From Algiphilus aromaticivorans DG1253 (GTDB lineage: Bacteria; Pseudomonadota; Gammaproteobacteria; Nevskiales; Nevskiaceae), in assembly GCF_000733765.1 (NCBI RefSeq), contig NZ_JPOG01000001.1, positions 2,418,001-2,482,000 of the forward strand: 64,000 nucleotides of DNA, given 5' to 3'. Position 1 is the first letter of the stretch, and each line of letters starts with the position of its first letter. A model generated the notes under the pieces. It was not told the origin of the DNA and ran no database searches. It saw nothing but the letters and a program-made list of their open reading frames with translations. This document shows positions 1 to 64,000 of this stretch, in pieces. The position numbers were made by a program, and so were the translations under genes.

Positions 1-3531
<3,531 letters not shown>

Positions 3532-3557
3532 CACAATCTCCGTTGACAGCGCCCGGG

Positions 3558-7712
<4,155 letters not shown>

Positions 7713-7872
7713 CGGAGGCACCTGCTGCTGCTGAAAACCGGCCGCGACGCGAGGCGGCAAAGCCACCGCGCCGGGAATACGGGACTGGGGCATGACGTCG
7801 TCGCCTGCGGCGGACCGACGGCAGGCCCGAGGCCCGGTGACGGGGGATACACGCTCGGCAAGAACGCCAATA

Positions 7873-7896
7873 GCCGGGCGCCCGAAGGCACCCGGC
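7873..7896 (-). promoter_or_regulatory. 10-bp hairpin with UUCG tetraloop in the rplL-rpoB spacer
   Basis: On the minus strand, GCCGGGTGCC, TTCG and GGCGCCCGGC form a 10-bp stem (one G-U pair) capped by a UUCG tetraloop. No U tract follows, so it is not a standard terminator. In E. coli this spacer carries an attenuator and an RNase III site, and this hairpin is a candidate for the same role: setting the ribosomal protein to RNA polymerase ratio. Confidence 0.55.
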
Positions 7897-7934
7897 CATG
7901 ACGATCACCTGCGATAAAGGCGGACACCAAGGGT

Positions 7935-8321
7935 TTACTTGATCTCCACCTTCGCGCCGGCTTCCTCGAGCTTCTTCTTCATCGCCTCGGCGTCATCCTT
8001 GGAGACGTCTTCCTTCAGCTCCTTGGGCGCGCCTTCGACCAGGTCCTTGGCTTCCTTCAGCCCCAGACCGGTGACCTCGCGGACGGCCTTAATGACGCCG
8101 ACCTTGTTGTCGCCGAAGGAGGCGAGAACGACCGTGAACTCGGTCTGCTCTTCCGCCGCCTCGCCGCCGCCGGCGTCGCCGCCAGCAGCCGGACCGGCCG
8201 CGGCGACCGGGGCCGCAGCGGTCACGCCAAACTTGTCTTCCATTGCCTTGACGAGCTCGACGATGTCCATAACGGACTTCTCGGAGATGGCGTCGATGAT
8301 TTCTTCGTTGGACAGTGCCAT
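7935..8321 (-). CDS. rplL: 50S ribosomal protein L7/L12
   Basis: This is the acidic stalk protein that recruits translation factors to the ribosome, 128 residues. It has the N-terminal dimerisation helix ([20 protein letters not shown]), an Ala/Gly-rich hinge at about residues 37-55 and the C-terminal globular domain with VKAVRE-like and [12 protein letters not shown] sequences. A GAGGT Shine-Dalgarno precedes the ATG. It lies 75 nt after rplJ, matching the L10-L12 co-expression typical of the stalk operon. The hinge is somewhat Gly-rich but the length is normal. Confidence 0.97.
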
Positions 8322-8396
8322 GGTGTTACCTCAATTGAACGATTGTGTGGGAAAGCCTGATTGCGAAATGCATGCAGCGGATTCTCGGCGTGGCCC

Positions 8397-8924
8397 TCAG
8401 GCCGCCTTCTTGGCCTCTCCGACCGCCGACAGCGTGCGCACGAACTTGGCCGTGGGCTCGTTGAGCAGGCGGACGAAATTGCCGACGGGGGCCTTCATGG
8501 TTCCCATCAGCATTGCCAGTGCCTCGTCGCGCGTCGGCAGCGAGGCCAGGCGGTCGATTTCCGACGGCCCATAGGCGACACCGCCCATGGCGACCGACTT
8601 GACGACCAGTGCCGGATGCGTCTTGGCGAAATCCTTGATGACGCGACCGACCGACGACGGATCCTCGAGAGAGAATCCGAGCATGATCGGCCCAACAAGC
8701 GAGGGCGTCAGGCACTCGAAATCCGTGCCCTCCACCGCGCGCTTGGCCAGCGTGTTCTTCACCACGTGCAGATAGATATCACCCTCGCGGGCTTTTGCAC
8801 GCAGATCGTCCAGCTGACCGGCCTTGAGGCCGATGTACTCGGCCGCGACGGCCGAGTGCGCCTTCTTCGCGATTTCGCTGACTTCCGCTACCAGGGCTTG
8901 CTTCTGATGCAGCCGTATTGCCAT
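8397..8924 (-). CDS. rplJ: 50S ribosomal protein L10
   Basis: This is the base of the ribosomal stalk, which binds 23S rRNA and the L7/L12 dimers, 175 residues. The N-terminus (MAIRLHQKQALVAEVSEIAKK) and the GLKAGQLDDLRAKAR region are typical of L10; the C-terminal helix ends in Ala/Lys. An AGGAG Shine-Dalgarno lies 8 nt upstream of the ATG at 8924. The protein is expected to repress its own synthesis by binding the leader mapped at 9018-9090. It is followed directly by rplL. Confidence 0.97.
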   Translation of the reverse strand: MAIRLHQKQALVAEVSEIAKKAHSAVAAEYIGLKAGQLDDLRAKAREGDIYLHVVKNTLAKRAVEGTDFECLTPSLVGPIMLGFSLEDPSSVGRVIKDFAKTHPALVVKSVAMGGVAYGPSEIDRLASLPTRDEALAMLMGTMKAPVGNFVRLLNEPTAKFVRTLSAVGEAKKAA

Positions 8925-8957
8925 GTCTTCAATGCTCCTGGTGGCACATCACTCAAA

Positions 8958-8987
8958 GGGCGCCGGGCCGGGATTGACCCGGCGCCC
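8958..8987 (-). terminator. Attenuator-like hairpin just before rplJ
   Basis: A perfect 10-bp stem (GGGCGCCGGG / CCCGGCGCCC on the minus strand) with a 10-nt loop is followed only by TTTGAG, so the U tract is short. It lies between the L10 leader and the rplJ ribosome binding site, where a partial terminator could tune read-through. It may also be one more member of the hairpin-rich spacer family of this cluster. Confidence 0.45.
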
Positions 8988-9017
8988 CACCTGTACGGCG
9001 CACCCTCAAGGGGTGAA

Positions 9018-9090
9018 CACCGTCTGCGCAGGCCGCCTCGCGGCTTTTAATCCCTTGCGGAGCGATCCGCTCGGGCACCTGCGGTCTTGG
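9018..9090 (-). promoter_or_regulatory. L10 leader, autoregulatory binding site for L10(L12)4
   Basis: On the minus strand the spacer contains CCAAGACCGCAGGTGCC, a central hairpin, GGGATTAAAAGCC and CCTGCGCAGACGGTG. These are the hallmark blocks of the L10 leader upstream of rplJ in gammaproteobacteria, including the pairing of GACCGCAGG with CCTGCGCAGACGGT. It is the site where L10 in complex with L7/L12 represses translation of the operon. The assignment is by recognition of sequence and position. Confidence 0.8.
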
Positions 9091-9157
9091 ACGGCGTGGC
9101 TTTCACCACACAGTCAAGATTTCGTACTAACGAGCCGCCGAGACGACCCGCCGTTTG

Positions 9158-9853
9158 TCACTCGGGCAGGCTGGAAAGATCCACCGCCACGCCGGGCCCC
9201 ATCGTCGTCGACAGGATCACCTTGCGGAGGTAGCTGCCCTTGGAAGTCGTCGGCTTGGCCTTGCGGATATCGCGCAGCACCGCCGCGATGTTGTCGCGCA
9301 GCTGCTCGGTCGTGAAATCCGCCGCGCCGACTGCGCAGTGGATAACGCCGCCCTTGTCGGTACGGAACTTGGCCATACCAGCCTTGGCGTTACTCACCGC
9401 GGTGGCCACATCCGGCGTCACCGTGCCCGTCTTCGGGTTCGGCATCAGGCCACGCGGGCCGAGCAGCTGACCAAGGCCGCCGACAACGCGCATGGCTGCG
9501 GGCTCGGCGATGACGACCTGATAATCCAGCTCACCACCCTTCATACGCTCGGCCAGCTCCTCCATGCCCACCGCGTCGGCACCGGCAGCCTCGGCCTCCT
9601 CGGCCTTGGCGCCCTGCGCGAAGACCGCGACGCGGACATTCTTGCCGGAACCATGCGGCAGCACCGTGGAGCCACGGACATTCTGGTCGGACTTACGCGG
9701 ATCAACACCGAGGTTGATGGCCAGATCGACCGACTCGCGGAACTTCGCGGTCGAGCATTCGCTGAGCAGGCCCAGAGCCTCGTCGAGCGAGTAGTTCTTG
9801 CCCGGCTCAACCTTCTCGGCGAAAACCTTCTTGCGCTTCGTCATGCGTGCCAT
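9158..9853 (-). CDS. rplA: 50S ribosomal protein L1
   Basis: This is the L1 stalk protein, which contacts 23S rRNA near the E site and in many bacteria represses its own rplKA mRNA; 231 residues. The start at 9853 ([15 protein letters not shown]) matches L1 N-termini. The frame runs 81 nt further upstream into rplK, but that extension is not L1-like. A GGAGG Shine-Dalgarno inside the end of rplK precedes the ATG, and only one base separates the rplK stop from the rplA start, indicating translational coupling. The internal sequence [15 protein letters not shown] is the L1 signature. Confidence 0.97.
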
Positions 9854-9854
9854 C

Positions 9855-10286
9855 TCAGACGCCCTCCACATCGACGCCCATGGAACGGGCAGAGCCGGCG
9901 ATAGTGCGCACCGCCGCGTCCATGTCGGCCGCATTGAGATCCGGCCACTTGGTATTGGCGATCTCTTCCAGCTGCGCGCGGGAAATCTTGCCGACCTTCT
10001 TGGTGTTCGGCGTGCCGCTGCCGGACTTCAGATTCAGCGCCTTCTTGATGAGCACGCCCGCGGGCGGCGTCTTCGTGATGAAGGTGAAGGAGCGATCCGC
10101 GTAGACCGTGATGACGACGGGCGTCGGCAGCCCGGCTTCGATGTTCTGCGTCTCGGCGTTGAAGGCCTTGCAGAACTCCATGATGTTCACGCCCTGCTGA
10201 CCCAGCGCCGGGCCGACGGGCGGCGACGGATTCGCCTTGCCTGCAGGAATCTGCAGCTTGATGTAGCCCTTTACTTTCTTTGCCAT
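9855..10286 (-). CDS. rplK: 50S ribosomal protein L11
   Basis: This is the GTPase-centre protein that binds the 1070 region of 23S rRNA and is needed for RelA-dependent stringent signalling; 143 residues. It begins [20 protein letters not shown] and has the [19 protein letters not shown] signature. The Pro-rich N-domain is joined to the C-terminal RNA-binding domain, which ends near [17 protein letters not shown]. It is the first ribosomal protein gene after nusG but is separated from it by a 311-bp repeat-filled spacer, so it probably has its own promoter, as in E. coli. Confidence 0.97.
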
Positions 10287-10597
10287 GCTCTTTTTCGCTT
10301 CCTAAGGTGGGTACGAACGCCTTGCGGCTCCCCTGGGTGTCGGCGCTTCAGCTTCCTACGAAGCGCCGTCAGTAATCGATGTCCTGCCTGCGACCATCCG
10401 TGGTGCGTGCTTCATGCCCGGCCATCCATGGCCCGGCGTTCGCCGGTTTCCGGCTGCCACCGGCAGCCCGCCAAACTGCGCTTTACCGCTTCAATCCTCG
10501 TCCTGCCTCTAACCCTCCATGGTGCGTGGTTCCTGCCGGGCCATCCATGGCCCGGCGTTCGCCTTATTCCGGCTGCCACCGGCAGCCGGAATAAGGC
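10287..10597. repeat. Repeat-filled nusG-rplK spacer: two direct repeats, 119 bp apart
   Basis: No gene is seen in this 311-bp stretch. Bases 10382-10468 and 10501-10587 align without gaps at a fixed offset of 119 bp and are mostly identical over 87 bp. Each copy carries the palindromic GGCCATCCATGGCC block, then CGGCGTTCGCC, then a hairpin with core GGCTGCC-ACC-GGCAGCC. The blocks CATGGCCCGG and CGTTCGCC recur in the tuf-tRNA spacer near 13600, so this is the same mosaic repeat family. Confidence 0.8.
10562..10596 (-). repeat. Perfect 16-bp hairpin directly after the nusG stop
   Basis: CCTTATTCCGGCTGCC and its exact reverse complement flank a 3-nt loop, starting two bases after the nusG stop codon. 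No U tract follows on the minus strand, so it is not a canonical terminator. It could block 3' exonucleases or act in Rho-dependent termination. It is the extended form of the hairpin core shared by the two direct repeats in this spacer. Confidence 0.8.
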
Positions 10598-11131
10598 TCA
10601 CCCCTTCTCGACCTGCGAGAAGTCCAGCTCCACGGGCGTCGAGCGCCCGAAGATGAGAACGGCCACGCGCAGGCGGCTCTTCTCGTAGTTGACTTCCTCG
10701 ACGACGCCGTTGAAGTCCGCGAAGGGGCCGTCGATGACCCGGACTGTCTCGCCCGGCTCGAAGAGCGTCTTCGGGCGGGGCTTCTCGACCGATTCCTCGA
10801 CCCGGTTCAGGATGGTGTTGGCCTCCTTCTCCGAGATCGGCGCCGGCTTGTCGGGCGTGCCGCCGATGAAGCCGAGCACGCGCGGCGTCGACTTGACCAG
10901 ATGCCAGGCCTCCTCGCTCATGTCGATCTGCACGAGCACGTAGCCCGGAAAGAACTTGCGCTCGGTGGTGCGCTTGACGCCGTCGCGGACCTCGACAACC
11001 TCCTCGGTCGGCACTAGGATGTCACCGAAGTGATCCTGCAGTCCTTCGCGCTGAATGCGCTCCTGAAGCGCGCGCTTGACGTGGTTCTCGTACTGCGAGT
11101 ACGCATGCACGACATACCATCTCATCGCCAT
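10598..11131 (-). CDS. nusG: Transcription termination/antitermination factor NusG
   Basis: NusG binds the RNA polymerase clamp and links it to Rho or to the ribosome via S10; 177 residues. The NGN domain ([39 protein letters not shown]) covers about residues 4-115, and the KOW domain ([22 protein letters not shown]) covers about 125-177. The frame allows starts at 11131 or 11125 (MRWYVV); the upstream one is kept because it leaves a 3-nt gap to the secE stop. It forms the conserved secE-nusG pair. Confidence 0.97.
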
Positions 11132-11134
11132 CGA

Positions 11135-11512
11135 CTAACCCCTTCCCGTCAGAAGCTGCACCGCCCAGAGCAGGAAGGAATCCAGCCCCCAGAGGAAGAG
11201 CGCCACGATCAGTACCACCACTGCGATGAGCAGGGTGGTCTGCACGCTCTCCTGACGCGTCGGGAAGGTGGTCTTGCGCATCTCGATGCGCGCACCCACC
11301 AGATACCCCCAGGCCGTCCGGCCATTCGCAGTCTGGTAGAACATGAAGGCAGCCGCCCCTACTGACGCCACGACAATGGCGGCGCGCACGGCCACGTTGT
11401 ACTCCGGCTGCAGGAGATAGAAGGCGGCGACACCGCCGACGACCACCGCCAGCGCGGCCAGCATCCAGAGGGTGTCCAGACTGCCGCCGGATGCTTGCTT
11501 GGAATTGCTCAT
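11135..11512 (-). CDS. secE: Preprotein translocase subunit SecE
   Basis: This is an essential subunit of the SecYEG channel in the inner membrane; 125 residues. It is the three-helix proteobacterial form: hydrophobic segments lie at about residues 15-33, 42-58 and 92-115. The conserved cytoplasmic amphipathic stretch (EMRKTTFPTRQESVQTTLLI) precedes the last helix. It lies between tRNA-Trp and nusG, with 3 nt to nusG, and is presumably transcribed from the promoter placed at 11709-11737. Confidence 0.95.
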   Translation of the reverse strand: MSNSKQASGGSLDTLWMLAALAVVVGGVAAFYLLQPEYNVAVRAAIVVASVGAAAFMFYQTANGRTAWGYLVGARIEMRKTTFPTRQESVQTTLLIAVVVLIVALFLWGLDSFLLWAVQLLTGRG

Positions 11513-11574
11513 GAATCAGCGCTTGAAGTTGGTTCGGCCGAATCTGGCCGGTATAGCGAAACCCTGCCGCAGGC

Positions 11575-11650
<76 letters not shown>

Positions 11651-11696
11651 GGACTTGTTTTGCCCGCCGCGCCGGACCTTCGCTAGCACATGAAAA

Positions 11697-11737
11697 CGCG
11701 GGGCGCGCATTGTACGCGCGCCCCGCGCAAATGCAAA
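11697..11737 (-). promoter_or_regulatory. Hairpin with promoter: tuf terminator and/or tRNA-Trp-secE-nusG promoter
   Basis: Bases 11697-11727 form a 12-bp GC-rich stem with a 7-nt loop and are followed on the minus strand by TTTTC, so they could terminate tuf. The same sequence also holds a promoter: TTTGCA (11737-11732), exactly 17 nt, then TACAAT (11714-11709), whose bases lie mainly in the hairpin loop. A GC-rich discriminator follows, as in growth-rate-controlled stable RNA promoters. Both readings are inference; they may act together. Confidence 0.6.
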
Positions 11738-11747
11738 GTTTTCGACT

Positions 11748-12938
<1,191 letters not shown>

Positions 12939-13031
12939 GCTCCAACCTAGTTGTGTTGCGTGTCAGAAGAGGTGCGAAATGCGAAATGCGCCGTCGCCCT
13001 TTTGATCCCCCGAGAGCTCGGCAAGCGCGCG

Positions 13032-13061
13032 ATGTTAATGGGCTCGGGTGCAGCTTCGCAA
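13032..13061 (-). promoter_or_regulatory. Possible tuf promoter
   Basis: On the minus strand TTGCGA (13061-13056), an 18-nt spacer and TAACAT (13037-13032) give four of six matches at each box, followed by a CGCGCGC discriminator. It lies 94 nt upstream of the tuf start. The long repeat-filled gap to the tRNAs makes a separate tuf promoter reasonable, but the boxes are weak. Confidence 0.3.
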
Positions 13062-13251
13062 GCCGAGGCGGCTGCCAGGGTCGACTTTGGGTGCGCTTCG
13101 CGCCTTCCTGGAGAGGGGTTGGGACGCGTTCTTGCCTGGCGACTGGGCGTTGCTGCGCTGCGGCGTGCCGCTGGCATGTCGCAGAACGGCTGGAATCGGG
13201 AGAAGCAATGCACGAAGCGGATTTATGACATCTCGTGCAGCGATCGCCGCT

Positions 13252-13285
13252 GTCACTAGACTCCGCTCCTGCCTCGTCGAGTGAC
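13252..13285 (-). repeat. Conserved-loop hairpin, copy 1
   Basis: This is a 34-nt hairpin. The minus strand reads GTCACT-C-GAC, loop GAGGCAGGAGCGGA, then GTC-T-AGTGAC: a 9-bp stem interrupted by one mismatch. The loop differs from the other copies at one position. It is followed on the plus strand by a second hairpin, as in all copies. Confidence 0.75.
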
Positions 13286-13661
13286 CCGGCCCAGGCATTC
13301 TTGGCCCGAGCGTTCGCCGCGCTACGACCTGCGACCGGCAAGTCGGTCGCGGCTACACGGCCGGTAAAACGCAAACGCACTGACCACTGCATATCTCGCG
13401 CAGCGATCGCCGCAGTCACTAAGCTCGGTCTTCCTGACCTCGTCGCTGATTCGCCGGTCGCATCCCCGCTGCGCGGGGCCCCTGCTCCTCGGCTCACAGC
13501 TCCAAGTGACCCGGCCCGGGCCTTTGGGCTGCGCTTCCTGCTCCGCCCAAAGTCCAGGGCGCACTTCCTGTGTGCCCGTCGGGCGCTTCGCGCCCGACCC
13601 ATGGCCCGGGCGTTCGCCGCGCTGCGACTTGCCACTGGCAAGTCGGTCGCGGCGAACCCAG

Positions 13662-13700
13662 ATTCGAACTGGCTCTCTGTCCGAGGTCGCCAGTTCGAAT
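13662..13700. repeat. Inverted pair of tRNA-Thr TpsiC-arm fragments
   Basis: ATTCGAACTGGC (13662-13673) and its exact complement GCCAGTTCGAAT (13689-13700) face each other across 15 nt. Both match the TpsiC arm of the tRNA-Thr gene that starts 56 bp to the right. The right-hand copy extends to 18 nt complementary to the tRNA (13683-13700 against 13772-13789). The fragments are therefore tRNA-derived and were copied in both orientations. Confidence 0.85.
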
Positions 13701-13755
13701 AGCGCCCAAACAAAAAGAGCGCCGCAGCTTCCGCCTTGGCGCCCTCTCCTGATCT

Positions 13756-13831
13756 TGGTGCCCACCGCCAGATTCGAACTGGCGACCTCACCCTTACCAA
13801 GGGTGTGCTCTACCAACTGAGCTAGGTGGGC
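13756..13831 (-). tRNA. tRNA-Thr (GGT)
   Basis: This is a complete 76-nt cloverleaf. The 5' end is GCCCACCTAGCTCAGTTGG, the anticodon loop is TTGGTAA (anticodon GGT), the T arm is CCAGTTCGAATCTGG and CCA is encoded. It is the last tRNA before tuf, the position of thrT in E. coli. Confidence 0.96.
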
Positions 13832-14006
13832 GTTGTGCTGAATATTACCGCTACTGCTGCTTGACCGCAGTCACTGGACTCGGCTCCTGCCTCGTCAAGT
13901 GACCCGGGCCGGGCCTTCCTGGCCCGCCCGCTGAAGCGCATGGCTTCAGCCCAACTGAGCTAGGTGGGCGTTGTGCTCAATAATACCGCTGCTGCTACCA
14001 GTTTAC
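13832..14006. repeat. Hairpin module with duplicated tRNA-Thr 5' end
   Basis: The first 19 nt of tRNA-Thr (13813-13831) are repeated exactly at 13951-13969, 138 bp away, together with a diverged copy of the 29-nt leader. Between them, on the plus strand, are the 34-nt conserved-loop hairpin (13870-13903), a second hairpin with loop TTCCT, and GCTGAAGC-GCATG-GCTTCAGC. The copied tRNA stops in the D loop at G19, where the hairpin starts. Confidence 0.85.
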
Positions 14007-14080
14007 TGGAGCGGGTGATGGGGATCGAACCCACATAACCAGCTTGGAAGGCTGGGGCTCTACCATTGAGCTACACCCGC
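14007..14080 (-). tRNA. tRNA-Gly (TCC)
   Basis: This is a complete 74-nt cloverleaf. The 5' end is GCGGGTGTAGCTCAATGG, the anticodon loop is CTTCCAA (anticodon TCC), the T arm is GTGGGTTCGATCCCC and CCA is encoded. It corresponds in position to glyT of the E. coli tufB operon. Confidence 0.96.
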
Positions 14081-14421
14081 ATACGTTGCGAATAGTAGCT
14101 TTTCCGCCACTTGGCCGCAGTCACTAGACTCGGCTCCTGCCTCGTCAAGTGACCCGGGCTGAGCCGTCCTGGCTCAGCCGCTGAAGCGCATGGCTTCAGC
14201 CCATTGAGCTACACCCGCATTTCGTCGCGAATAGTAGCTTTTCCGCCGCTTGGCCGCAGTCACTAGACTCGGCTCCTGCCTCGTCAAGTGACCCGGGCTG
14301 AGCCGTCCTGGCTCAGCCGCTGAAGCGCATGGCTTCAGCCCATTGAGCTACACCCGCGTTTAGTGCGAATGGTAGCCCTTCCGCTGCTTGGCTGCCGCCT
14401 CGCAGCGAGGCTTGGAGAAGA
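14081..14421. repeat. Two tandem 138-139 bp units with truncated tRNA-Gly 5' ends
   Basis: The 18-nt tRNA-Gly 5' end at 14063-14080 recurs exactly at 14201-14218 and 14340-14357. Each extra copy is followed by a leader-like AT-containing stretch (GAATAGTAGCTTTTCC, slightly changed in the second) and preceded by the module of three hairpins. Conserved-loop hairpins lie at 14120-14153 and 14259-14292. The breakpoint in the tRNA D loop is the same as for tRNA-Thr. No gene is present; 14358-14421 is plain spacer before tRNA-Tyr. Confidence 0.88.
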
Positions 14422-14506
14422 TGGTGGAGGGGGTAGGATTCGAACCTACGAAGGCTAAGCCAGCAGATTTACAGTCTGCCCTCGTTGACCGCTTGAGTAC
14501 CCCTCC
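14422..14506 (-). tRNA. tRNA-Tyr (GTA)
   Basis: This is an 85-nt type II tRNA with a long variable arm. The 5' end is GGAGGGGTACTCAAGCGG, the anticodon loop is CTGTAAA (anticodon GTA), the T arm is GTAGGTTCGAATCCTAC and CCA is encoded. It is the first gene of the tRNA-tuf transcript. Confidence 0.96.
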
Positions 14507-14558
14507 GGATACGTACTCGGATAGCGTTTACAGGCTTTGCCCCCGAGCGAGGGCGCGT

Positions 14559-14587
14559 ATTGTCGTTTCGCGGGGGTGAGCCGTCAA
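14559..14587 (-). promoter_or_regulatory. Promoter of the tRNA-Tyr-Gly-Thr(-tuf) operon
   Basis: On the minus strand TTGACG (14587-14582), exactly 17 nt, then GACAAT (14564-14559), followed by the GC-rich discriminator ACGCGCCC. Transcription would start about 45 nt before tRNA-Tyr. The -35 box overlaps the hrpB stop codon. The GC-rich discriminator is the type expected for stringently controlled stable RNA genes. Confidence 0.6.
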
Positions 14588-17049
14588 GGCGCACCGCGCC
14601 TGCGCGCACCCATCGAGGCCTCGGCGGTCAGCGGATCCTCGGGCCAGGGGTGCTTCGGATAGCGGCCGCGCAGCTCGCGCGCTACTTCCGGATACCCGTT
14701 ACGCCAGAAGGAAGCCAGATCCTGCGTGACCTGCAGCGGCCGCCCCGCCGGGGAGAGTAACTGGATCTGCACCGGCACCCGTCCGTCGTCAACGCGCGGC
14801 GTCTCGATCAGCCCGAACAGCGCCTGCAGCTTCACAGCCAGTACGGGCGGACCGGCGTCACCGCTGTACTGCAGGCGAACGTCGTGGCCACTGGGGACGC
14901 GCACCCGCTCGGGCGCCCAGCGATCGAGATTGCCGGCGATCTCAGGGGGAACTTGCGCGCGCAACAGCGCCGCCAGGTCAAGCTCGGCCAGCTGCGCGAG
15001 ACGCGTCATGCCGGCAAGATAGGGCTGCAGCCATTCCTCGAGCCGAGCGCCCAGTGCCGCGTCGTCCAACGCAGGCCAATCACCGCCGCGCCAGGCACGA
15101 AGGCTACCGATGCGCACCTGCAGGCTCCTGGCAGCCTCGTTCCACGGCAGAACCTGCAAACCGCGACGCTGCACGGCCTGGCAGAGCATCGCCTGCGCGG
15201 CTTCCGTTGGCACGCGCGCCGGGCGCGCATCGATGACCAACTCGCCCAGCATGCGGCGGGACTCGGCGACCACGCCCTCCTTCTGATCGTCCCAGCCCAG
15301 GTGCTCGACGGCGCGCAGCGCACCACAGCAGCCAGCGAGCACATCGCCGGCGTCAAGCGGCGCGACCAAACGCGCACGGCGCGGCGGGCCGGGTTCCCAA
15401 TGCGCAGCCACCAGCCACTCCGCGCCCTGAGCGCCCTCGGTTACGGCGACTTCACCGCCGTCGCTGCAGGCGTAGCGTTCGCGCTCGCCCGGCCGGCGGC
15501 GCGCGATGCGCTCGGGGTAGGCGCGCGCCAGCAGGCGGCCGGCGGCCTCTGGCTCGGCGCGCGGCGGCTGGCTGGCATTGGCGATATCCAGCGCCCGCGC
15601 CAGATCGGCTGCAACGCGGCGCAACGGCGTGCCCGACGGCGCATTCGCTGCCTCGCGCAGCCGCTCGCTCACATGCGGACCGACTCCGGCATCCACTTCC
15701 AGAAGCGCTGCCAACCAGACCGCCAAGGCACCCTCGCCGGTCGCAGCCCCTTCCAGCAGCATGGCGGCGCGACGCGGCGCCACGGGCAGCTCGGCCATGC
15801 GCCGGCCGAGGGCGGTGAGCTGACCGCTGTCGTCCAGGGCTCCGAGATCGGCGAGCAAGGCTTCGGCGCGCTTCAGCGCGATCGCGGGCGGCCGGTCGAG
15901 CAAGGCCATGCTGCGACTCATGCCACGCCCCCAGCACTCGGCACGCAGCACAAAGCCGGCCAGATCCGCACGCAGGATCTCCGGCGCATCCCGCGCGGGC
16001 AGCTGCGCATGCTCGTCAGCGGACCACATCCGCCAGCAGTGACCGGGACCAAGGCGGCCGGCACGGCCGGCGCGCTGTTCGGCAGCCGCCCGCGAGATAC
16101 GCTCGGTAACTAAACGGTCGGCGCCGGCACGAGGATCGAAACGGGTCAGGCGATGCCAGCCGCTGTCGACGACGATGCCGATGCCCTCGACAGTCAGGCT
16201 GGTCTGGGCGATGGGCGTCGACAGGATCACACGCCGGCCCGCGCGGGGCTGCAGGACGGCATCCTGCTCAGCCGGCTCCATGCTGCCGTACAGCTGTTGC
16301 ACCGTCGCGGCCACACGCGTTTCCAGCTCGCCAGCCACCGCCCGGATGGCCTGAATACCGGGCAGAAAGACCAGCGCATCACCGTCAGCCGCCGCCATCG
16401 CCTCGACGGTGGCCTCGGCCACACCACGGGCGAAGCCGCGCATATCTGCCAGCGGGCGTGCAGCCAGCGAACGGTGCGTCACGCCTACCGGATGCAGGCG
16501 CCCGTCCGCGCGAATCGCGGGCACACCGCCCAGCAGCTCGGAGACGGCTTCCGCCTCCAGCGTCGCGGACATCACAAGCAGCCCCAGATCCGGGCGCAGG
16601 CTTGCGCGCACGTCCAGCAGCAAGCCGAGCGCGGTGTCGGCATCCAGACTGCGCTCGTGAAACTCGTCGAGGATTACCGTACGCGCGCCGTCGAGTTCAG
16701 GGTCGGCCTCCAGCCGGCGCAGCAGCATGCCCTCAGTCATGACGATCACACGGGTGGCCTGCCCGACGCGACGGTCCCAGCGCACGTGGTAGCCCACCGT
16801 CTCGCCCACCGCTTCACCCAGCATGGCAGCCATGCGCCGCGCCGCAGCACGCGCAGCCACCTGGCGTGGGGTGACGACGAAGATGCGGCCTTTCGGCTCG
16901 TGCTCAGCGAGTGCCAGCGGCACCAGCGTCGTCTTGCCGCTACCCGGCGGCGCACTGAGCACCGCCGCGCGCGCCGTGCGCAAGGCTTCGAATAGTGTCG
17001 GCAGCGCCTCGGCGACCGGCAGCCGGCGATCGGTTTCGCTCAGGCGCAT
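14584..17049 (-). CDS. hrpB: ATP-dependent helicase HrpB
   Basis: This is a DExH-box helicase of unclear cellular substrate, 821 residues, close to the usual HrpB length. The start at 17049 (MRLSETDRRLPVAEALPTL) places Walker A GSGKT at residues 36-40; the LDEFHERS box, VMSATLEAE and the VILSTPIAQTSLT and QRAGRAGR motifs follow. The C-terminal HrpB-specific region ends YPKHPWPEDP. The open frame runs a further 426 nt upstream without homology and is ignored. Its stop lies at the tRNA operon promoter. Confidence 0.93.
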   Translation of the reverse strand: MRLSETDRRLPVAEALPTLFEALRTARAAVLSAPPGSGKTTLVPLALAEHEPKGRIFVVTPRQVAARAAARRMAAMLGEAVGETVGYHVRWDRRVGQATRVIVMTEGMLLRRLEADPELDGARTVILDEFHERSLDADTALGLLLDVRASLRPDLGLLVMSATLEAEAVSELLGGVPAIRADGRLHPVGVTHRSLAARPLADMRGFARGVAEATVEAMAAADGDALVFLPGIQAIRAVAGELETRVAATVQQLYGSMEPAEQDAVLQPRAGRRVILSTPIAQTSLTVEGIGIVVDSGWHRLTRFDPRAGADRLVTERISRAAAEQRAGRAGRLGPGHCWRMWSADEHAQLPARDAPEILRADLAGFVLRAECWGRGMSRSMALLDRPPAIALKRAEALLADLGALDDSGQLTALGRRMAELPVAPRRAAMLLEGAATGEGALAVWLAALLEVDAGVGPHVSERLREAANAPSGTPLRRVAADLARALDIANASQPPRAEPEAAGRLLARAYPERIARRRPGERERYACSDGGEVAVTEGAQGAEWLVAAHWEPGPPRRARLVAPLDAGDVLAGCCGALRAVEHLGWDDQKEGVVAESRRMLGELVIDARPARVPTEAAQAMLCQAVQRRGLQVLPWNEAARSLQVRIGSLRAWRGGDWPALDDAALGARLEEWLQPYLAGMTRLAQLAELDLAALLRAQVPPEIAGNLDRWAPERVRVPSGHDVRLQYSGDAGPPVLAVKLQALFGLIETPRVDDGRVPVQIQLLSPAGRPLQVTQDLASFWRNGYPEVARELRGRYPKHPWPEDPLTAEASMGARRRGAP

Positions 17050-17115
17050 CGGCAACCTTCTGCGGCCAGCGTGCGCATAATCGGCACTGTTCCATTCATT
17101 GTGGGCTCCGACATC

Positions 17116-17490
17116 ATGCTGATCGCGGCCGTCATCCTTCTGACTGTCAATCTTCTGCTGCTCGCCGGACTGTTGCTGGCCAGCCTGCGCAACGCGCGCA
17201 CCCTGACCCGGTTGCGCGCTGACGCCGAGGCTCTGAAGCCGCTGCACGCCGAGCTCGGCCCGGAGCTTCGTCAGCAGCTTACGGAATCGGGCAGCCGTGT
17301 CATCGGCATCGAGATCCTGAATCCGTTGCAGGTCGCCGCCAGCCAATCCTGGGTCGCGGGCCGCTTCGGCGCGCTGGCACCCGGCCTGATCCAGCGCGAA
17401 GTCTACCGGCAGACCCGCGAGGTTCTCGAAGTTCAGCTGCGCGAGTACGGCATCGAGCCACGCGTGCGCGTGCACGGGAGCCGGTCTTGA
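17116..17490 (+). CDS. Single-pass membrane protein of unknown function
   Basis: The protein is 124 residues from the ATG at 17116 (MLIAAVILLTVNLLLLAGLL); an upstream ATG at 17071 would add 15 residues. One N-terminal membrane helix is followed by a soluble, helix-rich domain with the stretch ESGSRVIGIEILNPLQVAA. I do not recognise the family. It is divergent from hrpB and its stop overlaps the TTG start of the next gene, so the two and tesB probably form one operon. Confidence 0.7.
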   Translation: MLIAAVILLTVNLLLLAGLLLASLRNARTLTRLRADAEALKPLHAELGPELRQQLTESGSRVIGIEILNPLQVAASQSWVAGRFGALAPGLIQREVYRQTREVLEVQLREYGIEPRVRVHGSRS

Positions 17491-17945
17491 GCGTGGGGTT
17501 GCTAATGGTTGTCGCGCTCGGGACGACGCTGCTGAGCGCCCTGACCAGCTGGATGGTGCTGCACCAGCAGGCAGAAACGCGGGTAGCCGGTCAAGCCATC
17601 GGCGCGGCCGCTGCGCGCTACGGCGAAGGGCAGCGCATGCTGACGCAGCGCCGCCGTCTGCGCGCAGCGCAACGCTTTACCGAATCAGCCGTCGACGAAA
17701 CCTCACGTACCGTCGAGGACATCCATCGCGGCATCGCCAGCGTGCCCTTCGAGGTGCTCGACCGCATTCCCGCAACGCGCGATACCGCGCGTATCGTGCG
17801 CGAGGTACACGACCTCACTTCCGGCACCGTTTACGGAAGCATTCGCGGCATTAACCGCCTGCTTGGCAGCGGGCTGCGCAGCGGCCTGGGCGGCTCCCAC
17901 GACAACAGCAAGAAGAAGCGCGATGACGAACAAGGCTCTGAATGA
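17487..17945 (+). CDS. Small membrane-anchored protein of unknown function
   Basis: The protein is up to 152 residues, with an N-terminal hydrophobic helix (LLMVVALGTTLLSALTSWMVL), an Arg-rich helical middle part and a Gly/Lys/Asp-rich tail. The proposed TTG start overlaps the preceding TGA; GTG at 17493 or the ATG at 17505 are alternatives. It overlaps tesB by 23 bp. The shared layout of this protein and the previous one (N-terminal helix, charged soluble part) suggests they act together at the membrane, but no function can be given. Confidence 0.65.
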   Translation: MSVGLLMVVALGTTLLSALTSWMVLHQQAETRVAGQAIGAAAARYGEGQRMLTQRRRLRAAQRFTESAVDETSRTVEDIHRGIASVPFEVLDRIPATRDTARIVREVHDLTSGTVYGSIRGINRLLGSGLRSGLGGSHDNSKKKRDDEQGSE

Positions 17946-18795
17946 CCTCGTGACGCTGCTCGATCTCGAGCCGCTGGAAGTCAACATCTTCCGCGGCGGC
18001 TCGCGCGATCTCGGCGGCAAGAGCGTCTTCGGCGGTCAGGTCATTGGTCAGGCGCTGATGGCCGGCGCGCGCACCATTGAAGAGGGCGTTCCGCACTCTC
18101 TGCACGCGTACTTTCTGCGCCCTGGCGACATGACGCTACCCATCGTCTACGACGTCGATCGCGTGCGCGACGGGCGCAGCTTCGCCGCACGTCGCGTGCA
18201 GGCCATCCAGAGCGGCAAGCCGATCCTGTCGATGATTGCCAGCTTCCACCGGCACGAGACCGGTCCGGATCACCAGAAAGCCATGCCGGAGGTGCCTGCT
18301 CCCGAATCGCTGGAGGACCAGGACACACTGCGCAGCCGTTGGCTAGCCGCGCATCCCGACGTGCCCGAGCCGCTGCAACGTGCGCTGCTCCGGCAGCTTG
18401 CCATCGAGTTCCGGCCGGTCGCGCCCATGGATCCCTTCGCGGCCGAGCCACGGCCGGCTGAGCAGCACATCTGGTTCCGCGCCGGCGGACAGCTTCCGGA
18501 CGATCCGATGCTGCACCGCTGCGTGCTGGCCTACGCCTCGGACTTCAACCTGCTGTCTACCGCGCTGCTGCCGCACGGGAAGAGCTATCTCTCTCCTGAT
18601 CTCGTGGTTGCCTCCATAGACCACGCGCTATGGTTCCATCGCGATTTCCGCGCAGACGAGTGGCTGCTCTACGCCATGGATTCACCCACCGCGCAGGGCA
18701 GCCGCGGTCTGTCTCGCGGCGAGATATGGACACGCGACGGCCTGCTCGTGGCCAGCGTCGTGCAGGAAAGCCTGATGCGAGACATCAGCGACTGA
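17923..18795 (+). CDS. tesB: Acyl-CoA thioesterase II
   Basis: This enzyme hydrolyses medium- and long-chain acyl-CoA to free fatty acid and CoA; 290 residues, matching TesB. The double hot-dog layout is visible: FGGQVIGQALMAG near residue 35 and SPTAQGSRGLSRGEIWTRDG near 260. The catalytic Asp (ASDFNLLSTALLPHG), Ser/Thr and Gln (VVQESLMR) of the E. coli enzyme are represented. The start at 17923 (MTNKALNDLVTLLDLEPLEVN) fits the family. It overlaps the upstream small gene. Confidence 0.93.
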   Translation: MTNKALNDLVTLLDLEPLEVNIFRGGSRDLGGKSVFGGQVIGQALMAGARTIEEGVPHSLHAYFLRPGDMTLPIVYDVDRVRDGRSFAARRVQAIQSGKPILSMIASFHRHETGPDHQKAMPEVPAPESLEDQDTLRSRWLAAHPDVPEPLQRALLRQLAIEFRPVAPMDPFAAEPRPAEQHIWFRAGGQLPDDPMLHRCVLAYASDFNLLSTALLPHGKSYLSPDLVVASIDHALWFHRDFRADEWLLYAMDSPTAQGSRGLSRGEIWTRDGLLVASVVQESLMRDISD

Positions 18796-19009
18796 GCCAC
18801 GCACCGCTCACCGGCCGCGGCCTACCGCCCATCTCGCAACGCCACCCTCGGCATGGGGCTGCTGGCAACATCTGTCTTGCCGGTTGAGTCTCCCTCCTCC
18901 CTCTCGCCGGCGTGTGCTGCGACCGACGCGCGTCCCGTACTCCCTGCGGGGCGTGCGCCGTTCCTTTTGGCTCGGGCAAACTGTGCGCCCCTTCGCTGCC
19001 AGCCCGCCC

Positions 19010-19960
19010 ATGATCCCCTCCCTGACCCGCTTCGGCTATATCTCCGCGGCCTGCGTGCTGCTGTTTGTACTCGGCGTCATGATCCTGGCGCCGGCCACCG
19101 CCACTCGTTTTGCCCTCCAGGTCGAGCGCCTGATGGCGGGATTGGAGCAGCACAGCGTGGAAGTGGACGGCTTCGAGATGCCTTATCTCGCCGGCGGCGA
19201 AGGCCCCACTCTGCTGCTGCTGCACGGATTCACGGCCAACAAGGACAACTTCAGCCGGGTCGCCAAGCATCTAACGCGCGACTTCCATGTCGTCATCCCC
19301 GATCTACCGGGGTTCGGCGAGGCAAGTGCCCCGCAGGGCGCCGACTACGGGCTCGACGCGCAGGTGGCGCGTGTCGCCGGCTTTGTGGAGGCGGTAAGCA
19401 TCGAGGAGGCCGCCCACGTCGGCGGCAACTCCATGGGCGGCTACATCGCCGCCTCGCTGGCGCTGGCCCATCCGGACAAGGTGGCCTCGCTGTGGCTGCT
19501 GGCGCCAGCCGGCCTGGCCGGTGAACAGACCTCCGAGATGCGGCGCGAGCTGGCCGAGACCGGCCGCAATCCTCTGCTCGTGCAGCGAGCCGAGAACTAC
19601 GCAGACGTGCTCGAAATGGTCTTCCACGAGCCCCCCTTCCTGCCCTGGTTCGTGCGCGACACCCTCGCCGGTCGCGCCGCCGAGCGCTTCGACCACTACA
19701 CGCGCATCTTCGAGCAGATCTACGACGCGCCCGCGCTCAACGAGCGCGTCGCCGAAATCCAGGCCCCCACCCTGCTGGTCTGGGGCGCCGAGGACCGCGT
19801 GCTGCATCCCTCCGGTGCAAAGGCCTGGATGGAACAGCACCCGGACAGCGAGCTGCAGATGCTGGCCGAGATCGGGCATCTGCCCATGATGGAAGCCCCC
19901 GAGACAGTGGCCAAGGCATTGCTTTCCTTCCACGCCGAGCGCTTCGGCGGCGATGACTAA
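19010..19960 (+). CDS. Membrane-anchored alpha/beta hydrolase (lipase/esterase-like)
   Basis: The protein is 316 residues from the ATG at 19010. An N-terminal hydrophobic segment (YISAACVLLFVLGVMILA) suggests membrane anchoring with a periplasmic catalytic domain. The oxyanion region LLLHGFTANKDNF, nucleophile GNSMGG, acid WGAEDRV and base GHLPMME form a full catalytic triad. Length, anchor and motifs resemble the membrane-bound phospholipase PlaF of Pseudomonas aeruginosa, but the substrate is not shown by the sequence. The 214-bp gap after tesB holds no gene that I can support. Confidence 0.8.
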   Translation: MIPSLTRFGYISAACVLLFVLGVMILAPATATRFALQVERLMAGLEQHSVEVDGFEMPYLAGGEGPTLLLLHGFTANKDNFSRVAKHLTRDFHVVIPDLPGFGEASAPQGADYGLDAQVARVAGFVEAVSIEEAAHVGGNSMGGYIAASLALAHPDKVASLWLLAPAGLAGEQTSEMRRELAETGRNPLLVQRAENYADVLEMVFHEPPFLPWFVRDTLAGRAAERFDHYTRIFEQIYDAPALNERVAEIQAPTLLVWGAEDRVLHPSGAKAWMEQHPDSELQMLAEIGHLPMMEAPETVAKALLSFHAERFGGDD

Positions 19961-19993
19961 TCCAGGGCGGAGCCAGCGCCGGCCATCACGAAT

Positions 19994-21679
19994 CTAGCGG
20001 TCGATGATGTCCAGCCGCGCGAAGGGGTCGGTATCGAGCATGCGCTCGACCGCGCGGATCGCACCGTCGTGATAGGGCAATAGCACCAGATCGACGCCGG
20101 TCTGTGCCATGCGTTCGGCGTCGTCGCGGGCATGGCTGCAGAAAGCCACCTTGCCGCCGTAACCGGCCTGCTGCAGGCCGTGCAGCACCGACATCCGTAT
20201 GTCGGCGCGGTCCAGCGACTGCGGGTGCGGCGGCACGGCCACTACCACCCACTCGGCGCCGCCCAGCGGCAGGCTGGGCAGGAACTCCGGGTCCGAGGCA
20301 TCGCCGTAGACCCCGGCACGGTTCTTGGCGGTCCAGCGCTGCAGCGCCTCCGGATCGAAATCCACGCCCAGCGGATGGATGGCGCGTGCCTCCAGCGCGC
20401 TAGCGACCTCCTCGCCGAAGCGGCCAAGGCCGAAGACAATCACCGGATGCGCTTGCGTGCGCACCGGCTCGTCGCTGATGCGCTCGCGCGCGGTGACGCG
20501 CCGCTCGAAGACGCGCAGCAGCGGCTCAAGCCGATCGTAGAGCTGATGCGAGTAGAGAATCATGTAGGTGGACAGCGTGATGGTGATCAGCCCCACCAGC
20601 GTCACCAACCCCATCGTGGCCTCGCCGACGTGACCGAGTGTCACGCCCATGGCGATGAAGATCAGCGAGAACTCGCTGATCTGCGCCACCGTCAGACCGG
20701 CCAGGAAACCGATGCGCTTGCGGTAGCCCATCGCGCCCATGATGGCGAGCACGATCAGTGGGTTGCCGATGAGCACGAAGAGCGACAGCACGATCGCTGC
20801 CGGCACCTGCGCGCCCAGCACGCCCAGATCCAGCTGCGCACCCAGGCTGAGGAAGAAGAACAGCAACAGGAAATCGCGCAGGCTGGCGAGGCGCGACGCC
20901 ACCGCCTCGCGCAGCGGCGTCGAGGCCAGCGCCACGCCGGCGAGCAGCCCGCCCAGCTCCTTGCCAAAGCCGATGCCGTCGGAGAGCGCGGCGAAGAACA
21001 CCGCCCAGGAGATCGCGAAGGTCACCAGCATCTCCGGCGCATTCGCCAGCCAGCGCATCAGCGGCGAAGCGATGTAGCGAATGAACACCCCCACCAGCGC
21101 CAGCATCGCGAGTCCGCCTAGGGCGGTGTTCAGGATCGCGCCTGAGCCGCCCTCGTTGCCGATACCCAAGGTCGAGAGCGCGATCATCGCAAAGACCACG
21201 ACGATGTCCTGCACGATCAGAAAACCCAACGCAATGCGCCCGTGCAGCGCGTCGATCTCGCGCTTGTCCGAAAGCAGCTTGACGATGATGATCGTGCTGG
21301 AAAAAGTCAGCGCCACGGCGACGTAGAGCGCAGGCACCGGCGCCATGCCCAGCGCCAGCGCGATCAGGAAACCGAAGACGGTGGTGAAGGCCACCTGCCC
21401 CAGGCCGGTGGCCATGGCGACGGGCCCGAGCGTGCGCACCAGCTTGAGGTCGAGCTTCAGGCCGACGAGGAAGAGCAGCAGGGCGATGCCGATCTCGGCC
21501 AGCAGATGCACGGTCTGCGGGTCGGAAACCAGGCCCAGCGCGTCGGGGCCGGCGATGATGCCGGCAGCAATGAAGCTGACGATGAGCGGCTGGCGCAGCA
21601 GCAAGCCGAGCATGCCCACGGCCGCAGCCAGCGTCAGCAGCAGCGCCGTGCTGTCGAAGGCAGAGAGTTCCAGAAGCAT
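19994..21679 (-). CDS. CPA2-type cation:proton antiporter with RCK domain (KefB/YbaL-like)
   Basis: The protein is 561 residues. The first ~385 form a Na+/H+-exchanger-type membrane domain of about 12 helices with AGIIAGPDALGL, LLLFLVGLKLDL, FSSTIIIVKLL and GFLIVQDIVVV, as in the KefB/KefC family. The last ~150 form a TrkA-N/RCK nucleotide-binding domain (VIVFGLGRFGEEVA, GDASDPEFL). It probably exchanges K+ or Na+ for H+ across the inner membrane, gated by a nucleotide or glutathione-type ligand. It converges on the hydrolase gene. Confidence 0.9.
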   Translation of the reverse strand: MLLELSAFDSTALLLTLAAAVGMLGLLLRQPLIVSFIAAGIIAGPDALGLVSDPQTVHLLAEIGIALLLFLVGLKLDLKLVRTLGPVAMATGLGQVAFTTVFGFLIALALGMAPVPALYVAVALTFSSTIIIVKLLSDKREIDALHGRIALGFLIVQDIVVVFAMIALSTLGIGNEGGSGAILNTALGGLAMLALVGVFIRYIASPLMRWLANAPEMLVTFAISWAVFFAALSDGIGFGKELGGLLAGVALASTPLREAVASRLASLRDFLLLFFFLSLGAQLDLGVLGAQVPAAIVLSLFVLIGNPLIVLAIMGAMGYRKRIGFLAGLTVAQISEFSLIFIAMGVTLGHVGEATMGLVTLVGLITITLSTYMILYSHQLYDRLEPLLRVFERRVTARERISDEPVRTQAHPVIVFGLGRFGEEVASALEARAIHPLGVDFDPEALQRWTAKNRAGVYGDASDPEFLPSLPLGGAEWVVVAVPPHPQSLDRADIRMSVLHGLQQAGYGGKVAFCSHARDDAERMAQTGVDLVLLPYHDGAIRAVERMLDTDPFARLDIIDR

Positions 21680-21747
21680 CGTGCCAGTCTACCGGCCGCC
21701 ACACGCTGCCGCGGCGCCAATGCACGGCGCGGCACTACCGGCAAAGC

Positions 21748-22926
21748 TCAGGCGGCGGAAGGGCCCTGCATTTGCTCAGCGAGCTGGCGACCGAGCAGCC
21801 GCACCCGGCGGCGCTGCGCACGCAGGGCGTGAGCCAGCGAATGCTCCATGGCGACAACGCGACCGCTGAGCTCGCTGTGCGCGATGCGATCGGCCAGGTC
21901 ACGCCGTGCCGATTCGATGCGCTGCTGCTGGACCTGCGCCCACTCGGACAACGTGTGCGTGAAAGCGGCCCGCTCCTGCTCCAGAAGGTGCAGCAGATGC
22001 GCCACGCGTGACTCGTCCGCGGGCGCCGCCTCGGCGCGGGCACGCGCGGCCTCGAGCTGCGTCTCCAGCAATGCACGCTGGATCTTGAACTCCGGCACGC
22101 GCCGCAGATGCGAGGCCTGCCCGATCTTCTCGGCGCCGGCGATCAGCCACTTGGTGGGGTCGAACTGCCACCAGCGGATGCCGTTGCGGTAGTCCCACTG
22201 AAAGAGGTGGTGGAAGTTGTGGTAGCCCTCGCCGAAGGTCAGCATGGCGATGAGACCGTTGTCGCGCGCCGTGTTGTCGCGTGTGAAGGGCCGCTTGCCC
22301 CAGGTGTGCGCCAGCGAGTTGATGAAGAACGTGATCTGCTGAACCGCAACCAGCCGCAGCGCGCCGGCGATCAGCAGGCCGCCGATGATATCGCCGTGCA
22401 GCGCGCCGGCGGCCGCCGGCAGCAGCAGGTTCATGCCCAGCGCGAGCTTCAGATAGTGCCGGTGCTGGAAGGCCACCAGCGGATCGGCCTCCAGATCGCG
22501 CGCCACGGCTGGATCGACCTCGCCACTGGGATAGTCGCGCAGCATCCAGCCCATGTGCGCGAACCAGAAACCGCGCCTGATCGAGTAGGGGTCCGACTCG
22601 GTGTCATCGACGTGCTTGTGATGTACCCGGTGCATGGAGGCCCAGATCAGGATGCTGTTCTGCAGCGCCATGCTGCCGAAGAGCATCAGTACCCAGCGCA
22701 GCGGCCCGCGCGCGCTGTAGCTGCGATGCGCCCAGTAGCGGTGATAACCAGCCGTGATGGCAATGCCGCTGGCCCAGAAGAAGGCGAAGGCCCAGGCAAA
22801 CAGCCAGAGCGACGGCCCCGTCGCCACGATATAGGCCGGCGCCGCAATCAGCCCGAGCGGGATGGTGATCGCGAACATGACCACGGCGGGCCAGTTGAGG
22901 GGAGCGGATGCAGCGGAGTCGGACAT
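21748..22926 (-). CDS. Acyl-CoA/acyl-lipid delta-9-type fatty acid desaturase
   Basis: This is a membrane di-iron desaturase of 392 residues. The three histidine boxes are HRYWAH (about residues 63-68), HRVHHKH (about 100-106) and EGYHNFHH (about 235-242), with four hydrophobic segments around them. It would introduce a double bond into saturated acyl chains with O2, adjusting membrane fluidity. The C-terminal ~110 residues are strongly charged and helical (a probable coiled coil) and extend beyond the usual catalytic core. It is divergent from the TetR of the efflux operon. Confidence 0.92.
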   Translation of the reverse strand: MSDSAASAPLNWPAVVMFAITIPLGLIAAPAYIVATGPSLWLFAWAFAFFWASGIAITAGYHRYWAHRSYSARGPLRWVLMLFGSMALQNSILIWASMHRVHHKHVDDTESDPYSIRRGFWFAHMGWMLRDYPSGEVDPAVARDLEADPLVAFQHRHYLKLALGMNLLLPAAAGALHGDIIGGLLIAGALRLVAVQQITFFINSLAHTWGKRPFTRDNTARDNGLIAMLTFGEGYHNFHHLFQWDYRNGIRWWQFDPTKWLIAGAEKIGQASHLRRVPEFKIQRALLETQLEAARARAEAAPADESRVAHLLHLLEQERAAFTHTLSEWAQVQQQRIESARRDLADRIAHSELSGRVVAMEHSLAHALRAQRRRVRLLGRQLAEQMQGPSAA

Positions 22927-23057
22927 GCAAAGTTACCCACGGAAAGTCGGCAGACGAGGAGGCATGATACGACAGCGCCGTCAGCCCCGCGAGCCCACCG
23001 GGCGGGCCTGCCATGCCGCGCATCCGCACCCGCATCAAGGCCTTGACTGGATGCTTG

Positions 23058-23086
23058 TTGACACATTGACAGTACGTCAATACAGT
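23058..23086 (+). promoter_or_regulatory. Promoter with embedded operator for the efflux operon
   Basis: TTGACA (23058-23063), a 17-nt spacer and TACAGT (23081-23086) form a good sigma70 promoter. The spacer and first -10 base hold the inverted repeat ATTGAC-AGTAC-GTCAAT (23065-23081), a typical TetR-family operator layout. The predicted start of transcription falls at or next to the ATG at 23093, which would make the transcript leaderless. Confidence 0.6.
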
Positions 23087-23092
23087 GCCTTC

Positions 23093-23749
23093 ATGCAGCC
23101 TCATCAACAACGTCGCAAGGAAGAGAAGGCGCAGCGCCGGGAAAGCATCCTCGACGCCGCCGAACAGGTCTTTGCCCAGAGCGGCTTCGATGCCGCGACC
23201 ATGGACGATGTCGCCCGCGTCGCCCGCGTATCGCGTGCGCTGGTCTACGTCTATTTCGGCGACAAGCGCGAGCTGCATCTCGCCATCTGCCAGCGCGCCC
23301 TCGTCGAGCTTCGCAGCCTCTTCGAAGCCGCCGTCGCCAGTCAGGCGCGCGGCCGCGACCAGCTCGTCGCCATCGGTCGCAGCTACATGCGCTTCGCCGA
23401 CAGCCATCCCTGCTACTTCCAGGCGCTGTCGCGCTACGAGGCCACCGAGGCCACCGAGGCCGAAGCCTGCGGCGGCGAAGACGCGACGCAGGACGCCGTC
23501 ATGACCGCCGGCCGCGCCGTCCACGCCGTCACGGTCGCAGCCATCGAGCAGGGCATGCGCGACGGCAGCCTCCGGAGCGACATCGCCAATCCCATGCACA
23601 TGGCCATGACGATGTGGGGCTTCACGCACGGCGTGCTGCAGATCGCGCAGCACAAGAGCTTCATGCTCGAACGCGAGGGCCTGAGCCCTGCCGCCTTCCT
23701 GGACCAGGCGGCCGAACTCGCCGCCCGCGCACTGGAGCCGACGACATGA
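23093..23749 (+). CDS. TetR/AcrR-family repressor of the efflux operon
   Basis: The protein is 218 residues from the ATG at 23093 (MQPHQQRRKEEKAQRRESIL). The N-terminal helix-turn-helix (ILDAAEQVFAQSGFDAATMDDVARVARVSRALVYVYFGDKRELH) is the TetR signature; the C-terminal ligand domain has a TetR_C-like helical pattern. Its stop overlaps the ATG of the TolC-like gene (ATGA), so it is the first gene of the efflux operon and probably represses it through the operator at 23065-23081. The inducer is unknown. Confidence 0.9.
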   Translation: MQPHQQRRKEEKAQRRESILDAAEQVFAQSGFDAATMDDVARVARVSRALVYVYFGDKRELHLAICQRALVELRSLFEAAVASQARGRDQLVAIGRSYMRFADSHPCYFQALSRYEATEATEAEACGGEDATQDAVMTAGRAVHAVTVAAIEQGMRDGSLRSDIANPMHMAMTMWGFTHGVLQIAQHKSFMLEREGLSPAAFLDQAAELAARALEPTT

Positions 23750-25173
23750 GCGCCCGCATCCTGGCCGCCGGCCTGCTTCTGCTGCTCGCCTCCGCTGCAC
23801 CCGCGTCGGGCGAGGACACGCAGCTCGACGCCTACGTCCGCGAAGCCCTGCGCCACAACCCGGTCATGGAAGCCGGCATGCAGGCCCTGCTCGCCCGCGA
23901 CCTCGAGCGGCGCAGCGCGCGCGCCCGTCGCCTGCCCAGCCTCGACTTCTCGGCGCGCTACAGCCGCCAGACCGGTGGGCGCAGCATCGACTTCCCCGCC
24001 GGCCAGCTCTTCAACCCGATCCACGCCACCCTCAACGATCTGCTCGCCGACCGCGGCGATCCGCCGATGTTTCCCACCGACGTACAGGACATCGAGGAGC
24101 CGCTGCTGCGCTCGCGCGAACAGGACACTCGCCTGCAGCTGCGCGCGCCGCTCTACGCCCCAGAGCTGGGCGCTGCCATCGCCGCCGCCGTCGCCGAAAC
24201 GCGTGCCGAAAGCGCACGACTGGAAGCCACCGCGCGCAACCTGGTGCGCGAGGTCAAGCGCGCCTATTTCGCCGCCGCGCGCTCGGCCGCCGCCGAGGAC
24301 ATTCTCGAGGCCAGCCGCGGGCTGCTCGCCGAGGACGAGCGCATCGCCAGGGTACTGCTGCGCGAAGGCAGCGCCACCGAGGACCGCGTGCTGCGCGCCC
24401 GCGCCGAGGTGCTGGCCGTGGAGCAGCGGCTGGATGCCGCCCGGGCGCGCACGCGCCAGGCACGCCGTCAGCTCGCACGACTGCTGGATCGTGACGACAG
24501 CTCCGACTTGGTGCTACCGGAGGTCGCCCCGGAGACCCTGCTCACCCAGGAGCTTCCGGCCAGTGAAGCGCTACCGTCAGCGGAATACGAAATCCCGCCG
24601 CGCCCGGAGCTGGAACGCCTCTCCAGCGCCGTCGAGGCAGCGGAGGCCGGTGCCGACGCCCGCCGCGCGCAGAGCCTGCCGCAGCTCAGCCTGGCCGCCG
24701 ACTATGGCATCGAGGGCGAGGATTATCGGCTGTCGCGCGATGCCGACTTCGCCACGGTCTCGCTGGTGCTGCAATGGAATCTCTTCGACTTCGGCGCGCG
24801 CCGCGCCAGCCGCGACGCCGCCGCCGCCGAGGCCGCCCGCCTGCGCGCCGAGCGTGCCGATCTCGAAGCCACGCTGCGCCAGGCACTGACGTCAGCGCGT
24901 GAAGACCTGGCCGTGGCGCGCCGTGCCCAGGCCACCGCCGCCGCGCGCGTCGAGGCCGCCGAGGCCGCCTTCCGCATCGCCGAGCGCAAGCGCGAGGAGA
25001 ACAGCTTGTCGCAAGTGGCATTCCTCGACGCCGAGCGCGCCCTCACCGAAGCGCGCCTGAATCTCGTCATCAGCCATTTCGCGCTACGCGATCAGCGCGC
25101 GGAAGTCGAGCTGGTCAGTGCGGGCTACCCCCTGCCACCGCTGCCGCTCACCGCCCCGGAGCCCCGGAAATGA
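23746..25173 (+). CDS. TolC-family outer-membrane efflux channel
   Basis: The protein is 475 residues with a signal peptide (MSARILAAGLLLLLASAAPASG). It contains two structural repeats of the outer-membrane efflux protein fold, rich in long Ala/Arg/Glu coiled-coil helices, with HNPVMEAGMQALLARDLERRS-type starts and a second repeat near residue 280. It forms the trimeric exit duct for the adjacent RND pump. It starts in the ATGA overlap with TetR, and its own stop overlaps the adaptor start (ATGA), so all are coupled. Confidence 0.9.
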   Translation: MSARILAAGLLLLLASAAPASGEDTQLDAYVREALRHNPVMEAGMQALLARDLERRSARARRLPSLDFSARYSRQTGGRSIDFPAGQLFNPIHATLNDLLADRGDPPMFPTDVQDIEEPLLRSREQDTRLQLRAPLYAPELGAAIAAAVAETRAESARLEATARNLVREVKRAYFAAARSAAAEDILEASRGLLAEDERIARVLLREGSATEDRVLRARAEVLAVEQRLDAARARTRQARRQLARLLDRDDSSDLVLPEVAPETLLTQELPASEALPSAEYEIPPRPELERLSSAVEAAEAGADARRAQSLPQLSLAADYGIEGEDYRLSRDADFATVSLVLQWNLFDFGARRASRDAAAAEAARLRAERADLEATLRQALTSAREDLAVARRAQATAAARVEAAEAAFRIAERKREENSLSQVAFLDAERALTEARLNLVISHFALRDQRAEVELVSAGYPLPPLPLTAPEPRK

Positions 25174-26240
25174 AGGCCTTACCGACTCTCGCCCCAGCAC
25201 CCTCTCGCCTGCTCGCGCTGGCCGTGGCCACGCTCGTGCTCGTTGCATGTGCCGAGACGCCCGAACCTCAGCCCGATCCGGCACGCGCCGTGCGCGTGGC
25301 CGTCCCCGAAACCGCGCCGGCGGCGCCGCCGATCGAGGTGATCGGACGGCTGGCGCTGCGCGATGAACAGCAGCTCGCCTTCCGCGTGGCCGGCATCGTC
25401 GATGAAGTGAATGTGCGCGCGGGCGAGAAGGTGAGCGCCCAGCAGGTGCTGGCGCGGCTGGATACCACCGATGTCGACGCCGCCGTCGAGGAGGCCGAGG
25501 CGGCCACGGAAAAGGCGCGCCGCGACTACGAGCGCGGCGAGCGCCTGCACGCCGACAATGTCATCACGCAGACCCAGCTCGACGATCTCGCCACCGCGCT
25601 GGAGGTAGCGCGCTCGCAACTGGCACGCGCCCGCTTCAACCAGCGCCACGCCGTCATCCGCGCGCCCGCCGACGGTGTCGTGCTGCAGCGCATGGTCGAG
25701 CCGAACGAGACAGTGGCCGGCGGCCAGCCCGTGCTGGCCGTGGGCGCCGACGGCGGCGGTTTTGTGCTCGACGCGGCGCTGCCCGACGCCGAAGCGCTGC
25801 GCGTCGCGCTCTCCGATCCGGCCACGATCCGCATCGACGCGCTGCCCGATACCCGCATCGAAGGCGCGGTCAGCGAGCTCGGCCAGCGCGCCGATCCGCG
25901 CACCGGCACCTTCGACGTCGAGGTCGCGCTGCAGGCCCGGGCCGAACAGGCCCTTGCCAGCGGTCTCGTCGCCCGCGCCCGCATCCTTCCGGCCGACAGC
26001 CGCGAAGCCACGCACAGCCGCATCCCGCTGTCAGCGCTGGTGGAAGGCGACGCCGAGGGCGTGCTGATCTTCCTGATCGACGACGGTGGCGAGCGTGTGC
26101 GCGCCCGCGAGGTCCGCGTGCGCTGGTTCGACGACGACGGCGCCGTGCTCGAGCAGCCGCTGCCCGAGGGCGCGCGCGTCGTGAGCATCGGCGCCGGCTT
26201 CCTGCGCGACGGCGAAGCCGTGCGCGTCATCGAAGACTAA
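25170..26240 (+). CDS. RND efflux periplasmic adaptor (membrane fusion lipoprotein)
   Basis: The protein is 356 residues. The signal sequence ends in the lipobox LVAC (Cys about residue 28), so the protein is a lipoprotein. A biotinyl-lipoyl-like hairpin (GIVDEVNVRAGEKVSAQQVLARLD), an alpha-hairpin and the reciprocal lipoyl half (VIRAPADGVVLQRMVEPNETV) are visible, followed by beta-barrel sequence. It bridges the inner-membrane pump and the TolC-like channel. It is coupled to the channel gene by a 4-bp overlap. Confidence 0.9.
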   Translation: MKALPTLAPAPSRLLALAVATLVLVACAETPEPQPDPARAVRVAVPETAPAAPPIEVIGRLALRDEQQLAFRVAGIVDEVNVRAGEKVSAQQVLARLDTTDVDAAVEEAEAATEKARRDYERGERLHADNVITQTQLDDLATALEVARSQLARARFNQRHAVIRAPADGVVLQRMVEPNETVAGGQPVLAVGADGGGFVLDAALPDAEALRVALSDPATIRIDALPDTRIEGAVSELGQRADPRTGTFDVEVALQARAEQALASGLVARARILPADSREATHSRIPLSALVEGDAEGVLIFLIDDGGERVRAREVRVRWFDDDGAVLEQPLPEGARVVSIGAGFLRDGEAVRVIED

Positions 26241-26259
26241 TCGAGACCAGGCCACCACC

Positions 26260-29200
26260 ATGCGCCTCACCGAATTCGCGGTCCGCAACCCGGCCTTCAT
26301 GCTGGTGGCCTTCGGCCTGCTGGTGGCCATCGGCGTCAGCAGCTGGCAGCAGATTCCGCGCACCGAGGATCCGGTCTTCGACATCTCGGCCTATCGCGTC
26401 ATCGCCGTCTACCCCGGCGCCGACGCATTGGAGGTCGAGCGCCGGCTGGTCGAGCCCATCGAGGACGCGCTGAACACCCTCGACGACGTCAAGATCATCG
26501 CCGGCAGCGCCGACGATTCGCTGGGCAATGTGCGCGCGGAGTTCGAGGTCGGCGTCGACACCGATCGCACCTTCGACGCCATCAACCGCGAGATCGACCT
26601 GCTGCGGCCGGACTTTCCGGAGGGTGTGGCGCGCGTCGAGGTCAAGCGCATCAACCCCGGCCTGGTCAACATCGTGCAGCTCGGGCTGGTCTCCGAGAAC
26701 GCGCCCTGGCAGCTGCTGGAGGACACCGCCGAGGATCTGAAGGACCGGCTGGAGGCCATCGCCCCGGTCAAGGACGTCGAGATCCAGGGCCTGCCCGAGC
26801 GCGAGCTGCGCGTCGAGATCGATCCCGGCCGGCTGGCCGCTACCGGCATCGCCGCCACACAGGTACACGAGGCCGTGGCGGCGCGAGCGCGCAACCTGCC
26901 CGGCGGATCGGTGGATGTTGGCAACAGGCGCTTCAACCTGCGCAGCAGCGGCGAGGTCGATGCCCTGGCGGAACTGCGCGAGACCGTGCTCGTGGCCGAC
27001 GGCCAGCGCATGGTGCGCGTCGGCGACGTCGCGCGCGTGGCCTGGGATTACGGCCCGGAGCGGCACACCGCACGGCTGGACGGCGAGCGCGCGATCTACG
27101 TGCTGGCCAACCAGCGCGAGGAACGCAACGCCATCGACACGCGCGAGCTGATCTGGGCCGCGCTCGACGACTTCGAGGCGGAGCTGCCGCGCGGCGTCAC
27201 CCTGGTGCGCGCCTTCGACCAGTCGCGCAACGTCGCCGCGCGACTCGGGCGACTGACCACGGACTTCCTGATCGCGCTGATCGCGGTCTCCTTCACGCTG
27301 CTGCCGCTGGGCTTCCGCTCGGCGGGGCTGGTCATGGTCTCGATCCCCCTGTCGCTGGCCATGGGGCTGTCGGCGCTCTATTTCACCGGCTTCACCCTCA
27401 ACCAGCTCTCCATCGCCGGCTTCGTGGTTGCCCTCGGCCTGCTGGTCGATGACTCCATCGTCGTCACCGAGAACATCTCGCGCTATCTGCGTCTCGGCCA
27501 CGAGCGCACGGAGGCGGCGCTGCTGGCCACGCGCCAGATCACGCTGGCGGTGCTGGGCAGCACGGCCACGCTGCTCTTCGCCTTCCTGCCGCTGCTGGCG
27601 CTGCCCGGCGAGGCCGGCAACTTCATCCGCGGCCTGCCGCTGGCGGTGGTATTCACCGTCACCGCCTCGCTGCTGGTGGCGCTGACCATCATCCCCTTCC
27701 TCGCCAGCCGCGCGCTGCCGCGACAGGTCGATGCCGAGGGCAACGTCATTCTGCGCACGATCATGCGCTTCATTCACGGCGTCTACCGGCCGATGCTGAA
27801 GGCCGCGCTGCGGCACCGCGCGCTGACCATGACGCTGAGCCTGGGGGCGGTGGTGGCAGCGGTGGCGACCATCCCCGGTATCGTCGGGCTGGCGATGTTC
27901 CCCAAGGCCGACACGCCGCAGGCGCTGGTGCAGATCAGCCTGCCCGACGGCGCCAACCGCCAGGCCACCGATCGCGTCCTGCGCAAGGTCGAATCCATCC
28001 TGCTGGAGCAGGAGGAGGTCGATCACGTCATGGCCAACCTCGGCCGCGGCAACGCGCAGATCTACTACAACATCTTCCAGCGCGAGATCGCACCGAACTA
28101 CGCCGAGATCTTCCTGCAGCTCAAGGAATTCGACGGTGGCCGCACGCCCGTCTTCTACGAGCGCATGCGCGACCGCTTCGCCGACATCGCCGGCGCCGAC
28201 ATCGTGCTGCGCGAGTTCGAGAACGGCCCGCCCACCGAGGCGCCCATCGCACTGCGCGCGCTCGGCCGCGACCTCGACGAGCTGCGCCGGCTGGCGGCCG
28301 AGATCGAGGACGTCATGCGCGACACGCCGGGCGTACGCGACATCGTCAACGCCCAGCGACGCCAGCGGCTGGATCTCGCCCTGGACATCGACGAGCAGCG
28401 CATCGGCCTGCTCGGCGTTGACCCGCTGACCCTGGACGCGACCGTGGCAACCGCCCTCGCCGGCCAGCCCGCGGGCCGCGTCTTCAACGACCGCGGCGAC
28501 GACTACCCGATCATCGTGCGCGCACCGCTGACCGAGGCACCGAAGCTGTCCGCGCTGGAGGGCCTGCACGTTCCGGCGCGCGACGGCACGCAGATTCCGC
28601 TGCGCCAGCTGGCCGACATCGAGCTGGCAGCCAGCCCGGCGCGCATCGAGCGCGAGCAGCGCCAGCGCGCCGCGATGGTGACGGCCTTCACTGAGCCCGG
28701 CTACAACACCGAAGAACTCACCTGGGACATCGTCGAGCGGGTGCGTGCCCTCGACTGGCCGCCGGGCTATTCCCTGGACATCGCCGGTGAAGTCGAGTCG
28801 CGCGAGGAGGCCTTCGGCGGCCTGGGCACGGCGATCCTGGTCGCGGTCTTCGGCGTGCTGGCCGTGCTCATCCTCGAGTTCGGCAGCTTCCGCAGCATGC
28901 TCATCGTCGCCGGCGTCGTGCCGCTGGGCATCATGGGCGGGCTGCTGGCGCTGCTGTTCACCAGCAACCCCGTCAGCTTCACCGCCATGATCGGCTTCAT
29001 CGCGCTGATCGGGATCGAGATCAAGAACTCGATCCTGCTGGTGGACTTCACCAATCTGCTGCGCCGCCAGGGCAAGCCGCTGATGGAGGCCGTGGTCGAG
29101 GCCGGCGAGATCCGCTTCCTGCCCATCCTGCTGACCACGAGCACGGCCGTCGCCGGCCTGATGGCGCTGGCGCTGGCCGATTCGGCGCTGTACTCGCCGC

Positions 29201-29328
29201 TGGCCTGGGTCATCATCGGCGGGCTGATCAGCTCGACGCTGATCGGCCGACTGGTCACGCCGGTGATGTACACCCTCCTGCCGCCGCCGATCACGCCGAG
29301 CGAGGAATCCCTGCCCAGCCATGTCTGA
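26260..29328 (+). CDS. RND efflux permease, HAE1/AcrB-like
   Basis: This is a proton-driven resistance-nodulation-division pump, 1022 residues. It has the usual two halves, each with a large periplasmic loop, and twelve helices. Helix 4 carries the essential Asp pair (VVALGLLVDDSIVVTENI), equivalent to Asp407/408 of AcrB. The first loop has PGADALEVERRLVEPIEDAL, and the C-terminal half has IALIGIEIKNSILLVDF. It exports hydrophobic or amphiphilic compounds with its own adaptor and channel. Its stop overlaps the methyltransferase by 8 bp. Substrate range cannot be read from the sequence. Confidence 0.93.
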   Translation: MRLTEFAVRNPAFMLVAFGLLVAIGVSSWQQIPRTEDPVFDISAYRVIAVYPGADALEVERRLVEPIEDALNTLDDVKIIAGSADDSLGNVRAEFEVGVDTDRTFDAINREIDLLRPDFPEGVARVEVKRINPGLVNIVQLGLVSENAPWQLLEDTAEDLKDRLEAIAPVKDVEIQGLPERELRVEIDPGRLAATGIAATQVHEAVAARARNLPGGSVDVGNRRFNLRSSGEVDALAELRETVLVADGQRMVRVGDVARVAWDYGPERHTARLDGERAIYVLANQREERNAIDTRELIWAALDDFEAELPRGVTLVRAFDQSRNVAARLGRLTTDFLIALIAVSFTLLPLGFRSAGLVMVSIPLSLAMGLSALYFTGFTLNQLSIAGFVVALGLLVDDSIVVTENISRYLRLGHERTEAALLATRQITLAVLGSTATLLFAFLPLLALPGEAGNFIRGLPLAVVFTVTASLLVALTIIPFLASRALPRQVDAEGNVILRTIMRFIHGVYRPMLKAALRHRALTMTLSLGAVVAAVATIPGIVGLAMFPKADTPQALVQISLPDGANRQATDRVLRKVESILLEQEEVDHVMANLGRGNAQIYYNIFQREIAPNYAEIFLQLKEFDGGRTPVFYERMRDRFADIAGADIVLREFENGPPTEAPIALRALGRDLDELRRLAAEIEDVMRDTPGVRDIVNAQRRQRLDLALDIDEQRIGLLGVDPLTLDATVATALAGQPAGRVFNDRGDDYPIIVRAPLTEAPKLSALEGLHVPARDGTQIPLRQLADIELAASPARIEREQRQRAAMVTAFTEPGYNTEELTWDIVERVRALDWPPGYSLDIAGEVESREEAFGGLGTAILVAVFGVLAVLILEFGSFRSMLIVAGVVPLGIMGGLLALLFTSNPVSFTAMIGFIALIGIEIKNSILLVDFTNLLRRQGKPLMEAVVEAGEIRFLPILLTTSTAVAGLMALALADSALYSPLAWVIIGGLISSTLIGRLVTPVMYTLLPPPITPSEESLPSHV

Positions 29329-29986
29329 GGCGCTGCCGGCCTGCCCGCTCTGCGCCTGGTTCCCCGCGCGCTTCCACGCGCGGGCCGATACCTGGCTGGA
29401 TTTCTGGCGCTGCCCAGCCTGCGCGCTGGTCTTTCGCGACCCCGCGCAATGGCCGGCGCGGGATGCCGAGCACGTCCATTACCGGCTGCACGACAACCGT
29501 CCGGACGATCCGGGCTACCGCAACTTCCTGCGCCCCCTCTTCGATGCGCTGCGGCCGCGCCTGCCACCTGGCGCCGAGGGCCTCGATTTCGGCTGCGGGC
29601 CGGGCTCGGCACTGGCGGCAATGCTCGACGAAGCCGGCCACCCCATGCGGCTCTGGGACCCGCTCTTCGCCCCCGACACCGGCCCGCTGCAGCAGCGCTA
29701 TGCCTTCGTCACGGCCAGCGAAGTCATCGAGCATCTGCACACGCCGATGGCCACGCTGTGCGAGATCGACGGGCTTCTCGCCGACGGCGGCCTGCTGGGC
29801 GTGCTGACCGGCTGGCCGCCTTCGCACTGGCGCGATTTCGCGCGTTGGCATTACCGGCGCGACCCGACGCACGTAGCCTTCTACGGGCCCGAGACGCTGC
29901 ACTGGATCGCGCGGCGCTTCAGCTGGGCGCTGGCGCTGCCGAGCCGCAACGTCGCCGTCTTCGCCAGGCCGGGTCGCGACGGGTAG
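29321..29986 (+). CDS. Class I SAM-dependent methyltransferase with N-terminal zinc ribbon
   Basis: The protein is 221 residues. An N-terminal CPLC...CPAC pair (about residues 8-37) suggests a zinc ribbon. A SAM-binding motif I follows (GLDFGCGPGSALAAML, about residues 88-103), with the acidic motif EVIEHLHTP as in UbiG/CmoA-like enzymes. The gene starts inside the end of the RND pump (8-bp overlap), so it belongs to the efflux operon. A methyl-transfer substrate cannot be named; a link to the exported compound is a guess from coupling only. Confidence 0.8.
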   Translation: MSEALPACPLCAWFPARFHARADTWLDFWRCPACALVFRDPAQWPARDAEHVHYRLHDNRPDDPGYRNFLRPLFDALRPRLPPGAEGLDFGCGPGSALAAMLDEAGHPMRLWDPLFAPDTGPLQQRYAFVTASEVIEHLHTPMATLCEIDGLLADGGLLGVLTGWPPSHWRDFARWHYRRDPTHVAFYGPETLHWIARRFSWALALPSRNVAVFARPGRDG

Positions 29987-30041
29987 CGCGGACGGGCGCC
30001 GAGGCGCTAGCCTGCAAGCTCTTCGCCTTCCGGGAGCGCGC

Positions 30042-30815
30042 ATGCTCGGAGCCATCGCCGGCGACATGATCGGTTCGGTCTACGAGAACGCACCGATCAA
30101 GAGCGAGGATTTTCCGTTGTGGCACCCGCACGCACGCGCCACCGATGACAGCGTGCTCGCCGTGGCCGTCGCCGAGGCAGCGATGGGCGACGGCGACTAT
30201 GCCCGCGTGCTGCGCCGCTGGGGCCTGCGCTATCCGCACGCCGGCTACGGCGCGGGCTTCGCGGCCTGGCTGCGCGACCCGAATCCTGCGCCCTACGACA
30301 GCTACGGCAACGGCGCCGCCATGCGCGCGCCGGCGCTGGGCTGGCTCTTCGACAACGAGGCGGCCGTGCTGGAAGCCGCGCGCGCCTCGGCCCTGCCCAC
30401 GCACAGCCACCCGGACGGCATCGCGGGCGCGCAGGCCGTGGCGCTGGCGGTCTTTCTGGCGCGCCGCGGCATCGCGCGCGATGATCTGCGCACGCGGCTG
30501 ACGCTTTCCTTCGGCTACAAGCTCGACCGCAGGCTGGTCGATATCCGGCCCGGCTACCGCTTCGACGCGACCTGCCCCGGCTCGGTGCCCGAAGCCTTCA
30601 TCGCCTTCTTCGATTCGAAGGACTTCGAGGACACCGTGCGCAAGGCGGTCAGCCTCGGCGGCGACGCCGACACCCAGGCCTGCATCGCCGGCGCCATCGC
30701 CGAGGCCTACTACGGCGGCGTGCCGCGCGGCATCGCCGCCGAGACACGCGCCCGCCTGCCTGCCGACATGGCAAAGGTGCTAGCAAACTTCGAGCAAAAG
30801 CGATTCCGGGAGTAG
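30042..30815 (+). CDS. ADP-ribosylglycohydrolase family protein
   Basis: The protein is 257 residues, of the DraG/ARH fold. The Mg-site motifs are present: GDMIGSVYE (residues 7-15), TDDS (about 34-37), HPDG, and the C-terminal GGDADTQACIAGAIA. It would remove ADP-ribose from proteins, nucleic acids or small molecules. The start at 30042 has a GGGAG Shine-Dalgarno. It is followed after 4 nt by the acetamidase-like gene. No ADP-ribosyltransferase is seen in the window, so its target is open. Confidence 0.88.
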   Translation: MLGAIAGDMIGSVYENAPIKSEDFPLWHPHARATDDSVLAVAVAEAAMGDGDYARVLRRWGLRYPHAGYGAGFAAWLRDPNPAPYDSYGNGAAMRAPALGWLFDNEAAVLEAARASALPTHSHPDGIAGAQAVALAVFLARRGIARDDLRTRLTLSFGYKLDRRLVDIRPGYRFDATCPGSVPEAFIAFFDSKDFEDTVRKAVSLGGDADTQACIAGAIAEAYYGGVPRGIAAETRARLPADMAKVLANFEQKRFRE

Positions 30816-30819
30816 TCCC

Positions 30820-31746
30820 ATGCACCAGCACAGTCTGCACGCCCACGCCCGCCACCTCGGATGGAGCCGCGACACGGAGCCGGCGCTGCGCGTCGCGCCC
30901 GACGACCGTGTAGAGCTGGACTGCGCCGAGGCCTCGGGCGGACAGATCACGCGCGACTCCGACGTCGAGGCCGTTCACCGCCTGGCGCCGGAGCGTGCCA
31001 ATCCTCTGTCGGGCCCGATCGCGGTGGACGGCGCCGAACCGGGCGACGCATTGGTCGTGACCGTCGAGGATCTGGCGCCGCGCGGCTGGGGCTGGACGGC
31101 AAACATTCCCGGCTTCGGCCTGCTGGCTGACGAATTCCCGGACGCACATCTGATCGTGTCCAGACACGACGCCCGGAACATCGATTTTCCGGCCGGAGCG
31201 CGCCTGCCGCTGCGCCCCTTCATCGGCACCATCGGGGTCGCCCCGGCCGAGCCCGGCACGCATCCGGTGATTCCGCCCTACCGCACCGGCGGCAATATGG
31301 ATTGCCGCGACCTGATTGCCGGAAGCAAGCTCTGGCTGCCCGTGGCCGTTCCGGAGGCACTCCTGTCGCTCGGCGACACCCACCTCGCCCAGGGCGACGG
31401 CGAGGTCTGCGGCACGGCCATAGAGGCACCCATGGGTGTGGCGATCTCGGTGGCGCTGCACAAGGGCGCCGCGCCCGAAACGCCGGTGCTGGAAATCCCC
31501 GCGGGCCCGCTACGCCGCGAGACCGGTGCGGGGTTCCTCGTCACCACTGGCATCGGCCCCGATCTGATGGCCTGCGCGCGCGACGCCGTGCGGAGACTCA
31601 TCGACCGTCTGTGCGCCGAGCAGGGGCTAAGCGCCGTCGATGCCTACTGCCTCATCAGCGTCGCAGCGGATCTGCATATCAGCGAGATCGTCGACGCGCC
31701 GAACTGGATGGTGTCGGCCTACCTGCCGCGCGCCGTACTGGGCTGA
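30820..31746 (+). CDS. Acetamidase/formamidase family protein
   Basis: The protein is 308 residues. The family signature is visible: HNPLSGP-like PERANPLSGPIAVDGAEPGDAL, HPVIPPYRTGGNMDCRDLIAGSKLWLPV and GDTHLAQGDGEVCGTAIE. Such enzymes hydrolyse short amides such as formamide or acetamide to ammonia and acid. It is close behind the ADP-ribosylglycohydrolase with a GGGAG Shine-Dalgarno at the join, so the two are probably co-transcribed. No transporter for amides is adjacent. Confidence 0.88.
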   Translation: MHQHSLHAHARHLGWSRDTEPALRVAPDDRVELDCAEASGGQITRDSDVEAVHRLAPERANPLSGPIAVDGAEPGDALVVTVEDLAPRGWGWTANIPGFGLLADEFPDAHLIVSRHDARNIDFPAGARLPLRPFIGTIGVAPAEPGTHPVIPPYRTGGNMDCRDLIAGSKLWLPVAVPEALLSLGDTHLAQGDGEVCGTAIEAPMGVAISVALHKGAAPETPVLEIPAGPLRRETGAGFLVTTGIGPDLMACARDAVRRLIDRLCAEQGLSAVDAYCLISVAADLHISEIVDAPNWMVSAYLPRAVLG

Positions 31747-31844
31747 GGCCGCGCCCGCCCCGCCACGGCGGAGCGTCACATCTGTGCAATACGGTCTTTC
31801 TAGGCTGCCTCAATCAGAAAACATCCACTGAGGCGAGCTAGGCC

Positions 31845-33893
31845 ATGAGCAAGACCGACAAGAACCCCACAGCCCACCATTCCGACATCGCAGAGACGAC
31901 GCCGCGACACTTCCGCAGCGTACTGAGCGCCCGTCTTTCGCGTCGCGACGCCCTGCGCGCCGGTTTCGGCACCACCGCCGGCGGCATGCTGGCCGGCACC
32001 GGACTCTACGGCTGCAGCAGCGACAGCAACGGCGGCGACAGCGCCCCCGAGCTGCGCTTCGAGTCCGTCGCCGGGCAACCCGGTGCGGACTTCAACGGCA
32101 TCGCGCTGCCCGAGGGTTACACCTACGATCTGCTCATCCCATGGGGCACCCCCATCCTCGGCGACATGCCCGCCTTCAAGCCGGATGGCAGCAACACGGC
32201 CGCCGAGCAGGCGCAGCAGAGTGGCGAGTGGCACGACGGCATGGAGTTCTTCCCCATCGAGGGCTCGGCGACCAATGGCCTGCTCTGCGTCAATCACGAG
32301 AGCCTCAGCTTCAGCTTTTTCCACGGTTACCGCATGGAAGGTGGGGAAGCCGTTTCCAATCGCGAGACGAACGCCGACGACCTGCCGACCAATCCGGACC
32401 AGGTGCGCAAGGAGATCAACAGCCACGGCGTCTCGGTGGTCGAAATCCAGCGCGTTGCCGGCAAGTGGCAGGTGGTGGACTCCGGCCGCAACCGACGCAT
32501 CACCGGCGCAACGCCGATGCGCTTCTCGGGTCCGGCCGCCGGCAGCGCGGTGCTGCAGACCGCCTACTCCCCCGACGGCACGCAGGGCCGCGGCACTCTC
32601 AACAACTGCGGCCGCGGCTTCACGCCCTGGGGCACCTACCTGACCTGCGAGGAGAATTTCCGCGGCTACCTGACAACTCAGGAAGACCCGGTGCCGGAAG
32701 AGAAGAACCGCTACGCGCTGAACGCCGGCGGCTTCGGCTTCCGCTGGGATAACGTCGCCGGCGACGCTTCCGAAGACAACGACGAGTTCCGCCGCTGGGA
32801 CATCACGGCCACGGCCGGCAGTGCCAGCGCGGATTACCGTAATGAGGCCAACCACTTCGGCTGGATCGTCGAGATCGACCCGATGGACCCCAGCAGCGCG
32901 CCGGTCAAGCGCACCGCGCTCGGCCGCTTGGCGCACGAGGGCGCGCAGCCCGGTCGCATCGAGGCCGGCCGCCCCATCGCCTTCTACACCGGCGACGACG
33001 ACCAGAACGAGTATCTCTTCAAGTTCGTCACCGCCGACGCCTGGGATCCGGACAACCCCGACCCCGACATGCTCGACAAGGGCACGCTCTACGTCGCCAA
33101 GTTCAATGACGACGGCAGCGGCGAATGGATCGCGCTGGATATCGCCGACAGCCGCCTGGCCGCGCGTTTCAGCAGCCAGGCCGAGGTCGTTACCTACGCC
33201 CGCATCGCCGGCGATCTGGTCGAGGCCACGCCGATGGATCGCCCGGAGTGGTCGACCACCGACCCGGCCACCGGCGAGATCTATCTCACCCTGACCAACA
33301 ACGACGAGAAGGGCGATGACGCGTCCGGCCGCAACCGCTGGGAAGCCAGCGCCGCCAATCCGCGCGACCCCAACAACTGGGGCCACGTGCTGCGCTTCCG
33401 CGAAGCAGGCGACGACCCGGCCGCGACGAGCTTCACCTGGGACATCTTCGTCTTCGGCGCGCCGGCCGGCGCCGACAGCACCATCAACCGCTCCGGCCTG
33501 ACTACCGACAACGAGTTCGCCGGCCCCGACGGGCTGTACTTCGACCCGCGCGGCGTGCTCTGGATCCAGACCGACAACGGCGGCAACGCGGTGGCCGACG
33601 CCACCAACGACCAGCTACTGGCGGTGGTGCCCGGCCGACTCAATGGCAATGCCATCACCACCGAAAACCAGAGCGAACTCAAGCGCATGATGGTCGGTCC
33701 CGGCCGCTGCGAGGTGACCGGCATCGTGCTGACGCCCGACGCGCGCACGCTCTTCGTCAACGTCCAGCATCCGGGCGACTCACTACCCAATTCCAACAGC
33801 TTTCCGGCCACCGGCGCGCCAGCACCTAACAAGTTGCCGCGCTCGACGACCATCGCCATCCGGCGTGAGGACGGCGGCGAAATCGCCCTCTAG
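31845..33893 (+). CDS. PhoX-family (DUF839) phosphatase, Tat-exported
   Basis: The protein is 682 residues. The N-terminus carries a twin-arginine motif (SRRDALRAGFG) followed by a hydrophobic stretch and a Cys (GLYGCSSDS), so it may be a Tat-exported lipoprotein. The DUF839/PhoX beta-propeller sequence includes LLCVNHES, TPWGTYLTCEENF, ANHFGWIVEIDP and NEFAGPDGLYFDPRG. PhoX enzymes are Ca/Fe-dependent alkaline phosphatases active on organic phosphate. It ends at a strong terminator that separates it from the convergent PhoD-type gene. No clear Pho box was found upstream. Confidence 0.9.
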   Translation: MSKTDKNPTAHHSDIAETTPRHFRSVLSARLSRRDALRAGFGTTAGGMLAGTGLYGCSSDSNGGDSAPELRFESVAGQPGADFNGIALPEGYTYDLLIPWGTPILGDMPAFKPDGSNTAAEQAQQSGEWHDGMEFFPIEGSATNGLLCVNHESLSFSFFHGYRMEGGEAVSNRETNADDLPTNPDQVRKEINSHGVSVVEIQRVAGKWQVVDSGRNRRITGATPMRFSGPAAGSAVLQTAYSPDGTQGRGTLNNCGRGFTPWGTYLTCEENFRGYLTTQEDPVPEEKNRYALNAGGFGFRWDNVAGDASEDNDEFRRWDITATAGSASADYRNEANHFGWIVEIDPMDPSSAPVKRTALGRLAHEGAQPGRIEAGRPIAFYTGDDDQNEYLFKFVTADAWDPDNPDPDMLDKGTLYVAKFNDDGSGEWIALDIADSRLAARFSSQAEVVTYARIAGDLVEATPMDRPEWSTTDPATGEIYLTLTNNDEKGDDASGRNRWEASAANPRDPNNWGHVLRFREAGDDPAATSFTWDIFVFGAPAGADSTINRSGLTTDNEFAGPDGLYFDPRGVLWIQTDNGGNAVADATNDQLLAVVPGRLNGNAITTENQSELKRMMVGPGRCEVTGIVLTPDARTLFVNVQHPGDSLPNSNSFPATGAPAPNKLPRSTTIAIRREDGGEIAL

Positions 33894-33926
33894 CGCCTGC
33901 CCTGCATCCAGATGAAAGACCCCTTT

Positions 33927-33953
33927 GGCCCCGCTCCGGCGGGGCCATTTTTA
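33927..33953 (+). terminator. Rho-independent terminator of the PhoX gene
   Basis: GGCCCCGC-TCCG-GCGGGGCC is a perfect 8-bp stem with a 4-nt loop, followed by ATTTTTAT. It lies 33 nt after the PhoX stop and in the gap to the convergent PhoD-type gene. Confidence 0.9.
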
Positions 33954-34023
33954 TCCGGTGGTTCGCTGCCGACAGCTCGCGGATTCCCGGGCAACGGTGC
34001 GCAGCGCCCGGGCAGCAGCGACC

Positions 34024-35646
34024 TCAGCTTTCCCATCGCAGCGCAGCGACGCCGTCGTCGACCCGGAACTGCGCTATGCGTTCCTGGCCCGCATCGGGGG
34101 CGCCTACCTGCGACACCGCCCAGTACTCGGCGCGGACCGCGTCCGGGGTGATCTCCAGCAGCGTGTAGCCGTTGCCTCCGTCGGTGAACTTGATGTGCGA
34201 ATTGGGGGCCTGGAAGACCAGGGGATTGCCCACCACCAGCTCCTCCAGCAGATCGCCCGGGTCGGTGAGCAGATCGGGGTCGAGCAGCGATCGCCGATCA
34301 CCGGCCGAGGTCGCCGAGGGCGTGACGAACTCCACGGCCTGCGCGCCCGCCCCCGTCAGCGGATTGTAGGCAGCCGGATTGCTGGGGTCCTGGGCCACAT
34401 CGCTGGCGAAGGCGACGTGGAAATCCCCGGCCAGCACGACCACGTTGCCGATATTGCCTTCGTCCAGGGCCGCGAACAGCCGGTCGCGCGCCGCCTTGTA
34501 GCCATCCCATTGATCCGGGTTGCCGTAGACGCCACCACCGAGGCCGTCGGGCAGGCCGGCGACCTTGAGTTGCGCGAGCATGACCTGCTGCCCGATCAAC
34601 CGCCAGCGCGCGGTGCTGTTGCGCAGCCGATCGAAGAGCCAGGCCTCCTGCTCGGCGCCGAGAAGCTGGCGCCCGGGGTCGGCGAAACCGCCTGTCTGCG
34701 TGAAGGCCGGCAGGTTGTCGCCGACGATGGTGTTCTCGGAAAGCTGCTGCTCGCGGCCGATGCGGCGCGTGTCGAGCATGGAAAGATCGACCAGATCGCC
34801 GAAGGCGAAATCACGGTAGATACGCAGCGGCTCGGCCGGATCCGGGCTGCGGATGGGCATCCACTCCAGCGCCGCCTGCAGCGCGGCAGCGTCGCGCGCG
34901 GCGAAATCTCCATCGGTCTCCGGGTCGTGGTTATCGGCGCCGTCGCGCCAGGTGTTGTTGGCGAACTCGTGGTCGTCCCAGACCCAGATCATGGCGTGCG
35001 CGGCGTGCAGCGCCTGCAGGTCTGCATCCTCGCGGTACTGGGAGTAGCGGCGGCGATAGTCGGCCAGCGTCACGCATTTATGCGGCGGGTCGTGCGGCCG
35101 CACGCGATCGGTGTTGCCGTTCTCGTAGATGTAGTCGCCCAGATGCAGCACGGCATGCAGGTCGTCGCGCTCGGCGACACGGGCGTAGGCATTGAAGAAT
35201 CCGCGGCTGTAGTCGCCGCAGGTCAGCACGGCCAGGCGCAGCTGCTCGACTGCGCCTACCGGCAGCGTGCGCAGCCTGCCCACCGGCGAGGCCTCGTCGC
35301 CATCGAAGAATCCGAAGTAGAGCGTGCTGTCCGCCGGAAGGCCGGTCACATCCAGCTTCAGCGTGAAGTCCCGGCCGGCGTTGGTGGTTGCTACGCCGTC
35401 GTTGACGATATCGCGCAGCCCCGGGTCGCGCGTCACCCGCCAGCTGATATTGCGGGCGGCAACATCCCCCGGCTCGGGCGTGACACGGGTCCAGATAATG
35501 CAGCGATCCGCCTGCGGATCGCCGCTGGCGACGCCGTGAGCGAAGCGCGCGGAGGCGATATCGCGGCTACCGGAGCAGCCGAGGCTGCCGAGCGCCAAGG
35601 CCCCGGCCGAGCCCTGCAGAAAGTGTCGTCGCTTCAGTGGCGGCAC
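34024..35646 (-). CDS. PhoD-family alkaline phosphatase/phosphodiesterase
   Basis: The protein is 540 residues. The N-terminus is a Tat signal (KRRHFLQGSAGALALGSLGC) with a possible lipobox Cys. The PhoD motifs are present: FAHGVASGDP, LTCGDYSRGFFNAY, HLGDYIYENG, WVWDDHEFANNTW and VVLAGDFHVAFA, supplying the Fe/Ca ligands. It should release phosphate from diesters or monoesters in the periplasm or outside. It converges on the PhoX-type gene; both are Tat substrates with related roles. Confidence 0.93.
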   Translation of the reverse strand: MPPLKRRHFLQGSAGALALGSLGCSGSRDIASARFAHGVASGDPQADRCIIWTRVTPEPGDVAARNISWRVTRDPGLRDIVNDGVATTNAGRDFTLKLDVTGLPADSTLYFGFFDGDEASPVGRLRTLPVGAVEQLRLAVLTCGDYSRGFFNAYARVAERDDLHAVLHLGDYIYENGNTDRVRPHDPPHKCVTLADYRRRYSQYREDADLQALHAAHAMIWVWDDHEFANNTWRDGADNHDPETDGDFAARDAAALQAALEWMPIRSPDPAEPLRIYRDFAFGDLVDLSMLDTRRIGREQQLSENTIVGDNLPAFTQTGGFADPGRQLLGAEQEAWLFDRLRNSTARWRLIGQQVMLAQLKVAGLPDGLGGGVYGNPDQWDGYKAARDRLFAALDEGNIGNVVVLAGDFHVAFASDVAQDPSNPAAYNPLTGAGAQAVEFVTPSATSAGDRRSLLDPDLLTDPGDLLEELVVGNPLVFQAPNSHIKFTDGGNGYTLLEITPDAVRAEYWAVSQVGAPDAGQERIAQFRVDDGVAALRWES

Positions 35647-35704
35647 GCGCCTCGCCTCCCGGTCATCGGCACATCATCGGTAGCAGCGATGACGGGGGCG
35701 TGAC

Positions 35705-36352
35705 TCAGCGCGCGACCAGCGCCACGCTGGCCGCGATCATCATCTGCGACGCAAAGTAGAGCGGCAGCCCCCAGACGCGGTTGATCAGCGCCGGACGCAC
35801 GAACTGGTCGCGGGCCACCGAGAGATCCGACAGCGCGAAGCCAATGGCGCCGGCCGCGATCAGCCAGTGCGTGCCGGCGACGACAGCGCTGATGGCTGCC
35901 ACAACCATTGCGCCGATCACGCAGAGATAGACCAGCAACGGCAGGCGGAAATCCTCGGGAGCCTGCGGCAGCAGCCAGCGGCCACTGACCAGCAGCGCCA
36001 TCACGACAATGGGTGCGGCAATAAGCGCAGCGACGCCGTGCAGGGGCAGTGCCGCGAAGGCCACAACGTAGGCGACGTGACCGAGCAGGAAGGCGTTCAT
36101 GCCGGCCAGAAAAAGGCGGGGGCGCTCGCGCGGAATCAGCAGCACGTCGCCGGCCGCACCCAGCACGAGGCCGAGCAGAACCCATCGCCCATAGGCTGTA
36201 TCCAGAGCGCCCCAGTGCAGCGCCGCCAGCACGAAGGCAACGGAAGCGAGCGGCTTGCCGACCCACTCCAGCGCACGCCGATCGCTGCGATCGGCGACAA
36301 GTACCAGCGCCACGCCCGTCGCGCAGGCCGCACATAACAGCACACTGATCAT
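35705..36352 (-). CDS. YhhN/TMEM86-family membrane protein (lysoplasmalogenase-like)
   Basis: The protein is 215 residues from the ATG at 36352; the frame continues 72 nt upstream but that part is not membrane-like. About eight short hydrophobic segments are present, with the family motifs KPLASVAFVLAAL, LGAAGDVLLIPRE, FLLGHVAYVVAF and GFALSDLSVARDQF. Mammalian relatives cleave lysoplasmalogens; the bacterial role is unsettled. It lies 58 bp upstream of the PhoD-type gene on the same strand and could share its transcript. Confidence 0.85.
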   Translation of the reverse strand: MISVLLCAACATGVALVLVADRSDRRALEWVGKPLASVAFVLAALHWGALDTAYGRWVLLGLVLGAAGDVLLIPRERPRLFLAGMNAFLLGHVAYVVAFAALPLHGVAALIAAPIVVMALLVSGRWLLPQAPEDFRLPLLVYLCVIGAMVVAAISAVVAGTHWLIAAGAIGFALSDLSVARDQFVRPALINRVWGLPLYFASQMMIAASVALVAR

Positions 36353-36538
36353 CGGCAATGCCCGCCCCCGCCAGCATGAATGATGGGAATCAACCGTGGC
36401 GGAGGGTAGCGTGGCGGGCAACATGGCGCCAGATCCCGCGCATCACACGACGCCGCGCATGCGGCGAGCGTGAACGCTTTACGCATGTCGCGGAACAGCC
36501 GATAATGCTATCCATTCGCATTAATCCAAGGAAGCACC

Positions 36539-37411
36539 ATGGCGCAGAAAAGCTCCGGCCCGCTCGACACGCATTTCCGCCTGAAACCGGTCTACAGGCT
36601 GGGCCTGCTAATCGCCGCCGGCAGCAGCCTGCCGGCCGGCATCGCTCACGCCGCGGACAACGCGCTTACGACGTCGCACAGCGCAGCACCGACCCTGCTG
36701 GCGCAGATCGGCGGTGCTGAAGCCGAAGGTGAGGGAGAGGGCGCAGAGGCGGACGTCATGAGCAGCGACGCCGCCTATCTCACGCAGCTTGCGCTGATGC
36801 GCGGCCATCTCAACATCGGTGTGGCGCTATACCGGGAGGGACACACCGAAGCCGCGGCGACGCACATGAAGCACCCGCGCGATGAGCTCTACGCGGGGCT
36901 CGTGCCCGCCTTCAAGGTACGCAGCGTGCAAGGCTTCGAGAAGGCACTGACGGCGCTCACCGCCGCCGTATCCGACGGCGCCGACGTCGCGACGGTGGAG
37001 GAGGCCCTAGCAGAAGTCGAGATCGGCATCGAACAGGCCCGGACGGGCGTACCTGCAAGCGAGCGCATGGATGCGGTGACGCAGTTCCGGGTCATCGTGC
37101 GACTGATGCGCACCGCCGCCGAGGAGTACGCCATCGCCGTGGTAGACGGCCGCCTGGAGAACGCCCACGAATATCAGGACGCGCTCGGCTTCGTCCGCAT
37201 CGCCCGCGAGCATGTCGAACGACTCGCCGAGAATCCCGAGCAGGCCGAGCGCAAGGGCGTCGCCGAGGCAATCCAGACCGCGCGCGAACAGCTCGATGCG
37301 ATTCGCGATCTCTGGGTCGGCTTGATGCCTCCGGACAAGCTGGATCGCAACTCGGAACGCCTTTACGGCGCCACCGCGCGGGTCGAGCTCGCCGCCGCCG
37401 CCATCGACTGA
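36539..37411 (+). CDS. Exported helical protein of unknown function
   Basis: The protein is 290 residues. An N-terminal signal sequence ends near AGIAHAADN. An acidic low-complexity stretch (AEAEGEGEGAEAD) is followed by an all-helical domain with GHLNIGVALYREGHTEAAATHMKHPRDELYAGLVPAF, so conserved-looking His, Glu and Tyr residues are regularly spaced. That pattern could be a metal-binding helical bundle, but I do not recognise the family. It is followed after 8 nt by the PKHD dioxygenase (GTG start), suggesting a pair, perhaps linked to iron. Confidence 0.75.
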   Translation: MAQKSSGPLDTHFRLKPVYRLGLLIAAGSSLPAGIAHAADNALTTSHSAAPTLLAQIGGAEAEGEGEGAEADVMSSDAAYLTQLALMRGHLNIGVALYREGHTEAAATHMKHPRDELYAGLVPAFKVRSVQGFEKALTALTAAVSDGADVATVEEALAEVEIGIEQARTGVPASERMDAVTQFRVIVRLMRTAAEEYAIAVVDGRLENAHEYQDALGFVRIAREHVERLAENPEQAERKGVAEAIQTAREQLDAIRDLWVGLMPPDKLDRNSERLYGATARVELAAAAID

Positions 37412-37419
37412 TCCGCGCT

Positions 37420-38079
37420 GTGCTGGCGATCAGCGGAGCGCTCGATGCGGCAAGCCTTGAGGCCATCCGAGAGCAACTGTCGGGCGACACCGTGCGCGTC
37501 GACGGACGCGCCACCGCCGGCGGCCGCGCACGCGACGCCAAGCACAATGAGCAGCTAGCCCCATCGGCCGCCAGCGAGGCAGTCACCAGGCTGACCGCCG
37601 AGCGGCTGCGCGCGCATGCCGTCTTCGCGGCCTATGCCCGGCCCCGGGATTTCCCGCGACTGCAGGTAAGCCGCTACGGCGCCGGCATGCACTACGGCTG
37701 GCACGTCGACGCCGCCAGGATCGACGGCATGCGCACGGACCTCTCCTTCACCTGCTTTCTCTCGGACAGCCAGAGTTACGACGGCGGCGAGCTTGTCATC
37801 GCCGACGATGCGGGCGAGCGCCACATCCGGCTGGAGGCCGGCGACTGCTTCGTCTACCCCGCCTCGACACTGCATCGGGTCAATACGGTCACCCGCGGCG
37901 AACGCTGGGCGGTCGTCGGTTGGGTTCGCAGCGAAATCCGCGACAACGAACAGCGCCGCTTGCTCTACGACGTCGACAACGCCATCGCCGCGCTGCCCGG
38001 CGAAAGCACGGGCGACGAGCTGGGCCTGGCGCTGGCGAGCATCCGCGGCCGCCTGCAACGGATGTGGATGGAAGGCTAA
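37420..38079 (+). CDS. Fe(II)/2-oxoglutarate PKHD-type hydroxylase (PiuC/YbiX-like)
   Basis: The protein is 219 residues from a GTG start. The double-stranded beta-helix motifs are LQVSRYGAGMHYGWHVDAARI (the His-x-Asp iron ligands are HVD), GGELVI, and the distal His in YPASTLHRVNTVTRGERWAVVGWVRS with the 2-oxoglutarate-binding Arg. It belongs to the iron-regulated PKHD hydroxylase family; PiuC of Pseudomonas sits next to a siderophore receptor, but here it follows an unknown exported protein. Confidence 0.92.
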   Translation: MLAISGALDAASLEAIREQLSGDTVRVDGRATAGGRARDAKHNEQLAPSAASEAVTRLTAERLRAHAVFAAYARPRDFPRLQVSRYGAGMHYGWHVDAARIDGMRTDLSFTCFLSDSQSYDGGELVIADDAGERHIRLEAGDCFVYPASTLHRVNTVTRGERWAVVGWVRSEIRDNEQRRLLYDVDNAIAALPGESTGDELGLALASIRGRLQRMWMEG

Positions 38080-38189
38080 GGCCGACGACGCTTCAGTTGC
38101 GCTGAAGAGTTGCGGCAGACACCGTCGCTTGTGCGCACCGGGATCGGCCGCATCATGGGAAGACCATCCTCCCCATTGCGGAGCAAGCC

Positions 38190-39056
38190 ATGACCTACAG
38201 CACAGCGCGCAACATCCTGCGGCGGATTCCTGGGCAGCCGGCCTCGGACGGCGCCGGCGTCCGGCTGCGCCGCAGCCTCGGCAGCAGGCCGGCGCTGCGG
38301 CTGGACCCCTTCCTCATGCTCGACGAGTTCAGCTCCAGCAATCCGGACGACTATGTCGCCGGCTTCCCGGAGCATCCGCACCGCGGCTTCGAAACGGTGA
38401 CCTACATGCTGGAAGGCCGCATGCAGCATCGCGACCACATGCGCAATACCGGCGATCTCGGCCCGGGCGGCGTGCAGTGGATGACGGCCGGGCGCGGCGT
38501 CATCCACTCCGAGATGCCGCAGCAGCACGAAGGCCGCATGCGCGGCTTCCAACTCTGGATCAATCTACCGGCCGCGGAAAAGATGCAGCCGGCATCCTAT
38601 CGCGACATCCCGGCAGCGGAGATCCCCGAAATCACCCCGGCCGAAGGCGTCCGACTGCGGCTGATCGCGGGCCGGCTCGACCTGAGCGGCGAGACTCTCT
38701 CCGGTGCTGTCAACGGCGACGGCGCGCGCAGCACGGATCCGCTCTACCTGGACCTGCGGCTCGAACCGGGGGCACAGCTCGCGCTTCCCGTGCCACCCGG
38801 CCACCACGCCTTCGTCTATCCCTTCGAGGGCGAGGCCTCCATCGCCGGTCGCCCCCTGCCCGCCCGCGACGCAACCGTGCTGAGCGACGGCGATCATGTC
38901 GTCATTGATGCCGGCGAGGCCGGCGCGGCGATGTTGTTGCTGGCCGGGAAGCCGATTGGGGAGGGGGTAGTGCAGTACGGCCCCTTCGTGATGAACACTC
39001 GCGAAGAGATTGAGCAAGCGCTTGAGGATTATCGGCGCGGTGTGCTGACTGCATAG
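38190..39056 (+). CDS. Pirin-family protein
   Basis: The protein is 288 residues, a bicupin. The N-terminal cupin has the pirin signature PFLMLDEF, FPEHPHRGFETVTYMLEG, HRDHMRNTGDLGPGGVQWMTAGRGVIHSEMP, supplying three His and a Glu for the metal. The C-terminal cupin contains AFVYPFEGEASIAG. Bacterial pirins include quercetinase-like dioxygenases and redox sensors; the activity is not given by the sequence. It lies 110 bp after the PKHD gene. Confidence 0.93.
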   Translation: MTYSTARNILRRIPGQPASDGAGVRLRRSLGSRPALRLDPFLMLDEFSSSNPDDYVAGFPEHPHRGFETVTYMLEGRMQHRDHMRNTGDLGPGGVQWMTAGRGVIHSEMPQQHEGRMRGFQLWINLPAAEKMQPASYRDIPAAEIPEITPAEGVRLRLIAGRLDLSGETLSGAVNGDGARSTDPLYLDLRLEPGAQLALPVPPGHHAFVYPFEGEASIAGRPLPARDATVLSDGDHVVIDAGEAGAAMLLLAGKPIGEGVVQYGPFVMNTREEIEQALEDYRRGVLTA

Positions 39057-39326
39057 CTTCATCCTGCCGTCCATGGCGCCAACGTGATGCCTCCGATCAG
39101 CACCGGCTCGGACTTTCGGCTCTGCATCCTGCTGCGCTCGAAAGCCCTGGGCGCACTTCCGTGTGCGCCCGCTGACCGCTACGCGGACAACCCTGTCCGA
39201 GCGCTCCCCGCGCTGCAAATGCCGCCGGGCATTCGGCCGCGGTTCGCCCATGTGCCGTGCACAGAAAAAGGCGCCGACCCCGAATGAGGCGGCGCCCTGT
39301 AGCGCTAGGCCGAGCGGGCCGGGCGC
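39057..39326. repeat. Spacer with hairpin-mosaic remnants
   Basis: No gene is supported here. Several inverted repeats occur between 39105 and 39245. The clearest is GGGCGCAC (39149-39156) pairing with GTGCGCCC (39163-39170), almost the same as the hairpin at 13557-13577 in the tuf spacer. The terminator of the Ala-rich gene lies at 39264-39296. Confidence 0.65.
39264..39296 (-). terminator. Rho-independent terminator of the Ala-rich gene
   Basis: On the minus strand GGCGCCG and CGGCGCC pair across a 13-nt loop and are followed by CTTTTTCT. It lies 30 nt after the stop codon of the gene at 39327. Confidence 0.75.
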
Positions 39327-39929
39327 TTATTCGCTGCGCGTGCCGGCCTGGCCCTCAACCTGCACATCCGCACGAATGCTCGCGCGCTGCTCGGGGGTCA
39401 TCGTCTGCCAGCGCTCGCGCGCGGCCTCGCGGCTTTCGGCGCCCTGCGCGCGCAGACGCTCGGTCACGGCGGTGCGCTCCTGCGCGCCGAGCGACTGCCA
39501 GGCTTTGGCACCCGCCTCGGCATTGGCCTCAGCACCAGCCTTCAGCGAATCGCGCTTGGCCTTGGCCGCGCTCGACACGCTGCCGGTGGCCGCCGCGCCT
39601 TGCTTGCGGGCGCCATCGGCAGCCGCCTCGGCTCCGGACTCGGCGCGTGCGCGGGTCTCGGATGCTGCCTCGGAGGCCCGATTGCCGGCGGCGCGGGCAT
39701 CGCTCTTGGCAGCGGCAGCTGCATCGCTGGCCGCCTGGCCGTCGGCCTTCAGACTACCCTCGCCCTTGGCGTTGACGCCGCCGGGGCCAGCCTCGACCCC
39801 CGCGGAAAGGCCCGTCTCGGCGCCGACTCCAGAGCCCGAAGCCGCGCCCTGAACGGTGCCGCCGAGCTGGGCGGCACTGAGCCCGGGAAGGGCGATGAGT
39901 CCCACAAACATGATCGTGCTGGTCCGCAT
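39327..39929 (-). CDS. Secreted Ala-rich low-complexity protein
   Basis: The protein is 200 residues, with a signal peptide (MRTSTIMFVGLIALPGLSAAQ). The middle ~110 residues are Ala/Gly/Ser/Glu/Lys-rich and predicted helical, rather like LEA or Lys-Ala repeat proteins. The C-terminus contains TERLRAQGAESREAARERWQTMTPEQRASIRADVQ, similar to the helical end of periplasmic CpxP/Spy-like proteins. It has its own terminator and lies 54 bp downstream of the MscS-type channel on the same strand. Function unknown; a periplasmic stress role is a guess. Confidence 0.75.
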   Translation of the reverse strand: MRTSTIMFVGLIALPGLSAAQLGGTVQGAASGSGVGAETGLSAGVEAGPGGVNAKGEGSLKADGQAASDAAAAAKSDARAAGNRASEAASETRARAESGAEAAADGARKQGAAATGSVSSAAKAKRDSLKAGAEANAEAGAKAWQSLGAQERTAVTERLRAQGAESREAARERWQTMTPEQRASIRADVQVEGQAGTRSE

Positions 39930-39983
39930 GAGAATTCTCCTGCTACCGAATGGAGATACTCATCTTGCGGGGAGGCGGTGAAT

Positions 39984-41063
39984 TCAATCTGAACCACGCC
40001 CCTCGGGCAGGGTCGCGACATGCACTGTGCGCGTCGGGAAGGCGAAATCGATGCCGGCGTCGCGGAAAGCGCGAATCATGGCGAGATTGATTGCCTGCTG
40101 GGTATCCATGTAGCGCGCGTAATCCGGCGTCAGCATCCAGTACACGACCTCGTATTCCAGCGCCGAATCCGAGAAGCGGTGTAGGTGCGCGCGGTCGAAG
40201 CGTGCATCCGGCTGCGCCTCGATGATGTTGCGCAGCATCTCCGGAATGGCCTCGAGCTGCTCGGCGCTAGTCGAATACAGCACGCCGAAGCGGAACAGGA
40301 TGCGCCGTTCCTGCATGCGCTGATAGTTGCGCAGACGCGCCTTGAGCAGGTCGGAGTTGGCGAAAACGAGCTGCTCGCCGCCGAGACTGCGGATGCGCGT
40401 GGTCTTCAGGCCGATGTGCTCCACCGTGCCCATGTACTCGTCGATGATCAGGAAATCACCAAGCACGAAGGGCTTGTCGATGACGATGGACAGCGAGGCG
40501 AAGAGATCGCCCAGGATGTTCTGCACGGCCAGCGCCACTGCGATGCCGCCGACGCCGAGCCCGGCCACCAGCGCCGTGACGTTGACTCCCAGGTTGTCCA
40601 GCATCAGCAACAGCAGCAGCGCCCATAGCAGCAGGCGCAGCATGAATTTCACGGCACCCAGCGTCGTCGCCGTGGCAGGGTCCGAGACGAGCGCGCGCTT
40701 CTTCGATCGCCCGATCCAGAACTCGACCAGCGCGCTGCCCCATAGCCCGAGCTGCAGAAAGGTTGCGATCACCGCCAGCACACGCAGCAGATCCCACAGG
40801 CGCTCGGGCAGATCCAGGTAATGGGCGCCGACATAGAGCGTCACGACCAGCACCAGCCACTGCTGGGTCCGCGCCACCGCCGCGACCACCGAATCGTCGA
40901 AGGGCGTCGCCGTGCGCGCCGCCATGGTCGCCAAGCGCGCGTGCGACAGCCATTTGATCACGCCCACCAGCACATTGATCGACAGGGCGATACCCAGCGC
41001 GGTCAGCCAATCGCGTGCGGGATTGCCGAGCAGGGAAGCATCGAGCAGAGCGAGAACATCCAT
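39984..41063 (-). CDS. MscS-family mechanosensitive channel
   Basis: The protein is 359 residues. Four or five N-terminal hydrophobic segments are followed by the pore-lining helix and channel domain (LVAGLGVGGIAVALAVQNILGDLFASLSIVIDKPF), the beta domain (GDFLIIDEYMGTVEHIGLKTTRIRSLGGEQLVFANS) and a C-terminal alpha/beta vestibule. It opens under membrane tension to release solutes after osmotic downshock. It is larger than E. coli MscS (286) because of extra N-terminal helices, as in YnaI/YbdG-like forms. Confidence 0.92.
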   Translation of the reverse strand: MDVLALLDASLLGNPARDWLTALGIALSINVLVGVIKWLSHARLATMAARTATPFDDSVVAAVARTQQWLVLVVTLYVGAHYLDLPERLWDLLRVLAVIATFLQLGLWGSALVEFWIGRSKKRALVSDPATATTLGAVKFMLRLLLWALLLLLMLDNLGVNVTALVAGLGVGGIAVALAVQNILGDLFASLSIVIDKPFVLGDFLIIDEYMGTVEHIGLKTTRIRSLGGEQLVFANSDLLKARLRNYQRMQERRILFRFGVLYSTSAEQLEAIPEMLRNIIEAQPDARFDRAHLHRFSDSALEYEVVYWMLTPDYARYMDTQQAINLAMIRAFRDAGIDFAFPTRTVHVATLPEGRGSD

Positions 41064-41158
41064 GGGCAGCCGGAGCGAAGACGGAAAGGAATGCGCAGCT
41101 TAACGGAGCCCCGCCGCCACACGCGCTAGAGTGCGGCCCCGCCCCGAGGAATGCAGCG

Positions 41159-42607
41159 ATGCCCGAGACCAGCCTCTACTGGCACGACTACGAGAGCTTC
41201 GGCGTCGAGCCGCGACGCGATCGCCCGGCCCAGTTCGCCGGCCAGCGCACCAATCTCGATCTCGAGCCGATCGGCGAGCCACTGAGCATCTACTGCCAGC
41301 CACCCGCGGACCTGCTGCCGCACCCGGAAGCCTGCCTGATCACCGGCATCACACCGCAGAAAGCCGAGGCGGAAGGACTGCCCGAACCCGCCTTCATCGC
41401 CCGCATCAACGAGGCGCTGGGCGCGCCGGGCACCTGCAGCGTCGGCTACAACAATCTGCGCTTCGACGATGAGCTGACGCGGCACACGCTCTGGCGCAAC
41501 TTCTTCGATCCCTACGCCCGCGAGTGGCGCAACAACTGCTCGCGCTGGGATCTCATCGATGTCGTGCGGCTGGTCTACGCGCTGCGGCCGGAAGGCATCG
41601 AATGGCCGCGGCGCAACGACGGCGCACCGAGCTTCCGGCTCGAGGAGCTTGCCGAGGCCAACGGCCTGAGCAAGGAACGCGCCCACGACGCACTATCGGA
41701 TGTGCACACCACCATCGCGCTGGCGCGACTGCTCAAGCAGAAGAAGCCCAAGCTCTTCGACTTCGTCTTTTCCAATCGCGACAAGCGCTCTGCGCGCGCC
41801 TTGCTGGATCCGGAATCGCCGCAGATGGTGCTGCATGTCTCGCAGCGCTTTCCGGCCGCCACCGGCTGCATCAGCCCCGTGCTACCGCTGGCGCCGCATC
41901 CGGTCAACGGCAACGCCGTGATCTGCTTCGATCTGCGCCACGATCCCCGCGACCTTCTGGAGCTACCGCCCGACGAACTCTTCGATCGGCTGTTCACGCC
42001 CGCCGAGGATCTACCCGATGACGTCGAGCGCCTGCCATTGAAGGCGGTGCACCTCAACCGCTGCCCGGTGCTGGCGCCGGTGGGCACCCTCAAGGGTGTC
42101 GATACCAACCGACTGGCCCTCGACATGGAGCGCTGCGAGCAACACGCGAAGCGGCTGCTGGCCGAGCTGGAGACGGTGCGCGAGACGGCCACAGAACTCT
42201 TCGCCACGCAGGACTTCGCCCCCAGCGCCGACCCCGAACAGGGGCTCTACGATGGCTTCGTCGGCGATGACGACCGCCGCCGCTGCGAGGAAATCCACAG
42301 CCTGGACGGCGCCGGCCTGAAGGCGCTGGGCACTCCTTTCGCGGATTCGCGTCTCAACGAGTTGCTGTGGCGCTATCGCGCCCGCCATTTCCCGGAGAGC
42401 CTGGACACCACCGAGGCCGCGGAATGGGCGCAGTGGCGTGAGAATCGCCTGCTCTTCGCACCTGACGGTGGACTCAGTCTCGATGACTACGACACCCTGC
42501 TCGGCCAGCTGCGCGCCCGCGTCACCGACGACGCCGGCATCGCGGTGCTTGATGAGCTGACGAGCTGGGGGCAACGGCTTCGCGGCGAGCTGGATGCCGG
42601 CACCTGA
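41159..42607 (+). CDS. sbcB: Exodeoxyribonuclease I
   Basis: This is a 3'-5' single-strand DNA exonuclease acting in recombination and mismatch repair; 482 residues (E. coli 475). The DEDDh motifs are visible: the start YWHDYESFGVEP supplies the first Asp and Glu, NNLRFDDE the second Asp, and ERAHDALSDV the His and last Asp. The SH3-like and C-terminal helical domains follow. The ATG at 41159 has a GAGGA Shine-Dalgarno; the frame extends upstream into the divergent mscS region without homology. Confidence 0.93.
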   Translation: MPETSLYWHDYESFGVEPRRDRPAQFAGQRTNLDLEPIGEPLSIYCQPPADLLPHPEACLITGITPQKAEAEGLPEPAFIARINEALGAPGTCSVGYNNLRFDDELTRHTLWRNFFDPYAREWRNNCSRWDLIDVVRLVYALRPEGIEWPRRNDGAPSFRLEELAEANGLSKERAHDALSDVHTTIALARLLKQKKPKLFDFVFSNRDKRSARALLDPESPQMVLHVSQRFPAATGCISPVLPLAPHPVNGNAVICFDLRHDPRDLLELPPDELFDRLFTPAEDLPDDVERLPLKAVHLNRCPVLAPVGTLKGVDTNRLALDMERCEQHAKRLLAELETVRETATELFATQDFAPSADPEQGLYDGFVGDDDRRRCEEIHSLDGAGLKALGTPFADSRLNELLWRYRARHFPESLDTTEAAEWAQWRENRLLFAPDGGLSLDDYDTLLGQLRARVTDDAGIAVLDELTSWGQRLRGELDAGT

Positions 42608-42712
42608 GGCACACGCGACCGAGAACCCCCTCCAAACGCATGAGTCTCTCCGGATGAAGCCAGCAGTGTCTGGGTGCGACACGATGCCTGTAACCTCCAG
42701 GGGACACCGCCC

Positions 42713-43702
42713 ATGACCGCATCCGCCAACGACAGCCGAAGCCTTCGCGACGCACTGGGGAGCTTCGCCACCGGCGTCACGATCATCACCACACGCGCCG
42801 ACGGTGATCGCTCGCTCGGTGTCGCCGCGGCCAGCTTCAATACCGTCTCCATCGAACCGCCGATGGTGCTCTGGAGCGTACCGCGCGCCGCCACCAGCGC
42901 AAGCTGCTTCGAGGGTGCGACCCACTGGGCGGTGCACATCCTGGCCAGCGACCAGGAAGCCATGGCCCGCCACTTCGCTGGCAACGGCAGCAACGATTTC
43001 TCGGCCTTTCGCGTCGAAGCGGGCAGCGGCGGCGCGCCGCTGCTGCCGGGCTGCGCAACGCGGCTGCAGTGCCGTACCGCCTTTCGCTACACCGGTGGCG
43101 ATCACCTCATCTTCGTCGGGGAAGTGCTCGCCTTCGAGAGCCACGAACGCAGCCCGCTGCTCTTCCACGACGGGCGCTACACCCTCGCCCTGCAGAACGG
43201 CGACGCCGATACTCCGAACGAAGCCCGTGCCGAGTGGAGCGCCAACAACCTCGGCTATCTGCTCGGGCGCGCCTACTTTCAGCTCTACGCCCACATCCAG
43301 CCACACGCGCAGCGCAACGGCCTCGACGATGCGCACTACTTCGCGCTCGCGGTGCTGATCCTGCGCGACGGTCGCACGCTGGACGCCATCAACGCAGTCT
43401 TCGCCTATTCGGGCATCGAAACCAGCCCGGCGCAGATGCAGGCGCTGTGCGCGCGCGACCTGTTACGTGCCAGCGGCAGAGGCGCGAGCGCGCGCTATCA
43501 CCTGACCGAAAGCGGCCGCCAGCTGACGCTGCGCATCGTCGCTGCCGCCGAGGCCGCCGAGCGCGACGCGCTGGCCGACATGTCGGAGGCCGACGCCACG
43601 GCGCTGCGTCACCTGCTGCACCGCTTCGTACGCCGCACCCGTCCCGTCCGTCCCCACCACAACCGAATCGCGGCCACCGGCAGCAGCGAGGCGCTCGGCT
43701 AG
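42713..43702 (+). CDS. Flavin reductase fused to a MarR-like domain
   Basis: The protein is 329 residues from the ATG at 42713. The N-terminal ~165 residues are an HpaC/FMN-binding split-barrel reductase (LGSFATGVTIITTRADGDRSLGVAAASFNTVSIEPPMVLWSV, GDHLIFVGEVLAF). The C-terminal ~150 form a MarR-type winged helix without an obvious acidic partner (LDAINAVFAYSGIETSPAQMQALCARDLLRASG). The same architecture occurs in the reductase of p-hydroxyphenylacetate hydroxylase of Acinetobacter, where the C-terminal part inhibits until substrate binds. No oxygenase is adjacent. Confidence 0.85.
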   Translation: MTASANDSRSLRDALGSFATGVTIITTRADGDRSLGVAAASFNTVSIEPPMVLWSVPRAATSASCFEGATHWAVHILASDQEAMARHFAGNGSNDFSAFRVEAGSGGAPLLPGCATRLQCRTAFRYTGGDHLIFVGEVLAFESHERSPLLFHDGRYTLALQNGDADTPNEARAEWSANNLGYLLGRAYFQLYAHIQPHAQRNGLDDAHYFALAVLILRDGRTLDAINAVFAYSGIETSPAQMQALCARDLLRASGRGASARYHLTESGRQLTLRIVAAAEAAERDALADMSEADATALRHLLHRFVRRTRPVRPHHNRIAATGSSEALG

Positions 43703-43792
43703 TCGCAGCGCATCTACACCCTTTGGCGCATGGCATCCCCTTCCGTTACCGCGCAGACTGGCGAACCAGCAACAGAAAGCCGAGGAGACAAT

Positions 43793-45685
43793 ATGGCCGC
43801 GGGGCGCTACGAAACTGAGTACCGGCAGTCCATCGATAACCCTGAAAGCTTCTGGGCCGAGCAGGCCGAGGCGCTGCACTGGGAACGGCGCTGGGATCGC
43901 GTGCTCAGCCATGACGACGCGGACGGGGCGCCACGCTGGTTCGCCGGCGGCCGCCTGAATACCTGCTATAACGCGGTCGACCGCCATGTCGATGCCGGCC
44001 GCGGCGAGCAGATCGCGCTCATTCATGACAGCCCGGTGACCGACAGCGTGCGCCGCTTCAGCTTCATCGAGCTGCGCGACGCCACCGCCCGCCTCGCCGG
44101 CGCCCTGCGTGCCGCCGGCGTCGAAACCGGCGATCGCGTCGTGATCTACATGCCAATGATCGCCGAGGCGGCCATCGCCATGCTTGCCTGTGCGCGCATC
44201 GGTGCGGTGCATTCGGTGGTCTTCGGCGGCTTCGCCGCCCCGGAACTGGCCAAGCGCATCGACGACGCCAAGCCGAAGGCGATCCTCAGCGCTTCCTGCG
44301 GTATCGAGGGCAGTCGCGTCATCGCCTACAAGCCGCTGGTGGACGCCGCCATTGAGGCGGCGAGCCACAAGCCGCAGAGCTGCCTGATCCTGCAGCGGCC
44401 GCAGTGCGAGGCCGAGTTGAGCGCCGGCCGCGACCGTGACTGGGAGCAGGCCGTAGCCGCGGCCGGACCGGCCGATTGCGTGCCCGTGGAAGCCACTGAC
44501 CCGCTCTATGTGCTCTACACCTCCGGCACCACCGGCAAGCCCAAGGGCGTGGTGCGCGACAACGGCGGGCACGCCGTGGCGCTGACCTATTCAATGAAGG
44601 CGGTCTACGACATGAACCCGGGCGAGGTCTTCTGGGCGGCCTCGGACGTCGGCTGGGTGGTCGGCCACTCCTACATCGTCTACGCCCCGCTGCTCGCCGG
44701 CTGCACCACCGTCATGTTCGAAGGCAAGCCCGTGGGCACGCCGGATGCCGGCGCCTTCTGGCGGGTTGCGAGTGAGCACGGCGTGAAGGCGCTGTTCACC
44801 GCGCCCACCGCCTTCCGCGCCATCAAGAAGGAGGACCCGAAGGGCGAGCATCTGGCACGCTACAAGCTTGCGGCCTTCGAGGCGCTCTACCTGGCCGGCG
44901 AGCGCTGCGACCCCGACACCATCGACTGGGCATCCGGACTGCTACAGGTACCGGTCATTGACCACTGGTGGCAGACCGAAACCGGCTGGCCGGTGGCGGC
45001 GGTCTGCCGTGGTCTTCAGGACGAAGCGCCCCACATCGGCTCGGCGGGCCGGCCCGTGCCGGGCTACGACATCCGCGTGCTGGATGACGATGGCCATGAA
45101 GTGCCGCGCGACGCCATCGGCAACATCGTCATCCGCCAGCCGCTGCCTCCCGGCACGCTGCCCACGCTCTGGAACAACGAGCAGGGTTTCCGCGAGAACT
45201 ATCTCGCGCGCTATCCGGGGCACTACCTGACCGGGGACGCCGGCAAGATCGACGCCGAGGGCTACGTCTGGGTGATGTCGCGCATCGACGACATCATCAA
45301 CGTTGCCGGGCACCGCCTGTCCACCGGCGCGATGGAGGAAGTGCTGGCGGGCCATCCCGACGTCGCCGAATGTGCGGTCATCGCCGTGGCTGACGCTACC
45401 AAGGGACAGCTGCCGGTGGGCATGGTCGTGCTCAAGTCCGGCGTCGATCGCGATACCGAGGTGATCACACGGGAACTGATCCAGCGTGTGCGCGACGAAA
45501 TCGGCGCCGTCGCCGCCTTCAAGCGCGCCATCGTCGTGCCGCGCCTACCCAAGACGCGCTCCGGCAAGGTGCTGCGCAAGACCATGCGTTCCATCGCCAA
45601 CGGCGAGAACCTGACCGTGCCGGCGACCATCGACGATCCGGCCATCCTCGACGAGATTCGGGAGGCGCTGGGAGCGCCGGGCTGA
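43793..45685 (+). CDS. prpE: Propionyl-CoA synthetase
   Basis: This enzyme activates propionate (or acetate) to its CoA ester with ATP via an acyl-adenylate; 630 residues, like E. coli PrpE (628). The start at 43793 (MAAGRYETEYRQSIDNPESFWAEQA) has a GAGGAG Shine-Dalgarno 6 nt upstream; the frame runs 63 nt further without homology. YTSGTTGKPKGV, WWQTETGWP and the C-terminal RLPKTRSGKVLRKT (acetylatable Lys) are intact. It is not beside prpBCD here, but propionyl-CoA fits the neighbouring branched-chain catabolic gene. Confidence 0.93.
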   Translation: MAAGRYETEYRQSIDNPESFWAEQAEALHWERRWDRVLSHDDADGAPRWFAGGRLNTCYNAVDRHVDAGRGEQIALIHDSPVTDSVRRFSFIELRDATARLAGALRAAGVETGDRVVIYMPMIAEAAIAMLACARIGAVHSVVFGGFAAPELAKRIDDAKPKAILSASCGIEGSRVIAYKPLVDAAIEAASHKPQSCLILQRPQCEAELSAGRDRDWEQAVAAAGPADCVPVEATDPLYVLYTSGTTGKPKGVVRDNGGHAVALTYSMKAVYDMNPGEVFWAASDVGWVVGHSYIVYAPLLAGCTTVMFEGKPVGTPDAGAFWRVASEHGVKALFTAPTAFRAIKKEDPKGEHLARYKLAAFEALYLAGERCDPDTIDWASGLLQVPVIDHWWQTETGWPVAAVCRGLQDEAPHIGSAGRPVPGYDIRVLDDDGHEVPRDAIGNIVIRQPLPPGTLPTLWNNEQGFRENYLARYPGHYLTGDAGKIDAEGYVWVMSRIDDIINVAGHRLSTGAMEEVLAGHPDVAECAVIAVADATKGQLPVGMVVLKSGVDRDTEVITRELIQRVRDEIGAVAAFKRAIVVPRLPKTRSGKVLRKTMRSIANGENLTVPATIDDPAILDEIREALGAPG

Positions 45686-45794
45686 GCGCACACCGCCCGA
45701 TCAGCGCAATGGCTTAGCGCTATCTCGTAAGGGGTGGGCCAGGCTTCAGCCCGACGATGCGATTCGCAGCTCGCAACGAATGTATAGCAGCCAA

Positions 45795-46958
45795 TCAGGC
45801 CGTCTCGTCGAAGAGTTCCCGACCGATGAGCATGCGGCGAATCTCGGAGGTGCCGGCGCCGATCTCGTAGAGCTTGGCATCGCGCCAGAGGCGGCCGGTG
45901 GCGTACTCGTTGATGTAGCCGTTACCGCCCAGCGCCTGGATGGCCTGGCCACAGGCCCAGGTCGCCTTCTCGGCGGCGTAGAGGATCGCGCCGGCGGCGT
46001 CCTTGCGCGTGGTCTCGCCGCGATCGCAGGCACGCGCCACGGCGTAGACGTAGCTGCGGCAGACCGAGGTACCAACGTACATATCGGCCAGCTTGCCCTG
46101 CATCAGCTGGAAGCTGCCGATGGGGTCGCCGAACTGCTGGCGCTCGTGGACGTAGGGCGTGACGATATCCAGCGCCGCCTGCATGAGGCCGACGGGCCCG
46201 CCGGATAGCACGACGCGCTCGTAATCCAGGCCGGACATCAGCACGTTGACGCCCTTGCCCACCGCGCCCAGCACGTTCTCCTCGGGCACCTCGCAGTTGT
46301 CGAATACCAATTCGCAGGTGTTGGAGCCGCGCATGCCGAGCTTGTCCAGCTTCTGGGCCGTGGAGAAACCCGCCATCCCCTTCTCGACGATGAAGGCGGT
46401 GATGCCGCGCGGGCCGGCCTCGGGGTCGGTCTTGGCGTAGACCACCAGCGTGTCGGCGTCCGGGCCGTTGGTGATCCACATCTTGCTGCCGTTGAGCACG
46501 TAGCGATCGCCCTTCTTGTCGGCGCGCAGCTTCATGCTCACCACGTCCGAACCAGCACCGGGCTCGCTCATCGCCAGCGCGCCGACGTGCTCGCCGGAGA
46601 TCAGCTTGGGAAGATACTTCTGCCGCTGGTCGGGGCTGCCGTTCTTGTCGAGCTGGTTCACGCAGAGATTGGAATGCGCGCCGTAGGACAAGCCGATGCT
46701 GCCGGAGGCGCGGGAGATCTCTTCCATCAGAACGACATGGGCGAGATAGCCCATGCCCATGCCGCCGACGTCCTCGCCGGCCGTCATGCCGAGGGCGCCC
46801 AGCTCACCCAGCTTCGGCCAGAGCTGACGCGGAAAAACGTTGTCGGCATCCGTGGACTCGGCGATGGGCGCGATCTCGCGGCGGGCAAAATCGGCGGCCG
46901 CCTCGCGCAGCGCGTCGAGATCGGGCCCTAGGTCGTGGTTGAGGAATTTCATCGTCAT
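45795..46958 (-). CDS. ivd: Isovaleryl-CoA dehydrogenase
   Basis: This FAD enzyme of leucine breakdown oxidises isovaleryl-CoA to 3-methylcrotonyl-CoA, 387 residues from the ATG at 46958 (46952 is an alternative). Acyl-CoA dehydrogenase motifs: [25 protein letters not shown], and [35 protein letters not shown]. The catalytic Glu characteristic of the isovaleryl subfamily lies in [19 protein letters not shown] rather than at the usual C-terminal position. The other liu genes (carboxylase, hydratase, lyase) are not in the window. A TetR gene is divergent. Confidence 0.93.
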
Positions 46959-47047
46959 CGGCGGCATCCGTTGGGGGAGCAGAATGCGCGAGTCTAGTGA
47001 GGCGCGGCATACTTGTGAAGTTCGGTTCATTTCATGCGCCCTCTGCC

Positions 47048-47680
47048 ATGGCCTACCGCCGCTCCGCGCGCATGCAGGCGCGACTCGATGACAATCGCCG
47101 CCGTATCCGCGAAGCCGCGCGGCGCATCATCGCGCGCGGCGGCTTCCGGCAGGCGCAGATGGCGGCCATAGCCGAGGCGGCCGAGCTGTCCACCGGCTCG
47201 CTGTATCGCTACTTCCCCTCCAAGGCCGAGCTCTTCATCGACGTACTGGGCGCAGCGGCGGAGCGCGAGATCCAGCTGCTCGATGCCATCGCCGCCGGCA
47301 GCGGCACACCGGCCGAGCGGCTGGAGGCTGCGGTGAAGAGTTATGTCGGCCGCGCGCTGGAGGGGCCGCATCTGGCGCACGCCTTCATGGTCGAGCCGGT
47401 CGAGCCCGAGCTGGACAGCGCGCGCCAGCAACACCGCAAGCGCGTCGCCGCAGCCTTCGCCCGCGTCCTCGAAACCGGTATCGCCGAAGGCGACTTCCCC
47501 GAGCAGGATGCCGGGCTCAGTGCATCATGCCTGGTGGGCGCAATGACCGAGGCGCTGAGCGGCCCCACCGCTGAAGCCCCCGAGACACCCGTCGAGCGCG
47601 CCGCGCTACTGGAACGCATCAGCACCTTCTGTCTGCGCGCGGTCGCCGAGAATCGCGACCCGACACGCATCGCCGACTGA
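47048..47680 (+). CDS. TetR-family regulator next to isovaleryl-CoA dehydrogenase
   Basis: The protein is 210 residues from the ATG at 47048 ([20 protein letters not shown]). The TetR HTH is at residues 15-60 ([44 protein letters not shown]). The 89-bp divergent gap to ivd suggests it controls that gene; TetR-type regulators of leucine/isovalerate use (LiuQ) are known in some gammaproteobacteria. It is followed after 4 nt by the WYL regulator, so the two are one transcript. Confidence 0.88.
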
Positions 47681-47684
47681 GCCC

Positions 47685-48638
47685 ATGGAACGCGGCGAGC
47701 GCTTCTACTACATCCACCGCAAGCTCAAGAGCGGTGCCTGCCTGCCCTTGCAGCACTTCCTCGATACGCTGGAAGTGTCGCGGGCAACCTTCAAGCGCGA
47801 CCTCGAATACCTGCGCGACCGCTACGGCGCCCCCATCGTCTACGACCGCGACACCGGCGGCTACCGCTACGACGCCACCTCCCCTGACGATGCGCGCTTC
47901 GAGCTGCCGGGACTGTGGTTCTCGCCCGAGGAGCTGCACGGACTGCTGACCATGGACGCGCTCATGCAGCAGATGAGCGACGGCCTGCTCGGCGAACCGC
48001 TGCAGCTGCTGCGCCGGCGCCTGAACGAGGTTCTCGGCGACCAAGGCGTAGCTCTGGAACAACTGCGCCAGCGTGTGCGCATCTTCCCCACCGGCGTGCG
48101 CCGTCAGCTGGCGAGCTGCTTCCCCACCGTCGCACACGCCGTCATGGCGCGGCGGCGGCTGTGGATCCGCTACTGGGCGCGCACTTCGGACGCCGTCACC
48201 GAGCGCGAAGTGTCGCCGCAACGGCTGATTCACTACCGCGGCAACTGGTATCTGGACGGCTGGTGCCACCTCCGCGAAGGCCTGCGCAACTTCTCGGTCG
48301 ACGCCATCACCGACATCGCCCTGCGCGACGCCGAGGCGCTGGAGATCCCCACCGAGACGCTGGAGGCGGAGCTGGGCGCGGCCTACGGCATCTTCGCCGG
48401 CCGCCCCGATCAATGGGCCGTGCTGCGCTTCTCCGCCGAGCGCTCGCGCTGGGTGCGCGATGAGATCTGGCATCCCGATCAGCGCAGCGAGCTCGATGCG
48501 CAGGGCCGCTGCACGCTGCACGTGCCCTTCCATCGCGACGAGGAGCTGGTCATGGAAATCCTGCGTCACGGCCGTGAGGTCGAGGTGCTGGAACCTCCCT
48601 CGCTGGCGGCACGGGTGCGGGAGGAAGTCGGTTTCTGA
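47685..48638 (+). CDS. WYL-domain transcriptional regulator (YafY-like)
   Basis: The protein is 317 residues. An N-terminal winged helix-turn-helix (LPLQHFLDTLEVSRATFKRDLEYLRDRYGAPIVYDRDTGGYRY) is followed by the WYL domain near residues 150-210 (RRRLWIRYWAR, RLIHYRGNWYLDGWCHLREGLRNFSVDAIT) and a C-terminal WCX-type stretch. Such proteins sense ligands or nucleic-acid fragments, often in DNA damage or phage defence. No defence genes are adjacent here; it is coupled to the TetR gene. Confidence 0.9.
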   Translation: MERGERFYYIHRKLKSGACLPLQHFLDTLEVSRATFKRDLEYLRDRYGAPIVYDRDTGGYRYDATSPDDARFELPGLWFSPEELHGLLTMDALMQQMSDGLLGEPLQLLRRRLNEVLGDQGVALEQLRQRVRIFPTGVRRQLASCFPTVAHAVMARRRLWIRYWARTSDAVTEREVSPQRLIHYRGNWYLDGWCHLREGLRNFSVDAITDIALRDAEALEIPTETLEAELGAAYGIFAGRPDQWAVLRFSAERSRWVRDEIWHPDQRSELDAQGRCTLHVPFHRDEELVMEILRHGREVEVLEPPSLAARVREEVGF

Positions 48639-48716
48639 GGCGATCGACCGGCAGGCTCATCTAGTGAGCCAGCCGTGCGCGAAGCTGGCGGCACATTCGC
48701 AGAACGGAGCCCCGCC

Positions 48717-48941
48717 ATGCCCTCCCACGCCACGCGCATCCATCCCCGCAGCCCCTCCCTTCGCCGCACCGCCAACGGCCGCGCGGTGCCTGCCGCCCAC
48801 GGGCAAGCTGCCGTGCCGGCAACCGTCACTGCCCGCAAGCGACGCGAACGCACCGGCGAGACCGCGCAGCCTCGCGCGAAGCTCTGGCACATTGCCGTCG
48901 GCATGATCGCCCTGCTGTCCAGCGGTATCGAGCTGAGCTGA
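48717..48941 (+). CDS. Small basic protein of unknown function
   Basis: The protein is 74 residues from the ATG at 48717 (GGAG 9 nt upstream); an in-frame ATG at 48675 would add 14. The body is Arg/Pro/Ala-rich and positively charged, and the last ~17 residues (LWHIAVGMIALLSSGIELS) are a short hydrophobic helix, so it may be tail-anchored. It is supported mainly by the strong terminator that starts 7 nt after its stop. No family is recognised. Confidence 0.5.
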   Translation: MPSHATRIHPRSPSLRRTANGRAVPAAHGQAAVPATVTARKRRERTGETAQPRAKLWHIAVGMIALLSSGIELS

Positions 48942-48947
48942 TGCAAA

Positions 48948-48980
48948 GCAAAAGGGCCGGCAAATGGCCGGCTCTTTTGC
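48948..48980. terminator. Strong bidirectional terminator
   Basis: GCAAAAGGGCCGGC pairs with GCCGGCTCTTTTGC (14 bp, one G-T) around a 5-nt loop; U-rich ends are available in both directions. It terminates the small gene on the left. It also has the same layout as the terminator of tRNA-Ser at 51749-51785, and next to it lies a stray tRNA-Ser 3' end. Confidence 0.85.
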
Positions 48981-48983
48981 TGC

Positions 48984-49002
48984 CTGGCGGAGGGGTGGGA
49001 TT
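48984..49002 (-). other. att-like remnant: 3' end of tRNA-Ser
   Basis: Nineteen bases match the 3' end of tRNA-Ser(CGA) at 51787-51806 (T-stem strand, acceptor strand and CCA) except for one missing G in a run. The rest of a tRNA is absent. Like the intact gene it is followed on the minus strand by a terminator. It is the position expected for the far attachment site of an element that integrated at the tRNA 3' end. Confidence 0.7.
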
Positions 49003-49160
49003 GCAGGCGGCTGCGCTGCCCGCCCGTGGGGCTCGCTGCGCTCGCGCCATCCGCCTTCGGCGGACGGTCGAACCCGGTATTGTTTTCGTGGGTTCGAATC
49101 TGGAGCAACGCGTTTCGTGCGCGAGGGCGCGCGGCATACGCGCTTTCGCAAATCTGGCGG
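48985..49160. repeat. tRNA-Ser-derived repeat, left copy
   Basis: The unit starts with a tRNA-Ser 3' end, contains the inverted pair TCGAACCC/GGGTTCGA (49068-49097), then ATCTGGAGCAACGCG, and ends GCGCTTTCGCAAATCTGGCGG. A second copy with the same block order lies at 51522-51642. The left copy has about 55 extra bases, including CCGCC-TTCG-GCGG. Bases 49161-49366 hold no gene that I can support. Confidence 0.75.
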
Positions 49161-49366
49161 CCGAGAGCGACGAAACGGAGAACTACGTCTACGCTATGGC
49201 CCTCTATGCGCCTCCTAAATGGCGCTACGGTCAATGGCTCGAACTGGTGGAGAGCTGCCTGCCCGCTTCGGGATTGGTACTTGAAAAAGCCGCCGTTGAC
49301 GGAGTTCCGCGAGCTTTCCCGCTACGATCGAGTTTCGAGAATCAACGCCGACGCTTCGCCAAGCCG

Positions 49367-50260
49367 TCACATGGTCCTGCTTTCTCGAAGCGTCTCCTTG
49401 AACAGCTCGAAGGCCGTCGTCCCCCTCCGATCCGGGTAATAGAGGTGGTAGCCGGCAAAGGGCTCGCACCACGACTCCAGCAGGCGAGTGAGACGGCCAT
49501 CGGCAATCGGCGCTGCCACGAGGTCCTCCAGAATGTAGAGGATGCCGAAGCCTTCAAGGGCGGAGGCCACTAGCAGCTCGCCGTCGTTGAACACCGGCCC
49601 GCGTCCTGGCACGACCGTGACCGCATGGCCGTCGCGCTCAAACGACCAGGGAGACACGTCCCCATAGGCGTTGCCATAGGCGACACAGCGATGCGCCGCG
49701 AGGTCGGCGGGCTGCATCGGCGCCGGATGGCCGCTCAGATAGCTGGGAGCGGCCACCACAGCGACGCGAAGCGGAGGCCCGACCGGCAGCGCGATCATGT
49801 CCTTTTCCAATCGCTCGCCGAGCCGGATTCCCGCGTCGTATCGCCCCGCCACGACGTCAGTCATCCCGTCCTCCACGCACACCTCCACCTCGATGCCGGG
49901 GTGGCGGCGCATGAAGGACGGGAGCATCGGCCACAGCACTGTGTCCGCGGCGTGTTTGCCCGTCGTGATCCGGACGATGCCGATAGCTGCCCCGCGCGCC
50001 TCGGACAGTGCTTCGATCTCCTCGTCCAGTCCGGCCAGTGCCGGCGACAGGGTGGCGAGCAGGCGCTCGCCGGCAGCGGTGGGGGCGACGCTGCGCGTGG
50101 TGCGGGTGAGCAGGCGAAAGCCGAGTTGGCCCTCCAGCCGCTTCATGGTCTGACTCAACGCCGACTGTGTGACACCGAGCCGCCTCGCGGCGCGCGTGAA
50201 GCTGCGGTCGGAGGCAATCGCTGCAAAGACGGCGAGGTCGCCGAACTGATCCGGACGCAT
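49367..50260 (-). CDS. LysR-family transcriptional regulator
   Basis: The protein is 297 residues. The N-terminal winged HTH (FAAIASDRSFTRAARRLGVTQSALSQTMKRLEGQLGFRLLTRTTRSVAPTAAGE) and the C-terminal effector domain resemble the LysR subfamily that controls adjacent oxidoreductases. It is divergent from the SDR gene across a 101-bp AT-rich region with a clear inverted repeat, the usual arrangement for activation of the neighbour and self-repression. It lies inside the tRNA-Ser-bracketed islet. Confidence 0.93.
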   Translation of the reverse strand: MRPDQFGDLAVFAAIASDRSFTRAARRLGVTQSALSQTMKRLEGQLGFRLLTRTTRSVAPTAAGERLLATLSPALAGLDEEIEALSEARGAAIGIVRITTGKHAADTVLWPMLPSFMRRHPGIEVEVCVEDGMTDVVAGRYDAGIRLGERLEKDMIALPVGPPLRVAVVAAPSYLSGHPAPMQPADLAAHRCVAYGNAYGDVSPWSFERDGHAVTVVPGRGPVFNDGELLVASALEGFGILYILEDLVAAPIADGRLTRLLESWCEPFAGYHLYYPDRRGTTAFELFKETLRESRTM

Positions 50261-50361
50261 TGATGATTCCTGCTACTGGGGCCTATTACTAATTAGGCCG
50301 CTATATTTATCCATTAGTGCAACTACATAGTCGATAATTGAAGAAGAGCAGGGAGGCGACT
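50261..50361. promoter_or_regulatory. Divergent LysR/SDR control region
   Basis: This 101-bp gap is strikingly AT-rich for the window. It holds the inverted repeat GGCCTA-TTACTAAT-TAGGCC (50280-50299), an interrupted dyad with T and A at the LysR-like spacing, followed by CTATATTTATCCATTAGTG. It is the probable binding site of the LysR protein and contains both promoters. Confidence 0.6.
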
Positions 50362-51174
50362 ATGACGAAGGTTTGGTTGGTGACCGGCGCAAGCCGGGGA
50401 CTTGGACGCGAGATCGCGCGCGCAGCGCTCGATGCGGGCGAAACGGTAGTGGCGACAGCGCGATCCCTCGACGCGGTGCTCGATGCCTTCGAGAAACACG
50501 ATCGCCTGCACGCCCTCGCGCTTGATATTACCGACGCGGACGCCGCGAACTCGGTCGCCGCCGAGACCATCGAGCGGTTTGGTGCGATCGACGTGCTGGT
50601 GAACAACGCCGGCTATGCCGAATTGGGCTTCTTCGAGACCTTTACCGATGCCGCGGTACGGCGTCAGTTCGAGGTTAACCTGTTCGGCACAATGAACGTC
50701 GCGCGCGCGGTCGCCCCGCACATGCGTGTGCGTCGCTCGGGCCTCATCGTCACCATCTCGTCGGTGAGCGGGCTGGCTTCCAACGGCGGAGGAGCGGTCT
50801 ACTCGGCGTCGAAGTTCGCGGTCGAGGGATGGATGGAGGGTTTTGCGCAGGAACTGGCACCCTTGGGCGTCCGCTCGCTCCTGGTCGAGCCGGGGATGCT
50901 GCGCACCGACTTCATGGACCGGAAGTCAGCGAGTTTCGGCAGCATCGACATTCCAGACTACGTAGAGGCGATCGCGCAGTATCGATCGTTCGTGGAGGGG
51001 GCCAACGGGAACCAGCCGGGCGATCCGAAGCTGCTCGCCGCGCGGGTCGTGGCGCTTGCCTCGCAGGCCGAGACGCCATCGCGCCTCGTGTTCGGCGACG
51101 ACGCTCGGCAGTGGGCTGGCGCGAAGGTCGACCAATTGCGGAAGGAGATCACCCAGTCCGCCGATCGCGGCTGA
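50362..51174 (+). CDS. Short-chain dehydrogenase/reductase
   Basis: The protein is 270 residues from the ATG at 50362, with a GGGAGG Shine-Dalgarno. Classical SDR motifs: cofactor loop TGASRGLG (residues 8-15), NNAG (about 82-85), active-site Ser in ISSVSG and YSASK (Tyr and Lys). The Arg/Asp pattern after beta-2 (ATARSLDAV) suggests NADP(H). The substrate is unknown. It is divergent from the LysR regulator. Confidence 0.93.
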   Translation: MTKVWLVTGASRGLGREIARAALDAGETVVATARSLDAVLDAFEKHDRLHALALDITDADAANSVAAETIERFGAIDVLVNNAGYAELGFFETFTDAAVRRQFEVNLFGTMNVARAVAPHMRVRRSGLIVTISSVSGLASNGGGAVYSASKFAVEGWMEGFAQELAPLGVRSLLVEPGMLRTDFMDRKSASFGSIDIPDYVEAIAQYRSFVEGANGNQPGDPKLLAARVVALASQAETPSRLVFGDDARQWAGAKVDQLRKEITQSADRG

Positions 51175-51521
51175 TACGACAGATCAGGGAGCCGGTAAGG
51201 CTCGGCCCAGCAATGATCCTCGGGCGCATTTCCGAAAGCGCAGCTCCAACTGGACGGCCGAGGTCAGACCGAGAACCATCACCGAAACGGCGCAGGCTTT
51301 CCCGGAATCCGTTCCGGGTTGCTCCTTCCAGAATGGCTGAGCGGAGATGGAGAAACGGGAATCTTTCTGCCGTTCAAATGACCGCTTCGAGGGAGACGCC
51401 GGAGGCCTCGGAACAGCGTATACGGGGTCGGAAGCTGCCGTGTCGCACTGAATCAGTTTGCAGCCCGACCGCTTGGTGGGTGTGCAGAGATCGGCAACAA
51501 TAGAGGGCAATCGGCGGCCGA

Positions 51522-51642
51522 TGGCGGAGGAGATGGGATTGCGGACGGTCGAACCCGGGCACTGTTTCGTGGGTTCGAATCTGGAGCAGCGCGCTTCAGG
51601 CGGCTCTGGCGCGAAGCTTTCGCGCTTTCGCAAATTTGGCGG
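51522..51642. repeat. tRNA-Ser-derived repeat, right copy
   Basis: The unit starts TGGCGGAGGAGATGGGATT (a mutated tRNA-Ser 3' end), carries the inverted pair TCGAACCC/GGGTTCGA (51549-51578), then ATCTGGAGCAGCGCG, and ends GCGCTTTCGCAAATTTGGCGG. It is a direct repeat of 48985-49160 in the same orientation, on the other side of the LysR/SDR pair. Confidence 0.75.
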
Positions 51643-51657
51643 AGGGGGTGGGTATTC

Positions 51658-51691
51658 CCTACTAAGCTCGGCTCCTGCCTCGCTAAGTAGG
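51658..51691 (-). repeat. Conserved-loop hairpin, copy 5 (changed stem)
   Basis: The minus strand reads CCTACT-T-AGC, loop GAGGCAGGAGCCGA, then GCT-T-AGTAGG. Compared with the tRNA-cluster copies (GTCACT-T-GAC ... GTC-T-AGTGAC) the loop is identical and the T-T mismatch is in the same place, while several stem pairs are replaced by other Watson-Crick pairs. Confidence 0.8.
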
Positions 51692-51748
51692 CCGGGGCGG
51701 GACTTCCTGTCCCGCCCTTCGAATCCCACCCCCGATACTTCCTCCACA

Positions 51749-51785
51749 TACGAAAAAAGCCGGCGCATGGCCGGCTTCTTTCGTA
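51749..51785 (-). terminator. Terminator of tRNA-Ser
   Basis: A 16-bp stem with one mismatch (TACGAAAgAAGCCGGC on the minus strand, GCCGGCTTTTTTCGTA on the other arm) around a 5-nt loop begins 3 nt after the tRNA CCA end. The second arm supplies a T-rich run. Confidence 0.85.
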
Positions 51786-51787
51786 TC

Positions 51788-51878
51788 TGGCGGAGGGGGT
51801 GGGATTCGAACCCACGTGGGGCGTAAGCCCCCAACCGATTTCGAGTCGGTGCCGTTATGACCGCTTCGGTACCCCTCC
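51788..51878 (-). tRNA. tRNA-Ser (CGA)
   Basis: This is a complete 91-nt type II cloverleaf. The 5' end is GGAGGGGTACCGAAGCGG, the anticodon loop is CTCGAAA (anticodon CGA), the long variable arm is GGGGGCTTACGCCCC, the T arm is GTGGGTTCGAATCCCAC and CCA is encoded. It is intact and has its own promoter and terminator. Confidence 0.96.
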
Positions 51879-51888
51879 GTAGGGGCGC

Positions 51889-51894
51889 ATTCTA
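51889..51894 (-). promoter_or_regulatory. -10 box of tRNA-Ser with GC-rich discriminator
   Basis: TAGAAT on the minus strand is followed by GCGCCCC, and transcription would begin a few bases before the tRNA. No good -35 box is seen at 16-18 nt. The rest of the gap to mltF (51895-52099) has no gene. Confidence 0.4.
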
Positions 51895-52099
51895 CCGCTG
51901 AGTGACACTTCCTGAGAGAGGTGCCGTTGTGCTCCGGCCTGCCGGCTGCCGTCACACAATTCAGCAGCCGCACATTCTACAAGCGTTCGGCGCATTGGGA
52001 CACGTTGTGACGATGGACCGGAGACCGCACATCCGGTCATCCATACATACCACCCGAACCGATGTGTCGGCAGCCACGATGCTGCGCTAGGCTGCGTCC

Positions 52100-53581
52100 A
52101 TGTTCCCTGTTCCTGCGGATCCTTTGAAGCGCGCGAATGCGTTGCTCGCCCTGCGCATCGCCGGTTGGATCCTGGTCGCGCTCGGACTGGTCACGCTCAG
52201 TACACGCGCGCCGGCTCTGGCGCAGATTCGGGGCGCCGGTGTACTCCGTGTCGCAATGGTTAATGACCCGACGAGCTACTACTTGGGCCCGGCCGGCTAC
52301 ACCGGCTTCGATTACGACCTCGTGCGCGACTTTGCCGAGCACCTGGGCGTACGGCTCGAGATCGTCGAGGCAGCGTCAGCCGACGCCGCGCACAAGATGG
52401 TCATTCAGGGGAACGCGCAGCTGGCGGCGACGGCCAGTGCGGTCACCGCCTCGCGCAGCATGGAGCTGCGCTTCAGTCGACCTCTGCGTTACCGGACGCC
52501 GCAGCTAGTCGCGCGCAGCGGAAATGGCCATTCCAGCGATCCGGCCGAGCTCGATGCCCCCATCGTCGTCGCCGAAGGCAACGCGACCGTGGATTGGGTG
52601 CGTGAGCTGGCGCGCGACTATCCGGACCTACGCTGGGAGACGCGTGCGAACGTCGACACCGAAGCGCTGCTGCAGCGTGTGGCCAACGACGATCTGCAGC
52701 TCACCGTCGCCGGCTCGGATCTGGTGGCTATCACCGAGCGCTACTACCCGAGGCTACGGGTGCTGCGCGACATTGGAGAGCCTCGCCCCCTGGCGTGGGC
52801 GGTGGCGCGCGAAGATGGCCGGGAGCTGTCGCGCAGGCTCGCCCACTTTCTTCGCCTCATCGGGCGCGAGGAGATCATCCGCCTGCGCGACCGCTACTTC
52901 GGTCACATCAACCGCCTCAACTACGTCGACGCAGTCGCCCTCGCCACGCACTACGAAACGCGCCTGCCCCAGTATCGAGAAAAGTTCGAGGAGGCGGGTG
53001 CCGAGCAAGACATCGACTGGCGCCTGCTCGCCGCCGTGGGCTATCAGGAATCGCACTGGAACAACCGGGCGGTCAGCCCCACCGGCGTGCGCGGCCTCAT
53101 GCAGATCACGCAACAGACGGCACGCTTTCTCGATATCGACGACCGTCTGGATCCGGCCGAATCCATCGACGGCGCAGCACGCTACCTGAAGTCGCTGTCG
53201 AGCCGGTTGCCAGAGAGCATCGAAGAACCCGACCGCAGCTGGTTCATGCTGGCCGCCTACAATCTCGGACTGGGCCACGTGCTGGACGCCAGGCGACTCA
53301 CGGAACAGATGGGCGACACCCCTGACCGCTGGCTGGATGTCCGCCAGCATCTGCCCCTGCTCACCCAGCCACGCCATTACAAGAAGCTGCGCTACGGCTA
53401 CGCCCGTGGTCCGGAGGCCGTGCAGTACGTGGGCAATGTACGCACGTACTACGACATGCTGGTCTGGTTGACCGACCGCGAGAAAGGCGCCAAGCCGCCA
53501 CCGAAGAAGGACCGGGAGGAACGCGAGCTACGTCCGCCTGCCAGCCGCGATCCCTTATCAATCGAGCAGCCGATCCTCTAG
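52100..53581 (+). CDS. mltF: Membrane-bound lytic murein transglycosylase F
   Basis: The protein is 493 residues. An N-terminal hydrophobic signal/anchor (ALRIAGWILVALGLVTLSTRA) is followed by a solute-binding-type (SBP_bac_3) domain at about residues 45-270 (GVLRVAMVNDPTSYYLGPAGYTGFDYDLVRDFA). A C-terminal SLT lysozyme-like domain at about 295-430 carries the catalytic Glu in GYQESHWNNRAVSPTGVRGLMQIT. It cleaves peptidoglycan glycan strands with 1,6-anhydro ends. A basic, Pro-rich tail follows. Confidence 0.95.
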   Translation: MFPVPADPLKRANALLALRIAGWILVALGLVTLSTRAPALAQIRGAGVLRVAMVNDPTSYYLGPAGYTGFDYDLVRDFAEHLGVRLEIVEAASADAAHKMVIQGNAQLAATASAVTASRSMELRFSRPLRYRTPQLVARSGNGHSSDPAELDAPIVVAEGNATVDWVRELARDYPDLRWETRANVDTEALLQRVANDDLQLTVAGSDLVAITERYYPRLRVLRDIGEPRPLAWAVAREDGRELSRRLAHFLRLIGREEIIRLRDRYFGHINRLNYVDAVALATHYETRLPQYREKFEEAGAEQDIDWRLLAAVGYQESHWNNRAVSPTGVRGLMQITQQTARFLDIDDRLDPAESIDGAARYLKSLSSRLPESIEEPDRSWFMLAAYNLGLGHVLDARRLTEQMGDTPDRWLDVRQHLPLLTQPRHYKKLRYGYARGPEAVQYVGNVRTYYDMLVWLTDREKGAKPPPKKDREERELRPPASRDPLSIEQPIL

Positions 53582-53589
53582 CGCTTGCC

Positions 53590-53928
53590 TCAGCCGGGCA
53601 CGCGCAGCCGCTCGACGATTCGACCCTGGCCTATGTGCTGCTCGATGATTTCGTCGACGTCGTCCTCGTCGAGGTAGCGGTACCAGACACCTTCCGGGTA
53701 GACCACGAGCATGGGCCCTTCCTCGCAGCGGTCCAGGCAACCGGCGCTGTTGATTCGCACCTTGCCCGCTCCGTTCAGGCCCAGGGCCTTGATACGCTCC
53801 TTGGCATAGGCGCGCACGCGCTCGGCACCGCGCGCGGCGCAGCATGGGCGCGCCGCGTCCGGCTCGCGCCGGTTGCAGCAGAAAAAGAGATGGTGCTCGT
53901 AATAGGGCACCGGAGCGCTCGCGCTCAT
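53590..53928 (-). CDS. Thioredoxin-like 2Fe-2S ferredoxin
   Basis: The protein is 112 residues. The (2Fe-2S) ferredoxin-like fold has Cys ligands in HHLFFCCNRREPDAARPCC and INSAGCLDRCEEGPMLVVYP. It is a small electron carrier or assembly protein whose partner is unknown. The start overlaps the stop of the DUF481 gene by 4 bp (ATGA), so the two are co-translated, although their predicted locations (cytoplasm and outer membrane) differ. It converges on mltF with 8 nt between stops. Confidence 0.9.
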   Translation of the reverse strand: MSASAPVPYYEHHLFFCCNRREPDAARPCCAARGAERVRAYAKERIKALGLNGAGKVRINSAGCLDRCEEGPMLVVYPEGVWYRYLDEDDVDEIIEQHIGQGRIVERLRVPG

Positions 53929-54671
53929 GAACCGAACCCGTAATTGAGGTTGACGGCAGTGTAGGTATCGGTGTTCTCGATGCCGGATGCGACTTCACTG
54001 TTGTACTGCACTGTGTAGCTGAGCGAGGCGAAGAGATTGCCGATGATCGACAGCTGCAGCGCTGTCTCGGAATCGACGGAGGTATTCGACGATCCACTCT
54101 CGACACCCAGGGTCTGCACGAAGCGACTGGTCTCGGTGATCTGCCAGGCGTAGTCGGTGGCGAGGCTGCCGATGGCCTCGGACTCGCTGCTGCCGTCGGG
54201 CTCCTGAAACTTGATCTGCCGCATACCGGCGCCGATCTCGACATTCCATTCGTGCTGATCGCTTTTCAGCAGCCGACGGCCATAACCGACCGTTTCGGAA
54301 GTCCGCCGCCGGACACCACCGAAGAGGTCCTTCTCGAAATCCGCCGAGAAGAAAGCGAAATCGTGCTCGGTAAAGTTGAAGTCGGCCTTGTAGCCGGCGC
54401 TATAGCGCTCGACGCTAGTCTCTCCCTCATCGCGCGTCTGCAGCGTCTTGCCCTGCAGGCTGTGCTTGAAGCGCTCGCTCTCGTAAAGCAGCTGGGCGCG
54501 GAAGTTGGTCGTGCGCGACTCGCTATTGCCGCTGGCGGAGACGAAGCCCGCCGACAGCTCGCCCGACAAGCCTCGCGCGTCCTCGTCCTCAGCGATCACT
54601 GGGCCGGATGCAAGAATAAACGCCCCGACCAGCGCCGCGCAGCGCGCCGGCAGCGTGCAATACTTCACCAT
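53925..54671 (-). CDS. DUF481 outer-membrane beta-barrel protein (YdiY-like)
   Basis: The protein is 248 residues from the ATG at 54671 (GGAAG upstream); a TTG at 54677 is also possible. A signal peptide (LVGAFILASGPVIAE) is followed by the DUF481 domain with alternating hydrophobic strands (LSGELSAGFVSASGNSES, TNFRAQLLYESERF) and a C-terminal strand ending YGFGS. It is probably a 12-strand outer-membrane barrel, induced by acid or salt in other bacteria. It is coupled to the 2Fe-2S gene. Confidence 0.88.
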   Translation of the reverse strand: MVKYCTLPARCAALVGAFILASGPVIAEDEDARGLSGELSAGFVSASGNSESRTTNFRAQLLYESERFKHSLQGKTLQTRDEGETSVERYSAGYKADFNFTEHDFAFFSADFEKDLFGGVRRRTSETVGYGRRLLKSDQHEWNVEIGAGMRQIKFQEPDGSSESEAIGSLATDYAWQITETSRFVQTLGVESGSSNTSVDSETALQLSIIGNLFASLSYTVQYNSEVASGIENTDTYTAVNLNYGFGS

Positions 54672-54736
54672 GTGCAAGCTTCCAAATCGTTGAAAATTGG
54701 GGCGCGAAGTTTAACAACGCGGCCCGGAGGCCGCGG

Positions 54737-55972
54737 ATGCCGGGCCTAGACCATGTCAAGCAGAGCGTGCGCGCCGACGCCGACCTCTGCGTGAAGTGCG
54801 GACTCTGCCTGCCACACTGCCCGACCTACGCCTTGACCGGCCGCGAGGCGGAATCACCACGTGGGCGCATCGCATTGCTGCAGCATCTAGCCGAGCAGCA
54901 GGATGATCTCTCCGACCCCAGCCTAGCCACGGCCGTCGATCACTGCCTGAGCTGCCGCGCCTGCGAATCCGTCTGCCCGGCCCGCGTCCCCTACGGACGG
55001 CTCTTCGACAACGGACAGACACTGCTCGCGAGCCGGGCACCGCAACGCCTGTCGCGCCTGCGGCTACGAGGCGGGCTGCTGCACCGCCCGCGCCTGCGCC
55101 TGGGGCTACTGCGTCTGCTCTGGTTGCTTCAGCGCATCGGCTTGCTGCGCGCGCTGCAGCGTGCGCTGCGCAACCGGAGCCCGGGCCGATGGCTTCAGCG
55201 CCTGCCGCGCCTCCGGTGGCCGCGCGATCCCCGCCACGAGGCGGCGGGGACGCACTGCGACGTGGCCATATTCAGCGGCTGCCTGGGTGACAGCGCGGAC
55301 CACGAGGCCGTTGGCGCACTGCGCCGCCTGCTGGATGCCGCGGGCTACCACTGCGCCGTGCCGCGCGGCCAGGGCTGCTGCGGCGCGCTGGAAGCTCACG
55401 GCGGCGATGCCGAGGCCGCCGAGTCGGCGCTGGCACACAGCGCACCGGCCTTCACGGGTGCGCGATATATCGTGCCAGTGGCCAGTGGCTGCGCGGCCTG
55501 GGTAGCGGATGCCACGGCAGCTAGCCCCACGGCGGCGCCGCCGCTGCGCGCTCAGCTCACTTCAGCCTGGGAGCTGTTGGCGGCGCGCGCCAGTAGCCTG
55601 AGCTGGGTGCAGACTGCGGAGCGGGTGGCGGTCTGGACAGCCTGCACGCAGCGCAACCGGCTGCGCGATGACGCCGCCATGCTGGCGCTACTGGAGCAGG
55701 TTCCGGGCGCGACCGTGCAACGACTGCCCGCGGGCATGCGCTGCTGCGGCGCGGCCGGGATGCATTTCCTCGACGAGATGCAGCGCGCAGACACGCTGGT
55801 AGCGCCCATCGTCGACGCACTTGCCGAGCATCCGCCAGCGATGCTTCTATGCGCCAACGTCGGCTGCCGGCTGCATATCGACGCCGCGCTGCGGCGGGCC
55901 GGGCTGGCCATTCCGGTGAGGCACCCGGCCGAATGGCTGGCCGAGCGCCTGCAGGACTCAGTCGTCGGCTGA
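54737..55972 (+). CDS. GlcF-like iron-sulfur protein (orphan)
   Basis: The protein is 411 residues. Two 4Fe-4S motifs are present: CVKCGLCLPHCPTY (residues 18-31) and CLSCRACESVCPAR (about 70-83). Two Cys-rich CCG domains follow (GQGCCGALEAHGG, and MRCCGAAGMHFL with CANVGCRLHI). Length and layout match the glycolate oxidase iron-sulfur subunit GlcF, which passes electrons from flavin subunits to quinone. GlcD and GlcE are not adjacent, so it works with a partner elsewhere or has another role. Its 3' end overlaps lptE by 15 bp (convergent). Confidence 0.85.
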   Translation: MPGLDHVKQSVRADADLCVKCGLCLPHCPTYALTGREAESPRGRIALLQHLAEQQDDLSDPSLATAVDHCLSCRACESVCPARVPYGRLFDNGQTLLASRAPQRLSRLRLRGGLLHRPRLRLGLLRLLWLLQRIGLLRALQRALRNRSPGRWLQRLPRLRWPRDPRHEAAGTHCDVAIFSGCLGDSADHEAVGALRRLLDAAGYHCAVPRGQGCCGALEAHGGDAEAAESALAHSAPAFTGARYIVPVASGCAAWVADATAASPTAAPPLRAQLTSAWELLAARASSLSWVQTAERVAVWTACTQRNRLRDDAAMLALLEQVPGATVQRLPAGMRCCGAAGMHFLDEMQRADTLVAPIVDALAEHPPAMLLCANVGCRLHIDAALRRAGLAIPVRHPAEWLAERLQDSVVG

Positions 55973-56473
55973 GCGCAGCAGGCGGGACTCCAGCTGCAGC
56001 AGGATGCGCTCGGCAAGCTCGTCCTGCAGGAACTCGGCGAGCCGTGCCTCCTCGGCCTCCTTGGGCAGGATCTGCTCGGTGGGGAAGCTGAGCGCGCGGC
56101 GCGCCGACAGCGTCTGAGGCGGCACCAACATGCCCTCGCTATCGGCCAGCCTGAAGGTGACCTCTACCTGGATCTCGAACTCTATGGCCCGGCCCTGCGT
56201 GCTGACGGAGAGCACCTCCGAGCGCTGCTGGATGTTGCTGAGGGTGAGCACCGAATCGGCGGTGGCCGCCGCGCCAGTGACGTCGGCGCCGCGCCGACGC
56301 AGCCGGGCACGCAGCGCCGTCTCGATGGCCGGCTCCTCGGCGCTATAGGGCTGCTCACTTTCCAGGAAGACGCGCTGCAGCGGCCCCGGAAGCGGCCGGC
56401 TGCCCTGCATGCGGAAGCCGCAGCCCGACAGGGCCAGCGGTGGCAGAGCCAGTAGTAAAGCGCGGCGGCGCAT
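55958..56473 (-). CDS. lptE: LPS-assembly lipoprotein LptE
   Basis: The protein is 171 residues from the ATG at 56473, overlapping the leuS stop (TGATG); a GTG one codon earlier is possible. The signal ends in a lipobox (LALSGCGF, Cys about residue 18). The mixed alpha/beta LptE domain follows. It plugs and assembles LptD in the outer membrane for lipopolysaccharide export. The leuS-lptE (then usually holA) order is typical of gammaproteobacteria, but holA is not next here: the convergent GlcF-like gene takes its place. Confidence 0.9.
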   Translation of the reverse strand: MRRRALLLALPPLALSGCGFRMQGSRPLPGPLQRVFLESEQPYSAEEPAIETALRARLRRRGADVTGAAATADSVLTLSNIQQRSEVLSVSTQGRAIEFEIQVEVTFRLADSEGMLVPPQTLSARRALSFPTEQILPKEAEEARLAEFLQDELAERILLQLESRLLRSADD

Positions 56474-59061
56474 CACACCACCAGATTCACGAGACGACCG
56501 GGCACCACGATCTTCTTGCGCAGCGGCTGCTCGCCGAGGAAACGGGCGACCGATTCCTCGGCCGTGGCGGCGGCGATGATCGCCTCCTCGTCGGCGTCGG
56601 CCGGCACGGTGACGCGACCGCGCAGCTTGCCGTTGACCTGCACGACCAGCGTGACGTCATCGCTGACCAGCGCCTGCGCATCGGCCGTCGGCCAGGGCGC
56701 GTCGATCACCGGTTGCTCGTGACCCAGTTCGCGCCACAGCGCGTGGCTGATGTGCGGCGTGATCGGCGCCAGCACCCGCAGCAGCGCCTCGATCAGCTCG
56801 CGCACGACAGCGTGCACGGCCGGCCTGCTGCCATCGGCGCGACCAGCGGCGTTGAGCAGTTCCATGCAGGCCGCGACGGCGGTGTTGAAGATCTGGCGGC
56901 GGTTGACGTCGTCGTCGATCTTGCGCAAGGCCTCGTGCAGCTGGCGACGCAGCGCGCTCGCCGCCTCTTCGGCCGCCGGATCGGCATCGGCGGCGACAGG
57001 GCCGGCGGCGAGATGCTCGTGCACCAGGCGCCACAGACGCCGCAGGAAGCGGCTGGCGCCTTCCAGGCCGGCATCGCTCCATTCCAGCGACTGCTCGGGC
57101 GGTGCGGCGAACATCATGAACAGGCGTACAGCATCGGCACCGTGGGCGTCGATCATGGCCTGCGGGTCGACGCCGTTGTTCTTGGATTTCGACATCTTCT
57201 CGATGGCCCCCACCTGCACGGAGGCGCCATCAGCCAGGGCCACGGCCTGGCTGCGGTCGCCGGCATCGAGCTGTACTTCGCCGGGGTTGAACCACTGCCG
57301 CCGGCCATCCGCCTGCTCGCGGAAAAAGGTGGGCGCGACAACCATGCCCTGCGTCAGCAAGCGCGCGAAGGGCTCGTCGCAGTCGAGCAGCCCCTGGTCG
57401 CGCATCGCCTTGGTGAAGAAGCGGGCGTAGAGCAGGTGCAGCACGGCGTGCTCGACGCCGCCCACGTACTGGTCCACCGGCATCCAGCGACGCGCATCCT
57501 CATCGACCATGGCCGTATCGCTGTGGGCGCTGGCGAAGCGCGCGAAATACCAGGAGGAGTCGATGAAGGTATCGAAGGTATCCGTCTCGCGGCGCGCCGC
57601 GGCGCCGCACTTCGGGCAGCTGCAGTCGACGAAGTCCGAGTGCTTTGCCAACGGGTTGCCGGAGCCGTCCGGACGCAGATTCTCGGGAAGCTTCACCGGT
57701 AGTTCGGATTCCGGCACCGGCACGGCGCCGCAGCCCTCGCAATAGATCACGGGAATCGGGCAGCCCCAGTAGCGCTGGCGCGACACGCCCCAGTCGCGCA
57801 GGCGGAAGTTTTTGCGCACGCGGCCGATACCGGCCGCCTGCAGCTTCTCCGCCACGGCATTGAAGGCCTGCTCGAAGTTCATGCCGTCGAACTCGCCGGA
57901 GTTGTGCACGATGCCCTTGTCGCTATAGGCGCCCTCGCTGACGTCGGCCGGTCCCGAGGTATCCGGGCCGATGACCGGGCGGATGGGCAGGCCATAGGCC
58001 GTGGCGAAGGCGTGATCGCGCTCGTCGTGCGCCGGCACCGCCATGACTGCACCGGCGCCGTAGGCCATCAGAACGAAGTTGGCGACCCAGATGGGGACAG
58101 TCTCGCCGGTTATGGGATGCACGGCGTCGATGCCCAGCGGCATGCCGCGCTTCTCGGCGGTCTCCAGATTCGCCTCGGAAACGCCGCTGCGCTGCAGCTC
58201 GTTAACGAAGGTGGCGACATCCGGATCGCGCTCGGCGGCTTCGCGCGCCAGCGGATGCTGCGGGGCCACCGCCATGTAGGTGACACCGCCGATGGTGTCC
58301 GGCCGCGTGGTGTAGACGCTGAGGCGCTCGTCGCGGCCAACCAGCGCGAAGTCGATCTCCACGCCATAGGAACGGCCGATCCAGTTCGCCTGCATGGTGC
58401 GCACGGCTTCCGGCCAGCTGCCCTCCAGCTTTTCCAGATCGTCGACCAACTGGTCGGCGTAGTCGGTGATGCGTATGAACCACTGCGGAATCTCGCGCTG
58501 CTCGACCTCGGCGCCGGAGCGCCAACCCCGCCCGTCGATGACCTGCTCGTTGGCGAGCACTGTCTGATCAATCGGGTCCCAGTTCACGACGGCGCTGCGC
58601 CGCTCGACCAAACCGGCTTCCCACAGCTTCAGGAAGAACCACTGCTGCCAGCGGTAGTAGCCCGGATCGCAGGTCGCGAATTCGCGAGACCAGTCGTAGC
58701 CGAAACCCAGCCGCTGCAGCTGCGCGCGCATGGCGTCGATGTTGGCGCGTGTCCATTCGCCGGGCGCCACGCCGCGATCCATCGCCGCGTTTTCGGCCGG
58801 CAGGCCGAAGGCGTCCCAGCCCATGGGCTGCAGCACGCGGTCGCCCTGCATGCGGCGCACGCGTGCGATGACGTCGCCGATGGTGTAGTTGCGCACATGC
58901 CCCATGTGCAGCTTGCCGCTGGGATAGGGAAACATCGACAGGCAGTAGAAATGCCGGCGCGGGTCTTCGCCGGCGCCGGGCGCGATCCTGAAGCTGTCAT
59001 TCTCGCGCCAGTATTGCTGCGCGGCCTGCTCGACGGCGGCCGCATCGTATTCCTGCTGCAT
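56473..59061 (-). CDS. leuS: Leucyl-tRNA synthetase
   Basis: This class I synthetase charges tRNA-Leu; 862 residues (E. coli 860). [12 protein letters not shown] supplies the HIGH motif near residue 50; the CP1 editing domain (with [17 protein letters not shown]-like [13 protein letters not shown]) and [12 protein letters not shown] are all present. The C-terminal anticodon and zinc-like regions are complete. The start [18 protein letters not shown] is at 59061. It is the first gene of the leuS-lptE transcript. Confidence 0.97.
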
Positions 59062-59111
59062 TGCGCTGGGCTGTCCGGATTCGGGAAGCGCGCATGGTAG
59101 CGCGCGCGCAA

Positions 59112-59138
59112 CAAAAAGACCCGGCCGGAGCCGGGTCT
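59112..59138 (-). terminator. Rho-independent terminator of the DUF1302-DUF1329 operon
   Basis: AGACCCGGC-TCCG-GCCGGGTCT is a perfect 9-bp stem followed on the minus strand by TTTTTG. It lies 26 nt after the DUF1329 stop codon and before leuS. Confidence 0.9.
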
Positions 59139-59163
59139 AGAGTCCCTCTACCGCTCTTCCGGC

Positions 59164-60522
59164 CTAGCGCAGGCCGAGGTCACGCAAAGCGGCGGGGCTG
59201 AAATCAGCCGGCGTCCGGTCGATGGGCTGATAAACCACTTCCTTGTCGTTGCGCAGCGACAGGGCGATGTAACGCCCGGATTGCAGGTCGTGCTTGACCT
59301 CCACGCCCGGGGACAGGAAAGGCACATCGTAGTAGCTGTACTTGTGATCCTCGTCCACGCGCCACAGCTGGTCGCGGTTGTCATACTTGTCCGTGACCGA
59401 AATGCCCCAGCTGTCCTCGTCGAGGTAGAAGACACGGCGCTTGTAGATGTGTGATGTGCCTTCCTTCAGATTCGCCTCGACCACCCACACCCGGTGCAGT
59501 TCGTAGCGCGAGTGCTCCTGGTTGATGTGGTTGGCCTGGACGATGTCGCTGACATCGTGATCCGGACCGTTGACGTCATAGCTGTTGTAGGGGATGTACA
59601 TCTCCTTCTTCCCCACCAACTTCCAGTCATAGCGGTCGGTCGCACCGTTGTACATGCCGAAGTCGTCATTGGTGCGCAGAGCATCCGCCGCCGTTCCGGG
59701 ATTGTCGTAGGCCACGTTCGGCGCCAGGCGCACGCGGCGCTGACCCGGGTTGTAAGTCCACGCACGCCGCGGCTGCTTGACTTGGTTGGCGTACTCGTGA
59801 ACCAGCAACGCGCTACCGGCCAGACGCGGTGGCTCGGTGATCACCTGCAGGAAGTAGAACAGCATGTTGTCTTCCCGCTCGCTGGGCGACTTCTGCTGAT
59901 TGCTGTAGATGAAGTCGTACTCGTAGTCGAAATCCACCAGCGTGTAGTCGCCGCCCTTGGTCACGGCCGCCTGTGCCCAAGTCGTCTTGTAGGTATCGCC
60001 GCGATAGTGGGTCAGGTGATTCCAGATCGCCTCCAGACCGCTCTCGGGAATCGGGAAGGGCACCCCGCCAGTGGTACCTTCAAAGCCGTTGCCGCTCTCA
60101 ATCAGCTCGACCTTGGTGGCATTGGCGCGCGTTTCGTCGTAGAGACCCTGTGGATAGGCCGTGCTCCGGCGCGTCGGATAGACGTGCATCTTGTAGCCCG
60201 GATAGCGCGTGAGCAGCGCAATCTGTCCCGGGGAGAGATTCTCCTCGTACTCCTTGTAGTTGTTGCCGGTGATGGTGAAGAGCCGCTCGTCGTCTGCGAA
60301 TGGGTCGGGATAGTGCCCGCCCTCTTCGAAGCCGGCGGGAACGTCGGTAAAGCCGCCGTCCCAGGCCGGGATGGTGCCGGCCTCGTTGCCTGCCTTCTCG
60401 GCACCGATCGGCGTCAGATCCTGGCCGAGGCGCTGTGCCTCTTCCTCGGATACTGCGGCGTGAGCCGAGAACACGATGGAACCCAGCAGCAGCGCGGTAA
60501 GCGATTGTCTTGTCGTAATCAT
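59164..60522 (-). CDS. DUF1329 periplasmic protein
   Basis: The protein is 452 residues. A signal peptide (LTALLLGSIVFSAHAAVS) is followed by the DUF1329 domain, a LolB-like fold, with GAEKAGNEAGTIPAWDGG, GGVPFPIPESGLEAIWNH and VWVVEANLKEGTSHIYKRRVFYLDEDSW. DUF1329 genes regularly pair with DUF1302 and often with MMPL/RND or lipase genes; the pair is thought to move hydrophobic compounds across the envelope. It lies 27 bp after the DUF1302 gene, so the upstream insertion probably also affects its expression. Confidence 0.9.
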   Translation of the reverse strand: MITTRQSLTALLLGSIVFSAHAAVSEEEAQRLGQDLTPIGAEKAGNEAGTIPAWDGGFTDVPAGFEEGGHYPDPFADDERLFTITGNNYKEYEENLSPGQIALLTRYPGYKMHVYPTRRSTAYPQGLYDETRANATKVELIESGNGFEGTTGGVPFPIPESGLEAIWNHLTHYRGDTYKTTWAQAAVTKGGDYTLVDFDYEYDFIYSNQQKSPSEREDNMLFYFLQVITEPPRLAGSALLVHEYANQVKQPRRAWTYNPGQRRVRLAPNVAYDNPGTAADALRTNDDFGMYNGATDRYDWKLVGKKEMYIPYNSYDVNGPDHDVSDIVQANHINQEHSRYELHRVWVVEANLKEGTSHIYKRRVFYLDEDSWGISVTDKYDNRDQLWRVDEDHKYSYYDVPFLSPGVEVKHDLQSGRYIALSLRNDKEVVYQPIDRTPADFSPAALRDLGLR

Positions 60523-62278
60523 AAATAGTGTCCCGTGCTGGAGGAATTTCTAGAAGGAGTAGGTGATGCTCGCCGAGACGAAGTCACGGTCCACGTTCGC
60601 GTTGGCGTGGGTCGAGAACGCCTGTGGCTGGCCAGGGAACGCTGAGCCCGGGGCATTCGGGTCGTCTTCCCCTCGGAAAATCTCCCCTCCGAAGAAATTC
60701 GTATAGCTGATATCGAAGGTCCAGTCCTGCAGATAGTTGACGTTGGCACCGACGATGACGGCGTACTGATCCTCGGTGAAGCTCGGCCCGACGCCGTTGA
60801 CGTCATGAGCGAATACCAAGCGCGGAGACACCGTGGCCGAGCCGATGAGGTTGTCGTAGTCCAGACGTCCCAGGATTCGATAGCCCCAGGAAGTGCTCGT
60901 GACATAGCCACCTGGCTGAGTGGACCCGCCAGACAGCGCGCTTGCTGACGCTTGCTGCGCCGGCAAAGCAACGCCCGGCCCGTTGAACAGGTAGCCATCG
61001 GGCAAGTCCAGATAGGTGACACCGGCCTCACCGAGCATCACGAACTGACTCGCCCCGAAGCGCGGGCCGAAGGTCTGGGTGGCAGTCATCTGGAACTGGT
61101 GCTGATCAACCCGTTCCCAACCGCGAACCACGTCCCCGTTATTGGCCGGGCCGCGCTGATCCGTGATGTTGTTGGGCACGTTCGGGCTCGGGAAACCGAC
61201 CCCGCGAAGATCGAGTGACTGGAGAAGCACCTCGACCGCCGACAGCTGCAGCGGCACGTTGGGCCGATACGAGTATTCCCCCTGCAGCGCGATACCCATC
61301 GGCCCGAGGGTGTTGAAGCTGAGGCCGAAGAGATCGATGTTCTCCGGGTACTCAACGAAGTAGCTTGCGAGCTCCGCCCCGGTCGGCTGACGCGTGCCGG
61401 AGGCATCCGCGTAACCGACGGGAGCCCCCTTGACCGCAGAGATCAGAGGCAGACGGCTGTCGTAGTTGAGGTAGTAAAGACCGAACTCGGTGTTGTTCAA
61501 CCACTGCGCGAAATACCGGAAAGCAACGCCGTACTGCTCATCACCATCCGGCTTGCTGACCCAAGAACGATCCACCCATAGTTGGGCTTCCGGACCACCG
61601 AGTGGAATAGGGCCCCGGGTGTCGTCAGCGCGGCGCCCGAAGCCGAGAAAAGCCTTGTCGCCGTCAAGCGAAGCGATGTCACTGGTCGAGAAGTAAGCCC
61701 CTTTGGGGTCGATCTCGACCTCGTCGAAGCTGGTGATGTAGAGCGCCTCCATGCTCAGATTGCGCGTCAGCGTGTAGCTGATGTGCGCCATGGGCGAGGG
61801 AATCAGCGCATCGCGCAGGCGTGCGCCCGGCGTGCGGAAATTCGCCACGTCAATGGCGTTGATGACGTTGATACCGTTCTGGATGAAGGTCGACTCGCCC
61901 CAGCTCACGACCTGACGGCCAAGACGAATCCGCAGGCTGCGATTGAATACGCGGAAGCGCCCTTGGACGAAGAGGTCGAGCAGATCATTGGAGCGACCGT
62001 CGCGCGATTCGCCCTGCGGGCCCAAACGGCTGGAGCTACCGCGGTTCTTGAAGTCGTAGTCGAAACGGAAGCGCGTGAAGAAGGAAAAATTCTCCCACTG
62101 CGCAAGGAATTCGTGTGAGGACGCGGCCACCACCGAAGTGAATTCTCCCGCTTCGTAGTTGAGGTTGCCGTTGTCGCCATTGACCGATCGCGACTGACCG
62201 CGCTCACCGTCGCTATCGAAATTGGCGATCCCGTAATTCGCCGGATCGGGATCCTCGGTCCGCATCGTCGCACCCAGC

Positions 62279-63646
62279 GGTCGTGTCCCACGACGTGGTG
62301 TAAGTGATTGGGTGTCACCGGTGGCAACTGGTTTAGGTTTGGATTGCGACGACCAACCTTCACCGAGGAACCACCGATGACCGATGAGATGATGAACCTG
62401 CGAGCGCTGCTGGAGAAGAGCCCGGACGCTGATTTGCTGCGTGAGATGATTGGTTTTGCCAGTCAGCGCCTGATGGAGCTGGAGATTGGCGCCCGCACGG
62501 GTGCGGGTTACGGCGAGAAGAGCGCCGAGCGTCTGGTGCAGCGCAATGGCTACCGCGAGCGTGACTGGCAGACGCGGGCCGGGACCGTGGAGCTGCGCAT
62601 TCCCAAGCTGCGCAAGGGCAGCTACTTCCCGGGCTTTCTGGAGCCCCGACGGATGTCGGAGAAGGCACTGACGGCGGTGATTCAGGAGGCCTACATCCAG
62701 GGGATCTCGACCCGCTCGGTCGATGATCTGGTGCAGGCCATGGGCGGCACCGGCGTCTCGAAGAGCCAGGTCTCGCGGCTGTGCGAGGAGATCGACGAGC
62801 GCGTCCACGCGTTTCTGGAGCGACCGATCGAGGGGGACTGGCCCTACCTGTGGATCGATGCCACCTACGTCAAAGTCCGACAAGCCGGCCGGATCATCTC
62901 GGTGGCGGTGATTGTCGCGGTCGGCGTCAACGACGATGGCCGCCGCGAGGTGCTTGGCATGGATATCGGCCCGTCGGAGGCCGAGACCTTCTGGAAGGAC
63001 TTTCTGCGCAAGCTCGCGCGGCGAGGACTGCGGGGCGTCAAGCTGGTGATCTCCGATAGCCACGAAGGCATCAAGGCGGCTGTCTCCAAGGTCTTCACCG
63101 CCACCTGGCAGCGCTGCCGTGTCCATTTCATGCGCAACGCTCTGGCACATGCCGGCAAGAGTGGCCGGCGCGTGGTCTCCGCCTTCATCGCCACCGCCTT
63201 CGCCCAGAATGACGCCGAGGCAGCGCGCCAGCAGTGGCGCCACGTCGCCGACCAACTCCGCAGCAGCGTGCCCAAGCTCGCCACGCTCATGGACGACGCC
63301 GAAACCGACGTACTGGCCTACATGGACTTCCCCGCCGCCCACCGCGTGAAGCTGCACAGCACCAACCCGCTGGAACGTCTCAACGGCGAGATCAAGCGAC
63401 GCACCGAGGTTGTCGGCATCTTCCCCAACGAAGCGGCAATCCGGCGCCTCGTCGGCGCCATCCTCCTGGAACAGAACGACGAGTGGGCCGTGCAACGTGC
63501 CCGCTACATGACCCGGGAAACCATCACCGAGGTCATCCATCCACCCGCCATGCAACTGCCGGCTGTGGCAGCCTAAGCAACGCAGCCAGCCGAACCGGTA
63601 GCCACCGTCATACCCAAGGAGCTACACCACGGCTAGGGACACGACC
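62279..63646 (+). mobile_element. IS256-family insertion sequence, 1368 bp, complete
   Basis: The element is bounded by imperfect inverted repeats beginning GGTCGTGTCCC at both ends, with further matches (GTGGTGTA, TTGGGT and ACGGTGGC-like blocks) over about 45 bp. An exact 8-bp target duplication, CACCCAGC, flanks it (62271-62278 and 63647-63654). It carries one transposase gene. Length, 8-bp duplication and transposase type all fit IS256. The perfect duplication and open frame indicate a recent insertion. Confidence 0.95.
62377..63576 (+). CDS. IS256-family (Mutator-type) transposase
   Basis: The protein is 399 residues from the ATG at 62377. Catalytic DDE residues: Asp in [13 protein letters not shown] (about residue 168), Asp in [13 protein letters not shown] (about 228) and Glu in [15 protein letters not shown] (about 334), with the CxxH signature in [13 protein letters not shown]. 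The family usually has about 400 residues, so it is full length and probably active. It reads opposite to the disrupted gene. Confidence 0.95.
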
Positions 63647-63776
63647 CACCCAGCGAGAGCTGCGTGTTGAAATTTCCGCTGATGGGGCCGAAGTCGTAAC
63701 TAAGGGAATGTGCCTGGAAGCTGCTCACAGCCCCCAGCAACACCAACCAGCGAAGCTGGTGGATAGATCTAGCCAC

Positions 63777-63938
63777 GGCGTGTCTCCTCGTTATGGCAAT
63801 AGGTAGTTATCTACAGTCGCCTCGGCGGGCGACTTACAACCAACATACTGCAAAGCAAAGAGGGTGGGAACCCCACCGAAAATACCTTTATTGCCGGGCC
63901 GTGATGCATTCCCCGCGGTGGTGGGTCCTGGTCGGCGT
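63777..63938 (-). promoter_or_regulatory. Upstream region of the DUF1302 gene
   Basis: This 162-bp gap precedes the GTG start at 63776. It includes a hairpin (GTCGCC-CGCCGA-GGCGAC near 63818-63835), and at the far end the terminator of the upstream gene. I could not pick one promoter with confidence. Confidence 0.4.
63855..63877 (-). terminator. Probable terminator of the gene at the right edge
   Basis: On the minus strand GGTGGG-GTT-CCCACC forms a 6-bp stem with a 3-nt loop, followed by CTCTTTGC. It lies about 62 nt after the stop codon at 63939. Confidence 0.5.
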
Positions 63939-64000
63939 CTACTCGAAGCTGAGCCGATAGCCGGCGGCTTTCAGCTGACCGGCTTCACGCTCAAGGTCCG
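63939..64000 (-). CDS. C-terminal end of an unidentified gene (cut by window edge)
   Basis: A minus-strand frame enters from the right edge and ends in TAG at 63939. The last residues are DLEREAGQLKAAGYRLSFE, which looks like the end of a real protein with an amphipathic helix and a strand. Regulators often sit upstream of DUF1302/DUF1329 pairs, but 20 residues cannot identify it. Confidence 0.45.
   Translation of the reverse strand, partial: DLEREAGQLKAAGYRLSFE

Follow-up and report, generated by a model that had tools for sequence, protein, structure and literature searches.

The exact 12-nt inverted pair behind the tRNA-Thr gene of Algiphilus aromaticivorans DG1253 is, with a probability that we put at about 0.6, the fold-back part of a decayed Thr-type unit belonging to a palindromic, RtT-like element that resides in tRNA loops. 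That units with RtT anatomy form a family linked to tRNA genes is evident from their anatomy, recurrence and spread, from the agreement of their tRNA-derived parts with the host tRNA and from their presence or absence between relatives. The Thr unit resembles the RtT repeats of Escherichia coli tyrT and probably belongs with them. In the following, ‘the window’ refers to the whole stretch of 64,000 nucleotides that was analyzed, and coordinates are those of the window unless stated otherwise.

The inverted pair behind tRNA-Thr

The two arms, ATTCGAACTGGC (13662–13673) and GCCAGTTCGAAT (13689–13700), form an exact 12-nt inverted pair with a gap of 15 nt, and 55 nt lie between the end of the tRNA-Thr gene and the pair. 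An earlier note, made from the sequence alone, had traced both arms to the T arm of this tRNA and had described the right one as complementary to the gene over 18 nt. Both statements hold exactly: the left arm is part of a sense copy of 16 nt, and the right arm is part of an antisense copy of 18 nt, which pairs with 13772–13789 of the gene. The site comprises the following features:

11748–12938, minus strand: EF-Tu gene (Pfam), tufB by position, the next gene downstream of the Thr site
13612–13657, no strand: long palindrome adjoining the truncated sense copy, with nested palindromes beyond it, towards tufB (by eye)
13658–13673, minus strand: sense copy of tRNA-Thr positions 49–64, 16/16 nt (exact match), holding the left arm 13662–13673
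13674–13682, minus strand: 9-nt linker GGACAGAGA separating both T-arm copies
13683–13700, minus strand: antisense copy of tRNA-Thr positions 43–60 (variable loop and T arm), 18/18 nt, holding the right arm 13689–13700
13756–13831, minus strand: tRNA-Thr(GGT) (ARAGORN and Rfam), source gene of the T-arm copies

Read along the tRNA, on the minus strand, the gene is thus followed by a GC-rich hairpin with a T run (by eye), the antisense copy of positions 43–60, the linker GGACAGAGA, the sense copy of positions 49–64, which lacks the remaining 3' end and the CCA, and the palindromes. GACA-containing linkers are also seen, by eye, in several units elsewhere. When folded jointly as DNA, the T-arm pair and the first palindrome reach −37.9 kcal/mol (z = −8.5 against shuffles). 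The sequence ATTCGAACTGGC occurs at three places in the 3.8-Mb genome, all of them here, namely in the two arms and in the tRNA-Thr gene; the reversed-pattern control occurs at none.

In position and anatomy, the Thr site (13612–13700) corresponds to RtT (Rfam RF00391), as it lies directly downstream of a tRNA gene and carries antisense and sense T-arm copies. It is a single unit, in which the sense copy covers positions 49–64 only, and it has neither a complete 3' end copy nor an RtT core. RF00391 yielded no match in the window at its gathering cut-off, and none in the Thr locus at E ≤ 1. The model R1, which we built from 20 RF00391-positive units (18 of relatives, two of E. coli and none of this genome), scores the site at 11.2 bits (E = 0.19), which is no match, given that plain tRNA genes of the window score up to 17.8 bits. 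The Thr site is therefore a unit by anatomy and position and is not filed as RtT; since the score tests failed and both the core and a complete 3' copy are missing, its tie to RtT rests on anatomy, on position and on the Thr-type units of relatives.

The earlier note had also been reminded of folded recombination sites. Integron attC sites indeed share the inverted AAC/GTT arms around a hairpin, but their R boxes read RYYYAAC/GTTRRRY. The arms of the Thr pair, TTCGAAC/GTTCGAA, are derived from a tRNA and miss this consensus, so that the pair is not an attC site by this feature; the comparison with attC leaves folding or recombination in general standing.

When the tRNA-Thr gene was used as a query, 48 of the 58 genomes of the family matched, and we examined the best 30 loci, that of this genome included. 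Behind tRNA-Thr, seven of the 29 relatives carry both copies, two carry the sense copy only and 20 carry neither, although some of these absences are uncertain, as the tufB start was not located in eight of the 20 and less than 300 nt of flank were available in eight (four belong to both sets). Two genomes of one genus (G013 and G036) differ, one being empty and the other filled behind tRNA-Thr. Among the loci matched by RF00391 across the order, a Thr unit is found in one further genome (G024), while ten others show none. Two tandem Thr units of about 130 bp are present in each of G004, G015 and G014, and the Thr units of several relatives hold tRNA positions 53–76. In each of the four T-stem variants that we read (that of this genome, that of G003 and G014, that of G004 and that of G036), the antisense copy follows the T stem of its gene; in G003, G004, G014 and G036, its loop part contains mismatches. 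This tracking may reflect copying from the gene, a recent origin or selection.

Partial tRNA copies beside other tRNA genes

We surveyed four genomes for exact copies of at least 13 nt within 600 bp of the tRNA gene from which they derive, with tRNA genes masked. The flanks used were 43 in this genome (Rfam counts 44 tRNA genes), 32 of 34 in G001 (same genus), 45 of 49 in G003 (same family) and 41 of 44 in G023 (same order), and as control we exchanged flanks among tRNAs that carry different amino acids. Partial self-copies accompany 11 of the 43 tRNA genes in this genome, four in G001, three in G003 and seven in G023, against 0.4, 0.2, 0.15 and 0.7 in the control; these counts include a few copies outside the unit pattern, such as upstream antisense pieces at tRNA-Gln of G023. 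Antisense copies downstream of the gene were found for five, zero, three and three genes, respectively (control: 0.3 in this genome, 0.1 in G003 and 0.15 in G023).

Downstream units share a common order: the 3' end of the tRNA, cut in the T loop, is followed by a spacer, an antisense T arm (mostly at about 40–60 nt), a sense GGTT or GGTTCGA, palindromes and the next 3' end. The Lys and Pro units of this genome have no antisense T arm, a point against our main reading, and another small hairpin stands in its place. The boundaries of the copies are few. In the four genomes, 20 copies extend to the 3' end; measured from that end, 19 of them begin at 19 nt (Glu, Ser-gga, Arg, Gln), at 22 nt (Pro, Lys, Asn, Val) or at 24 nt (Thr), and only Ser-cga deviates, with 16 nt. 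Likewise, nine copies extend to the 5' end, and six of them are cut at 18–20 nt, just past the GG of the D loop (Gly, Thr, Pro), with exceptions in Pro-tgg (38 nt) and in tRNA-Ser of G023 (32 and 50 nt).

A 90-nt tRNA-Gln-like gene with an altered 3' half, which scores 25.1 bits with RF00005 and thus stays below the cut-off, lies upstream of the intact tRNA-Gln in G023 (contig C32), accompanied by antisense T-arm pieces. Several draft contigs of G001 (C146, C168) and G023 (C48) stop within a few bases of tRNA genes, as is expected if repeats at these places break the assembly.

In the window, the second set of downstream units belongs to tRNA-Ser:

51788–51878, minus strand: tRNA-Ser(CGA) (ARAGORN and Rfam), source gene of the second set
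51637–51733, minus strand: first Ser unit, with antisense T arm (51718–51733), REP-like palindromes and tRNA 3' end copy (51637–51652)
51522–51581, minus strand: second Ser unit, reduced, with antisense T arm (51568–51581), sense GGGTTCGA (51549–51556) and imperfect 3' end copy (51522–51540)
48985–49115, minus strand: third Ser unit, RtT-like, with antisense T arm (49087–49100), sense GGGTTCGA (49068–49075), palindromes and 3' end copy (48985–49002)

Among these, the earlier note had pointed to TCGAAC/GTTCGA pairs at 49068–49097 and 51549–51578, which are present, and to the pair GGGGGTGGG/CCCACCCCC, which we locate at 51644–51652 and 51725–51733, one base from the coordinates that it gave. 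The third unit lies 2.7 kb from the tRNA gene and has both a 3' end copy, one base shorter in a C run and followed by a terminator-like hairpin, and antisense and sense T-arm pieces. RF00391 does not match it at the gathering cut-off in the search of the window; R1, built without this genome, matches it with 30.1 bits (E = 4.3e-7), and by this score it is a member of the family.

The segment between the second and third Ser units (49140–51520) encodes a LysR-type regulator and a short-chain dehydrogenase in divergent orientation and looks like a small cargo islet bounded by 3' end copies. A copy of a tRNA 3' end is the hallmark of island integration by a tyrosine recombinase, and the units could accordingly be att-site remnants of genomic islands that integrated in tRNA genes, for which their 3' end copies and the LysR/SDR gene pair between two Ser units would speak. 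We regard this as very improbable, as the units are mostly shorter than 200 bp, often tandem and without a visible gene of their own, and as they contain an antisense T arm and a palindromic core, neither of which is, to our knowledge, part of an att site. No integrase was found among the eight window proteins (eight ORFs) that were scanned.

A second type of unit, here termed D-type, lies upstream of tRNA genes and follows a plan of its own: the 5' end of the tRNA, cut after the D-loop GG, is combined with palindromes, several of them with GGA loops, and with a copy of the 5' flank. The window holds the following:

13834–13972, minus strand: D-type unit upstream of tRNA-Thr, with the tRNA 5' end to the D loop (13951–13969), palindromes and a 5'-flank copy
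14084–14361, minus strand: D-type units of 139 bp, two in tandem, upstream of tRNA-Gly, both containing tRNA-Gly positions 1–18

Elsewhere in this genome, D-type units are found at tRNA-Gly(ccc) (2784.8–2785.2 kb), Pro-tgg (718.8–719.2 kb) and Pro-ggg (1741.6–1741.8 kb). Upstream of tRNA-Gly(ccc), a partial tRNA-Gly copy and the full one enclose a group II intron sequence (RF02012, 101 bits; positions 1948–2091 of locus L053), with a second intron match (RF00029, 64 bits) at 4368–4444 of the same locus. The idea that the GGA-loop palindromes of upstream units act as CsrA sponges was dropped, as the transcribed strand of the Lys and Pro downstream units shows TCC (by eye).

Relation to RtT and spread over genomes

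The anatomy of the downstream units equals that of RtT at tyrT-tyrV of E. coli K-12 (rttR, tpr; RF00391). There, 19-nt 3' end copies AATCCTTCCCCCACCACCA stand 160, 338 and 516 nt behind tyrV, i.e. 178 bp apart, and 157 nt behind tyrT. Each distal unit contains a 10-nt antisense piece, at 60 nt, and the tyrT-tyrV spacer contains one at 69 nt; the sense piece AAGGTTCGA follows at 81–84 nt of the unit, with one base changed in one of three distal units, and palindromes around ACCCGAAGGGCGA come next. T-loop-cut tRNA 3' copies, tandem units (178 bp in E. coli), antisense and sense T-arm pieces and palindromes with a core (CCCGAAGGG in E. coli) are thus common to both systems. Unlike in E. coli, the units here belong to other tRNAs (Ser, Glu, Asn, Pro, Lys and Thr, and in relatives Tyr, Gln, Arg, Val and others), use further boundaries (22 and 24 nt), show the core in reversed orientation relative to the tRNA at Pro-cgg and include upstream units with tRNA 5' ends (D loop), and the Thr site is devoid of the core.

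RF00391 scores the four E. coli units at 132.9–137.5 bits. It also matches the Gln unit of G023 (43.9 bits, E = 2.8e-5) and Arg units (39 and 31.9 bits), all below its cut-off of 45 bits. Across the window's order, it matches 21 of 85 genomes, 11 of them above the cut-off, and among 14 control genomes only E. coli; this search gave no match in A. aromaticivorans, G001 or G003. We examined 30 of the 53 matches listed, and in 27 of these loci a tRNA gene lies 5' of the unit on the same strand (Tyr 14, Gln 6, Arg 4, Ser 3), in 24 cases within 50 nt and in three at 206–226 nt. In the remaining three, a tRNA 3' end stands at the unit's edge with no gene in the locus, and two of these lie close to a contig end. 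In the loci of one family (f6), the unit is often found between tRNA-Tyr and tRNA-Gly-Thr, which is the tRNA order of this window.

Two Salmonella Paratyphi A genomes are listed as differing by a 175-bp tandem repeat at the rtT RNA (PMC2658671), and rttR appears among small RNAs with a REP predicted by a tool (PMC12306157). In the literature within our reach, which excludes most subscription papers, we found only passing mentions of rtT or rttR, and we make no claim that the spread of RtT is unpublished.

R1 has only 13 base pairs, because the stems vary in length, and is mainly a sequence profile with little structure. An earlier MAFFT alignment of mixed units (A1) was set aside, as the core was misaligned in some rows. 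In this genome, R1 matches the Ser-gga (47 bits), Glu (35.7 bits) and Ser-gct (28.8 bits) units in addition to the Ser-cga unit at 48985–49115. Weak matches were not counted as units, because tRNA genes themselves score with R1 (17.8 and 15.4 bits in the window, and up to 20 bits for a match overlapping a tRNA gene). The Lys unit scores weakly, with 12.3 bits on the opposite strand. A match of 25.5 bits opposite Arg-ccg (L070) was left aside, as there is no 3' end copy of that tRNA.

At E ≤ 1e-3, R1 matches 149 of 369 sampled genomes of the class and 118 of 272 genera, counts that include uninspected matches near the threshold; at most eight candidates were scored per genome, and the genomes included three that had supplied sequences to the model (G021, G023 and G026). 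Of 29 new class loci examined, 25 have a copy of at least 12 nt of the neighboring tRNA's 3' end and four do not. At E ≤ 1e-6, it matches 54 of 299 genomes of the phylum, 34 of them outside the class and 33 of these in one family; 16 phylum loci were assessed within the pooled set only.

This pooled set comprises 76 loci found by RtT models or taken from E. coli, of which 71 have a tRNA gene. A 3' end copy is found at 69 of 119 distinct tRNA genes, a count that describes RtT units and not all tRNA genes, as the loci were selected by RtT models. Of these 69 copies, 61 measure 18–19 nt and one each 12, 14 and 24 nt; five reach the script limit of at least 40 nt and are probably whole duplicated genes. 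In RtT-model loci, the 3' copy lies at a median distance of 155 nt. It counts against our main reading that the antisense score, 13.2 of 19 with the tRNA's own unit, drops only slightly, to 11.7, with the unit of another tRNA (10.3 for tRNA genes without 3' copies), because T arms share TTCGAA.

The search for inverted T-arm pairs outside tRNA genes that the earlier note had proposed gave 16 places in this genome for TCGAACN{5,35}GTTCGA and six for the reversed pattern. Of the 16 places, eight are located behind a tRNA gene (three Ser genes, Glu and Thr), the farthest at 2.7 kb. A single local inversion, by which that note would have explained the pair if it stood isolated, is insufficient, as the arrangement recurs at several tRNA genes, both in this genome and in other genera. 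The note's view that T-arm sequence is repeatedly copied in inverted orientation beside tRNA genes, together with hairpin modules, is thus borne out. Copying through a folded or template-switched strand is a possible origin of the T-arm copies. As a full account, it would have recurrent local switching at a T-arm hairpin create the inverted copy and the tandem duplication with no element involved: T arms are palindromic, most duplication joints fall in tRNA loops, and the Thr site is just an antisense and a sense copy at such a joint. This account is nevertheless improbable in view of the shared core, the fixed spacing at RtT-model loci and the few preferred boundaries across genera. The fixed anatomy, the small number of boundaries and a palindromic core that extends from E. 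coli to this order speak for an inherited or spreading element over repeated independent accidents.

The palindromic element: DNA or RNA

Of the 61 units with 18–19-nt copies, 58 have a CCCnnnGGG core and 56 a sense anchor. The palindromic element (E) of these 56 anchored units folds as four hairpins in 39 cases, with a mean z of −2.84 and 33 of the 56 below −2; its first arms occur in 40 distinct versions, most of which still pair.

The units could instead be functional RNA, transcribed with the tRNA and acting as a small RNA, a processing signal or a Rho-dependent terminator. Termination takes place within the E. coli tyrT repeats, RtT has an Rfam model and, in E. coli, an annotated non-coding RNA (rttR), and structure is kept across varied stems. 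A tandem GA motif in RtT RNA is marked, according to PMC7657543, by an extra covarying base pair; this treatment of RtT as RNA stands against our main reading and fits an RNA function too. We nonetheless consider a functional RNA unlikely. The stems of 60 distinct elements contain 1046 Watson-Crick, eight G·T and six A·C pairs, whereas the same script counts 2276, 23 and two in tRNA stems (Fisher p = 0.016); with a stricter cut, the G·T to A·C ratios are 8:6 and 17:3 (p = 0.12), so that the bias towards G·U expected of RNA is not clear, and both p-values are optimistic because the rows are related. These counts mildly favor DNA rather than RNA as the conserved level. The Pro-cgg unit likewise points to the DNA level, as it matches R1 on the strand opposite the tRNA (L051, 1435–1549; 22.6 bits, E = 1.5e-5), although this barely exceeds matches overlapping tRNA genes, which reach 20 bits. 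Furthermore, a terminator-like hairpin precedes several units (by eye), and the presence of units is patchy.

If the Thr pair is the fold-back part of a decayed unit, as we prefer to read it, the antisense and sense T-arm copies would pair in the folded strand, and E would form a row of hairpins standing out from the T loop. At the DNA level, E would be a palindromic, non-autonomous insertion that takes up residence in tRNA loops, with the duplicated tRNA end keeping the gene whole; the units would then multiply in tandem via unequal recombination and finally decay. The Thr site has a truncated sense copy, next to which stand other, nested palindromes.

The units share with REP/BIME sequences and their RAYT transposases the character of short dispersed palindromes, several of them in inverted pairs; unlike these, they carry parts of the host tRNA, and this genome has no match to the RAYT-type Y1 transposase domain (PF01797). 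No transposase or recombinase has been linked to the units, which weighs against our reading. The genome also contains REP-like palindromes (L075–L085; e.g. 2045713–2045891 and 1162762–1162940 of the genome), several of which form inverted pairs about 100 bp apart and which share hairpins with the D-type units.

In a wider and more tentative extension, RtT might be a single branch within a large family of palindromic elements that are non-autonomous and have fixed insertion points in tRNA genes (after A58, after T55, at Thr position 53 and after D-loop G19). By copying the outer portion of the tRNA, they would keep the gene intact, and they would often have an antisense T arm corresponding to the target, which might guide a recombinase.

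A formerly unexplained inverted repeat is now linked to RtT, which is annotated in E. coli, and, by the matches of R1, such units follow tRNA genes in many of the genomes sampled from the class. If these elements do target tRNA loops without breaking the gene, they would represent a mode of tRNA-gene parasitism or of tRNA-linked regulation that is testable in E. coli K-12.
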